Shown: positions 1-41,949 of the stretch, in pieces | How the letters are laid out: each line of letters begins with the position of its first letter | Numbering within the stretch: position 1 is the first letter of the stretch | DNA from: Opitutia bacterium | Lineage (GTDB): Bacteria > Verrucomicrobiota > Verrucomicrobiia > Opitutales > Seribacteraceae | NCBI GenBank assembly: GCA_018645725.1 | Contig: JABGWD010000055.1 | Coordinates: 1-41,949 of the forward strand | Direction: 5' to 3' | DNA length: 41,949 bases | Made by a program: the position numbers and the translations under genes | The notes under the pieces: generated by a model | The model's database searches: none | Seen by the model: the letters and a program-made list of their open reading frames with translations, nothing else | What the model was told of the DNA's origin: nothing

Positions 1-190
1 AAGTGGAGTCATGAGCAAGTGCGAGAGTTTCTTCCCTGCATGCCTTTGGGTTGATCTTGAGGGTTTTTGGGAGCAAGCCCGCCTTTACGATTTCTCGGTA
101 AACGTGGGAAGCCCGGACGGGTTGTTCCGGATGCCCGGAGCCTGTCCGGTGTTTTTCCAAAAACAAATCATAAACGAGGCCGCATTTCAT
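1..190 (-). CDS. Histone deacetylase family protein (AcuC/HDAC-like), N-terminal 63 residues; cut by the window edge
   Basis: Reading the minus strand from an ATG at 190 gives an open frame that runs off the left edge. Residues 1-63 carry the N-terminal signature of bacterial HDAC-like amidohydrolases: a GLVYD strand near residues 4-8, then TGSGHPEQPVRA at 16-27 (usual form GPGHPERPxR), and a HD pair at the cut end. Members are zinc enzymes that remove acetyl groups from lysine or small amides such as acetylpolyamines. The active-site histidines lie beyond the cut, so activity cannot be judged. A G-rich stretch a few bases upstream may be a ribosome site. It lies 67 bases downstream of carA on the same strand and could be cotranscribed. 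The family call is firm; the substrate is unknown. Confidence 0.82.
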   Translation of the reverse strand, partial: MKCGLVYDLFLEKHRTGSGHPEQPVRASHVYREIVKAGLLPKTLKINPKACREETLALAHDST

Positions 191-257
191 GGTCGAGTCC
201 CCCCGTCGCTTTTCTCTTTGTCGCTCTTGGGCGTTCGATGCCTTGGCGAAAGGTCAA

Positions 258-1445
258 TCAACCGTTTTGTTTCTTGGTCTCCGTAACCATATCATGGAAA
301 GCCTTGAAGAGATGATTGGCGTCATTGGGTCCGGGCGAGGCTTCGGGGTGGTATTGGACGGAGAAAATCGGCAAGTCTTTCATTCGCATACCGGAAACCG
401 TTTGGTCGTTCAGGTTGTACTCGGTCACGATGGCTCCCATTTTTTCAAGCGTTTCCTTTTCCGATGCGAAGCCATGGTTTTGCGAAGTGATCGATACCCG
501 TTGCGTTTCGACGTTTTTGACCGGTTGATTGGCTCCCCTGTGACCGAATTTCAGCTTGTAAGTAGTTGCCCCAATGGCATGGGTTAGGATCTGATGTCCG
601 AGGCAGATGCCAAACACAGGGTAATCGGCCATGAGTTGACGGACGGTTTCGTGCGCGTAATCCAAGGCCGACGGATCACCTGGTCCGTTGGACAGGAAAA
701 TGGCATCGGGTCGGTGCGATCTTGCATCTTCTGCCGAAGCGTCAGCAGGAAGGACGGTGACCTCGAAGCCGTGTCTCCGAAGGTTTTGGTAGATGGCTTT
801 CTTGGCTCCGTAGTCAAAGGCCACGAGGCGATGGGTTTCGGAGAAGACAGGTTCATTGCTCTTGAGGTCAGTGCCTTGAACGGTAAATATTCGACTCTCG
901 TCACCGGTAGGATCCCAAGAGAATGATTCCTTGCAGGTTACCTCTTTGACGAAGTCTTGACCGACAATGCCCCCCCATTGCTTGGCTCGTTGCAAAGCCT
1001 CCTCGTCGGAAATTCCTTCCGTACTCAAGCATGCCTTGAGGGCCCCGTGGACTCGAATTCTCTTAGTGATGGCCCGGGTATCCACTCCCTCTATTCCGGG
1101 AATTCCATGTTTTTTCAAGTAGTCCTCAAGCGATCCGGTGGCTCTCCAATTGCTCACGACCGGGCTTAGTTCGCGAATGACGAAACCGGCAACCTTGGGT
1201 CCACGGGATTCCTCGTCTTCTTCATTGATGCCGTAATTTCCTATTTGGGGAGTCGTCATGGTGACGATTTGTCCGTAATAAGAGGGGTCGGTAAGGGTTT
1301 CCTGATACCCGGTCATTCCGGTATTGAAAACTCCTTCCCCTTCGATTGTTGCCGGAGCCCCGAAAGGAAACCCCCGAAAGACGCTTCCATCTTCCAATGC
1401 CAATACTGCCGTGCGTTGCTTGCCTTGAATAATCATACGATGCAT
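258..1445 (-). CDS. carA: Carbamoyl-phosphate synthase small subunit (glutaminase)
   Basis: Hydrolyses glutamine and channels ammonia to CarB to make carbamoyl phosphate for pyrimidines and arginine; cytoplasmic. The 395-residue length is normal. The N-terminal CPSase small-chain domain includes NTGMTGYQE (41-49) and a conserved DPSYYGQI. The C-terminal class I glutamine amidotransferase domain has LSNGPGDP (251-258), the nucleophile C281 in GICLGHQ, and the H366/E368 pair in QYHPEAS. The first ATG is at 1445; a second in-frame ATG three codons on (1436) is an alternative, and no Shine-Dalgarno sequence precedes either. It is divergent from pckG across about 110 bases. carB is not in this window, so the two subunits are not encoded side by side here. 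Confidence 0.96.
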
Positions 1446-1557
1446 AATGAGGTATGGATTCCCTTGTCGATTGGCAAACCAGATTTCTTCACAATCGAAG
1501 GTAAATTTGAAAATAACCGATCATTTGACCACGGAAAGTTTGACTCGAAGGCACACG

Positions 1558-3393
1558 ATGCATACCGACTATAATTCTATGCAGCAAAAGAAAGTGGAAT
1601 ATGATCGGGACAAGACGGACAACGTAGCCCTTTTGAAGTGGTTGGACAAGATGGTTGAGATGTGCGAACCCCAATCAGTCCGTTGGTGCGACGGATCCAA
1701 GCGGGAATGGAAGGAACTCACCGACCTTATGGTCAAGCAAGGCTCAATGATTCGCTTGGACAAGAAAAAGCGACCCAATAGTTTTCTCGTCCGATCCGAT
1801 CCCCAAGACGTTGCCCGGGTTGAGAGCAGGACCTTTATCTGCAGTTACGGCAAGGATGATGCGGGAGCGACCAACAACTGGCAGGAACCGAGGAAAATGA
1901 GGGCCAAGCTAAAGCGTTTGTTCAAGGGTTGCATGGAAGGCCGGGTGATGTACGTAATCCCATTTTGCATGGGGCCACTGGGGTCTCCGCTTTCTCAGTT
2001 CGGTGTTCAAGTTACCGATTCGCCCTACGTCGTCTTGAATCTTCAAATCATGACGAGAATGGGCAAACGCGTGTTGGATCAAATGGGGGAGAAGGATTTT
2101 TTCGTTCCCTGTCTGCATTCGGTCGGTTTTCCTCTCAAGGATGGCGTTGAAGACGTCCCGTGGCCCTGCGATCCCGAAAATACTTACGTCGTTCATTTTC
2201 CCGAACAGCGAACCATCGTTTCTTATGGAAGTGGATACGGGGGCAACGCCCTGCTTGGGAAAAAATGCCTGGCCTTGCGTATCGCTTCCTGCATGGCGCG
2301 GGATAACAAGTGGATGGCCGAGCACATGTTGATCCTTGGGGTGGAAAGCCCCGAAGGAGAGAAAACCTATGTGGCGGGTGCTTTTCCAAGCGCTTGCGGG
2401 AAGACGAACATGGCCATGCTGATACCGCCCGATTCAATGAAAGGATGGAAGGTTTCGACCGTTGGGGACGATATCGCATGGCTGAAACCGGACTCAACGG
2501 GAACACTCCGGGCGATCAACCCGGAAGCGGGTTTTTTCGGGGTCGCTCCTGGTACTTCGTGGGAAACCAATCCGAATGCCATGGAATCAATGCGGGCAAA
2601 CACCCTATTTACGAACGTGGCCTTGACTTCCGACGGGGACGTTTGGTGGGAAGGACTCACGCCCGAACCGCCCGAAGGCTTGATCGATTGGCATGGGAAT
2701 CCATGGTCTCCCGGTTCCGAATCTCCTGCGGCCCACCCCAATGCTCGTTTTACTGCTCCTGCCTCACAATGCCCGACGATTGACCCGGATTGGGAAAACC
2801 CCGAAGGTGTTCCCGTTTCGGCCTTTATATTCGGAGGGCGGAGAATGTCGGACATCCCCTTGGTATACCAGTCGTTCAATTGGAATCACGGCGTATACCT
2901 GGGCGCGACACTGACTTCCGAAACCACTGCTGCCGCGGAGGGCGCTTTGGGGAATTTGAGGCGGGATCCGATGGCTATGCTTCCTTTTTGCGGTTACAAC
3001 ATGGGTGATTATTTCAGGCATTGGATCAGAATGGGCAAACAGTTGGAGGAAAAGCCCCGTATTTTTCACGTCAATTGGTTTCGCAAGGATGAGAACGGTA
3101 AATTTCTTTGGCCGGGTTTTAGCGAAAACATGAGAGTGTTGCGCTGGATTGTCGAGCGCTCCAATGGCAGAGGTCGCGCTCATGAAAATCCACTGGGATG
3201 GGTTCCCAAAAAAGCTGACTTGGATTGGTTGGGCTTTGATTTTCCCGACGAACAATGGGACGAATTAATGTCGATTGATTCAGAGAAACTAAGGATGCAA
3301 ACGTTAAGGCATGAGGAATTGTTTCTTCAGTTGTCCGAATTCCTGCCCAAGGAAATGCTGTTTGAGCGCGAGCTTTTGGTTTCGCGCCTTTAG
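1558..3393 (+). CDS. pckG: Phosphoenolpyruvate carboxykinase (GTP)
   Basis: Converts oxaloacetate and GTP to PEP, CO2 and GDP, for gluconeogenesis or the reverse anaplerotic step. The 611 residues match the GTP-specific family (about 600), not the shorter ATP family. Visible motifs are the PEPCK P-loop FPSACGKTN with the reactive cysteine at C280, the kinase-2 motif VGDDIAWL from residue 302, and [14 protein letters not shown] shortly after. The frame is open upstream to 1447, but I chose the ATG at 1558: GAAGG lies six bases before it, family similarity starts after it, and the upstream codons overlap the intergenic region shared with carA. It stands alone, convergent with the oxidase operon with only 12 bases between stops and no obvious terminator. 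Confidence 0.96.
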
Positions 3394-3405
3394 ATCGTTC
3401 GGTTC

Positions 3406-4197
3406 CTACGCATCTTCTCGCGTGGACCAACGGTAGAAGATTGAGGAAAGAACGCCCACGGATACGGCCATGTTTGCCAGTTTCATCAAGACCCCGCCGG
3501 TTTTTTGGTCTTCTATCGGTGAGAGGTTCATGATTCTTTCGGCATAGAAATAGGTCTCGTACAGGACGTCCTCCGAAAAGGTAAGGGCGGCAAAGATCGG
3601 TGTTTGACCGAGCATCAGGGCGAGAACATAGAGCATTTGAGGACCATATCGAATGGGCGGCAATCGTTTGGATGGGCCACAAATGGGCCACCACATTGCA
3701 ATCGAGGTAATGAACATGGACAGGTGTTCGGCCATGTGCAGCGTCTTGTCCCTGAGTGCAGCTTCGTAAAAGACCCCAAAATGCCAAAAGGAAAAAACCA
3801 AAGTGAAAAGCAGTCCTGCGATGATGGGGTGGATGAAAAACCCAAGCACTCTTTCGGCAAGCGGATTGGTTTCCAGGATCCTGTCAATCAGGGGTTGGGG
3901 AATCCCGAGAAGAAAAAACAGAGGGCTGACGTACATGAGTACGTTGTGTTGAATCATATGAGCAAAAAAGAGAAAGTTTTCGCCCAAAGGGTCCAAGGGT
4001 GAACCGACGGCTAGATAAAAACTCACCAAACCGAGTGAAAACCATAGGGTATGCCTACCGGAGTAGGGCAAGCCCGGACAGATCTTAGTTCGAAAAGGTC
4101 CGACTAGAACGGCGTAGATCCAACCTAAAAAGAGGATGCCTCCGATCAAAGCTGGCTCGGTGTGCCAATGCGAAAAGTTGATGGGGGAATCGGTCAT
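3406..4197 (-). CDS. ctaG: CtaG-type cytochrome c oxidase assembly membrane protein
   Basis: A 263-residue, strongly hydrophobic protein with about six or seven membrane segments. It has the histidine-rich signature of the Bacillus-type CtaG (caa3_CtaG) family: FAHMIQHNVLM near residues 78-88 and WHFGVFYEAAL with MAEHLSMF further on. The family is required for maturation of caa3 oxidase, probably at a copper centre; it is unrelated to the Cox11-type CtaG of proteobacteria. It is the last gene of the oxidase operon, 33 bases after subunit IV. A GGGGAGGG run about ten bases upstream is one of the few good ribosome sites in the window. Confidence 0.88.
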   Translation of the reverse strand: MTDSPINFSHWHTEPALIGGILFLGWIYAVLVGPFRTKICPGLPYSGRHTLWFSLGLVSFYLAVGSPLDPLGENFLFFAHMIQHNVLMYVSPLFFLLGIPQPLIDRILETNPLAERVLGFFIHPIIAGLLFTLVFSFWHFGVFYEAALRDKTLHMAEHLSMFITSIAMWWPICGPSKRLPPIRYGPQMLYVLALMLGQTPIFAALTFSEDVLYETYFYAERIMNLSPIEDQKTGGVLMKLANMAVSVGVLSSIFYRWSTREDA

Positions 4198-4230
4198 TCG
4201 GAAACGTCCCTCCCCGAAGTCAAGGTACTC

Positions 4231-4968
4231 TTACTGATTCGGGTCTTCTGGCCAAACCGTAAGGTAAGCCTCGGACCTGACTCTGATCCGGAAGTCCTCT
4301 TTGGTTGCGTCTTGATCGAGAAGATAGACTTGTTCTTCAGCAATGTTTTCTTTCTCAGTCTCCAGAACGCGTGCGAAGAAAACCAATCCTTCTTTTTGGG
4401 TTACGTCTACTGGTTGGGAACTTATCTCGATTAAATCGCCGTGAGAAACAGTCCAGGAAAAATGATGTGGAATTTTATTTTGCTCAATTTTCGTCCACGC
4501 ATTGCCAAAATCATCAATCGACTCGGAGAAAGTGTCGGGGGATTGGTGTTTGAGGTTCGCAAAGAAATATGTTCCGTCATGGACAACATATTCGCCTTTC
4601 TCGTACTCTTGGCCTGGTTTCCATTCGTTCTTGACCGCGTTTACTTCAAAATTCGTTATCTCCGGGTGCGTGTCGGCCATGTAGATCACGGCAAAGTACG
4701 TACCCAAGGCAATGACCAGCCCCATTAGAAAAAGCACTGTGTTCAGAAACTTGTCCCATCTCAAATGCATGAACCACCAGACTACCCCGACGAATTTCAA
4801 AATGGAGGTGGCGAACAAGATGCCTATGATGGAGGATCCCTCAAGGGTCTCGACATAGATGATCACGATCTCGATACCGGTGATGGCGACAAGAATCATG
4901 GAAAGATTGAAGAAGGTAAAGAAACGTTTGCTTTCTTCCAGTACTGGGTCTTCTGCGTGTCCGCTCAT
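4231..4968 (-). CDS. Cytochrome c oxidase subunit IV (CtaF/CyoD-like) with a long C-terminal extramembrane extension
   Basis: Residues 1-100 are a normal prokaryotic subunit IV: three membrane helices (about 19-40, 47-66, 75-97) with the conserved WWFMHLRWDK between helices 2 and 3. Family members are usually about 100 residues; this one has 245. The extension begins with a segment (115-161) of the pattern W-x5-YEKG-x2-V-x3-G-x2-Y...W-TKI, the layout of the CBM5/12 fold. A further beta-rich region to residue 245 is one I cannot assign. A similar YEKG segment occurs in subunit II of the same operon (see findings). It sits between subunit III (39 bases upstream) and ctaG. No Shine-Dalgarno sequence is visible. 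Confidence 0.85.
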   Translation of the reverse strand: MSGHAEDPVLEESKRFFTFFNLSMILVAITGIEIVIIYVETLEGSSIIGILFATSILKFVGVVWWFMHLRWDKFLNTVLFLMGLVIALGTYFAVIYMADTHPEITNFEVNAVKNEWKPGQEYEKGEYVVHDGTYFFANLKHQSPDTFSESIDDFGNAWTKIEQNKIPHHFSWTVSHGDLIEISSQPVDVTQKEGLVFFARVLETEKENIAEEQVYLLDQDATKEDFRIRVRSEAYLTVWPEDPNQ

Positions 4969-5007
4969 AGCTTGCGAGTTTTTTCGGTGTGTTGAATGGT
5001 TGGGGTC

Positions 5008-5655
5008 CTAGAATGCGTATTCCATCAAGTAGACAACGGGGAAGATTATGATCCACACGATGTCGACAAAGTGCCAATAAAGTCCGCAGCATTCGATATC
5101 CATTGCATCTGCCGTACTCATTTTCCCCGTGAACGAATAAACGAGCCAACCCAATAGCCAAAAAACACCGATGGCAACGTGAGTGCCGTGAGTACCGGTT
5201 AGCACGTAGAAGGTGGAACCAAACACATGGTCTTGACCTTGATAGTGGGAGAGAGTCAGTTCATGACCTTCGTGAGTTACGAAATGAGTGAACTCGTAAA
5301 CCTGACAGGCGAGAAAGATCGATCCGAATATGATGGTCCCCAAGAGCATCCAGCGGGTGCTTGTTAAGTTTCCTTTGTGGATGGCCGAAACGGCAAGAGC
5401 CATAAAGAGAGAACTGGCCAAGAGGATGAAGGTACTGAAAGAGGTAAGCTCGATGTCGAATATATTCCGAATGTCAACAGTCGTACTGCCCACCGTTGCG
5501 GAAATTTTCCTGTAGATCAAATGGGTCGAGATCAGTGTTCCGAAAAACATGCAGTCGGAACCAAGAAAAGCCCACATGAGAATTTTCTTGCTCGGAATGC
5601 CGGTACTTGTAACCGGTTCGTGATGTTCGAGGGCGTGTGTTGCTGCGTCGCTCAT
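5008..5655 (-). CDS. ctaE: Cytochrome c oxidase subunit III
   Basis: A 215-residue membrane protein of the short five-helix subunit III type. It shows the family landmarks KILMWAFLGSDCMFFG (24-39), HVFGSTFYVLTGTHGTHV in the penultimate helix region, and the terminal CGLYWHFVDIVWIIIFP, in which WHFVD is almost invariant. It stabilises the subunit I core and the proton-uptake path of the haem-copper oxidase in the inner membrane. It lies 34 bases downstream of subunit I and 39 bases upstream of subunit IV, so cotranscription is very likely. The length and motifs are complete. Confidence 0.95.
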   Translation of the reverse strand: MSDAATHALEHHEPVTSTGIPSKKILMWAFLGSDCMFFGTLISTHLIYRKISATVGSTTVDIRNIFDIELTSFSTFILLASSLFMALAVSAIHKGNLTSTRWMLLGTIIFGSIFLACQVYEFTHFVTHEGHELTLSHYQGQDHVFGSTFYVLTGTHGTHVAIGVFWLLGWLVYSFTGKMSTADAMDIECCGLYWHFVDIVWIIIFPVVYLMEYAF

Positions 5656-5689
5656 AACTGTTTCAAAAAATTATCAAGTTTTTGGGTGA

Positions 5690-7639
5690 TTATTCCTCGT
5701 CTTCCTTGGGAAACAAATGGTAGCCCCCGGGACCCTCCATGGCCCACATGATTATACCGATGATAAATACGATTCCTCCAATGATCGGTATCATGTAGTC
5801 GCGCTCCAGAACAACACCCGTTTCGAGGTCCTTTGTTGCATGGAAGAGCATTCCCAGTATCAAGGTAAGTAAACCGGCTCCTGTAACAAGGGGGCACCAC
5901 GATCTGTCGGGCATGTGGACGCCATGATCGTCGAGCGGCTCCTTTTCGGAGTGTTTTTCCTTTGGGCCGTAATTGTTTTCCCAGGCTTGGTCGCGGGATT
6001 TGATGATCGGCATACGGGCGAAGTTGTATTCTTTGACTGGTGAAGAAAGCGTCCATTCGAGGGTTCTTGCGTCCCATGGGTTTTTGCCCGCCGGTTTGAG
6101 TTTCTTGTCGAAGAAGGAGGAAACGAATTGGTATACCCCGATGGCAATGCCAATTCCCAGAACAAAGGCACCCACCGTTGCAATCTGATTCCATGCCTCG
6201 AAGCCATGGCCCAAATTGTAAGTATGTGTCCGACGAGGTTGGCCGATCATTCCCAAATAATGCATGGGAAAAAAGGTGACGTTGAAACCTATGAACATGA
6301 GGGTGAACACGACTTTTCCGATCTTCTCATTCATAAGCCGCCCGGTCATTTTCGGGAGCCAAAAGTAAAAGCCTGAAAACAAACCGAACAAGGCTCCGCC
6401 AATAAGGACGTAATGAAAGTGAGCTACGACGAAGTAGGAATCTTGGTGCTGGGCATCAATGGGCACGGATGAGTGCATGATTCCGGTAAATCCCCCGATC
6501 ATGAACATGGTGATGAAACCAAGGGCAAAAAGCATGGGTGTCTCGAAGCGGATACGCCCTCCCCACATGGTTCCGATCCAGTTGAAGATCTTGACCCCTG
6601 TCGGAATCGCTATGAGCATCGTTAGAATAGCAAAGGCGGAAGTGGCTACGATCCCCATCCCCGTGGTGAACATATGATGACTCCAAACGGCAAAGCCCAT
6701 GAAACCAATGATAACTCCGGAAAACACAATCAAGCCATATCCAAAGAGTGGTTTGCGTGAAAAGGCCGGAATGACTTCCGAGACAATGCCCATGGCGGGA
6801 AGAATCAGGATGTATACTTCGGGGTGCCCGAAAATCCAAAAAAGGTGCTGCCAAAGATGAGGCTTGCCACCTTCCTGAAAGTCGTAAAAGTTTGTTCCGT
6901 AGGTTCGGTCGAACATGAGTTCGGCCAAGGCGATTGTGATTGCCGGAAAAGCAAGAATAATCAGGAAACTGACGACCAGCGTCATCCAGGTAAAAACGGG
7001 AAGTCTCATCATGGTCATGCCGGGGGCCCGCATATTGATGATTGTCGTGATGAAATTGAAAGATGCGAGGAGGGAGGCAACACCCAATATTTGAAGGGAG
7101 AATACCCAGAAATCGGGTCCCATGTCATTCATGACCTCGGCAAAGCGGTTGTCTGTCAGCGGGGCATAGCCAAACCATCCGATCGCAGGGGAACCTCCGG
7201 TAAAAAACCAACTGAGGTTTAGGGTAATCCCTCCCGCTATGAAGCACCAAAGGCTTAGCGTGTTCATCCGGGGAAAAGCAACGTCCCGGGCCCCTATTTG
7301 AAGGGGCATGACGAAATTGAAAAAAGCGGCGCTCAATGGCATGATGACAAGGAAAACCATGGTCGTCCCGTGCATCGTGAACATTTGATTGTACTCACGG
7401 TTGTTGAGGATGTCCAGGTTGTGGTTCCACAATTGAGAACGGATAAGCAACGCTTCAAGTCCTCCTACCAAAAGGAAGAACAGGGCGGTGAGGCCATACA
7501 TAAAGCCAATTTTCTTGTGGTCGATGGTAGTGAGCCAATCGATGATGCCGGTGGTGTGTTGTCCGGGTCTGGGAAAAACCTGATTTTGTAACTTTGTTTC
7601 GGTCTCGGGGGCGACGTATTTGACGGATTCGGTAGCCAT
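5690..7639 (-). CDS. ctaD: Cytochrome c oxidase subunit I (aa3/caa3 type, haem-copper oxidase family A)
   Basis: The catalytic subunit holds haem a, haem a3 and CuB and pumps protons while reducing O2. Visible ligands are H90 (TMHGT) and H409 for haem a, H407 for haem a3, and H272, H321 and H322 for CuB, with Y276 of GHPEVY as the cross-linked tyrosine. E274 in that motif places it in family A1, K350 marks the K channel, and D119 in the GARDVAFPRMN loop fits the D channel. At 649 residues it is longer than a 12-helix subunit I: after the core come two extra C-terminal helices (about 590-610 and 618-636), as in Bacillus-type caa3 subunits. No Shine-Dalgarno sequence is present. Confidence 0.97.
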   Translation of the reverse strand: MATESVKYVAPETETKLQNQVFPRPGQHTTGIIDWLTTIDHKKIGFMYGLTALFFLLVGGLEALLIRSQLWNHNLDILNNREYNQMFTMHGTTMVFLVIMPLSAAFFNFVMPLQIGARDVAFPRMNTLSLWCFIAGGITLNLSWFFTGGSPAIGWFGYAPLTDNRFAEVMNDMGPDFWVFSLQILGVASLLASFNFITTIINMRAPGMTMMRLPVFTWMTLVVSFLIILAFPAITIALAELMFDRTYGTNFYDFQEGGKPHLWQHLFWIFGHPEVYILILPAMGIVSEVIPAFSRKPLFGYGLIVFSGVIIGFMGFAVWSHHMFTTGMGIVATSAFAILTMLIAIPTGVKIFNWIGTMWGGRIRFETPMLFALGFITMFMIGGFTGIMHSSVPIDAQHQDSYFVVAHFHYVLIGGALFGLFSGFYFWLPKMTGRLMNEKIGKVVFTLMFIGFNVTFFPMHYLGMIGQPRRTHTYNLGHGFEAWNQIATVGAFVLGIGIAIGVYQFVSSFFDKKLKPAGKNPWDARTLEWTLSSPVKEYNFARMPIIKSRDQAWENNYGPKEKHSEKEPLDDHGVHMPDRSWCPLVTGAGLLTLILGMLFHATKDLETGVVLERDYMIPIIGGIVFIIGIIMWAMEGPGGYHLFPKEDEE

Positions 7640-7675
7640 GACGTATTGGGTTTGCGGTATTTTGAAAAACTGGGG

Positions 7676-9202
7676 TTAGCGCTGATCGAGGAGATATGTA
7701 ACCAGTTGGTTGACTCGGATGCTTTTCTCTTTGTTCAACTCCTTTTTCTCTTCTTTCAATTGATCGCCGTCTTCTTCGAGAATAGGGAGAGGCTTGAATG
7801 ACCTCAGTGGGTGTTTGTCGTCGACTCTTTCTCCGTTCCACATCAGGTTGCCGAATTTTACTTTGTTGGAGTCTTGGAGCCATTCGACCAAGTTGGTTCT
7901 GTCGTTTCTCATCCATCCCGCGGCAAGTGAAGTGCGGAGTCCGAAAAGCGTGAGGTTTGGCCCTTTCGAGCCAATGCCGGTTCGGTTAAGAGCGTGACAT
8001 TCCCCGCACTGGGAGCCGAGAAAAAGCGCTTTTCCAATTTCGTAATCATTTGAATTCAGTTTTTTCCAGGATCCGGATGAAAAATTCGGTTCGTCGCCCT
8101 TGCTTACCTTCGAGAGGGCGCGAAACTCCCTTGTGGAATTTTCGTCTACCAAGGATTCCTCCTTGTCAATCACGGCACTTCCCTTTTCGTATTCGTCTAC
8201 CAAGGATTCGTCTTTGGCAATCACGACGCTTCCTTTTTCGTATTCCTTCGTGGAATCCCATTGAAGGGTCTTCAGGTTCGGGTTTTGAGCATTCTGCATA
8301 CGCTCGACCCACTTTGCAAAATCAGCATCGGTTTGGGCAAGTCCGCGGAATGACATGTAGGCGTGCGAATTGCCGCAGTATTCGGCGCATTGACCGTAAA
8401 AGAGACCGCCAACGGGCTCGAAAGTCGCGTTGAAATCCTGTTTGGCAAATACTGCCTCCCTCATTTTGCCGTTGAAGACGGAAGGCATTGCAGTCGCGAC
8501 GTTTTCCTTAAAGGGCTTTCCGTGCCGGTCGGTTCGTGAAAGTATTTTTTCCTGATCGGCGATGAACCACATGAAATTTTCGTGACCCGGCATTGCGTCC
8601 ATTTTTCCCGCCAATTTGGGAATCCAAAAACTATGGATGACGTCTTCGGACTTCAAATTGATACGGATGGCCTTGGTGACTGGAAAAACAAGTTCGTTTG
8701 CTGTGACGATACCGAACTGGGGGTATTCGAAAATCCAGAAAAACCTTTTTCCCGTGACATTGACCGTGATTGCTCCCTCAATTTGCTCCCGATCCAAATT
8801 CAATTTTTTGAGGGTAGCCTCGTCATTGGGATCGGGAACCCTGTTCATCAGGACAACTCCCTGCAGGGTGGGGATGGCCAAAATGACGAGAATAACAGTG
8901 GATGCCAAAATGAGAAGCGTCTCGACTTTGGAGTTCCCATGAGTCTGGGGTGGAACCTCCATTGCCTCTTCTTCATTTTTCACCCGGTATTTCCATAGGA
9001 CGTACAAGAGGCAGCCTCCGACAGCGCAGAAAAGAAAAATGGTTATCCAAACCGAAAGCATGAATATGTCGTACTGGTTCTGCGCAACAATCCCCTTTGG
9101 ATCCAAGGCGGATTGCTTGTGGTCGATCCGTGAACATCCACCCGAAAGAATGATCGCGAGGGAAAACAACAGACTTTGGCGAGATAGAATTTTATGAATC
9201 AT
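7676..9202 (-). CDS. ctaC: Cytochrome c oxidase subunit II fused to cytochrome c (caa3 type), with an inserted CBM5/12-like segment
   Basis: Receives electrons and passes them through CuA to haem a. An N-terminal signal ends at a likely lipoprotein cysteine (C23). Two membrane helices (about 46-70, 94-116) lead to the CuA cupredoxin domain with H190, C272, E274, C276, H280 and M283. The C-terminal cytochrome c domain has haem motif CGECH (399-403) and a probable axial M454. Between these domains lies an unusual linker (314-381): W...YEKG, a duplicated 17-residue unit, then FRALSKVSKGDEP...SGSWKKL, which matches the end of a CBM5/12-like module. Its DNA has a 51-base tandem duplication (8141-8242). 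It lies 28 bases after ctaB and 36 bases before ctaD. Confidence 0.95.
   Translation of the reverse strand: MIHKILSRQSLLFSLAIILSGGCSRIDHKQSALDPKGIVAQNQYDIFMLSVWITIFLFCAVGGCLLYVLWKYRVKNEEEAMEVPPQTHGNSKVETLLILASTVILVILAIPTLQGVVLMNRVPDPNDEATLKKLNLDREQIEGAITVNVTGKRFFWIFEYPQFGIVTANELVFPVTKAIRINLKSEDVIHSFWIPKLAGKMDAMPGHENFMWFIADQEKILSRTDRHGKPFKENVATAMPSVFNGKMREAVFAKQDFNATFEPVGGLFYGQCAEYCGNSHAYMSFRGLAQTDADFAKWVERMQNAQNPNLKTLQWDSTKEYEKGSVVIAKDESLVDEYEKGSAVIDKEESLVDENSTREFRALSKVSKGDEPNFSSGSWKKLNSNDYEIGKALFLGSQCGECHALNRTGIGSKGPNLTLFGLRTSLAAGWMRNDRTNLVEWLQDSNKVKFGNLMWNGERVDDKHPLRSFKPLPILEEDGDQLKEEKKELNKEKSIRVNQLVTYLLDQR
8141..8242. repeat. 51-base in-frame tandem duplication in the subunit II linker
   Basis: Two adjacent 51-base copies, 8141-8191 and 8192-8242, differ at six positions by direct comparison (about 88 % identity). 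Each encodes 17 residues of the pattern YEKGSxVIxKxESLVDE. The length is a multiple of three, so the reading frame is kept. It lies in the linker between the CuA and cytochrome c domains. Confidence 0.93.
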
Positions 9203-9230
9203 GACTGATAACTTGTGGAATCTTCGAAAT

Positions 9231-10169
9231 TTAGAGGTAGCGGTCGATCACGAGAGCTGCGAGAAGAAGGGGGAGGTAAATGATCGAGGCGATGAAAAGG
9301 CGTTTGGCAGATCTGTCCCGGTCCTTGCCAAAGGCAAAATCAAGTGCTCGAAGCATGATGAAGACAGTCAGCAGGATTGCACTGATAAGATAGAAATCGC
9401 TCGGTTTTTTTTGTCCTTCCCCCAAGTCGAAAAAATAGGGTGCGAAGACAAAAAAATTGAGAACGAGGGTGTAGGCGAGACTTTTGCGGGCAAGAACGGC
9501 GCCGGTGGCATCCCCGAAATTATGAAGCTGGAAACCTCCCTGTTCGTAATCGTCACGGAAATTCCATGCAATGGCCATAAAATGAGGAAGTTGCCAAGCA
9601 AAGAGGATCCCAAAAAGAATCCACCCGTACAAGGTGGGTGAATTGGCTGCCGCTACCCAACCAATGAGAGGAGGGAGGGCTCCGGATAGGGCGCCTATTT
9701 CGATCGCGATGGGGGTCTTTTTCTTAAGAGGAGTATAGAAGCCCAAATACACCACAAGAGTAAGAAGCGTGAGTCCGGTGGCCCAAGCGTTCGTTCCTGC
9801 CCAGAGGATACCCAAGCCAAAGAAGGAAAGGAAAATTCCGAACAAAAGGGCAAATTGTGGGCTAACGAGCTTGGCGGGAATCGGACGGTTGGCGGTTCTT
9901 GGCATGAGGGCGTCTTCCTTTCGTTCCATCCATTGGTTTAGCGCTGCCGCTCCTGCGGCGGACAACGCGGTGCCAAGTGTGAGCGAAACAAAAAGACTGA
10001 GGTTGTTGACCAAAGGATCGTGAACCAAATACCCAAGGGAGGCGGTAAAGACGGAAAGAAGGCTGAGACGGGGTTTAGTAAGTTCATAAACACCGAGTAG
10101 GGAAATGCCATGCTCGTTTTGAAGGGGCGCGGCATCCGACTTGGCTGATATGTCTTTCACGGTATTCAC
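9231..10169 (-). CDS. ctaB: Protohaem IX farnesyltransferase (haem O synthase)
   Basis: Adds a farnesyl chain to haem b to give haem O, the precursor of the haem A used by the downstream oxidase; integral membrane protein of the UbiA superfamily. The 312 residues and about eight or nine hydrophobic segments are typical. The first prenyl-diphosphate site reads NQWMERKEDALMPRTANRPI (78-97) and the second is in the WNFRDDYEQGG segment. The start is a GTG at 10169; no in-frame ATG lies close upstream. It is first in the oxidase operon, 28 bases before subunit II. Haem A synthase (ctaA) is not in the window and must be elsewhere if the enzyme carries haem A. Confidence 0.95.
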   Translation of the reverse strand: MNTVKDISAKSDAAPLQNEHGISLLGVYELTKPRLSLLSVFTASLGYLVHDPLVNNLSLFVSLTLGTALSAAGAAALNQWMERKEDALMPRTANRPIPAKLVSPQFALLFGIFLSFFGLGILWAGTNAWATGLTLLTLVVYLGFYTPLKKKTPIAIEIGALSGALPPLIGWVAAANSPTLYGWILFGILFAWQLPHFMAIAWNFRDDYEQGGFQLHNFGDATGAVLARKSLAYTLVLNFFVFAPYFFDLGEGQKKPSDFYLISAILLTVFIMLRALDFAFGKDRDRSAKRLFIASIIYLPLLLAALVIDRYL

Positions 10170-10473
10170 AAGGGTATGAATGGATTCATTAAAATGAATT
10201 TAAAGCAGGAGGCAAGCAAGGTGAATGGATACTTATATGCGATTGATAGCTGTGCTAATAGTTAGATGCAGAGGCGTTAACGTGTTTTTGAGGGTAAAAC
10301 CGATAAGATTCAATTCACAAAGTTGCACCTTCTTCTCGTAAATGAATAAGGAGATCATTCGGGTGGGATTTGAGGGAACCGCAAAAAAGGCTGAGCAAGT
10401 GTGATTCGAAAGCAAATTCGACCGTTTTTTCTTTGGAATTGATTGCTGCGGTTTGATTAGTATAAAGGGCTAA
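10170..10473. promoter_or_regulatory. Divergent intergenic region between the oxidase operon and the SCO operon
   Basis: This 304-base AT-rich stretch must contain the promoters for ctaB (minus) and the SCO gene (plus). On the plus strand TTGATT (10439-10444), 16 bases and TATAAA (10461-10466) resemble a sigma-70 promoter, but they would place the transcript start almost on the GTG at 10474. The region also holds a perfect AGGAGG (10207-10212) in front of very short open frames (see findings). I see no known riboswitch or long inverted repeat. Confidence 0.45.
10225..10341 (+). CDS. Possible 38-residue small protein behind a perfect Shine-Dalgarno site
   Basis: AGGAGG at 10207-10212 is the best ribosome-binding sequence seen in this window and has no large gene after it. 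Two short frames follow: GTG at 10221 (14 codons, eight-base spacing, stop at 10265) and ATG at 10225 (38 codons, twelve-base spacing, stop TAA ending at 10341). The longer product begins with a short hydrophobic run, MRLIAVLIV, after four residues and is otherwise basic. There is no recognisable family. Either frame could instead be a leader peptide for the SCO gene 130-200 bases downstream, or chance. Confidence 0.2.
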   Translation: MDTYMRLIAVLIVRCRGVNVFLRVKPIRFNSQSCTFFS

Positions 10474-11412
10474 GTGAAAGTCTGCAGACACATTGACGTC
10501 CAGTTGGCAGGAGCCATCTGTTTTTTTCTTCTTCTTGCATGTGGCGATGAGAATCTCAATCGTGGGAATTCTTCTTTGGCTGAACTCGAAATCAGGGGTA
10601 AGTTTTCTGCCGCGGAAGATAACTCGAGCGAAGTCGAGGTGATTCTATGGGGAGCCGGCAACAAGGTTGATCCTGAAATTTCGTCCAAACTCGGCAAGAC
10701 CTTTAAGTTTGGCATACAGCCCGATGACCTGGCGTTGATTCGCCGCAAGAAGATATTCAAGGGAAGAGTCCAGGAAACCCTCGTCCCATCGGTTGGAAAA
10801 GCTTATTTGTTGCACAACCTCTGGCCTGACGAACGTGGCGCTCGCAGCCGTCTTGACAACGTCAACCGCCTTCTTCGGCGGGACACCTTGTCTTTGGGCG
10901 ATGGATTGATCCGTACCGTGGGCGATCAGTTGCCTCCGTTTGCCCTATACGATCAGGATGGGGAGATCATAACCACGGACTATTTCGATGGTTCCTCAAC
11001 CGTTCTTAATTTTATCTTCACGAGGTGTTCCGTTCCCGAAATGTGTCCTGCTTCCATGATGAAGTTGAAAAAATTACAGGCTCTTGCGGAAAAGACCAAA
11101 ATCAAGCACGTGAGGTTTCTCTCCATCACCCTTGATCCCCTCTATGATTCCCCCGGAGTGCTCAAGCAGTACGCTCAAGCCTACGGTTTGAACGAGGAAA
11201 ACTTTCGCTTTGGAACTGCGGGAAAGAACGTGATCGACGACTTGACCCGTCAGTTTGGTCTTCTTCGCAAGAATCACGAATCTCTTACCATCGAGCATAC
11301 GATGCGCACGCTTTTGATCAACTCCCGCCGGCAAATCATTTATCAAGTGCCGGGCAAGTCATGGTCGGTGGAGGACTTTCTTTCCCGTCTTTCCGAAGGA
11401 ATTCAAGGATGA
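10474..11412 (+). CDS. SCO1/SenC-family copper chaperone lipoprotein with an extra N-terminal domain
   Basis: SCO proteins deliver copper to, or reduce, the CuA site of cytochrome oxidase. The GTG start at 10474 is supported because it gives a compact lipoprotein signal ending LLAC (C23). Residues about 150-310 are the thioredoxin-like SCO domain: FTRCSVPEMCP with C185 and C191, and H275 in the IEHTMRTLLI strand. The cysteines are five residues apart (CxxxxxC) instead of the usual CxxxC, a variant I believe also occurs in related SCO proteins. Residues about 35-130 form an additional domain I cannot name; its position resembles the CusF-like domain of some planctomycete SCO proteins, without that motif. 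It is divergent from the oxidase operon and coupled by an ATGA overlap to the next gene. Confidence 0.88.
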   Translation: MKVCRHIDVQLAGAICFFLLLACGDENLNRGNSSLAELEIRGKFSAAEDNSSEVEVILWGAGNKVDPEISSKLGKTFKFGIQPDDLALIRRKKIFKGRVQETLVPSVGKAYLLHNLWPDERGARSRLDNVNRLLRRDTLSLGDGLIRTVGDQLPPFALYDQDGEIITTDYFDGSSTVLNFIFTRCSVPEMCPASMMKLKKLQALAEKTKIKHVRFLSITLDPLYDSPGVLKQYAQAYGLNEENFRFGTAGKNVIDDLTRQFGLLRKNHESLTIEHTMRTLLINSRRQIIYQVPGKSWSVEDFLSRLSEGIQG

Positions 11413-12308
11413 GTCCCTCACTACGCGCCCTGGTGATCGCCTTGCCCTTCGCAGGCACTTATTTTGTAACCCGATCCCTTCCCGTCACTCCGTGCGATTT
11501 TCTGCACGAGGAAACGTATAATTCCGAGGGAATCATCGATTATTGTGGTGGCGGAGACTCGGCTTTTGTCGATCTGTCGTTGCGGAAATGGCCTTTGTCA
11601 CTGGATTTTCGCTCGCCCGCCGGGTTGAGTCCCGGAGAAAACGCAGAGTTTGAAATCAACATAAGACAATTCGACGGTTCCCCGCTTACGGGAGATGACG
11701 TTGCCCTCAGTCACACCAAGAAAATTCATCTTTTGGTAGTGGACGAGTCGCTCACGGATTATCAACACCTTCACCCTGAACCCGATTCCCTGTATGATGG
11801 AACTTGGCGCTGTGCCTTGACCCCTAAAAATGCAGGAAAATACTTCGTGTTTTTTGACTTTATCCCAACCCGCAGTCCCAGGAGGGTTCTTTTGACCTCT
11901 TTTTTTGACGTCGAGGGCGATCGGGTTGCGGAACCCCCTGTGCAGGAAAAGCTTTTGTTTTCTTCGGGCAAGCGAAGATTCGAACTAAAAAAAGATGAAT
12001 CCGGGGAAGGTGGTCAGTCTGTGAAGTTGGTTTTCGAGGCATCGGACGAAGATGGAAAGACACTTGCCTTGCGTCCGGTTATGGGAGCTTTTGCCCACAT
12101 GGTGGCTTTTGACGGCGACCTCAAGGGGTTTGCTCACCTTCATCCTTTGGAGAACGTTTTGCCCGCCAATGAATCGGACAGCCATCAGGGACCCTTGACT
12201 TTTTCCTTCAGCCCTCCTGGAAATGGCCTCTATCGCTTATGGGCACAAGTCCGAATCAGTGGGGAATCGGAAACCTTCATCCCCTTTGACCTGAAGGTGG
12301 GTTCCTGA
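11409..12308 (+). CDS. Exported protein with two HLHP-type histidine domains, probably linked to copper/oxidase assembly
   Basis: The start ATG at 11409 overlaps the SCO stop (ATGA); an in-frame codon at 11361 lies well inside the SCO gene and is unlikely. The 299-residue product has an N-terminal hydrophobic segment, so it is exported or anchored. Two similar beta-rich domains follow. The first (about 65-170) has HTKKIHLLVV then YQHLHPE (119-124); the second (about 205-297) has HMVAF then FAHLHP (241-246). Similar KIHLLVV...HLHP sequences occur in uncharacterised exported proteins near metal-transport genes, possibly of FixH/YtkA-like fold. Paired histidines suggest copper binding, which is inference from sequence and context. 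C29 and C46 are further possible ligands. Confidence 0.65.
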   Translation: MSPSLRALVIALPFAGTYFVTRSLPVTPCDFLHEETYNSEGIIDYCGGGDSAFVDLSLRKWPLSLDFRSPAGLSPGENAEFEINIRQFDGSPLTGDDVALSHTKKIHLLVVDESLTDYQHLHPEPDSLYDGTWRCALTPKNAGKYFVFFDFIPTRSPRRVLLTSFFDVEGDRVAEPPVQEKLLFSSGKRRFELKKDESGEGGQSVKLVFEASDEDGKTLALRPVMGAFAHMVAFDGDLKGFAHLHPLENVLPANESDSHQGPLTFSFSPPGNGLYRLWAQVRISGESETFIPFDLKVGS

Positions 12309-12324
12309 CTTTTGGAGGACGGGC

Positions 12325-12900
12325 ATGGAAATAGATTCTTACACTAAGCAAAAGCCGAACGTCGAATTGGCAAGAAGGTCAAAGATTCTTGTTTGGATTG
12401 TCTCTGCTCTTGTCCTTGGCCTTGTCGCAGCAATGCGGCCGCTGCGACCTTGGTTCCTGTCCTTGCTCGAAAAGCCGGATGGACTTGAACTTTCTTTTCT
12501 TCCGCCCTTCCATGCGATACTCAATGCCTTTGCCGCCTTTGGGCTGGTAATGGCCGTTCGAGCGATCAAAAAACGCCAGGTTTTTCTACACCGAAAATGG
12601 ATTTTCTTTGCCCTGGGTTGCTCATCGCTGTTCTTGGTTTCCTATGTTTGTTACCATCTTACGACCTTTGAAACTCCCTTTGGCGGGCAGGGATGGATCA
12701 GTAAACTTTATTATTTCGTTCTTATTTCGCATATCGTTCTCGCAGCCTTGAGCTTTCCCTTTATCCTTCTGACTTTCGTTTACGGCTTCACGAACCATTT
12801 CGTAGAGCACAGGAAACTTGCTCGCATTGTTTATCCGGTTTGGCTCTACGTCGCCGTAACCGGACCGGTCGTCTATCTGATGTTAAGGCCCTATTATTAA
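12325..12900 (+). CDS. DUF420 (YozB/CtaM-like) membrane protein
   Basis: A 191-residue protein with about five membrane helices. It matches DUF420: LPPFHAILNAFAAFGLV (59-75), a basic loop with FLHRKWIFFALG, VCYHLTTFETPFGG and a late HRKLARIVYPVWLYVAVTG. Histidines in helices 2, 3 and 4 are typical of the family. The Staphylococcus member CtaM is needed for haem-copper oxidase function, and other members sit in oxidase operons. Here it is third in the SCO set, 16 bases after the HLHP protein, with a good GGAGG seven bases before ATG. An oxidase-assembly role is therefore well supported by context. It is convergent with folA, 25 bases away. Confidence 0.85.
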   Translation: MEIDSYTKQKPNVELARRSKILVWIVSALVLGLVAAMRPLRPWFLSLLEKPDGLELSFLPPFHAILNAFAAFGLVMAVRAIKKRQVFLHRKWIFFALGCSSLFLVSYVCYHLTTFETPFGGQGWISKLYYFVLISHIVLAALSFPFILLTFVYGFTNHFVEHRKLARIVYPVWLYVAVTGPVVYLMLRPYY

Positions 12901-12925
12901 AGGAAGTTCCGGAGGTCAGTGCCAA

Positions 12926-13408
12926 TCAATCGTTTTGTTTTCTGATCCATCTGCGTAACTTGAAATCTTTGCATTCGTGGAGGGTTTCGGATGGTTGGAA
13001 CCATTCTGAATGGTCCGGAAAAAAAGCATCCCCGCCTTCGACCTCTTGGTGAACCTCGGTCAAGTAAAGCTCGTCGCAATCCGCAAGAGCCAATGAATAA
13101 AGTTCACCCCCGCCAATGATGAAGAGGGTGCGCCCGTCCAACTCTTCCTTCGCTTCCTCCACGGAGCGAAAGACCTTCATCCCCTCCTCGGGGCTCATAG
13201 TCCTGCTCAGCACCCAGTTCTCGCGTCCAGGGAGAGCTTTGGGCAAAGATTCCCAAGTTTTTCGGCCCATGAGCAAGACATGCCCCATCGTGATCTTCTT
13301 GAACCACTGGAGGTCTCCTGAGATCCGCCAAGGCAAATCACCATTCTTGCCAATGACTCCATTTTGCGAAACCGCAGCTATGGCTTTTAAAGAAGCTGCT
13401 TTCGTCAT
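12926..13408 (-). CDS. folA: Dihydrofolate reductase
   Basis: Reduces dihydrofolate to tetrahydrofolate with NADPH, recycling the cofactor oxidised by ThyA. The 160-residue length is normal. Motifs are [17 protein letters not shown] (16-32; Met20-loop tryptophan and the catalytic acidic residue), [10 protein letters not shown] (47-56) for the nucleotide site, and FIIGGGELY for the cofactor pyrophosphate. The ATG at 13408 overlaps the thyA stop (ATGA), so it is translationally coupled to thyA, the usual functional partner. It is last in the two-gene operon and ends 25 bases from the convergent DUF420 gene. Confidence 0.96.
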
Positions 13409-14199
13409 ACTGCAATAGGAGCCTTGATGGCGGGGTGGGGGTCATAATCGGTCAACTCGAAATCTTCAAAGGCAAAGTCCGAAATTTCCTTCTGCTCCCC
13501 ATGAACGATCATGCTCGGGGATGGTCGTGGGTCCCGAGACAGTTGCAATTCGGCTTGTTCCTTGTGGTTTGAATAAAGGTGCAGGTCACCAAAGGTGTGA
13601 ACGAATTCGTAGGCTTGCAGGTTGCAAATCTTGGCTACCATCATGGTCAGCAGGGCGTAGGACGCGATATTGAAGGGAACGCCAAGGAAAAGATCGGCGC
13701 TTCTTTGGTAGAGTTGGCAGCTGAGCTTTCCGTCGGCTACGTAAAACTGAAAAAGGGCATGACAAGGAGGGAGAGCCATCAGGTGCAATTCTCCCGGGTT
13801 CCATGCGCATACCAAATGTCTCCGGCTTTCTGGGTTTTTCCGGATGGAGCGGATGACTTCCTCAATTTGATCGATGCTTCCACCGTCCGGTTTCTTCCAG
13901 TTTTTCCATTGGGCTCCGTAGACCCGGCCAAGGTCGCCCTTTTCATCGGCCCACTCGTCCCAAATGGTCACCTTGTTTTCCCTAAGGTATTCCACGTTCG
14001 TTTCGCCTTTGAGAAACCAGAGCAGTTCATGAATGATGGAGCGCAGATGAAGCTTCTTCGTGGTCAAAAGCGGGAAGCCCTCATCGATGCGAAAGCGGGC
14101 TTGAGCGCCGAAGATCGACCATGTGCCTGTTCCCGTACGATCGCCACGGTAGGTTCCGTCTCTCATGACTTGTCGAAGAAGCTCGAGGTAAATCTTCAT
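13405..14199 (-). CDS. thyA: Thymidylate synthase (folate-dependent ThyA)
   Basis: Methylates dUMP to dTMP using methylene-tetrahydrofolate. The 264 residues are exactly the E. coli-type length. The catalytic C146 lies in [12 protein letters not shown], with R166 in [15 protein letters not shown] binding the phosphate, R21 in [10 protein letters not shown], and the closing KAPIAV C-terminus all in place. It is first in thyA-folA, divergent from the secreted-protein gene at 14264 across 64 bases. No Shine-Dalgarno sequence is evident. There is nothing unusual in the protein. Confidence 0.97.
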
Positions 14200-14263
14200 T
14201 TACGGTTCGCCAAAAAATGCATTACGTAGTAATAAGGTAAATTCATAGGTTCGTTCGTTATTT

Positions 14264-15073
14264 ATGCTTGTTTGTAAAAAGTCGAGTTTTTCATTGTCCT
14301 TCGTCATCGCTTGGGGATTTTTTGCAACGGGCGCATGGGGGCAGCAAAGAGAGAATGACTTCACCAAAAAGATGAGGTCGTTTGACGGTCGATTGAGTAA
14401 TCTTTCCGGCAAAAGGCTATCCTCCAGTCGCATGAATTCCGCTTTTTCGAAAAGAATAAGCGTGCGGGAATGGCCGAGCAAATACTCTTCTTTCGGGAGT
14501 CTCCGTTTTCCTTTGGGGGGCAGCAAAATACTCGGAAGCGAGCGAGTGCCGAGCACCCGCCTTCAAGTCAAGACCCCCCTTAACGATACCTTGGCCCCGG
14601 CGAATTGGGATCGGGTTTCCCAAGATGATTTGGGGGGAAGGGCCCAAGCCGTTTCCTCCGTTCAATTCAGAGACGCCTATTATGCCGAATTGGGCAAACG
14701 GGTGGATGATTGGATGGAGAAGGTCAACAATATGTCTTTGCGCGACGTCAACCGGTTTCAATTCAGAAGGCATCGTCCGAGCGAACCGGGGTTTCCCGTG
14801 CAAAAGGCGGGTTCGGAAAACTTGCCTGTCCAACCCCGTGACGAGGGCTTGGGAAGACCAAGTCTGCGCAGTGTTACTCCTCCAAGTTCTTCTTCCAAGG
14901 TCCCCAAGCAAAGCTATTGGCTTGGTCCCAAGAAAATTCGAACTTCCGCTCCAAGACCGAAAGCTCCGACCGACCGAGTATTCCAATCTGCGCCTCAGAC
15001 CCCCGATAGGAATTTCAAGTCTTATCCCAAACCTTTGTTCGGTCCCAAGAAGATAAGGGTTGAGGTCAAGTAG
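14264..15073 (+). CDS. Secreted basic protein of unknown function with a repeated GPKKIR motif
   Basis: I do not recognise a family. The 269-residue product has a clear signal peptide (basic start, hydrophobic 9-22, probable cleavage after AWG near residue 26). The mature chain is rich in S, R, K and P and low in hydrophobic residues, so long stretches are probably disordered. A more regular patch (134-165, FRDAYYAELGKR then VDDWMEKVNNMS) could form helices. GPKKIR occurs twice, at 221-226 and 260-265, the second close to the C-terminus, and both follow an aromatic or proline-rich lead. Codon use resembles its neighbours, which argues for a real gene. It is divergent from thyA and lies 71 bases before tRNA-Val. 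Confidence 0.65.
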   Translation: MLVCKKSSFSLSFVIAWGFFATGAWGQQRENDFTKKMRSFDGRLSNLSGKRLSSSRMNSAFSKRISVREWPSKYSSFGSLRFPLGGSKILGSERVPSTRLQVKTPLNDTLAPANWDRVSQDDLGGRAQAVSSVQFRDAYYAELGKRVDDWMEKVNNMSLRDVNRFQFRRHRPSEPGFPVQKAGSENLPVQPRDEGLGRPSLRSVTPPSSSSKVPKQSYWLGPKKIRTSAPRPKAPTDRVFQSAPQTPDRNFKSYPKPLFGPKKIRVEVK

Positions 15074-15144
15074 AGAGTCGAGATTCTCGCTTGCCACTCT
15101 TCGGGCTTTCCCTATTCTCTTTACCTTCAATTCATTTAACACAC

Positions 15145-15221
15145 GGACGGCTAGCTCAGTTGGTTAGAGCGACTGGTTTACACCCAGTAGGTCACAGGTT
15201 CGAGTCCTGTGCCGTCCACCA
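15145..15221 (+). tRNA. tRNA-Val (anticodon UAC)
   Basis: The cloverleaf folds completely. The acceptor stem is GGACGGC with GCCGTCC, and the D arm is GCTC...GAGC. The anticodon stem ACTGG/CCAGT has loop TTTACAC giving anticodon TAC. The T arm is ACAGG-TTCGAGT-CCTGT. Discriminator A is followed by an encoded CCA (15219-15221). It is on the same strand as ilvN, whose ATG begins 20 bases after the tRNA 3' end. Confidence 0.97.
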
Positions 15222-15240
15222 CCTTCCCTTCACCTTTTTC

Positions 15241-15726
15241 ATGCGTCACGTCATTTCAGTTCTCGTCGAAAACAAGTTCGGTGTATTGGCGCGTATCGCC
15301 GGCCTTTTCAGCGGTCGAGGGTTTAACATCGATACCCTTAACGTCGGCCCTACTCACCTGAAGGGCCGTTCCCGCATTACCGTAACTTTGAACGGGGACG
15401 AAAAGGCTCTTGACCAATGCATCAATCAACTGGACAAGTTGATCGACGTTATCGAAGTCAACAATTTCGTCGGCGAGGAAGGCGTTGGTCGCGAGTTGAT
15501 TCTGGTCAAGATACGAGCGGATTCCGATACCCGTTCGGAGGTAACTCAATTATGCGACGTGTTTCGGGGGAAGATCATAGACGTCGCGCCTTCGAGTCTG
15601 ATTGTCGAGGTCACGGGCAACGAGAACAAGATCAAGGCCTTTCTTTCCCTTGTCGAATCCTTTGGCATTTCCGAATTGGCAAGAACCGGCACGGTTTCCC
15701 TGCGCCGGGGAATGCTGGACGATTGA
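15241..15726 (+). CDS. ilvN: Acetolactate synthase small (regulatory) subunit
   Basis: Confers valine feedback control on acetolactate synthase, the first common enzyme of valine and isoleucine synthesis. The 161 residues are the standard length. The N-terminal ACT domain has HVISVLVENKFGVLARIAGL (3-22) and FSGRGFNIDTLNVGPT, followed by the ALS_ss C-terminal domain (KIRADSDTRSEV...). The start is the ATG at 15241; extending the frame upstream would run through the tRNA gene. No Shine-Dalgarno sequence lies in the 20 pyrimidine-rich bases between tRNA and ATG. ilvC follows 52 bases later, but the catalytic subunit gene ilvB is not in the window (upstream is a tRNA instead). Confidence 0.95.
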   Translation: MRHVISVLVENKFGVLARIAGLFSGRGFNIDTLNVGPTHLKGRSRITVTLNGDEKALDQCINQLDKLIDVIEVNNFVGEEGVGRELILVKIRADSDTRSEVTQLCDVFRGKIIDVAPSSLIVEVTGNENKIKAFLSLVESFGISELARTGTVSLRRGMLDD

Positions 15727-15778
15727 CCCTACTTTCCAGTTCACACAACCTACATAACCAATAAAATACAAAACGGCC

Positions 15779-16807
15779 ATGCCCGCTAAAGTATATACCC
15801 AAAAAGAGGCGAAAATAACGCCTATCAAAAAGAAAACGCTAGCCGTAATCGGATACGGTTCTCAAGGACATGCCCATGCCTTGAATCTCAAGGACAGCGG
15901 ATGCAACGTCATCATCGGTCTGTACAAGGGGAGCAAGTCGATTCGAGTGGCCAAGAGACACGGTTTCGAGGTGATGGAAGTTGCCGATGCCGTTCAGCAA
16001 GCCGACGTCATCATGATCGGCGTTCCCGACATGAAGCAAGCCGAAGTATACGAGAAGGAGATCAAACCCAACCTTTCCAAGGGCAAAACCCTTCTCTTCA
16101 CTCATGGTTTCGCCATCCACTTCGGATTGATCAAGCCATCTCGCGGAGTCAGCGTCATCATGGTTGCCCCCAAGGGTCCGGGACACATCGTTCGTTCCCA
16201 ATACAAGGAAGGCAAAGGCGTTCCTTCTCTGATTGCAGTGCACAAAGGTTCCTCCAAGGACTCGAAGAAAATCGCACTTGCGTGGGCTGCTGGCATCGGC
16301 GCGGGACGCGCGGGTATTTTGCAGACGTCCTTCAAGGAGGAAACCGAGACGGATTTGTTTGGCGAGCAGGCAGTTCTCTGCGGTGGAGCCTCCGCTTTGG
16401 TCGAGGCTGGATTCGAGACTTTGGTCGAAGCGGGCTATGCTCCCGAGATGGCCTATTTCGAGTGCTTGCACGAACTCAAGCTTATCGTCGATCTCATGAT
16501 CGAATCGGGCGTTGCCGGTATGCGTTTCTCAGTCTCCGAAACAGCGAAATATGGCGACGTGACACGCGGACCCAGAGTGATCAATGGAAACGTAAAAAAA
16601 TCCATGAAAGCTATCCTCAAGGAAATTCAGTCCGGTAAATTCGCTCGGGAATGGGTCAAGGAATACCAAGCCGGTCTTCCTAAATACAACAAGTTGTTGG
16701 AGGACGGGGAAAAACATCCGATTGAGGTAACCGGGCGTCATCTCCGTTCCCTTATGCCTTGGATCCCCAAAAAGAACATTAAGGGAGCCCAAGCCGCTTA
16801 CGGTTGA
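15779..16807 (+). CDS. ilvC: Ketol-acid reductoisomerase (NADP+), class I
   Basis: Isomerises and reduces acetolactate and acetohydroxybutyrate in the valine/isoleucine pathway. The 342 residues match the short class I form. The Rossmann motif [15 protein letters not shown] lies at about 24-38 and the [12 protein letters not shown] segment near 130. The metal-binding [12 protein letters not shown] and the following [13 protein letters not shown] helix are complete. It lies 52 bases after ilvN and is followed by a strong terminator (16834-16872), so the transcription unit (tRNA-Val-)ilvN-ilvC ends here. The leader before ATG is AT-rich with no Shine-Dalgarno sequence. Confidence 0.96.
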
Positions 16808-16833
16808 TTTCGACTGATTCATACTTTTCAAAG

Positions 16834-16872
16834 GGCGCGGGAAAGGTTCTCCTTTTCCGCGCCTTCGTTTTT
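16834..16872 (+). terminator. Rho-independent terminator after ilvC
   Basis: A thirteen-base-pair stem (16834-16846 with 16851-16863, one G-T pair, otherwise perfect) closes on a four-base TTCT loop and is followed by TTCGTTTTT. It lies 27 bases after the ilvC stop and just before the hemC ATG. It is the clearest factor-independent terminator in the window. Confidence 0.9.
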
Positions 16873-16877
16873 AATCG

Positions 16878-17735
16878 ATGACAGATCTTGCTCCCAAAAT
16901 CATTCTTGCCACTCGCAAGAGTCCGCTCGCCCTCAAGCAGGCGGATTTGGCATCGTCCGTCCTTGCTGAAAAACTGGGTGTCGAGGTTGAGACTCTTCCT
17001 CTTTCGACAACCGGCGACCAAAGATTGGAATGGTCCTTGGAACAAGAGGGTGGAAAGGGGCTCTTTACCAAGGAATTGGAGGTTGCCCTGCTGGAGGGAC
17101 GGGCCGACGTAGCGGTGCACAGCGCCAAGGATCTACCAACTGAGATGCCAAGCGGCCTTGCTCTGGCAGGTTACCTTCCGCGTGAAGACCCTCGGGACGT
17201 GCTTGTCGCTCGCACTGAAGTAGATTCCCCGAAAATAATTGCTACGGGCAGCCCCCGTCGGCGGGCTCAGTTGCTTGCAACTCATTGGCCAGACGCCCAA
17301 ATGAAGGAAATTCGCGGGAACGTTGGTACGCGTCTTCGCAAGATTGCCGAGGATCACGAGGCAGATGCGACCGTTCTTGCCGCCGCCGGTCTGCGCCGCT
17401 TGGGAATACAAGACTTTCCCGGCTTGAGGTTCGAGCATCTGCCCATTGAGGGGATGGTGCCTGCTCCCGGTCAGGCTGCGATTGCCTTGCAGGTCCGTGA
17501 GGGCGATATCGGGCGATTCAAGGATGCTTGCCATACGGCTACTGCCGAGGCAGTTGATTTCGAACGCGCCGTTTTGGCAACCATGGGAGGTGGTTGTCAG
17601 GTCGCCGTCGGGGTTCATCGTCAAGGAGACAGTCTTTTCATTTTTCATGAAGACGAGTATTCGAAGGTTGATCTTTCGGGGTTGTCTTATTCCTCCGCCT
17701 TGGAGCGGGCACTATCCGTTTTTGGGATACAATGA
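16878..17735 (+). CDS. hemC: Hydroxymethylbilane synthase (porphobilinogen deaminase)
   Basis: Joins four porphobilinogen units into hydroxymethylbilane for haem and sirohaem. At 285 residues it is slightly short of the usual 300-310, mainly through a brief C-terminal domain. Key residues are present: R13 in LATRKSPLAL, D85 in HSAKDLP, the TGSPRRRAQL motif (123-132), RGNVGTRL, and C240 in MGGGCQVAVG, which holds the dipyrromethane cofactor. The ATG at 16878 starts right after the ilvC terminator, with no room for a standard promoter between them except inside the terminator or ilvC. The stop overlaps the next ATG (ATGA), coupling it to the cobA/hemD fusion. Confidence 0.95.
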   Translation: MTDLAPKIILATRKSPLALKQADLASSVLAEKLGVEVETLPLSTTGDQRLEWSLEQEGGKGLFTKELEVALLEGRADVAVHSAKDLPTEMPSGLALAGYLPREDPRDVLVARTEVDSPKIIATGSPRRRAQLLATHWPDAQMKEIRGNVGTRLRKIAEDHEADATVLAAAGLRRLGIQDFPGLRFEHLPIEGMVPAPGQAAIALQVREGDIGRFKDACHTATAEAVDFERAVLATMGGGCQVAVGVHRQGDSLFIFHEDEYSKVDLSGLSYSSALERALSVFGIQ

Positions 17736-19267
17736 GCAAGAAAGGCAAAGTTTATCTCGTCGGGGCAGGTCCAGGCGATCAGGGCCTTATCACCCTAAAG
17801 GCACGGGATCTTGTTTCATCCTGTGACGTGCTGGTTTATGACAACTTGATCAACCCCGCCTTTTTGGCAGAAACCGCACCGGAATGCGAGCTAATCGACG
17901 TAGGCAAGACACCCGGTCGTCATACCGTTGAGCAGGAACAGATTTGCAAGATGCTTGTCGAGAAAGCGCAATCGGGCAATCTGGTGGTTCGCCTCAAAGG
18001 CGGAGACCCTTTCGTTTTTGGACGTTGCGCGGAGGAAATGACGGTTCTTGACGATGCCGGGGTATCCTACGAGATTGTGCCTGGCGTCACTGCGGCTCTT
18101 GGTTGCGCCGCATATGCCGGGATTCCACTGACCCATCGAGACTATGGTTCGTCGATCTCCTTCCTTACGGGTCATGAGGATATAGAAAAGGAAGCCTTGC
18201 GTATCGATTTCGGTAAGTTTGCCGCTACCGGTGGAACACTTTGCATTTACATGGGGATGAGCAAACTGGAAGAAATCGTCGACAAATTGATTGCCGGCGG
18301 TCTTCCCGATAGCAAGCCGGCTGCGATCGTCAGTAACGGGACCCTGCCAAGCCAAAGGAAAATCCTTGGACCACTGAAGAACCTTGTCGGGTTGGCGAAA
18401 GAGAAAGGTTTGGGATCTCCCGCAATCATTTTTGTCGGCAATGCGGTCGGCCTTGCCGGTTCGGGGGATTGGTTCGAGGATCGTCCGCTTTTCGGTCGGC
18501 GTTTTGTCGTTACCCGCCCAGTTGGCCAAAACAGCCGGTTGAAGAAATTGTTGGAAAACAAGGGGGCGGAAGTTTTGGAATTGCCTTTGATCAAGATACT
18601 TCCGGCTGACGACCGCAAACTGGTGGCAGAAGCTTTTGCAGGCATAGCCACTTACGGGTGGATTGTTTTCACGAGCGCGAATGGGGCCCGCGAATTCTTC
18701 AATCTCTTCTTTCGGGCTTTTGGGGATATTCGCAGTTTCGGACCGATGCGAATTGCTTGCGTCGGTGAGACCACGGCCTCGGTCGTCCGGGATTACAACC
18801 TTGAAGTCGAATTAATCCCGCCTGTGTCCACAGCCGAGGACCTTGCTCAATCCCTGGTTGCGACGGAATCGCTCGATAGCGCGCATGTGCTTGTCATCAC
18901 GGGCAGCCGAAATCGTGAAATTTTGGTCAACTTGCTTGAATCCGTAGGGCATGCCATCGTGGATACCCTGTCCGTATACTCGACTGATTTCTCCGACGTT
19001 TCCGAGGCAGCGGCCTTGCAGGATTTTCGGGAGAAAGGCGCGGACGCCCTCGTTTTCAGCAGTTCGTCCGCTGCTCTTTCTTACGTCGAGCAAGAGGAGG
19101 ACCTGGTTTTGGAAAAGGATGCCCGTGTTCCGATACTTTGCAGTTTTGGGGCCCAGACTTCCGCGACCCTCAAAGAAAATGGTCTGAGCGTTGATTTGGA
19201 AGCCGAAACACCAAGTTTGGACTCGCTGGTCGATTCCTTGGTCGCGAAATTTGGACGGAGTTCGTGA
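17732..19267 (+). CDS. Fusion of uroporphyrinogen-III C-methyltransferase (CobA/SirA type) and uroporphyrinogen-III synthase (HemD)
   Basis: Two enzymes in one 511-residue chain. Residues 1-245 are SUMT: VYLVGAGPGDQGLITLKARD (6-25), VRLKGGDPFVFGRCAEE and VPGVTAALGCAAYAGIPLTHR, which methylates uroporphyrinogen III towards sirohaem or cobalamin. Residues about 250-511 are HemD: RRFVVTRPVGQNSRLKKLL, WIVFTSANGAREFF and the VLVITGSRNRE strand, closing the tetrapyrrole ring of the HemC product. This fusion is known in several phyla. It is coupled at both ends by four-base overlaps, to hemC upstream and trpF downstream. Confidence 0.93.
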   Translation: MSKKGKVYLVGAGPGDQGLITLKARDLVSSCDVLVYDNLINPAFLAETAPECELIDVGKTPGRHTVEQEQICKMLVEKAQSGNLVVRLKGGDPFVFGRCAEEMTVLDDAGVSYEIVPGVTAALGCAAYAGIPLTHRDYGSSISFLTGHEDIEKEALRIDFGKFAATGGTLCIYMGMSKLEEIVDKLIAGGLPDSKPAAIVSNGTLPSQRKILGPLKNLVGLAKEKGLGSPAIIFVGNAVGLAGSGDWFEDRPLFGRRFVVTRPVGQNSRLKKLLENKGAEVLELPLIKILPADDRKLVAEAFAGIATYGWIVFTSANGAREFFNLFFRAFGDIRSFGPMRIACVGETTASVVRDYNLEVELIPPVSTAEDLAQSLVATESLDSAHVLVITGSRNREILVNLLESVGHAIVDTLSVYSTDFSDVSEAAALQDFREKGADALVFSSSSAALSYVEQEEDLVLEKDARVPILCSFGAQTSATLKENGLSVDLEAETPSLDSLVDSLVAKFGRSS

Positions 19268-19914
19268 AGATGATCGTTCCCGAGGTCAAGGTATGCGGGA
19301 TCACCCGATTGGAGGACGGGCAAAATGCGATTTCTCTCGGAGCCTCCTTCCTCGGATTTATCTTCTTCGAGGGTTCCCCCCGCTGCATTGACCCTGAGAA
19401 GGCTCGCAAAATTTGGGATGGACTGAATCCAACAAGAACCCATTCGGTTGCCGTGACCGTCGATCCCGATCCTTCGTTCTTGCGCGAAATTAGCAAATTG
19501 GGATTTGATTTCTTCCAGTTGCACTTCCCTTGCGTCGTTGATCCTGATCGCGTTTCGGAATGGACGGAGATTGTAGGATCGGAAAATCTTTGGTTGGCTC
19601 CCAAGGTTCATCCATCCGATTCTTTCCCGGAGCAACTTCTGCCATTCGCCGACACTTTCCTGATGGATGCCTATTCCGAGGATAAATTTGGCGGGACGGG
19701 AAAAGTTTCCGATTGGAAAGGCTTCGAACGCTTGAAAGACAGGTTCCCTTCGAAAACTTGGGTTCTCGCCGGGGGGCTTTCACCGGAAAATCTCTCCGCT
19801 GCCCTTTCCGAAACTTCTGCGACCCGTATCGATCTGAACAGCGGGATTGAAAGTGAACCGGGGATCAAGGATCTTTCGAAAATGGAGAAGGCATTTTCCC
19901 TCTTGCATGGATGA
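19264..19914 (+). CDS. trpF: Phosphoribosylanthranilate isomerase
   Basis: Amadori rearrangement of phosphoribosylanthranilate in tryptophan synthesis. The 216-residue TIM barrel carries the catalytic cysteine in VKVCGITR (C11), the LGFIFFEGSPRCI loop, the catalytic aspartate in LMDAYSEDKFGGTG, and the phosphate-binding VLAGGLSPEN and IDLNSGIES loops. The start is GTG at 19264, overlapping the previous stop (GTGA); ATG at 19270 is an in-frame alternative two codons on. It is the only trp gene here, and its coupling to haem genes is unusual. It ends 88 bases before the peroxiredoxin gene, with no clear terminator. Confidence 0.94.
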   Translation: MKMIVPEVKVCGITRLEDGQNAISLGASFLGFIFFEGSPRCIDPEKARKIWDGLNPTRTHSVAVTVDPDPSFLREISKLGFDFFQLHFPCVVDPDRVSEWTEIVGSENLWLAPKVHPSDSFPEQLLPFADTFLMDAYSEDKFGGTGKVSDWKGFERLKDRFPSKTWVLAGGLSPENLSAALSETSATRIDLNSGIESEPGIKDLSKMEKAFSLLHG

Positions 19915-20002
19915 AGTCGAACCATTAGCAGTTTTCCCTACGTTTTAATTCGATTGATTATTTTCCTAACTCCAATCCATAACCCTAAATCACTTAAATA
20001 TC

Positions 20003-20641
20003 ATGACCTCCGTTGGAAAAAAATTTCCTGATCTTACCGTTAACGCCATGAATGAAATGGGAGACACTTTCCCTTTGAACGTTCTTGAAAAGGCCGTGAG
20101 TGAGAAAAAGAAGATTCTGCTATTTTGGTATCCCAAGGATTTCACTTTCGTCTGTCCGACCGAGCTTCATGCCTTCCAGGAAGCTTTGGGTGAATTTGAA
20201 AAGAGGAACACCCTGGTAATCGGTGCCTCATGTGATACTGCGGAAGTCCATTTCGCATGGTTGAATACCCCCAAGGACGGCGGAGGGATCGAGGGCGTCA
20301 CTTATTCGCTTCTTGCCGATAGCAATCGCAACCTGGCCAACACCCTCGGGATTCTTGACGAGACGAATGAACGTGTGGACGAGGAAACCGGAGTTGTTCT
20401 GGTAGATGGTGACAGTGTGCCTTATCGAGCGACTTTTCTTATCGACGAAGAGGGCATGGTATTTCACGAAGGCGTTAATCACATGCCTATCGGACGTAAC
20501 GTTGCGGAATATTTGCGTATTATCGATGCCTTCACTCATGTTCAGGAAAAAGGCGAGGTTTGTCCCGCCAACTGGGAAGAAGGCAAGGACGCAATGAACG
20601 CCAATCGAGAGGGTGTCCTTTCCTACCTCGGTTCTCATTGA
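20003..20641 (+). CDS. Typical 2-Cys peroxiredoxin (AhpC/Prx1 family)
   Basis: Reduces peroxides; cytoplasmic. The 212 residues include the peroxidatic C51 in FTFVCPTELHAF and the resolving C187 in GEVCPANW, with the conserved arginine in RATFLIDEEG. An AT-rich 88-base region upstream probably holds its promoter; the bases before ATG (AATATC) have no Shine-Dalgarno sequence. A thioredoxin gene starts 15 bases after its stop, so the pair likely forms a peroxide-reducing system, with the thioredoxin as reductant (inference from context). Confidence 0.95.
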   Translation: MTSVGKKFPDLTVNAMNEMGDTFPLNVLEKAVSEKKKILLFWYPKDFTFVCPTELHAFQEALGEFEKRNTLVIGASCDTAEVHFAWLNTPKDGGGIEGVTYSLLADSNRNLANTLGILDETNERVDEETGVVLVDGDSVPYRATFLIDEEGMVFHEGVNHMPIGRNVAEYLRIIDAFTHVQEKGEVCPANWEEGKDAMNANREGVLSYLGSH

Positions 20642-20656
20642 ATTGCTTTTGTCTCG

Positions 20657-20971
20657 ATGCTTCAGGAGTTGACCGAAGACAACTTGGGTGAACTGGTTGC
20701 CCGGGAGAGTCGGGTGCTGGTTCAGTACTCGGCCGGTTGGTGCGGCAATTGCCGAATCATGAAACCCAAGTTTCGCAAGATGTCAGGAGAGTTCGAAAAG
20801 GTGAGTTTTGTTATCGTTGATGCCGAGAAGTTTCCGGATTCGCGCAAATTGGCGGAGGTTGACAACTTGCCGACTTTCGCCGCCTTCAGGGATGGAGCGC
20901 TTGTTAATCAAGTTCAGACAAACAAGGCGGAGGTATTGAAAGAATTTGTTGATGAAGCTGCCTCTGATTAA
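20657..20971 (+). CDS. Thioredoxin-family protein (active site WCGNC)
   Basis: A 104-residue single thioredoxin domain without signal peptide, so cytoplasmic. The redox site is W28-C29-G30-N31-C32, with GN in place of the classical GP, and the cis-proline loop is NLPTFAAF. D-A-E-K-F in strand 3 is also typical. It follows the peroxiredoxin by 15 bases and overlaps the next small gene by 20 bases, so translational coupling is likely. The CGNC site may tune its redox potential for the peroxiredoxin (inference). Confidence 0.93.
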   Translation: MLQELTEDNLGELVARESRVLVQYSAGWCGNCRIMKPKFRKMSGEFEKVSFVIVDAEKFPDSRKLAEVDNLPTFAAFRDGALVNQVQTNKAEVLKEFVDEAASD

Positions 20972-21212
20972 GCACGTTTGCGCTTTTGTCGAAGCCAATG
21001 ACGAGGATTTTGTAGCGGAAGCGATTGAGGTACTCGAGCACTTGACCGAATATGATGGCCTTGCAGAGCAGGAGGTGGACGTTCTTGGTGAAATGCTTTC
21101 CAATTTGTACGGTGCCCTCGAGGTGGAAAAAACGGTCAGGGAGGATGGGGTTGACCGAAAAGAAGCCTTGAACGCTTTCATGAAGCGCGTGCAGGGTTCC
21201 ATCGATCGATAA
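20952..21212 (+). CDS. Small conserved protein downstream of peroxiredoxin-thioredoxin (DUF6952-like)
   Basis: An 86-residue acidic, helical protein from ATG at 20952; TTG codons at 20946 and 20949 are unlikely starts. It begins MKLPLIKHVCAFVEANDEDF and ends ALNAFMKRVQGSIDR. As I recall, the same architecture occurs in the small protein (annotated DUF6952) that follows the peroxiredoxin-thioredoxin pair in many Bacteroidota; that assignment is from memory and not checked. It starts inside the thioredoxin gene (20-base overlap), so the three are probably translated together. It has a single cysteine (C11). The function is unknown; a regulator or adaptor of the peroxide-reducing pair is possible. 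It ends 14 bases from the convergent ffh stop. Confidence 0.8.
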   Translation: MKLPLIKHVCAFVEANDEDFVAEAIEVLEHLTEYDGLAEQEVDVLGEMLSNLYGALEVEKTVREDGVDRKEALNAFMKRVQGSIDR

Positions 21213-21226
21213 ACCCTGCGGGAGCC

Positions 21227-22612
21227 TTACCCCTTGAATTGCTTGGCCAATTTGGCCAATTCCTTTGGATCCATGTCTCCCATGTCGGGCATGCCCCCCC
21301 CGCCTCCCAAGGCACTCATCATTTGCTTCATTTTTCCGCCCCTCATCTTCTTCATCATTTTTTGCATCTGACTGAATTGTTTGATCAGTTGGTTGACGTC
21401 CTTGATTTGAACACCAGCTCCATCGGCAATTCTTTTCCTGCGGGAGCCTGCGATTATACGAGGTACGCGTCTCTCTTCCTTGGTCATCGAAAGGATGATC
21501 GCTTCATGACGTCCGAGAGCGCTTTCCTCCTTGTCGCCGATTTCGACGTTGTTCATTCCCGGCAGCATCTTTGCAACCGAACCCATGGATCCCATTTTTT
21601 TCATCTGCCTCATCTGCGTGAGAAAATCCTCAAAGTCGAATTCGGCCTTGAGCATCTTTTCCGCCATGCGCATGGATTCCTCCTGATCGAGATTCTCCTG
21701 CGCTTTTTCGACCAATGACACGATGTCGCCCATTCCGAGGATTCTCGAAGCCAAGCGGTCGGGGTGAAACACTTCGAACTCATCGATCTTTTCTCCTACG
21801 CCGAGGAATTTGATCGGCGCTCCGGTAACCTTCTTCATCGAGAGAGCCGCTCCGCCCCGGGCGTCTCCATCGACCTTGGTCAGGACGATCCCCGTGAGAG
21901 ACAAGCGTTCGTGGAAAGTCTTGGCCACGTTCACGGCTTCTTGTCCGAGCGCTGCATCCGCCACCAATAGGATTTCGTGAGGGTTGACCTCTTTTTTCAG
22001 AAGTTCCAGCTCCCGGACGAGTTCATCGTCGATTTGAAGCCTGCCCGCAGTGTCGAAAATCACGACGTCGCTACCGTTCTTTTTGGATTCTTCCCAACCC
22101 GCGCGGGCAATGGCAGGAACGTCTTTTTTCTCCCGATCGAGATGGCAGGGAAATTGTTCTTGTTTTGCGAGAAACTCAAGTTGATCGATCGCGGCCGGAC
22201 GATAAACGTCGCAGGCAACGAGCATGGGGGAGCGCCCATCCTTGGCCAACCGCTTGGCCAGCTTTGCGCTTGTGGTCGTTTTTCCCGCTCCGTGAAGGCC
22301 AACCATGAGAACCCTCAAGGGCCGGTCTTCCCGAAGTTCCGTCGTTCCTTCCCCGAGCAACTTGATTAACTCGTCGTGAATGATCTTTATGACCTGCTGG
22401 CCGGGCGATACCGATTTGAGCACTTCCTGCCCCAAGCACGCTTCCTTGACTTGATCGACGAATTCACGGGCCGTGCGGAAATGCACGTCGGCCGAAAGCA
22501 ATGCCTTCCGTACTTCTCCCAACGCTTCGCTCACGTTTTCCTCCGTGAGTTTACCTACTCCTCGCAGGTTTCGGAGCGTGCGGCTTAACTTATCTGTTAA
22601 TGATTCAAACAT
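21227..22612 (-). CDS. ffh: Signal recognition particle GTPase Ffh
   Basis: Binds signal sequences of nascent membrane proteins together with SRP RNA and docks with FtsY. The 461 residues have the NG domain in order: P-loop [57 protein letters not shown] and [16 protein letters not shown]. Next comes the M domain with RIADGAGV and [14 protein letters not shown] for RNA contact. The C-terminus is methionine-rich ([19 protein letters not shown]) with a short glycine run. It is divergent from serA across 118 bases; GACAGT (22613-22618) and ACTGTC (22632-22637) form a short inverted repeat right at its start. Confidence 0.97.
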
Positions 22613-22730
22613 GACAGTTGGAGATCATGTCACTGTCGGGAGTATTGGTGAAGCCATAAATTCCATACTTCTTTCCGCGTTGCCTTTTGGAGGGAATTTG
22701 GCATGATCAATCCCTTTCCTTTTAAATAGA

Positions 22731-24326
22731 ATGAAAATTCTCATTGCTGACCGTATCTCTCCTCTTGGGGTTGAATTTTTGCAAAAGCAGGCTGATTTCG
22801 AAGTGATTGAAGCTTATGGTTCTTCACCCGAGAAGGTATTGGAGTTATCCAAGGATGTCTCCGCCATTATCGTTCGCAGCGATACGAAAGTGACGAAAGA
22901 GGTGATCTCCGGGGCATCCCCGCTGAAGGTGGTCGGCCGGGCCGGGGTGGGTGTGGACAACATTGATATCGAAGCTGCTACCGAAGCGGGCGTGATTGTC
23001 ATGAACACGCCTGGCGGGAACACCATTGCCACCGCCGAACTTACCTTTACCCACATGATGTGCGGAACTCGACCGATTGTTCGCGGAGCATCCGGTATGC
23101 GTGAGGGCAAATGGGAAAGGAAGGAGCTCAAGGGATCCGAGCTTAGAGCCAAGACCCTGGCTGTTTTGGGTTTTGGCCGCATCGGGGTGGAAGTTGCCAA
23201 GCGGGCCCAGGCTTTCGAGATGGAAGTCATTGCCTACGATCCTTACTTGACCGAAGATCGGGCCAAAGAGATGGAAGTGGAAAAAGTCGATCTTGAAACG
23301 GCCTTTTCACGGGCAGACTATCTGACTGTTCACATGCCCATGACCGAAGAGACAAAAAACATGGTGGATGAGGACGCGTTCTCCAAAATGAAGGACGGGG
23401 TCCGCGTATTCAATTGCGCCCGGGGCGGGATCATCAAGGAATCGGCACTCGTGGAGGCCCTCAAAAGCGGAAAGGTCGCGGCTGCGGGATTGGACGTTTA
23501 CGAACAGGAACCGCTTCCCGAAGATCACGAATTTCGAACGTTGGAAAACCTCAATCTTACGCCTCATTTGGGGGCTTCCACTGCGGAGGCCCAGGAAAGC
23601 GTGGGGGTTGAAATCGCTGAGGCAGTGGCCGAAGTTTTGCAGGGTGGCCGTATAAGAAATGCGATCAACATGCCTTCCGTCGACCCCAAGGATTTGCAGG
23701 CTCTCCGTCCCTACCTTGACCTTTGTCAAAGGCTTGGAAGCTTTGCCCGTCAAGCGTCCGAAGGTTCCGTAAGCTCGATACACATTACTTTTTGGGGTGG
23801 CATCGTTGACTTTGACGCGGTTCCTTTGACCCGGGCGGTTCTCAAGGGTTGGCTCGCCGGGATTGCCGGAGACGAAGGAATCAACGACGTCAATGCCCCG
23901 CACAAAATCAAGGCGTTGGGAATTAAAGTCGAAACAATCAAGTCATCGGATTCGGTGGATTACAGTGAACTGATCGAGGTCAAGACCGTTTCAAGCGAAG
24001 GCCAGGAGCAAACCGTAAAGGGAACTCTGCTTGGGAAGAGCAACGATCCGCGTATCGTCGAGGTTGACGGTCAGGCCATTGAGGCCCGACCCGTCGACGT
24101 ACTTCTTGTGGTCCGGAACGTGGACAAGCCTGGAATCGTCGGCAAATTGGGGACAATTCTTGGAGACTGCGGAGTAAACATTGCCAACATGTCCCTTAGC
24201 CGCGCCGAAGAAGGGGAATGGGCTTTGACCATATGCGAACTTGACCACGAACCGGCAGGCACGGCTCTGCAGGCCTTGGTCGGGGATCCTGACATTCACG
24301 AGGCCCGCATTTCCCGACAAGGCTAG
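22731..24326 (+). CDS. serA: D-3-phosphoglycerate dehydrogenase (long form with ACT domain)
   Basis: First step of the phosphorylated serine pathway. The 531 residues match the long Bacillus/Mycobacterium-like type: substrate and NAD domains with VLGFGRIGVEVAKRAQ and a downstream DPYL, catalytic arginine in CARGGIIKE, and catalytic histidine in TPHLGASTAEAQ. The intervening (ASB) domain lies at about 320-450, and a C-terminal ACT domain at about 455-531 begins DVLLVVRNVDKPGIVGKL. The ACT domain suggests serine feedback control (family knowledge). No Shine-Dalgarno sequence lies before the ATG (pyrimidine-rich TTTCCTTTTAAATAG). It heads the serA-plsY-hom-lysC-thrC run. Confidence 0.96.
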   Translation: MKILIADRISPLGVEFLQKQADFEVIEAYGSSPEKVLELSKDVSAIIVRSDTKVTKEVISGASPLKVVGRAGVGVDNIDIEAATEAGVIVMNTPGGNTIATAELTFTHMMCGTRPIVRGASGMREGKWERKELKGSELRAKTLAVLGFGRIGVEVAKRAQAFEMEVIAYDPYLTEDRAKEMEVEKVDLETAFSRADYLTVHMPMTEETKNMVDEDAFSKMKDGVRVFNCARGGIIKESALVEALKSGKVAAAGLDVYEQEPLPEDHEFRTLENLNLTPHLGASTAEAQESVGVEIAEAVAEVLQGGRIRNAINMPSVDPKDLQALRPYLDLCQRLGSFARQASEGSVSSIHITFWGGIVDFDAVPLTRAVLKGWLAGIAGDEGINDVNAPHKIKALGIKVETIKSSDSVDYSELIEVKTVSSEGQEQTVKGTLLGKSNDPRIVEVDGQAIEARPVDVLLVVRNVDKPGIVGKLGTILGDCGVNIANMSLSRAEEGEWALTICELDHEPAGTALQALVGDPDIHEARISRQG

Positions 24327-24359
24327 AAAAAGCCCGTTTTATCAAAGCCCCCTAACCCC

Positions 24360-24998
24360 ATGATATCTATTCCTTTAGAAGCTATTGGCGTTGTGCTTAT
24401 CGGTTACCTTCTGGGCTCGATTCCCTTTGGCGTACTTGTGGCCAAACGGTTTGGGGTGGACATATATTCCGTTGGCAGCGGGAACCCAGGAGCAACCAAT
24501 GTTCTGAGGGAAATTGGAAAGCCAGCTGGATATACGGTTTTCGTTTTTGATTTTCTCAAGGGTTTTTTGGCAACCTACTGGTTCATGATTCCGGTCTTTT
24601 CCATCGGGAGTGATCCTGTCTTGTTGGGGTTATGGGGTTTGCCTGCCGCCGTCCTTGGGCACACCTACCCGTTGTTTACCGGTTTCCGGGGCGGAAAAGG
24701 GGTGGCAACGGCCATGGGTGGATTACTTGGGGTGATGCCGGTTTGCCTTGTTGTGGGATTGGTAACCTGGGGCGGAATTTTTTATTCCACCCGCTATGTC
24801 GCAGTGGCGTCGATTGGCTTTGGTTTGAGTCTGCCCATATGTTCCTTGGTGCTTTATTGGGCAAGAGACGAGCATTGGGGCGTGGTGGCAATGTCTTTTC
24901 TCGTCATGGCATGGATTGTCTGGCGCCATCGTTCGAACTTGGCCCGCTTGCGAGCGGGCACGGAGAATCGATTTGAGCGAAACAAAACCGGCAAGTGA
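24360..24998 (+). CDS. plsY: Acyl-phosphate:glycerol-3-phosphate acyltransferase
   Basis: Transfers an acyl group from acyl phosphate to glycerol 3-phosphate, the first step of phospholipid synthesis; inner-membrane protein. The 212 residues with about five helices include the three family motifs: IGYLLGSIPFGVLVAK, SVGSGNPGATNVLR, and the FRGGKGVATAMG loop preceded by GHTYPLF. It lies 33 bases after serA, and its stop overlaps the hom start (GTGA), so a lipid gene is embedded in an amino-acid operon. No Shine-Dalgarno sequence: the bases before ATG are CCCCCTAACCCC. Confidence 0.95.
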   Translation: MISIPLEAIGVVLIGYLLGSIPFGVLVAKRFGVDIYSVGSGNPGATNVLREIGKPAGYTVFVFDFLKGFLATYWFMIPVFSIGSDPVLLGLWGLPAAVLGHTYPLFTGFRGGKGVATAMGGLLGVMPVCLVVGLVTWGGIFYSTRYVAVASIGFGLSLPICSLVLYWARDEHWGVVAMSFLVMAWIVWRHRSNLARLRAGTENRFERNKTGK

Positions 24999-26329
24999 AC
25001 ATGATCAGCGAATCACAAACCATTAGAGTTGGAATCCTCGGTTTTGGAACGGTCGGGCAGGGAACCTGGAAACATCTTGTCGAGAATGCCGAATCCTTGA
25101 AGAAAATCCTTGGGGTCGAAGTCCTGCCGGTTCGCGCTTCCGTGCGAGATTTGACCAAGGACCGAAAGCTTGCGATTGACGCGGATGCATTGACTGACGA
25201 CTCGTTGTCCATTGTCGATGATCCGGCGATCGATCTGATTTGCGAACTTATCGGAGGGATCGAGGAAGCCAAGGCTTTGACTCTCCGAGCCTTTGCCAAC
25301 GGAAAGTCCGTGGTTACCGCCAACAAGGCTCTGATCTGCGAGCATGGGGAGGAGCTTTTTTCGGAAGCCGAAAAAGCAGGAGTCCGCTATGCCTTCGAGG
25401 CGAGTGTAGCCGGAGGCATTCCCATCATCAAGGTTTTGAGGGAAAGTTTGGTGGCGAACGAATTTCCCCTCATCTACGGAATTTTAAACGGTACTTCCAA
25501 TTATATTCTTACCCGGATGGAGAGCGAGGGCGCAAGTTTCGACGACGTTCTTTCCGATGCCCGGGAACTTGGCTACGTCGAATCGGACGAATCATTGGAT
25601 CTCGATGGAGTCGATGCTGCCCACAAGGCCGTAATTCTAGCCTATTTGGCACATGGTATGTGGATCTCCCTCAAGGACATTACGGTCGAAGGAATCAGGA
25701 AGATATCAAACGAAGATCTTCTCGCTGCCAGAAAGCTTGGCTGCAAGATTAAGTTGATTGGGGTAATTCGAAGAAATTTCGAGAACAATCACATATCGGT
25801 GGGCATTCACCCGGCCCTGGTTCCGGTGGGTGAAATCATTGCCCGTACGGATGGTGTTTACAACGGAGTCAGCCTTACGGGTACGGTCGTCGGTACGGTC
25901 GTCCTTACCGGACGTGGAGCAGGACAGGATCCTACGGCAGGCTCCGTAATCAGCGATATCGTTGACGTCGTGAAGGCCATGAGGGGCATGAATTCGCAAC
26001 CGAAGTTGCTCCATGTGACGCCAGACGAGTGTGCAGCTGCCACGGCAAGGGAGATTTGCGGCTGCTTTTACCTCCGTTTGCGGGTCGACGACAGACCTGG
26101 TCAACTCGCGAAGATTGCGGAATGTTTGGCCGAGCGGGAAGTGAGCTTGGCGACGGTCTCTCAAACTCCGAAAAACGAAGATACTTCCGCCCAAATTATT
26201 TTGACTACCCACGAAACCAATGAGCTTAGCATTCGGTTGGCTATCGATGCTCTTGAGCAATTGCCTGGCGTGACGGAATCCCCCGTGCTTTTCAGAATGT
26301 TTGATCCCAATGGGTTTGAAAACCAATGA
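24995..26329 (+). CDS. hom: Homoserine dehydrogenase
   Basis: Reduces aspartate semialdehyde to homoserine at the branch to threonine and methionine. The 444 residues comprise an NAD(P) domain (GILGFGTVGQGTWKHL), the catalytic domain with TANKALICEHG, GGIPIIKVLRESL, LNGTSNYILTRM and DLDGVDAAHKAVILA (catalytic Asp/Lys region), and a C-terminal ACT domain (RLRVDDRPGQLAKIAECLAE) for threonine feedback. It starts at GTG 24995, overlapping the plsY stop, or at ATG 25001 two codons on. The end overlaps lysC by four bases (ATGA), which indicates tight coupling of the two aspartate-pathway genes. Confidence 0.96.
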   Translation: MNMISESQTIRVGILGFGTVGQGTWKHLVENAESLKKILGVEVLPVRASVRDLTKDRKLAIDADALTDDSLSIVDDPAIDLICELIGGIEEAKALTLRAFANGKSVVTANKALICEHGEELFSEAEKAGVRYAFEASVAGGIPIIKVLRESLVANEFPLIYGILNGTSNYILTRMESEGASFDDVLSDARELGYVESDESLDLDGVDAAHKAVILAYLAHGMWISLKDITVEGIRKISNEDLLAARKLGCKIKLIGVIRRNFENNHISVGIHPALVPVGEIIARTDGVYNGVSLTGTVVGTVVLTGRGAGQDPTAGSVISDIVDVVKAMRGMNSQPKLLHVTPDECAAATAREICGCFYLRLRVDDRPGQLAKIAECLAEREVSLATVSQTPKNEDTSAQIILTTHETNELSIRLAIDALEQLPGVTESPVLFRMFDPNGFENQ

Positions 26330-27540
26330 GCATAGTGGTTCAAAAATACGGCGGGACTTCCGTTGCCGACATTAGCTGCATCAAGCGGGTAGCGCGACGG
26401 GTCAAGAAGGCATGGTCGGCAGGGAACAAGGTTGTGGTCGTCGTATCCGCCCGGGCAGGCGTAACAAACGAGTTAATTGAGAGAGCCAAGGCAATCCGCA
26501 AGAATCCGTCGGATCGCGAAATGGACGTGCTGATGACTTGTGGCGAGCAGGAAACCATAGCGCTCCTCTCGATGGCGCTGAATGCCTTGAGCGTGCCAGC
26601 CGTCTCGCGTACGGGTTGGCAGGCTGGAATCATTACCGAGGGAATGCACTCGAAAGCCCGTATTCGGGAGGTTAAGGGAGGGGACCTTCGCAAGCAACTC
26701 AGGGCGGGAAAGGTCGTGGTAGTTGCCGGATTTCAAGGAATCAATGACAGTGGAGACGTAACCACGTTTGGCCGGGGGGGATCGGATTTGAGCGCCATTG
26801 CCCTGGCTGGAGCCTTGAAGGCAAAGACCTGTCAGATTTTTACCGACGTCGAGGGGGTGTTTACCGCAGACCCACGCATTGTTCCGAATGCCTGCAAGAT
26901 TCCAGCCATTAACTATGAGGAACTGCTCGAGTTGGCCAGTAGCGGATCCAAGGTCATGCAAACCCGGGCCGTTGAATTTGCCCAGAAGCATAACATACCG
27001 TTCGAAGTTCGTTCGTCCTTTTCCACAAAACCCGGAACCGAAGTGAAGAAAAAAGTAAAATCCCTGGAGGACACCCTGGTAAGCGGAGTGGCCATCGACA
27101 AAAACCAAGTACGCGTAAGCGTTACCGAATTACCCGATCGCCCGGGTGCGGCGGCAGCCGTTTTCAAGGTCATGGCCGAGTCCGAAGTCGTCGTGGACAT
27201 GATCGTTCAGAACGTTGCCCGCAACGGAAAGGCAAACTTGACCTTTACCGTGCCGACCGAGGACGCGTTCCGTGCCGAAAAGGCCTTGAAGGAACATCTT
27301 TCGGACGGATCCGGCGGCAAGCTCGGGCGAAGCACCAACATCGTCAAGGTTTCCGTGGTCGGAGTTGGCATGCGTTCGCATTCCGGGGTCGCTTCCACTT
27401 TCTTCGAAGCCTTGGCCAACGCCGGTATCAACATGCTGATGATCAGTACCTCGGAGATTAAGATCTCCGTGGCCGTCAGTCCGGAATTTGGCGATGACGC
27501 AACCCGGGTTGCTCATCGGGCATTTGGCTTGGGCAAGTAA
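26326..27540 (+). CDS. lysC: Aspartate kinase (monofunctional, ACT-regulated)
   Basis: Phosphorylates aspartate, the entry step for lysine, threonine and methionine. The 404 residues have the kinase domain (VVQKYGGTSVAD at the N-terminus, TCGEQETIALLSMAL, TFGRGGSDLSAIALA, DVEGVFTADPRIV) and tandem C-terminal ACT domains (TELPDRPGAAAAVFKVMAE and VVGVGMRSHSGVASTFFEAL). This is the layout of lysine- or threonine-sensitive alpha-type kinases. Its ATG overlaps the hom stop, and thrC follows 37 bases later. The three genes together encode much of the aspartate-to-threonine route; asd and thrB are not in the window. Confidence 0.96.
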   Translation: MSIVVQKYGGTSVADISCIKRVARRVKKAWSAGNKVVVVVSARAGVTNELIERAKAIRKNPSDREMDVLMTCGEQETIALLSMALNALSVPAVSRTGWQAGIITEGMHSKARIREVKGGDLRKQLRAGKVVVVAGFQGINDSGDVTTFGRGGSDLSAIALAGALKAKTCQIFTDVEGVFTADPRIVPNACKIPAINYEELLELASSGSKVMQTRAVEFAQKHNIPFEVRSSFSTKPGTEVKKKVKSLEDTLVSGVAIDKNQVRVSVTELPDRPGAAAAVFKVMAESEVVVDMIVQNVARNGKANLTFTVPTEDAFRAEKALKEHLSDGSGGKLGRSTNIVKVSVVGVGMRSHSGVASTFFEALANAGINMLMISTSEIKISVAVSPEFGDDATRVAHRAFGLGK

Positions 27541-27577
27541 TCCTCCCAAGGTTCGTGGCATCCTTGCTATCTGAGAA

Positions 27578-28948
27578 ATGCATTTCGCAAGCACTCGCGG
27601 TCAATCCGATTCCGTAGGCTTTTCGGAGGCCGTAGCACAAGGCTTGGCACCTGACGGAGGGTTGTATCTCCCGGAAAAATTTCCTGACTTGAGCGCGTCC
27701 ATAGGGCAATGGGAAGACCTCTCTTACCCGGAATTGTGTTTCGAATTCCTCCGTCTCTTTGCCACGGATTTGGAAGCGGATGTTTTGAGACGTGCCATCG
27801 ATCATTCGTATTCCGCCTTTTCCCATCCTCAAATCGCTCCTATCGTTGAGTTGAGCGGGAACTGCAAGATCCTAGAGCTTTTTCACGGCCCGACGTTGGC
27901 CTTCAAGGATTTTGCCTTGCAACTCCTCGGGAACCTTTACGAGCATCAGATTTCGAGAACCGGAAAAAACCTGACGATCTTGGGCGCCACTTCCGGGGAT
28001 ACCGGGGCAGCTGCGATTTCGGGATTGATCGGAAAACGAGGGGTTACCGTGTTCATCCTTTATCCCAATGGCAAAGTCTCTCCATTGCAGGAACGCCAAA
28101 TGACCTGCACGGGCGCGAGCAATGTGTTTCCTTTGGCTATCGAGGGAACCTTTGACGACGCTCAATCCACGGTGAAGGAACTTTTCTCCGATCTTCCCTT
28201 TCGGAAAAAAGTCGGACTATCCGCAGTCAATTCGATCAACTTGGCCCGTATACTCGCTCAATCAGTGTACTATCTTTATGCTTGGCTGCGTTTGGGACGC
28301 AGCGAGCGGGAGTGCACCACTTTCGTCGTGCCCACGGGAAATTTCGGGAATGTTTTTGCCGGGTGGTTACTCACCAAGATGGGCATAGCCATACGGGGTT
28401 TTCGTGTGGCAACCAATCAAAACGACGTCTTGCACCGCTTGTTTCATACGGGTGAGTATTCCCTTGAGTCAGTCGTTCCGAGCCTTGCTCCTTCCATGGA
28501 TATTCAGGTCGCGTCCAATTTCGAGCGACTGCTCTTTTTCATTTTTGATGGAGATGCCGGCCGAGTTCGGGAGGTAATGAACAGTTTTCGTGAAAAAGGC
28601 AGGTATTGTTTTGAGAACTTTGCCGCAAAGGGATTTTCGAGTTCTAGCGCAACCGATCGGGAGATCCCGGAAATCATTCGCTCGGTCAATCGAGAATATG
28701 GATATTTGGTAGACCCGCATACGGCTTGCGGATTCAAGGACTTGCCCTCGGATGAAAAACACCTCGTTCTGGCGACCGCACATCCGGCCAAGTTCCCGGA
28801 CGTTTACGAGAATGCAGGGATGGAAAAGCCAACCTCTCCGATCCTTCAGGAACTCCTTGAAAAAACCCCGGTCAAGTACGACTCTCGAGTCGCCCCGTCA
28901 GCGATTCGGGCCTTTGTCGAAAACAATTCTTCGCTGACAAGCGAATAA
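27578..28948 (+). CDS. thrC: Threonine synthase (PLP-dependent)
   Basis: Converts O-phosphohomoserine to threonine. The 456 residues match the E. coli/yeast-like long class: N-terminal STRGQSDSVGFSEAVAQGLAPDGGLYLP, the PLP lysine in GPTLAFKDFALQLLGN, GATSGDTGAAAISGL for phosphate binding, and VPTGNFGNVFAGWLLTKMG. It ends with a typical DPHTACGF segment and a LATAHPAKFPDV motif. It closes the hom-lysC-thrC set. After its stop comes a TTTTTTT run without a convincing stem, then the GT9-like gene 31 bases on. Confidence 0.95.
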   Translation: MHFASTRGQSDSVGFSEAVAQGLAPDGGLYLPEKFPDLSASIGQWEDLSYPELCFEFLRLFATDLEADVLRRAIDHSYSAFSHPQIAPIVELSGNCKILELFHGPTLAFKDFALQLLGNLYEHQISRTGKNLTILGATSGDTGAAAISGLIGKRGVTVFILYPNGKVSPLQERQMTCTGASNVFPLAIEGTFDDAQSTVKELFSDLPFRKKVGLSAVNSINLARILAQSVYYLYAWLRLGRSERECTTFVVPTGNFGNVFAGWLLTKMGIAIRGFRVATNQNDVLHRLFHTGEYSLESVVPSLAPSMDIQVASNFERLLFFIFDGDAGRVREVMNSFREKGRYCFENFAAKGFSSSSATDREIPEIIRSVNREYGYLVDPHTACGFKDLPSDEKHLVLATAHPAKFPDVYENAGMEKPTSPILQELLEKTPVKYDSRVAPSAIRAFVENNSSLTSE

Positions 28949-28979
28949 TTTTTTTGGCCCGGTTCGTTTCACCGACGAC

Positions 28980-29798
28980 ATGAGCAAGAGAGCTATTTTC
29001 ATTAGGTCGGGTGGATTGGGAGACTTTGTATTGAGCCTCCCTGTGCTTAATAGAGCTCTTGTTTCGTACGACGAAACCATCCTTTTTACGCGTACCTCAT
29101 ACCATTCTCTAGTGTCCGGTTATTCGGATTCTCTTACCTTGAAAGACATTGATTCGGATTTGGATACCTTGAGCCAAGTACTTCCGGACTCCGACGTGAT
29201 TACTTTTTGGCAGGACGAGGAATGGAAACGTGAATTAAGGAACGGGGGTTGCGGAAATCTCTATTTTCTCGAACCCCGCCCAACCGGAAACGCTCATTTT
29301 TCCGCCGCGACATTCTCGAAACTCGGTTGGGATTGGCTGGAAGAATATTCCAGAAGAGCTTGGCTTGGTGATCATTGGGTTGGAGGGGACGCCCTTCTTT
29401 GGGTTCACCCGGGAAGTGGTAGTGACAAGAAAAACGTTCCGCTTCCTTGTTTTGCCGAACTTGCCCGCAAATGGCTTGATTCAAAGACGGTGAACAGGGT
29501 GGCGTTTTCCTTTGGCGAGGCAGACGCCGGAGTCTTGTCGAATTTCGAAAACCTCGAGATTTCCGAAGACAGGCGGGTTCAAGTGGTTCGTTCGGTAAAC
29601 CTTGGAAAACTGAGGAAGATGATGGTTGATCAAGCTTCGGTTTTTCTGGGGAACGATTCGGGTCCCGGGCATCTGGCGGCATCCTTGGGTATTCCCACGC
29701 ACATCGTCTTCCGCTCGACCGAACGAAAGATCTGGGCTCCCTTGGGACCGAGGGTCGAAACTTACGAATCGTTTTCCGAAGCCAGCAAAATCTTGTAG
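28980..29798 (+). CDS. GT9-like glycosyltransferase (heptosyltransferase family), short form
   Basis: Heptosyltransferase-like GT-B protein; relatives add sugars to lipopolysaccharide core or other surface glycans at the inner face of the membrane. The 272 residues are shorter than the usual 320-360. Visible motifs are the N-terminal IFIRSGGLGDFVLSLPVL (6-23), the mid HPGSGSDKKNVPL with a WVHPG start, and the C-terminal sugar-nucleotide loop FLGNDSGPGHLAASLGIPTH. The region between the first and second motifs is reduced, so substrate specificity may differ. Its 3' end overlaps the convergent cimA by 37 bases. No Shine-Dalgarno sequence before ATG. Confidence 0.82.
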   Translation: MSKRAIFIRSGGLGDFVLSLPVLNRALVSYDETILFTRTSYHSLVSGYSDSLTLKDIDSDLDTLSQVLPDSDVITFWQDEEWKRELRNGGCGNLYFLEPRPTGNAHFSAATFSKLGWDWLEEYSRRAWLGDHWVGGDALLWVHPGSGSDKKNVPLPCFAELARKWLDSKTVNRVAFSFGEADAGVLSNFENLEISEDRRVQVVRSVNLGKLRKMMVDQASVFLGNDSGPGHLAASLGIPTHIVFRSTERKIWAPLGPRVETYESFSEASKIL

Positions 29799-31348
29799 GA
29801 AACCGAATCGACCAATGCTTCCCAGCTTGCGGTGATGACGTTGTCACTCACCCCAACCGTACCCCAAGTTTTATTCCCGTCGGTCGATTCAATATGGACC
29901 CGGGTTATGGCATCGGTGCCGAGGTTGCTTTCCAAAATCCTAACCTTGAAATCGGTCAATCGAACTTCCTGAATGTAAGGGAAATCTTTTTCGAGCGCGT
30001 TCCTCAAGGCATGATCCAATGCGGAGACAGGACCATTGCCTTCGGCTACGGTGTGTCTTTCTTCATCCTTGATCTTGAGTTTGACCGTGGCCTCCGAACT
30101 CGATTCTTCCCCGCCTGATTCACGACCGACTCCCACATGATAGCGCAATACCTCGAATGCGAAATTTTCACCCCTCAAAAACCGGCGCAGAAGAAGATCG
30201 AAGGACGCATCGGCAGCCTCGAATTCATACCCTTGGAATTCGAGGCGCTTGAGTTCCTCGAGAAAGGATTTCATCTCCGGTGAACGTCCATCGACGCTCA
30301 TGCCCATTTCCTTGGCTTTCATCATCACGCTGCTTCGACCCGACATGTCGGAAACAAGAACGCGAGTGCGGTTTCCAACAATCGACGGGTCGACGTGTTC
30401 GTAACTCCGGTTGGATTTCGAGGCTGCGTCTGCATGGACTCCTCCCTTGTGGGCAAATGATGCCGCCCCGACATAGGGGCTGCGAATATCCGGCCGCAAA
30501 TTGGTGGCGTCATCGATGAACAGGGATAAGTCGCGGAGCTTTGACATGTGTTGCCCACTGTTCGTCTTGATATCCATTTTGATTTCGAGATTGGGGATGA
30601 TGGTGGTCAGGTTGGCGTTCCCGTTTCTTTCCCCGTATCCGTTCATCGTGCCTTGCACCATGATTGCCCCCGCCTCGACTCCAGCCAAGCTGACCGCAAC
30701 GCCTACGCCCGCATCATTATGGCAATGAACCCCGATGGGCGTGTCGGGAAAGCGCTCGACGACGGTGGTGGTAATGTCCTTGAACGGAGTCACCAGTTTT
30801 CCACCGTTGGTTTCGCAAAGCACGAGGAAGTCAGCGCCTCCTTTCTGCGCTGCGTCCAAGGTGGAAAGGGCATAATCGGGGTCGCTGGAATATCCGTCGT
30901 AAAAATGCTCTGCATCGTAAACTACCTCCTTGCCCTGTTCCTTGAGGAACCGTACGGAATCTTCGATCATGGCGAGGTTTTCCTCGGGCGTCGTCCGGAG
31001 CACGTCGGTGACGTGAAGAAGCCAGGACTTTCCGAAAATGGTCACCACCGGGGTAGAGGCATCGAGCAGGAGTTTGATTTGCGGATCGTCCTCCACCTGG
31101 GAGGAAGCGCGCCGCGTCGAGCCGAAAGCCGCGATTTTCGAGTGTTTCAGTTCCAAGTCTCCTGCTTTCTCGAAGAAGGCCATGTCCCGGGGATTGCTTC
31201 CGGGCCAACCACCCTCGATGTAGTCGATTCCGAACTGGTCGAGTTTCTCCGCTACACGGAGTTTTGCGCTGACTGTGAAGGATACGCCTTCGGCTTGAGA
31301 GCCGTCTCTGAGCGTAGTGTCGTAAATGGTGATATTTGAATGGGACAT
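29762..31348 (-). CDS. cimA: (R)-citramalate synthase
   Basis: Condenses pyruvate with acetyl-CoA to give citramalate, the first step of the threonine-independent isoleucine pathway. The 528 residues fit the CimA/LeuA-like group: DTTLRDGSQAEGVSFT (10-25), the YIEGGWPGSNPRD segment typical of citramalate synthases, metal site GVHCHNDAGVGVAVS, the ANLTTIIPNL segment, and a C-terminal LeuA-type allosteric domain. A 2-isopropylmalate synthase is the alternative, but EGGWPGSNPRD favours CimA. The 258-base upstream region contains two strong hairpins (see separate entry). It is convergent with the GT9 gene, overlapping by 37 bases. Confidence 0.92.
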   Translation of the reverse strand: MSHSNITIYDTTLRDGSQAEGVSFTVSAKLRVAEKLDQFGIDYIEGGWPGSNPRDMAFFEKAGDLELKHSKIAAFGSTRRASSQVEDDPQIKLLLDASTPVVTIFGKSWLLHVTDVLRTTPEENLAMIEDSVRFLKEQGKEVVYDAEHFYDGYSSDPDYALSTLDAAQKGGADFLVLCETNGGKLVTPFKDITTTVVERFPDTPIGVHCHNDAGVGVAVSLAGVEAGAIMVQGTMNGYGERNGNANLTTIIPNLEIKMDIKTNSGQHMSKLRDLSLFIDDATNLRPDIRSPYVGAASFAHKGGVHADAASKSNRSYEHVDPSIVGNRTRVLVSDMSGRSSVMMKAKEMGMSVDGRSPEMKSFLEELKRLEFQGYEFEAADASFDLLLRRFLRGENFAFEVLRYHVGVGRESGGEESSSEATVKLKIKDEERHTVAEGNGPVSALDHALRNALEKDFPYIQEVRLTDFKVRILESNLGTDAITRVHIESTDGNKTWGTVGVSDNVITASWEALVDSVSYKILLASENDS

Positions 31349-31382
31349 GATAAACGTATGGAGTGATATGAGAAGAAACGTT

Positions 31383-31463
31383 CGCCTTTGAAAGTCCTCT
31401 TGGAAAAGGCGGTCGAGAAGTGAAGCCCGAATCTTGAGCGAAGCTTATGCTCGTGATTCGGGC
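31383..31463 (-). promoter_or_regulatory. Two-hairpin leader upstream of cimA
   Basis: In the direction of cimA transcription the first hairpin (31463-31425) has a nine-base perfect stem, GCCCGAATC/GATTCGGGC. It also has an inner four-base stem, GAGC/GCTC, around a nine-base loop. The second (31411-31383) has a seven-base stem, CGCCTTT/AAAGGCG, with a fifteen-base loop. The cimA ATG lies 35 bases further on. No T-run follows either, and I see no T-box sequence. An untranslated regulatory leader is plausible but not shown. Confidence 0.45.
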
Positions 31464-31606
31464 TGGAAAATTCGCATAATGTTCCCGGCAACTTTGGGAC
31501 GGAGTTGGATAGCGAATGATGAAGTTTTCATGTAAAGATTAACGATAAACCCTCTTCGGGTCTTGGCAACGGCAAAGCGAATGGTATTCATTAATGAGTC
31601 TTTGTC

Positions 31607-33169
31607 ATGATCCCGTCGAACCACATAGCGCATGAAGTTTTCGCAGTACTGAGCAAAAAGTCCGGTGCTCCCGCGCTTGTCGACTATGGTCTTCCCTTGA
31701 TTCCCCGTCTTAACCGGGGAACCCTCTTGGTACTTGCTCTGCGCATGTCCCGTGATTTGAAGGCCGAAATCAAGGAAAAACGGGTAGGGGTGGTATTGTC
31801 GCCGGGGTTAGGTGGCGTGTTGGCCAACCTCGCCCTGTTCTTTGCCGACAAAGTACCGGTGAACCTCAACTTTACATTGGGGCCCGAAACGATCAAGCAG
31901 TCGATGGAGGAAGCCGGAATCAAAACGATTCTTACTGCCCGGGCTCTTACGAGAAAATTCCCGAATTTCCCTTGGCCCGATGAGTTGGTTGACATAGGCG
32001 AAAGGCTCAAGGGATATCGTAAGGAAAAGCTGTCCCTATTCCGTCAGTTGTTCTGGCTGCGCTTTTTTCCGGGGAGTTTTGCGAAATCACATGAAGTTCC
32101 TCGCGAAGGGGGCGAGAAGGAAGCCATTCTTCTTTTTACCAGTGGCAGTTCCGGGACTCCGAAGGGCGTTGTGCTTAGTCATCGTAATCTCATTTCGAAT
32201 TGTCTCCAAATTTCACAATTCGGCCTGTTTGCCGAGGATGCCAAGATTCTCGCCAACCTTCCGTTGTTCCATAGTTTTGGTTTCACAATTACTACCTTGT
32301 ACCCTCTGCTTGAAGGCCTCGAGATCGTTTCGGCACCATCTCCCCTTGATCTTGCTTCAAGCCTCCGAGCAATTCGAGAAGAACGGGTTGACGTATTGAT
32401 GGGCACTCCAACCTTTCTCAAGGGCTACTTGAGAAAGGCGAAGGTTGGGGACTTGGCAAGCGTCAAGTACGTGGTGGCCGGTGCCGAAAGGACCCCTCCA
32501 CCTTTTCGGGAAAAGTGGGAAAAGGAAGTGGGTTGCAAATACTTGGAAGGGTACGGATTGACGGAAGCTTCGCCAGTCTTGTCATTTAACGTTCCGGGAG
32601 ATGGATCCCGGGAAAACTCTGTTGGTCGGTTGCTGCCCGGGGTTGAATCCAAGATCGTTGACCCGGAGACCAAAGACGATTTGCCTAGTGGTGAAACTGG
32701 CATCCTATGTTTTCGCGGATCGAACGTGTTCCTCGGGTATTTGAACCAACCCGGGGAGACCCGCGAGGTCCTGATGGATGACGGTTGGTTGGTCACCGGT
32801 GATCTTGGCCGTATAGATGGCGATGGCTTTCTTTTCATCGAGGGTCGGCTCTCCCGCTTTTCAAAAATTGGTGGTGAAATGGTTCCTCACGGAACGGTGG
32901 AAGACGCAGCGGCGAAGGCACTTGGGTTTTCCGCCGAGGACGATCCCGTTTGCGTGGTTGTCGGAATGGAGGACGAAGCCAAAGGTGAGCGGCTTATCCT
33001 ATTGACTTCGGTTGATTTCGATGCGGAGAAATTGCGCAAGGACTTGTCCGAGGCAGGCTTGTCCAACCTGTGGATCCCCCGGGAGGTTCGCAAGGTCGAC
33101 TCTATCCCAATTTTGCCTACGGGAAAGCTCGATCTCCGGGAGATCAAAAAGCTTGTGGCGGAGCGCTAG
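31607..33169 (+). CDS. AMP-forming acyl-CoA/acyl-ACP ligase (Aas-like adenylation enzyme)
   Basis: Activates a carboxylic acid, probably a fatty acid, as acyl-adenylate before transfer to CoA or ACP. The 520 residues hold all ANL-family motifs: the P-loop-like LLFTSGSSGTPKGVVLSHRN (A3), GYGLTEASPVLSFN (A5), GWLVTGDLGRIDGDGFLFIE (A7), GRLSRFSKIGGEMV (A8), and the catalytic lysine in LPTGKLDLREI (A10). The sequence style (PLFHSFGFTITTLYPLLEG, GVESKIVDPETKDDLPSGE) resembles the ligase half of the lysophospholipid acyltransferase/acyl-ACP synthetase Aas; here it stands alone. Its last 26 bases overlap the convergent flagellin gene. Substrate unproven. Confidence 0.85.
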   Translation: MIPSNHIAHEVFAVLSKKSGAPALVDYGLPLIPRLNRGTLLVLALRMSRDLKAEIKEKRVGVVLSPGLGGVLANLALFFADKVPVNLNFTLGPETIKQSMEEAGIKTILTARALTRKFPNFPWPDELVDIGERLKGYRKEKLSLFRQLFWLRFFPGSFAKSHEVPREGGEKEAILLFTSGSSGTPKGVVLSHRNLISNCLQISQFGLFAEDAKILANLPLFHSFGFTITTLYPLLEGLEIVSAPSPLDLASSLRAIREERVDVLMGTPTFLKGYLRKAKVGDLASVKYVVAGAERTPPPFREKWEKEVGCKYLEGYGLTEASPVLSFNVPGDGSRENSVGRLLPGVESKIVDPETKDDLPSGETGILCFRGSNVFLGYLNQPGETREVLMDDGWLVTGDLGRIDGDGFLFIEGRLSRFSKIGGEMVPHGTVEDAAAKALGFSAEDDPVCVVVGMEDEAKGERLILLTSVDFDAEKLRKDLSEAGLSNLWIPREVRKVDSIPILPTGKLDLREIKKLVAER

Positions 33170-34925
33170 GCTTTTTCCCGTTGGTTTTCACGCCTGCAAG
33201 CAGTTTTTGCAAAGAGAGTCTGCTTTCCTGTCCCTGAGCCAAGATAGCCATACTGGCTTGGGTTTTGATTTGGTTTTTTGCCAGCGTTGTACTTTCCTCC
33301 GCAAAATCGGTATCGGCAATTCGACTAAGAGCGTTTTCCTGTGCATTCAAGGTGGACTCGAAGTTGTCCCGTTGCGTTAAAATTCTTTTTGTGTTGGCTA
33401 CCACGCTGGCTCTTTCTTTGGACAGAGACTCAATCAATTCCTCAATTTTTAACAAGGTGTCATTGGCTGACTCAATGGTCTTGAGGTTGTGACTTTCCAA
33501 ATTATCGACCGATATCATTTCAACCGTCTCCAAAAGTTGATCGTTTGGCGCCAGAACGTTGTCTTCTCCTTCCCACAGGACGTTGAACCCGCTGGTTGGG
33601 TTTTTCACAGGGTCGGTGAGCTCGTAGCCCGGTCCGGTGTTGGGAACGGCATCCGCTACCGATATGACGGCTCCTGCTCCATTTTCCGCGTCGAATCCGC
33701 CAATGGCTCCGGTATCTGCGTTGTAGACGTGAATCTTGCCGCCTAATTCGGTTGCGGCATTTGCCTTGTAATCGGAGATGAATTCGTCATTCGCCGTGGA
33801 GATGTCGGTGTATTCGGCTGGAATGAAGTGTACAAGGGCCGCCCCGATGCTGCTTTGCTCTGCGGTTTTTCCGGCGACTGCTTGATCGGACATCCAACGG
33901 AGCATGGTCTTTACCCCCTCGGTGGCCCCTGCAGTCTTCAATTCTTCATGTAAGTAACGAACGGAAAGGTAGTTGGAGGCTCTGCCCATGATCCCCCCGC
34001 TTTGATCATCCCCCGAGCCCATTGCATTGACCAAATCAGTGAGATTGGAAGCCCCGCTGAATTGAATCAAATAATCGCCGCCGTGAACGAATTCTTCCAA
34101 GCCATCCTTGAACCAAAAGCCTCCCCCTTCCGTGGAGACTCCCTTGTTTTGGTTCCCATTTGCCAGGGCGTCGTAATAAAGGTTGTCACGGAGAATCAAC
34201 CGCGTCATGGCCTGCACGTTGTATCGTTCGGCCCAGTCGGAAGGGGAGGAAACCGGGAAACCGGCTTGTCGGTAGGTATCCAGGAAGAACTTGAGCTTTG
34301 CATTGTTGCCATCGTAAGATTCGGAAATGAGTACCGGATAGGCTTCCTCCTCAGATACCTCGATGACCAAATTGATTTGTCCCGTACCTTGCAAACCGAG
34401 TCGATCGTTTACGGTTTGCTCGGCTCCCTTGAGCCATTGTGATCGGAGAATATTAATGAAATTGGCTTTTTCAGCGCTATATTGCGGATCGTTGATGGTG
34501 AGGTAGATGGGATCACCTTGAAAAAGATTTATGTCATTCAGTTTCAATTCCTTGATGGAATTGAGTTCATTGGTCAGTTCGACGAATTCATGGTTGTAGG
34601 CGATTCGATCAGCGTCCGTCTTCGTGACGTCGAGGGCAAGTTGGGAAAGAGTATTCATCCTTTGCAGAATGTCCGACGCCTGACCGAGAGCGCCCTTTTG
34701 CATTTGGGTATAGGAAATCAGATTCTGCAGGTTGCGAACGGCCAGGGAAGCGAGTTTTTGTTCGTTTTCGATGCGAATAGCTTGCTCAAAGCCACCTGCA
34801 TCTGCGTTGGCGTTGAGATGCTTTTTCCCTGAGGCTAGTTTGGCAACCGATTTTTCCACTGCCCCCGCTGCGTTGATGCCGTTGAAAGCGAGAGAGAGGG
34901 AGGCGTTATGCAGTTGGATCGTCAT
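33144..34925 (-). CDS. Flagellin with a flagellinolysin-type central domain whose zinc motif is lost
   Basis: The ends are true flagellin: residues 1-135 (LASGKKHLNANADAGGF, NLISYTQMQKGALGQASDIL) and about 480-593 (SRIADTDFAEESTTLAKNQI, ASMAILAQ), with a short K/P-rich tail after the usual end. The surface-exposed middle (about 175-450) resembles the gluzincin-type insert of flagellinolysins: WFKDGLEEFVHGGD (271-284), YLSVRYL...GVKTML, and NADTGAIGGFDAENG (402-416) with a VPN.. and PTSGF tail. Where active members have HExxH, this one reads Q238-A-M-T-R242, so all three key residues are replaced, while the third-ligand candidate E278 remains. No other flagellar gene lies in the window. A five-base-pair hairpin abuts the ATG, with no Shine-Dalgarno sequence. 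Confidence 0.9.
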   Translation of the reverse strand: MTIQLHNASLSLAFNGINAAGAVEKSVAKLASGKKHLNANADAGGFEQAIRIENEQKLASLAVRNLQNLISYTQMQKGALGQASDILQRMNTLSQLALDVTKTDADRIAYNHEFVELTNELNSIKELKLNDINLFQGDPIYLTINDPQYSAEKANFINILRSQWLKGAEQTVNDRLGLQGTGQINLVIEVSEEEAYPVLISESYDGNNAKLKFFLDTYRQAGFPVSSPSDWAERYNVQAMTRLILRDNLYYDALANGNQNKGVSTEGGGFWFKDGLEEFVHGGDYLIQFSGASNLTDLVNAMGSGDDQSGGIMGRASNYLSVRYLHEELKTAGATEGVKTMLRWMSDQAVAGKTAEQSSIGAALVHFIPAEYTDISTANDEFISDYKANAATELGGKIHVYNADTGAIGGFDAENGAGAVISVADAVPNTGPGYELTDPVKNPTSGFNVLWEGEDNVLAPNDQLLETVEMISVDNLESHNLKTIESANDTLLKIEELIESLSKERASVVANTKRILTQRDNFESTLNAQENALSRIADTDFAEESTTLAKNQIKTQASMAILAQGQESRLSLQKLLAGVKTNGKKPSAPPQAF

Positions 34926-35002
34926 GAAACGGTCGTTTCCCGAACATCGGGAGACGGCGGGTTGACGAGAATATGCAAGATAAAGCCTTTCCCGGAGGAA
35001 AG
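34926..35002 (-). promoter_or_regulatory. Flagellin 5' leader with three small hairpins, one touching the start codon
   Basis: Read towards the flagellin, the leader can form CTTTCC/GGAAAG (35002-34987, four-base loop), CCCGA/TCGGG (34951-34939, three-base loop) and GAAAC/GTTTC (34939-34926, four-base loop) directly before ATG at 34925. The last two share one base. No ribosome-binding sequence or convincing sigma-28 promoter is visible between here and tRNA-Lys. Confidence 0.35.
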
Positions 35003-35173
35003 ACTTGAGAACCCAATGAACTGTGGGGCAACGGACGGCATAATTGTATTGCTAGCGCCCTCACGGAATCAGGGACGCAAGGGTTGGCCAATTGTTCTTA
35101 TGCTTGAATAGTCGGACGACGAGCACCGTATTTTAGCAGAAAGTCTCTTGTTTTGCCTGATTTGGTTTCAAGA

Positions 35174-35249
35174 TGGTAGGCCGGCCGGGACTCGAACCCG
35201 GAACCAATGGCTTAAAAGGCCACTGCTCTACCGATTGAGCTACCGACCC
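35174..35249 (-). tRNA. tRNA-Lys (anticodon UUU)
   Basis: On the minus strand the acceptor stem GGGTCGG pairs with CCGGCCT (G-T at the end and one internal T-G). The D arm is GCTC...GAGC. The anticodon stem GTGGC/GCCAT encloses loop CTTTTAA with anticodon TTT. The T arm is CCGGG-TTCGAGT-CCCGG. Discriminator A is followed by an encoded CCA (35176-35174). It lies on the same strand as, and 248 bases upstream of, the flagellin. Confidence 0.96.
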
Positions 35250-35419
35250 GAAACACAAGCGATTATCAGTATAGAAGAGCACCCGGTTCGTCAACGATCA
35301 ACGAGTCAAAACCATTCCTTTCAAATGGATGGAAAGAACACTCTTTCGGAGACTCCGTCCGGAGTCGATCCACAGTCCGTGCTTCACGCGAAAAATACAG
35401 GGGTTGGGTTCGAGAAGCG

Positions 35420-35887
35420 TTATCCGGAAAAATCGAAGATCCGAATCAATGCTCTTTTGACAAAGTCCCGGGAGTCCGGCCATTGCGATAGGCGAGGGCC
35501 GGCGACATTCAGCTTGCAGGATTCCCGTGTTGCCCAAAAGGAATGGAAGTCGCGCAGGTCGCCCTCTTCAAAACCCGGAGATATGGTAGAAATGAACTTT
35601 CCCTCCTCCTCGGCATATTTTGCCGTCAGGGCCGTGCCTCCGGTCAAGGGTAGTGGGGAAAGGATCAGGGTGCCGTCCGAATGAATGATATTGAGGCGAG
35701 TGCGAATCGGGTACTTGGACGATTTCGTTTCCATGAGGTTGTATCTTCTCGGGATCACGCCGTCTTCCGCAATGCGTCCTTTCGGGCAATATCCGCCATG
35801 GGGACAACCGTGCTCGATCGCCCAGTCCAGCGCGATTCTGTCTACCCCGGTCTGCCCTCCGGAAACAATGGTCGGCTTGGGCCTCAT
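35420..35887 (-). CDS. Circularly permuted YpsA-type SLOG protein (putative molybdenum carrier family)
   Basis: A 155-residue Rossmann-like protein from ATG at 35887. Its N-terminal SGGQTGVDRIALDWAIEHG (8-26) and the following CPHGGYCPKGRIAEDGVIP are the signature of the family annotated as putative molybdenum carrier or cpYpsA (SLOG superfamily), whose members are predicted to bind nucleotides or nucleotide-derived ligands. The middle LNIIHSDGTLIL and LTGGTALTAKYAEE segments also fit. Longer frames upstream overlap the neighbouring gene and were not used. The ATG shares one base with the stop of the upstream membrane-protein gene (TGATG), so the two are coupled. The biological role is unknown. 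Confidence 0.85.
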   Translation of the reverse strand: MRPKPTIVSGGQTGVDRIALDWAIEHGCPHGGYCPKGRIAEDGVIPRRYNLMETKSSKYPIRTRLNIIHSDGTLILSPLPLTGGTALTAKYAEEEGKFISTISPGFEEGDLRDFHSFWATRESCKLNVAGPRLSQWPDSRDFVKRALIRIFDFSG

Positions 35888-36144
35888 CACCACCAACCGA
35901 GCCGGTTGGCGAGAAACCCATAAACAAGAACGAGCACGCCGATGGTGCCTAGCGTGTAGAGGATGAGCAAGGGGGTGAGCATGGGCCATTTTTCACGGTG
36001 GTCCAAATCTTCGCAATCGCGATCTGGTTCCGCATTCCGCCGATGATTGTAGTATGTCAAGGCCCGCGTTTCATTTCCTTCGGCTTTTTTCAGGCATTCG
36101 TCATAGAGTTCTTGATCGTCTTGTTTGTGAGCGGGCTCGTTCAT
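35887..36144 (-). CDS. Small single-span membrane protein, unknown function
   Basis: An 85-residue protein from ATG at 36144 (a GTG at 36198 would add 18 residues with no better ribosome site). Residues 1-58 are polar, charged and probably cytoplasmic, with a helical ECLKKAEGNETRALTYYNHR stretch. Residues 59-84 form one hydrophobic helix (TPLLILYTLGTIGVLVLVYG), and the chain ends GWW. I do not recognise a family. The stop and the SLOG-protein start share a base (TGATG), so the two products are likely made in proportion and may interact, perhaps tethering the SLOG protein to the membrane (inference). It is divergent from the short gene at 36206. Confidence 0.65.
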   Translation of the reverse strand: MNEPAHKQDDQELYDECLKKAEGNETRALTYYNHRRNAEPDRDCEDLDHREKWPMLTPLLILYTLGTIGVLVLVYGFLANRLGWW

Positions 36145-36205
36145 TCTGCAGAATTTGTTTTCTGTTGCTTCCTTATCGGTATTGAGTCGTAATTGCACGG
36201 CTCAA

Positions 36206-36628
36206 ATGAATCGTGCGGTCGAAATAATCAAAATCTTGCGCAAAGGCATGGAATCCATGCTCGGCGACGGCGAATCCGTGCGGGTCAATTACACGAGAAT
36301 ATTCAATTTCAACGAAAAGAGGGTGTCCCTTCGAATGGAAGCATCCGAAGGGGACGGTTTGTTTGTTCCGATGGGTCGGGTCGATGTCTTTGAGATTCCG
36401 ACCAACAACGGCAGAGTTACTTGCAGTTGTTTGCTGACTGAACTTGAGAGCGGTCGAAGCGAGCGCGTGATTTTGCGCCTCAAGAATTCCGGTGACCGGG
36501 ACAAAGAGTGCGAGAAAGTGTTCGGTTTCTTTCGCAAGATGCTGGCGATTCCGGAGGTCAAACCTCTGGACGGTGGTTTTTCCTCTTCTTCAAGAGGAGC
36601 GCATCAACGGGACAACCCTAGCGGGTGA
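36206..36628 (+). CDS. Hypothetical cytosolic protein
   Basis: A 140-residue frame from ATG at 36206; an upstream in-frame start at 36155 would overlap the divergent gene. It starts MNRAVEIIKILRKGMESML, a helix, followed by an alternating hydrophobic pattern (YTRIFNFNEKRVSLRMEASE, then VDVFEIPTNNGRVTCSCLL) that suggests a small beta domain. The C-terminal 25 residues are low-complexity S/G/R-rich. It has two adjacent cysteines (C-S-C). There is no recognised family. Its last 11 bases overlap the convergent M16 peptidase gene. Regular amphipathic patterning and codon use make it more likely real than not. Confidence 0.55.
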   Translation: MNRAVEIIKILRKGMESMLGDGESVRVNYTRIFNFNEKRVSLRMEASEGDGLFVPMGRVDVFEIPTNNGRVTCSCLLTELESGRSERVILRLKNSGDRDKECEKVFGFFRKMLAIPEVKPLDGGFSSSSRGAHQRDNPSG

Positions 36629-39566
36629 AGAGTTCTTCGGCGCCTACTTTCGTCACGGGACCGAATTCGGAAAGTTTTTCCAAGTCGATCTTGGCCGAAT
36701 CACCCACGATGGAAAGAAGTTTCGCCTTGGTTTGGATTTCCCTTTCGTAAAATTCCTTGAGCAAGCTGATTTCCGCGTCGCGAAGTGTCTCATATCGATT
36801 CTTGCGGGGATCCCCGCTCAGGCCCAAGGCGTTCACATCGTAGACAAAGGAAGGAGTCGAGCGATAGCCGATCGGATTCGTCCGGTAGGTACTCAGGATA
36901 GACGAATGAGCGGATTGCCAACGGGTTTCGTTGACAGGCATCTTTTCAAGCAGTTCCATGAAAGCCTCCACCGCGTCAACGGTCTTGTCGGCTTGGCATC
37001 CGATGGCTCCGACCAATATGTTTTCCTCGTTTGGCCGCGCTGGGTTGAAATAGTGCGCCCAGGCAGAGTAGGCGAGGGCGCGGGCTTCTCGTAGTTCCTG
37101 AAAGACAAGCCCGGCCATTCCCCCGCCGAAGTACTCGTTGAAAAGTTGCCCGGCAGGGGCCTTTTTCTCGTCGTAGAGCCCTGTGGTGAACTCGATCCTG
37201 ACTTGGGCTTGAGCCATTTCCTTCTGAAGGAAAAACACTTGAGACTTCTCGGGATCCAAGGAACGGTTGGGTTGGATTTGAGAAACCTTGCGGCTTGGCT
37301 TGCCCGCAAGGAAGCCAGCCCTGAGGATCGAAAGTACGTCTTCAGCCGACCTGGGTCCATAGTACAGAATGGTTCTTTCGGTTTGGAGCAACCCGGCTAG
37401 GTTTTCCGCCAGTCCCTCGACCGTGGTCGCATTGACCTCCGCATCGGAGGGTCTTTGGAGGTAACGGGATTTCTCTCCATACCTGTGAAAGTGAGCCAAC
37501 GCATTGCTGAGAGCTCGTGGATCCTTTCCTTCGTCATCACGTTCGGACAGAATGATTTTCTTGGATTCCTCCCATTTTTCGGATGTGATCGTGGGTGATT
37601 GCAAGAGTTGGCGGGCAAGCTCGAGAGAGGGTTCCATGTTCTCGTCCAGGCCGCTCAAGGCAAAGGAGGAAAGCAAGTCCCGTATGCCGAAACTGAAGTC
37701 GGTTCCCAGCTTGTACCATTCGATCTTGAGATTTTCCGCAGTGGTTTCTCCTGCTCCCGAGCGGTCAATCATTCTTTTTACGTAAGGGAGCAGAGGTTGG
37801 TGCCGGTAGCCTTCTTCCATCCGGACTTCAAGGGTGAAGAGATCGTTGAGTGGGTTGCCGGCATGGATGAACCTGATTCCATCGGAGACTTCCAGTACGG
37901 TGTAGTCCCTGCCATCCTCTACGAACTTTGGCTCGAAAGGCTCGTAGGGAAGAGCATCCACCTGACGCATGAATTCGGATTCTTTGTCCGGATCGATTTT
38001 CAAGGCGTCGATGGACGGTTTTTCAATGCTGGGCAGTTCGTGCTGAGCATCGATGCGGAATCCAACGACGTAATTGGCGTCAAAGTACTTTTGGGCAACG
38101 CGAACCACGTCTTCCTTGGAAAGTTTTTCGAGTTCCCCGATGGCTTGCTCCGTTATTTCCCATTCGACGAAGGAAAGGAAAGTGTCCCGCATCATTTCAA
38201 CCCGCTTGGCATTGCTCTCGCGGTCTTCCTTCTCCTTTTTCTTGAAGTCGTTGATCACGGCGGGAAGAATCCAGTCTTCGAACTGACCTTTCTTGAGCTT
38301 GTCGATTTCGGCAAGAATGAGCTTTTCGGCTTCTTCGAGGGTTTGTCCGTCTTTGGGGATTCCGTAAAAAAATTGGACTCCGTGGTCGTTGTAGTTTTGT
38401 GGAAAGCAGCCTGCGGCACGGACTTTTTGCTTTTCCACCAGGTTCAGGTTGATCAACCCGGCTACGGAGTTGTCCAGGATCATATCCATGAGACGGAGGG
38501 CATGGTAGTCTTCGTGGTGTCGGGGGGCCGTGCGGAAGGCGAGGAGCAACTGCTCTTCCCCAAGGTACTGGACCTGTACGAATTCCCGGCCTTGGATGCC
38601 TGTTTCCGACCATTTGGGTTCCGGTCGGAGAGGCCCTTGGTTTTTCCAAGAGGAGAAATGCTTTTCGATCACGGCAAACGCCTTGTCCGGATCAATGTCC
38701 CCTGAAATGCAGATAGCCATGTTTTCAGGCACGTAATGCCGGGAATAGAATTCCTCGATGGCCTTGATCGATGGATTCTTGAGGTGCTCGATCGAGCCCA
38801 ATGTCGGCTGTTGACCATAGGGATGAACCTTGAAGAGCAGGTTGTTGACCTCCCGCTGGAGCAAGCGGTCTTTGTTGTCGATCGAACGGTTCTTTTCCTC
38901 GTATACCGTTTCGAGTTCGGTATGAAAGAGACGGAAAACGGGGTTGGCGAAGCGTTCGCTTTCGATTTGCGCCCAATGTTGCAGTCGATTGCTCGGCAAG
39001 TCGACCTTGTAGACCGTTTCCTCGTGCCAAGTGTGGGCGTTGATTCCTTTTCCGCCCATATCGCTGTAAGCCCTGTCCATTTCGTTCGGAATCGCAAGGG
39101 TGGCAGCTTCGGTCGACACTGCGTTTATCCTTTCGTAGATCTTCTTCCGCTTGGTCTCGTTGCTCTCTTTCGATCGTTGCTCGTAGAGTTTGGTAATTTC
39201 GTCGAGCAAGGTCTTTTCCTTTTCGTAGTTTACCGTTCCGAACGATGAAGTTCCTTTAAAAAGAAGGTGTTCGAGATAATGCGCCAAGCCAGTGTTGGTG
39301 GCGGGATCATGCTTGCTTCCGGCACGCGTGATGATTTCGGCATAAAACCTTGGCTCTTCGTGATTGGGGCTAAGGTATACGGTGAGGCCGTTATCGAGGG
39401 TGCGCTTGATGACTTGCATGGAAGAATGGTTGTTGTCGCTTGAATTTGCGTCGTTCAATGGGAAAGGGATCGTGTCATGAATTGATTCCACGCCACACGA
39501 AAGAAAGAGGAAAGTGGCACTGGCGATTGTAAGCGATAAGATGCCTTTGCGAGGGAATGTTTTCAT
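36618..39566 (-). CDS. M16-family zinc peptidase lipoprotein (pitrilysin-like, fused two-half form)
   Basis: The 982-residue chain begins with a lipoprotein signal (LFLSC, C24), so it is probably anchored in the periplasm or outer membrane. The N-terminal catalytic half has the inverted zinc motif HYLEH (H96, E99, H100) within GLAHYLEHLLFKGTSSFG, and the third-ligand region HTELETVYEEKNRS about 100 residues later. Residues about 540-980 form the second, inactive M16 half (LREARALAYSAWAHYFNP and a GGGMAGLVFQELRE segment). M16 enzymes degrade peptides enclosed between their halves. It stands alone; it is divergent from the ArsC-like gene (66 bases) and convergent with the short hypothetical by an 11-base overlap. 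Confidence 0.94.
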   Translation of the reverse strand: MKTFPRKGILSLTIASATFLFLSCGVESIHDTIPFPLNDANSSDNNHSSMQVIKRTLDNGLTVYLSPNHEEPRFYAEIITRAGSKHDPATNTGLAHYLEHLLFKGTSSFGTVNYEKEKTLLDEITKLYEQRSKESNETKRKKIYERINAVSTEAATLAIPNEMDRAYSDMGGKGINAHTWHEETVYKVDLPSNRLQHWAQIESERFANPVFRLFHTELETVYEEKNRSIDNKDRLLQREVNNLLFKVHPYGQQPTLGSIEHLKNPSIKAIEEFYSRHYVPENMAICISGDIDPDKAFAVIEKHFSSWKNQGPLRPEPKWSETGIQGREFVQVQYLGEEQLLLAFRTAPRHHEDYHALRLMDMILDNSVAGLINLNLVEKQKVRAAGCFPQNYNDHGVQFFYGIPKDGQTLEEAEKLILAEIDKLKKGQFEDWILPAVINDFKKKEKEDRESNAKRVEMMRDTFLSFVEWEITEQAIGELEKLSKEDVVRVAQKYFDANYVVGFRIDAQHELPSIEKPSIDALKIDPDKESEFMRQVDALPYEPFEPKFVEDGRDYTVLEVSDGIRFIHAGNPLNDLFTLEVRMEEGYRHQPLLPYVKRMIDRSGAGETTAENLKIEWYKLGTDFSFGIRDLLSSFALSGLDENMEPSLELARQLLQSPTITSEKWEESKKIILSERDDEGKDPRALSNALAHFHRYGEKSRYLQRPSDAEVNATTVEGLAENLAGLLQTERTILYYGPRSAEDVLSILRAGFLAGKPSRKVSQIQPNRSLDPEKSQVFFLQKEMAQAQVRIEFTTGLYDEKKAPAGQLFNEYFGGGMAGLVFQELREARALAYSAWAHYFNPARPNEENILVGAIGCQADKTVDAVEAFMELLEKMPVNETRWQSAHSSILSTYRTNPIGYRSTPSFVYDVNALGLSGDPRKNRYETLRDAEISLLKEFYEREIQTKAKLLSIVGDSAKIDLEKLSEFGPVTKVGAEELFTR

Positions 39567-39632
39567 GATCGGTTCAGGGTTGAAAGCTAGAAGAAAAATG
39601 TCTTATTGGAATCTTTCTAACAAGACAAACAA

Positions 39633-39998
39633 ATGAAAGCGAAGGTTTATCAATACGAAAAATGCTCAACTTGTCGAAAGGCAATCGCGTGGTTGCGTGA
39701 AAAAGGAATCGAATTCTCCTCTTTCCCGATACGCCAACGGACTCCAACCTTAAAGGAGTTGAAGACTATGGTTAATGCCCATGGTGGTGAGGTTCGCAAA
39801 TTGTTCAACACCTCGAGCAAAGATTATCGGGATCCGGATCTGAAGGAATTGCTGCCCACGCTTTCCGAAAAGCAGGTCCTTGATCTTTTGCGGGAGCGCG
39901 GCAACTTGATCAAGAGGCCTTTTGTCGTGGGCGACGGAATCGCCTTGCAGGGATTCAAACCCGATGCGTGGGAAAAAGCGTTTTCGGATCGACCCTGA
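39633..39998 (+). CDS. ArsC/Spx-family thioredoxin-fold reductase
   Basis: A 121-residue thioredoxin-fold protein of the ArsC/Spx/YffB family. It has C11-S-T-C14 in YEKCSTCRKAIAWL, IRQRTPTLKEL after the first strand pair, LFNTSSKDYRD, and the late IKRPFVVGDGIALQGFKPDAW. The CxxC motif and the RP...GF ending are like the YffB/Spx group and unlike true arsenate reductases, which need a longer arginine-rich context. It therefore may be a glutathione- or thioredoxin-linked redox protein or regulator. No arsenic-resistance genes are nearby. A small AGCAA/TTGCT hairpin followed by TTT (40029-40045) after the gene is a weak terminator candidate. Confidence 0.85.
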   Translation: MKAKVYQYEKCSTCRKAIAWLREKGIEFSSFPIRQRTPTLKELKTMVNAHGGEVRKLFNTSSKDYRDPDLKELLPTLSEKQVLDLLRERGNLIKRPFVVGDGIALQGFKPDAWEKAFSDRP

Positions 39999-40079
39999 AA
40001 CCTTTCTTTTCACTTCGCATTGAAGTTGAGCAAACGATTGCTTTTATGCTAGTAGAAGTCTCCTCTTTTTAATTCATCC

Positions 40080-40463
40080 ATGAACTTTGAAATTCCCAAG
40101 ATTTGGTGCGAACGCGTTAACGCCGGAGATTTGGAGGGTGTTCTCTCGCTCTACGAGGAGACAGCATTGCTTCTCGCGACCTTTGACGCACAACCACTCG
40201 ATCAGCCCGTGCAACGCAGGAAATATTTTGAGAACTTACTAAACCGTCCGGGGGCGGGGGTTGAGGTCGATGAAGCCAGTCTTACTTACAGTCGACACTC
40301 GGAGGATGTCTATCAGGCAACCGGCCTTTACGTTTTTTTTTATGAGGAGGGCGACGTCCTTGTTCGACAATCCGCTCGTTTTACTTTTATCGTTTCGGTT
40401 GATGAGAGGCCCTTGATCCTGCATCATCATTCATCCCTTGTCCCGAATCCCGATTCGGACTAA
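40080..40463 (+). CDS. NTF2-like (SnoaL/DUF4440-type) protein
   Basis: A 127-residue protein with the NTF2-like pattern: N-terminal helix with WCERVNAGDLEGVLSLYEETALLLATF (about 9-35), then YFENLLNRPGAG, then antiparallel strands (ATGLYVFFYEEG, VRQSARFTFIVS) and an ending LILHHHSSLVP. This resembles the family annotated as SnoaL-like or CaMKII-association-domain-like proteins, which range from small enzymes to ligand-binding or assembly domains. No catalytic residue set can be fixed. Three consecutive histidines lie near the C-terminus (metal binding is possible). It precedes the 78-residue gene by 34 bases. Family fold fairly sure, function unknown. Confidence 0.75.
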   Translation: MNFEIPKIWCERVNAGDLEGVLSLYEETALLLATFDAQPLDQPVQRRKYFENLLNRPGAGVEVDEASLTYSRHSEDVYQATGLYVFFYEEGDVLVRQSARFTFIVSVDERPLILHHHSSLVPNPDSD

Positions 40464-40497
40464 TGACTTTACCCTCAACCATACTCGAATAAAGACA

Positions 40498-40734
40498 ATG
40501 TTAAGCCCACAAGAAACCCTGGAAACTTACTACCTGGAAGCCCGTAGGGATTTGCTCGAGATCGCTGCTTTTCTGGATCGCTACGATCGAGCTGCTGAGC
40601 GTGACGGTGGCAAGGCGGAGGACGAATCGAAAAGAGATTCCATGTTGGAGGCCTTGTCTCTCCTAGCCAAATCCGAACATCCAAAGGCAAACCGAGCCGA
40701 GCAACTGCTTGAACTTTTTGCCAAGATTAACTAA
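40498..40734 (+). CDS. 78-residue helical protein upstream of the EboB-like hydrolase
   Basis: The ATG at 40498 gives a compact acidic, helical protein (MLSPQETLETYYLEARRDLL, then EIAAFLDRYDRAAERDGG). An upstream frame start at 40438 overlaps the NTF2-like gene and was not preferred. It has three predicted helices: 5-28, 43-58 and 63-77. I do not recognise a named family. It precedes the TatD-family gene by 15 bases on the same strand, so the two are probably coexpressed and the small protein may be a partner of the hydrolase (inference). Confidence 0.7.
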   Translation: MLSPQETLETYYLEARRDLLEIAAFLDRYDRAAERDGGKAEDESKRDSMLEALSLLAKSEHPKANRAEQLLELFAKIN

Positions 40735-40749
40735 CCCCCTTTCTTTCCC

Positions 40750-41571
40750 ATGCAGATCATACAACCTCACTACCACGGTATCGCCCGTACGGCGCAAGAC
40801 TACGAGAGAATGGCAATGTCCGGAGTCGTTGCCGTGTGCGAACCCGCATTCTGGGCAGGTTATGACAGAAGGCATCCCGAAACCTTCATCGATTACTTTG
40901 CCCAGATTTCAGAGTTCGAACCGACCCGGGCAGCTTCGTTCGGAATCAAGCATTTTTGCTGGGTCGCGGTCAACCCAAAGGAGGCCGAGAACCCCGAGCT
41001 TACGCAAGAGGTGCTTCGTCTCATGCCGGAGTTTTTTAACAAACCCAATTGCCTGGGAGTCGGAGAGACGGGCTTGCACAAGTCGACTCGGAACGAAATA
41101 GATTCCCTGGAGGCTCATGTCGACATGGCGATGAAACACGGCCAACTTGTCCTTATCCATACGCCGCACCTTGCCGACAAGGCCCATGGGACCAAGACCG
41201 TTCTCGAAGTTTTGGCGGGGATGGACGTCGATCCGGACAGGATTTGGATCGATCACGTAGAGGAGCAAACCATCGAATCGGTTCTGGATGCCGGTTATTG
41301 GGCCGGGATGACCCTTTATCCCGTAACCAAATGCAGCCCGCGCCGCGCCGTGGACATTTTGGAAAAGTATCCGACCGAGCGGTTGCTCGTTAACTCTTCG
41401 GCTGATTGGGGTCCAAGCGATCCCTTTACCTTGCAGGAATCAATTATGGAATTTCGCCGTCGAGGACACAGCCTTCAGGAAGCGGTCGAAATTTTTCACA
41501 ACAACCCGTGTCGTTTTCTCGGGCAGAACCCGAAATGGGACATTAAGCCGATTACGATTGGCGAGCAGTAG
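40750..41571 (+). CDS. TatD-family metal-dependent hydrolase, EboB-like
   Basis: A 273-residue TIM-barrel amidohydrolase. Metal-site residues are visible in order: H7 and H9 in QPHYHGIAR, a glutamate in GVGETGLH, a histidine in LVLIHTPH, a histidine in IWIDHVEEQ, and an aspartate in VNSSADWGPSD. Distinctive segments (VAVCEPAFWAG, SFGIKHFCWVAVNPKEAENPEL, YWAGMTLYPVTKCSPRRA) are closer in my memory to EboB of the ebo clusters of cyanobacteria and other phyla than to DNase TatD. The ebo products are linked to transport of small compounds and some natural-product pathways. No other ebo gene is visible. cysS starts three bases after its stop. The EboB label is from memory. Confidence 0.83.
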   Translation: MQIIQPHYHGIARTAQDYERMAMSGVVAVCEPAFWAGYDRRHPETFIDYFAQISEFEPTRAASFGIKHFCWVAVNPKEAENPELTQEVLRLMPEFFNKPNCLGVGETGLHKSTRNEIDSLEAHVDMAMKHGQLVLIHTPHLADKAHGTKTVLEVLAGMDVDPDRIWIDHVEEQTIESVLDAGYWAGMTLYPVTKCSPRRAVDILEKYPTERLLVNSSADWGPSDPFTLQESIMEFRRRGHSLQEAVEIFHNNPCRFLGQNPKWDIKPITIGEQ

Positions 41572-41574
41572 GGC

Positions 41575-41949
41575 ATGCCTCTCAACCTCTACGATACCTT
41601 ATCCCGGGAAACCCGGGAGGTTTTTCCCATGGATGGAGAAACCGTGCGGTTCTATGGTTGCGGTCCCACCGTATACGGCCCCGCTCACGTCGGTAACTTC
41701 CGGACCTTCGTTTTGCAGGACGTCTTCCGTCGGGTACTCGAGACTACCGGTCAGAAGACCTATCATGCCCGCAACCTGACCGACGTAGACGACAAGACGA
41801 TTCGTCAATCACAGGAGGAAGGCGTTCCCTTGGGCGAATTCACGACCCGCTGGACCGAGCGCTTTCATCAGGATTGCCGTGCGTTGAATCTTCTCGATCC
41901 CCATGTCGAGCCCTCTGCAGTCGGTCATATTCCCGAACAGATCGCCTTG
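41575..41949 (+). CDS. cysS: Cysteinyl-tRNA synthetase, N-terminal 125 residues; cut by the window edge
   Basis: Class I aminoacyl-tRNA synthetase that attaches cysteine to tRNA-Cys. The visible part is the start of the Rossmann catalytic domain: zinc ligand C29 in FYGCGPTVYGPAHVGNFRTF with the HIGH-equivalent HVGN (38-41), then NLTDVDDKTI, and FHQDCRALNLLDPHVEPSA with a further cysteine of the zinc site region. The start ATG at 41575 lies three bases after the EboB-like stop, so cotranscription is likely. The KMSKS loop and anticodon domain lie beyond the edge. Confidence 0.95.
   Translation, partial: MPLNLYDTLSRETREVFPMDGETVRFYGCGPTVYGPAHVGNFRTFVLQDVFRRVLETTGQKTYHARNLTDVDDKTIRQSQEEGVPLGEFTTRWTERFHQDCRALNLLDPHVEPSAVGHIPEQIAL

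Follow-up and report, generated by a model that had tools for sequence, protein, structure and literature searches.

The gene at 11409..12308 (+ strand) of the window, by which we mean the whole 41,949-nucleotide stretch of Opitutia bacterium DNA analysed here, encodes a member of a double-HLHP family, with two homologous domains that carry H107/H120/H122 and H230/H243/H245. We propose, with a probability of roughly 0.6, that its product binds copper in the periplasm, anchored in the membrane, and acts together with its SCO neighbour to supply the adjacent caa3 oxidase with copper. The route by which copper reaches CuA and CuB is an open question in most bacteria. The initial annotation of this DNA had pointed to an uncharacterised copper carrier tied to the oxidase; that direction is supported by distribution in the phylum, by copper-gene clusters in other phyla and by co-distribution with Caa3_CtaG, while the conserved trio with DUF420 and the tracking of CuA that it implied are not.

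The HLHP gene lies between those for a SCO lipoprotein (10474..11412, + strand; Pfam SCO1-SenC, E 4.1e-20; GTG start) and a DUF420 membrane protein of the CtaM family (12325..12900, + strand; Pfam DUF420, PF04238, E 1.1e-38; GGAGG upstream). All three reading frames are present as annotated, divergent from the oxidase operon, and the ATG of the HLHP gene overlaps the SCO stop codon as ATGA, in agreement with the translational coupling suggested earlier. The divergent operon, on the minus strand, runs from ctaB for haem O synthase (9231..10169; Pfam UbiA, E 3.9e-47, the name CtaB being given by position) through coxII with a fused cytochrome c (7676..9202; Pfam COX2, 1.5e-18), coxI (5690..7639; Pfam COX1, E 1.7e-157), coxIII and coxIV (both assigned by position and eye) to Caa3_CtaG as its last gene (3406..4197; PF09678, E 1.1e-55 at 3424-4122). 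Subunit II is of the caa3 type, with the CuA motif GQCAEYCGNSHAYM (by eye) and a C-terminal cytochrome c domain (Pfam Cytochrom_C, 1.2e-4). The HLHP-DUF420 junction shows no RNA structure (z +1.45), and a promoter and terminator scan gave signals at or below chance level.

In the AlphaFold2 model, the HLHP protein begins with a helix at residues 3-23 (11415..11477, + strand; pLDDT 93-96 over residues 1-20) that is a predicted membrane anchor or signal. The tandem domains of the exported protein first described are confirmed, with the qualification that it is predicted to be membrane-anchored. Domain 1 spans residues 60-172 (11586..11924, + strand), as supported by alignments and VIA-align, and domain 2, supported by alignments and by homology to domain 1, spans residues 182-299 (11952..12305, + strand). 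The HLHP motif occurs once in each, as QHLHP at 119-123 and as AHLHP at 242-246. This repetition is not a product of chance: hhalign shows the halves to be homologous (probability 99.1%, E 1.7e-18), with their histidines in register.

By eye, the conserved pattern is H-x4-H-x12-H-x-H-P in domain 1 and H-x12-H-x-H-P in domain 2. H102, H107, H120 and H122, the residues named at the outset as a possible copper site, are invariant together with H230, H243 and H245 in 22 sequences of 21-68% identity, the window copy included, and these seven histidines, two prolines and one glycine make up all 10 invariant columns. In a wider set of 34 sequences, H120, H230 and H245 are present in every member, H107, H122 and H243 in 33 and H102 in 32; H107, H122 and H243 are all missing from a single degenerate relative (G310). 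H102 is not universal and is matched in the second repeat by a methionine, M225.

The predicted structure, read through its DSSP register, gives a generic fold: the Foldseek and VIA-align matches listed are filamin and macroglobulin Ig-like domains, with Z up to 9.2 in VIA-align for domain 1 against an Ig-like domain of alpha-2-macroglobulin. No copper protein stood out among the matches listed, which excludes nothing. Such a fold would suit a structural protein that binds no metal, acting in adhesion or as a scaffold for complexes, its histidines being incidental; however, the histidines are the most conserved residues of the family, and we regard this explanation as very improbable. Sequence searches for relatives of solved structure returned seven weak matches (best E 0.054), judged to be noise, and neither Pfam nor NCBIfam names the protein above cut-off. 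A literature search on the motif, the families and Verrucomicrobiota copper chaperones, with most subscription papers outside its scope, found no recognised account of the protein and no record of any double-HLHP family member tested for copper binding.

The SCO neighbour belongs to SCO1/SenC by both its PF02630 match and its thioredoxin fold (model pLDDT 91.0; best PDB match B. subtilis Sco, 1xzo, E 2.5e-12), and carries the lipobox LLAC (by eye). Its cysteines, C185-x5-C191, have the CxxxxxC spacing noted earlier, compared with the usual CxxxC. This spacing is the local norm, as it is found in 67 of 70 SCO ORFs from 80 loci by pattern search, the remaining three being uninspected. C185, C191 and H275 are invariant in 39 sequences and are likely to be the copper ligands. 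The N-terminal domain (10585..10827, + strand), beta-rich in the model, had been left unassigned, and can be assigned as CusF-like by alignment with relatives. Over-threshold matches to CusF_Ec (PF11604) were obtained for four of the six relatives scanned, three from the order (L164, 6.7e-12; L167, 1.9e-10; L157, 4.4e-10) and one from the same class (L226, 3.2e-8); two other order relatives (L116 and L145) and the window copy gave no match, so the kinship of the window SCO is drawn from the alignment. As the MPAMTM motif of the relatives is missing from it, the domain looks like a degenerate CusF-like fold. Compared with SCO1/SenC proteins that have a CusF-like N-terminus, the window SCO thus shares the thioredoxin fold, the two cysteines and the histidine, but differs in its CxxxxxC spacing and in the degeneration of the CusF-like domain.

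Across Opitutales, SCO lies directly upstream of HLHP in 70 of 80 loci (69 by script and one, L160, by eye), and in two further sets, the sets being overlapping, in 30/30 close and 22/23 order-level loci. DUF420 adjoins HLHP in 23 of the 30 close loci, the window's own counted, and in two of the 23 order-level loci, where one miss sits at a contig edge; its place beside HLHP is a local arrangement. Four of the 80 HLHP genes have neither SCO nor oxidase genes near them within the extent of their loci. In the two genomes of one genus (g3), ctaB and sco-DUF420 are kept between the same flanking genes, and HLHP, coxII to coxIV at the locus, and CtaG are all missing. The conserved core is the SCO-HLHP pair together with CtaG, rather than the three-gene set originally described, and the presence of HLHP is matched more closely by Caa3_CtaG than by DUF420.

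Within the phylum sample, HLHP is restricted to oxidase-bearing genomes. Far from occurring mostly in oxidase-lacking genomes, HLHP was found in 38 of 288 genomes of the phylum sample, and all 38 have COX1, which is present in 103 of the 288. In three HLHP genomes (G040, G057 and G076) the COX1 match is weak (E 1e-33 to 1e-40), perhaps from incomplete assemblies. Among 92 relatives, HLHP and Caa3_CtaG are almost always present or absent together (counts 56/2/2/32, phi 0.91), with weaker co-distribution for SCO (phi 0.68) and DUF420 (phi 0.64); the associated P-values take no account of kinship among the genomes. CtaG was not found in HLHP genomes G076 and G081. Those genomes of the order in which HLHP is absent encode a different oxidase whose CuA motif is intact, and load it by other means. 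Thus, the distribution of HLHP is not that of CuA itself, and its use as a CuA marker is ruled out.

These patterns would also fit a CuB-side factor, one that assists Caa3_CtaG (and CtaM) at subunit I rather than SCO at CuA, and Caa3_CtaG is indeed the best distribution match. Yet the physical linkage of HLHP is to SCO, which is usually a CuA factor, and Caa3_CtaG, being the last gene of the operon here, may merely mark the caa3 operon. Moreover, the role of Caa3_CtaG in CuB is itself called tentative in one study (PMC9145763). We consider a CuB-side role unlikely, although it is the most credible of the alternatives.

Two other oxidase copper chaperones offer a comparison. PCuAC, the periplasmic CuA chaperone, resembles HLHP in its beta-rich periplasmic fold and in the role proposed here, that of a second copper protein beside SCO. 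In contrast, the HLHP protein has two Ig-like domains, a predicted membrane anchor and no match to PF04314 at E up to 10; the PCuAC motif H(M)x10Mx21HxM is absent by eye, and no PCuAC was found in its own genome. CtaK (YtkA) of Bacillus subtilis is membrane-attached and acts in copper-site assembly, and keeps the same genetic company of Sco, DUF420/CtaM, Caa3_CtaG and a caa3 oxidase, according to two sources (PMC9145763, PMC13344008). In the former, the roles of Sco, CtaK and Caa3_CtaG are confined to caa3, and CtaM acts for both oxidases; the ctaM gene there is unlinked to haem-copper genes, whereas the window's CtaM homologue, a member by PF04238 (12325-12900), is placed at the sco operon. 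The same source describes conserved His and Met in CtaK, as opposed to the two domains and histidine-only motif of HLHP.

These shared partners raise the idea that HLHP is a divergent YtkA/CtaK protein in tandem form, and PF13115 does give hits, at E up to 0.5, in seven of the 10 plasmid homologues, with one over cut-off (E 1.7e-7). However, PF13115 fails to match the window protein and matches just six of 56 order members (best E 0.013), and it also picks up Ig-like domains, examples of which, when translated, lack the HxH motif. Profile comparison of HLHP with YtkA, the latter built from eight sequences, none a Bacillus CtaK, gave probabilities of 32-61%, compared with 43-92% for Ig-like controls, and tblastn of a second YtkA domain against plasmids found none. 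Descent from CtaK/YtkA is thus unsupported, its profile kinship being not above that of the controls, and we think it quite improbable. PF13115 itself is rare, with matches in four of the 92 relatives (two over cut-off) and in 21 of the 288 phylum-sample genomes, 12 of them from one genus.

Returning to the proposed copper supply with SCO, we infer copper binding, oxidation state, delivery and target copper site as follows. The beta-hairpin of each Ig-like domain, which carries H-x12-H-x-H-P (plus H102 in domain 1), would form a compact all-histidine site, probably for Cu(II). The HLHP protein would pick up copper as this reaches or leaves the membrane, then hand it on to SCO/subunit II (CuA); transfer to Caa3_CtaG/subunit I (CuB) would be the less likely route. 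In this way it would fill the slot held by PCuAC in proteobacteria and by CtaK in B. subtilis, proteins to which it shows no clear kinship; across the 92 Opitutales relatives that place is left vacant in nearly all, with PCuAC found once, Cox11 never and YtkA four times. More tentatively, and at somewhat less than even odds, HLHP may be a third, independently evolved oxidase copper metallochaperone, which Opitutales recruited from a copper-handling family that is widespread in bacteria and archaea and lies outside Pfam and NCBIfam, and which is dedicated to caa3 even beside a second CuA oxidase. The HLHP protein offers a concrete target for knock-out and metal-binding experiments.

The family is widespread rather than local, with homologues in other phyla. 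Plasmid relatives in Staphylococcus, Mycobacterium, Streptomyces, haloarchaea and cyanobacteria share the tandem family and core histidines, but lie in efflux and resistance clusters, compared with the oxidase loci of Opitutales. In 18 of 20 hand-picked plasmid loci (a set without a base rate, plasmids being rich in metal genes) they adjoin copper or heavy-metal genes, with a metal P-type ATPase nearby in 14; neighbours include copper P-type ATPases, CopZ-like and CsoR-like genes and multicopper oxidases. No haem-copper oxidase genes are annotated beside the non-Opitutales homologues, and, given these neighbours, the family could originally have served in buffering or detoxification. By extension, HLHP in Opitutales might be a copper buffer or sensor, one that binds periplasmic copper and so guards the site of oxidase assembly against an excess, in the way expected of the plasmid proteins in resistance clusters. 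We find this improbable, as in Opitutales the gene is mostly fixed beside SCO and confined to oxidase-bearing genomes, and no efflux gene was recognised by eye among the window ORFs (the Pfam scan covered the cluster). The proposed role in copper supply would give a function to a mostly "hypothetical" family that recurs beside plasmid metal pumps in staphylococci, actinobacteria, cyanobacteria and haloarchaea, whose members are annotated as hypothetical, heavy-metal-associated or heavy metal-binding domain proteins. In an S. aureus plasmid, for example, the gene order is regulator, copper ATPase, copper chaperone, HLHP.

The genes for SCO (10474–11412, forward strand), the HLHP protein (11409–12308) and DUF420 (CtaM family, PF04238; 12325–12900) are present as the initial annotation described them, on the evidence of ORF checks and Pfam. 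Coupling of the first two by ATGA is likewise borne out, with the HLHP ATG at 11409 and the end of SCO at 11412, while 16 bases, with a GGAGG, separate HLHP from DUF420. The divergent caa3 operon (from 10169 down, reverse strand) runs ctaB, coxII with a fused cytochrome c, coxI, ORFs for subunits III and IV (named from position and by eye) and Caa3_CtaG (PF09678; 3406–4197). The window corresponds to contig C308 in an assembly of 3.93 Mb, which also holds a second COX1 (G000:C371:20202–21575, locus L072; 437.9 bits) adjoining a subunit II with the CuA motif CAEMCGIGHGVM, and a third, weak COX1 match on C179. Elsewhere in the window, a 593-aa ORF (33144–34925, reverse strand) has a start that looks flagellin-like by eye.

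Conservation of the cluster is uneven. Among the best 80 of 302 HLHP loci in relatives' contigs, SCO immediately precedes HLHP in the same orientation in 69 by script, and also in L160, a seventieth locus, whose ORF start was over-extended. Of the remaining ten, L108, L138 and L146 start at the end of a contig; DUF420 adjoins HLHP in L117 and L135, ctaB and DUF420 lie beside it in L171, and in L118, L120, L149 and L150 HLHP stands elsewhere, within the reach of the loci. In L118, L120 and L150, short, uncharacterised genes that resemble one another lie downstream (173–180 aa, start M-D/E-D-F/L). A second search, sharing genomes with the first, placed SCO upstream in 30/30 close loci (our own included) and 22/23 order-level loci. 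The proposed three-gene set therefore survives widely in its SCO–HLHP part but not in DUF420, which follows HLHP in 23/30 close and only 2/23 order-level loci.

Of 288 genomes drawn from the phylum, 38 have HLHP, 35 of these being members of the order, and 103 have COX1. All 38 HLHP genomes carry COX1 (hypergeometric 5e-20, relatedness ignored), the profile PF00115 covering other haem-copper oxidase types as well; homologues mostly in genomes lacking such oxidases, the pattern that would have counted against the proposed link, are thus not what is found within the phylum. Finer resolution comes from 92 relatives, counted as both, HLHP only, other only and neither: HLHP gives 56/2/2/32 with Caa3_CtaG (phi 0.91), 57/1/13/21 with SCO (phi 0.68), 58/0/16/18 with COX1 (phi 0.64) and 54/4/11/23 with DUF420 (phi 0.64), where CtaG and DUF420 are tallied over the Pfam cut-off only, which turns G044 (CtaG) and G036 (DUF420) to absent. 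The oxidase contigs of the two CtaG-only genomes (G006, G008) end before the SCO side. Three HLHP genomes (G040, G057, G076) have only weak COX1 matches (E 1e-33 to 1e-40), and since all three are fragmented or incomplete, a caa3 operon may possibly have been missed.

One genus, g3 (G028, G031), has a locus whose flanks match the window by eye, with the 1447–3393 gene on one side and DHFR and TS opposite. It keeps ctaB, sco and DUF420, having lost coxII to CtaG from one half and HLHP from the other. A search of the two genomes found no CtaG, while they retain a further oxidase that bears a CuA motif. From the partner counts and these losses, HLHP follows the caa3 oxidase rather than SCO, DUF420 or CuA in general. 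We dropped the idea that HLHP follows CuA, as 12 of 20 loci fetched, nine of them from HLHP-less genomes, encode a subunit II with the CuA motif that belongs to another type of oxidase; the other loci had no such subunit or a fragment.

Two COX1 observations concern single genomes. In G017, COX1 (C1:4575–5840, two TGA) and Caa3_CtaG (1725–2438, one TAG and one TAA) have in-frame stops on the HLHP-locus contig, with further matches on C19; the C1 copy is decayed or mis-assembled. The COX1 match at G132:C3:14026–15366 has ten in-frame TGA, against none in a second copy, and is a pseudogene or reflects odd decoding.

The only Pfam match of the window HLHP protein is a sub-threshold one to Filamin (E 5.7e-4), and NCBIfam gave no match. 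Its two tandem domains, as first proposed, align as profiles (probability 99.1%, E 1.7e-18), with H107/H120/H122 falling on H230/H243/H245. Ten columns are invariant in a 22-row alignment of 12 sequences of the order (counting the window) and 10 plasmid sequences from other phyla, 21–68% identical to the window: H102, H107, H120, H122, P123, H230, H243, H245, P246 and G273. The histidines singled out by the initial annotation, with their second-repeat equivalents, are all among them; adding nine plasmid rows and three Verrucomicrobiota from outside the order leaves H120, H230 and H245 at 34/34 and H107, H122 and H243 at 33/34, but H102 is not universal (32/34), being Q in two cyanobacteria. 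The relative that loses H107, H122 and H243 is G310, whose locus (L227) adjoins an ORF that by eye appears MbnP-like and to have a cytochrome c peroxidase-like half.

An AlphaFold2 model (pLDDT 89.3, pTM 0.81) has an N-terminal helix (3–23) and two beta-rich domains. Among the fold matches listed, the nearest are Ig-like domains of the macroglobulin/filamin type (Z up to 9.2 across 94 residues), a resemblance that says nothing about function. DSSP assigns strands at 230–235 and 240–244; by their register these would pair, with residue 230 opposite 245, and because the spacing is equal, at 13 residues, 107 would lie opposite 122 in domain 1. C46 is likewise invariant, in 56 order members. It lies in the stretch joining the anchor to domain 1 (residues 30–46; 11496–11546), which is modelled with low confidence, together with C30, which is common, and H33, invariant in a smaller 10-row alignment; a disulfide or extra metal site is possible there.

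The N-terminal domain of SCO, initially left unassigned, appears by alignment with relatives to be a degenerate CusF-like domain. Of five order relatives scanned, three match CusF_Ec there (E 6.7e-12, 1.9e-10 and 4.4e-10), as does the same-class G255 (E 3.2e-8); SCO of L116, L145 and the window gives no match, and the window copy has other residues where the matching relatives carry FMPAMTMEF. The SCO model (pLDDT 91.0) is beta-rich in this part, and its top PDB matches, Sco of B. subtilis and B. anthracis, are SCO structures of some 170 residues, as long as the SCO part by itself.

Beyond the order, tblastn (E 0.01) found HLHP relatives in 217 plasmid records, 96 from Staphylococcus and 19 from Hymenobacter, others from Streptomyces, Rhodococcus, Priestia, Nostoc and haloarchaea. 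Twenty loci were picked for organism diversity (5–6 kb per side where the record permitted). Copper or heavy-metal genes, in which plasmids are generally rich, lie near HLHP in 18, Priestia and Tsukamurella being the two without; the Legionella locus is a weak case, its CusA/CzcA-type pump lying about 3 kb and more than one gene away. A metal P-type ATPase occurs in 14 and is the immediate next gene in eight; the order in Staphylococcus aureus is regulator, copper P-type ATPase, copper chaperone, HLHP. No haem-copper oxidase genes are annotated in the 20 loci. In a 45-row tree a branch of support 88/72, under the star threshold, divides off the 23 Opitutales sequences, whose nearest neighbours are Legionella and three other Verrucomicrobiota; the remaining 18 plasmid sequences stand apart (100/100). 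G310 and Staphylococcus form long branches of unsure placement.

The HLHP protein is best read as a copper protein of the periplasm that serves in the assembly of caa3, with a probability of roughly 0.58. Delivery to CuA by way of SCO is slightly favoured over delivery to CuB by way of CtaG. For B. subtilis, PMC9145763 has CtaK in place of PCuAC, describes Sco, Caa3_CtaG and CtaK as caa3-specific and has CtaM serving both oxidases; the set Sco, CtaK, CtaM and Caa3_CtaG is mirrored by Sco, HLHP, CtaM and Caa3_CtaG in Opitutales. Descent of HLHP from CtaK lacks support, since the YtkA/CtaK profile PF13115 misses the window protein and HLHP–YtkA profile scores are not above Ig-like controls. HLHP might tentatively be seen as a third way, arrived at independently, of providing the oxidase with a copper chaperone. 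PF13115 also matches Verrucomicrobiota frames (L178–L194; most of them 723–793 aa), at best with E 2e-6, and since the Ig-like domains translated from some of these have no HxH motif, the profile alone is weak evidence of CtaK kinship. Among the 92 relatives the chaperone job looks largely vacant: YtkA occurs in four, Cox11 in none and PCuAC in one, G032 (C365:650–1575), where it lies beside an SCO scoring far above all others (E 2e-48); in this assembly of about 630 contigs it is perhaps contamination.
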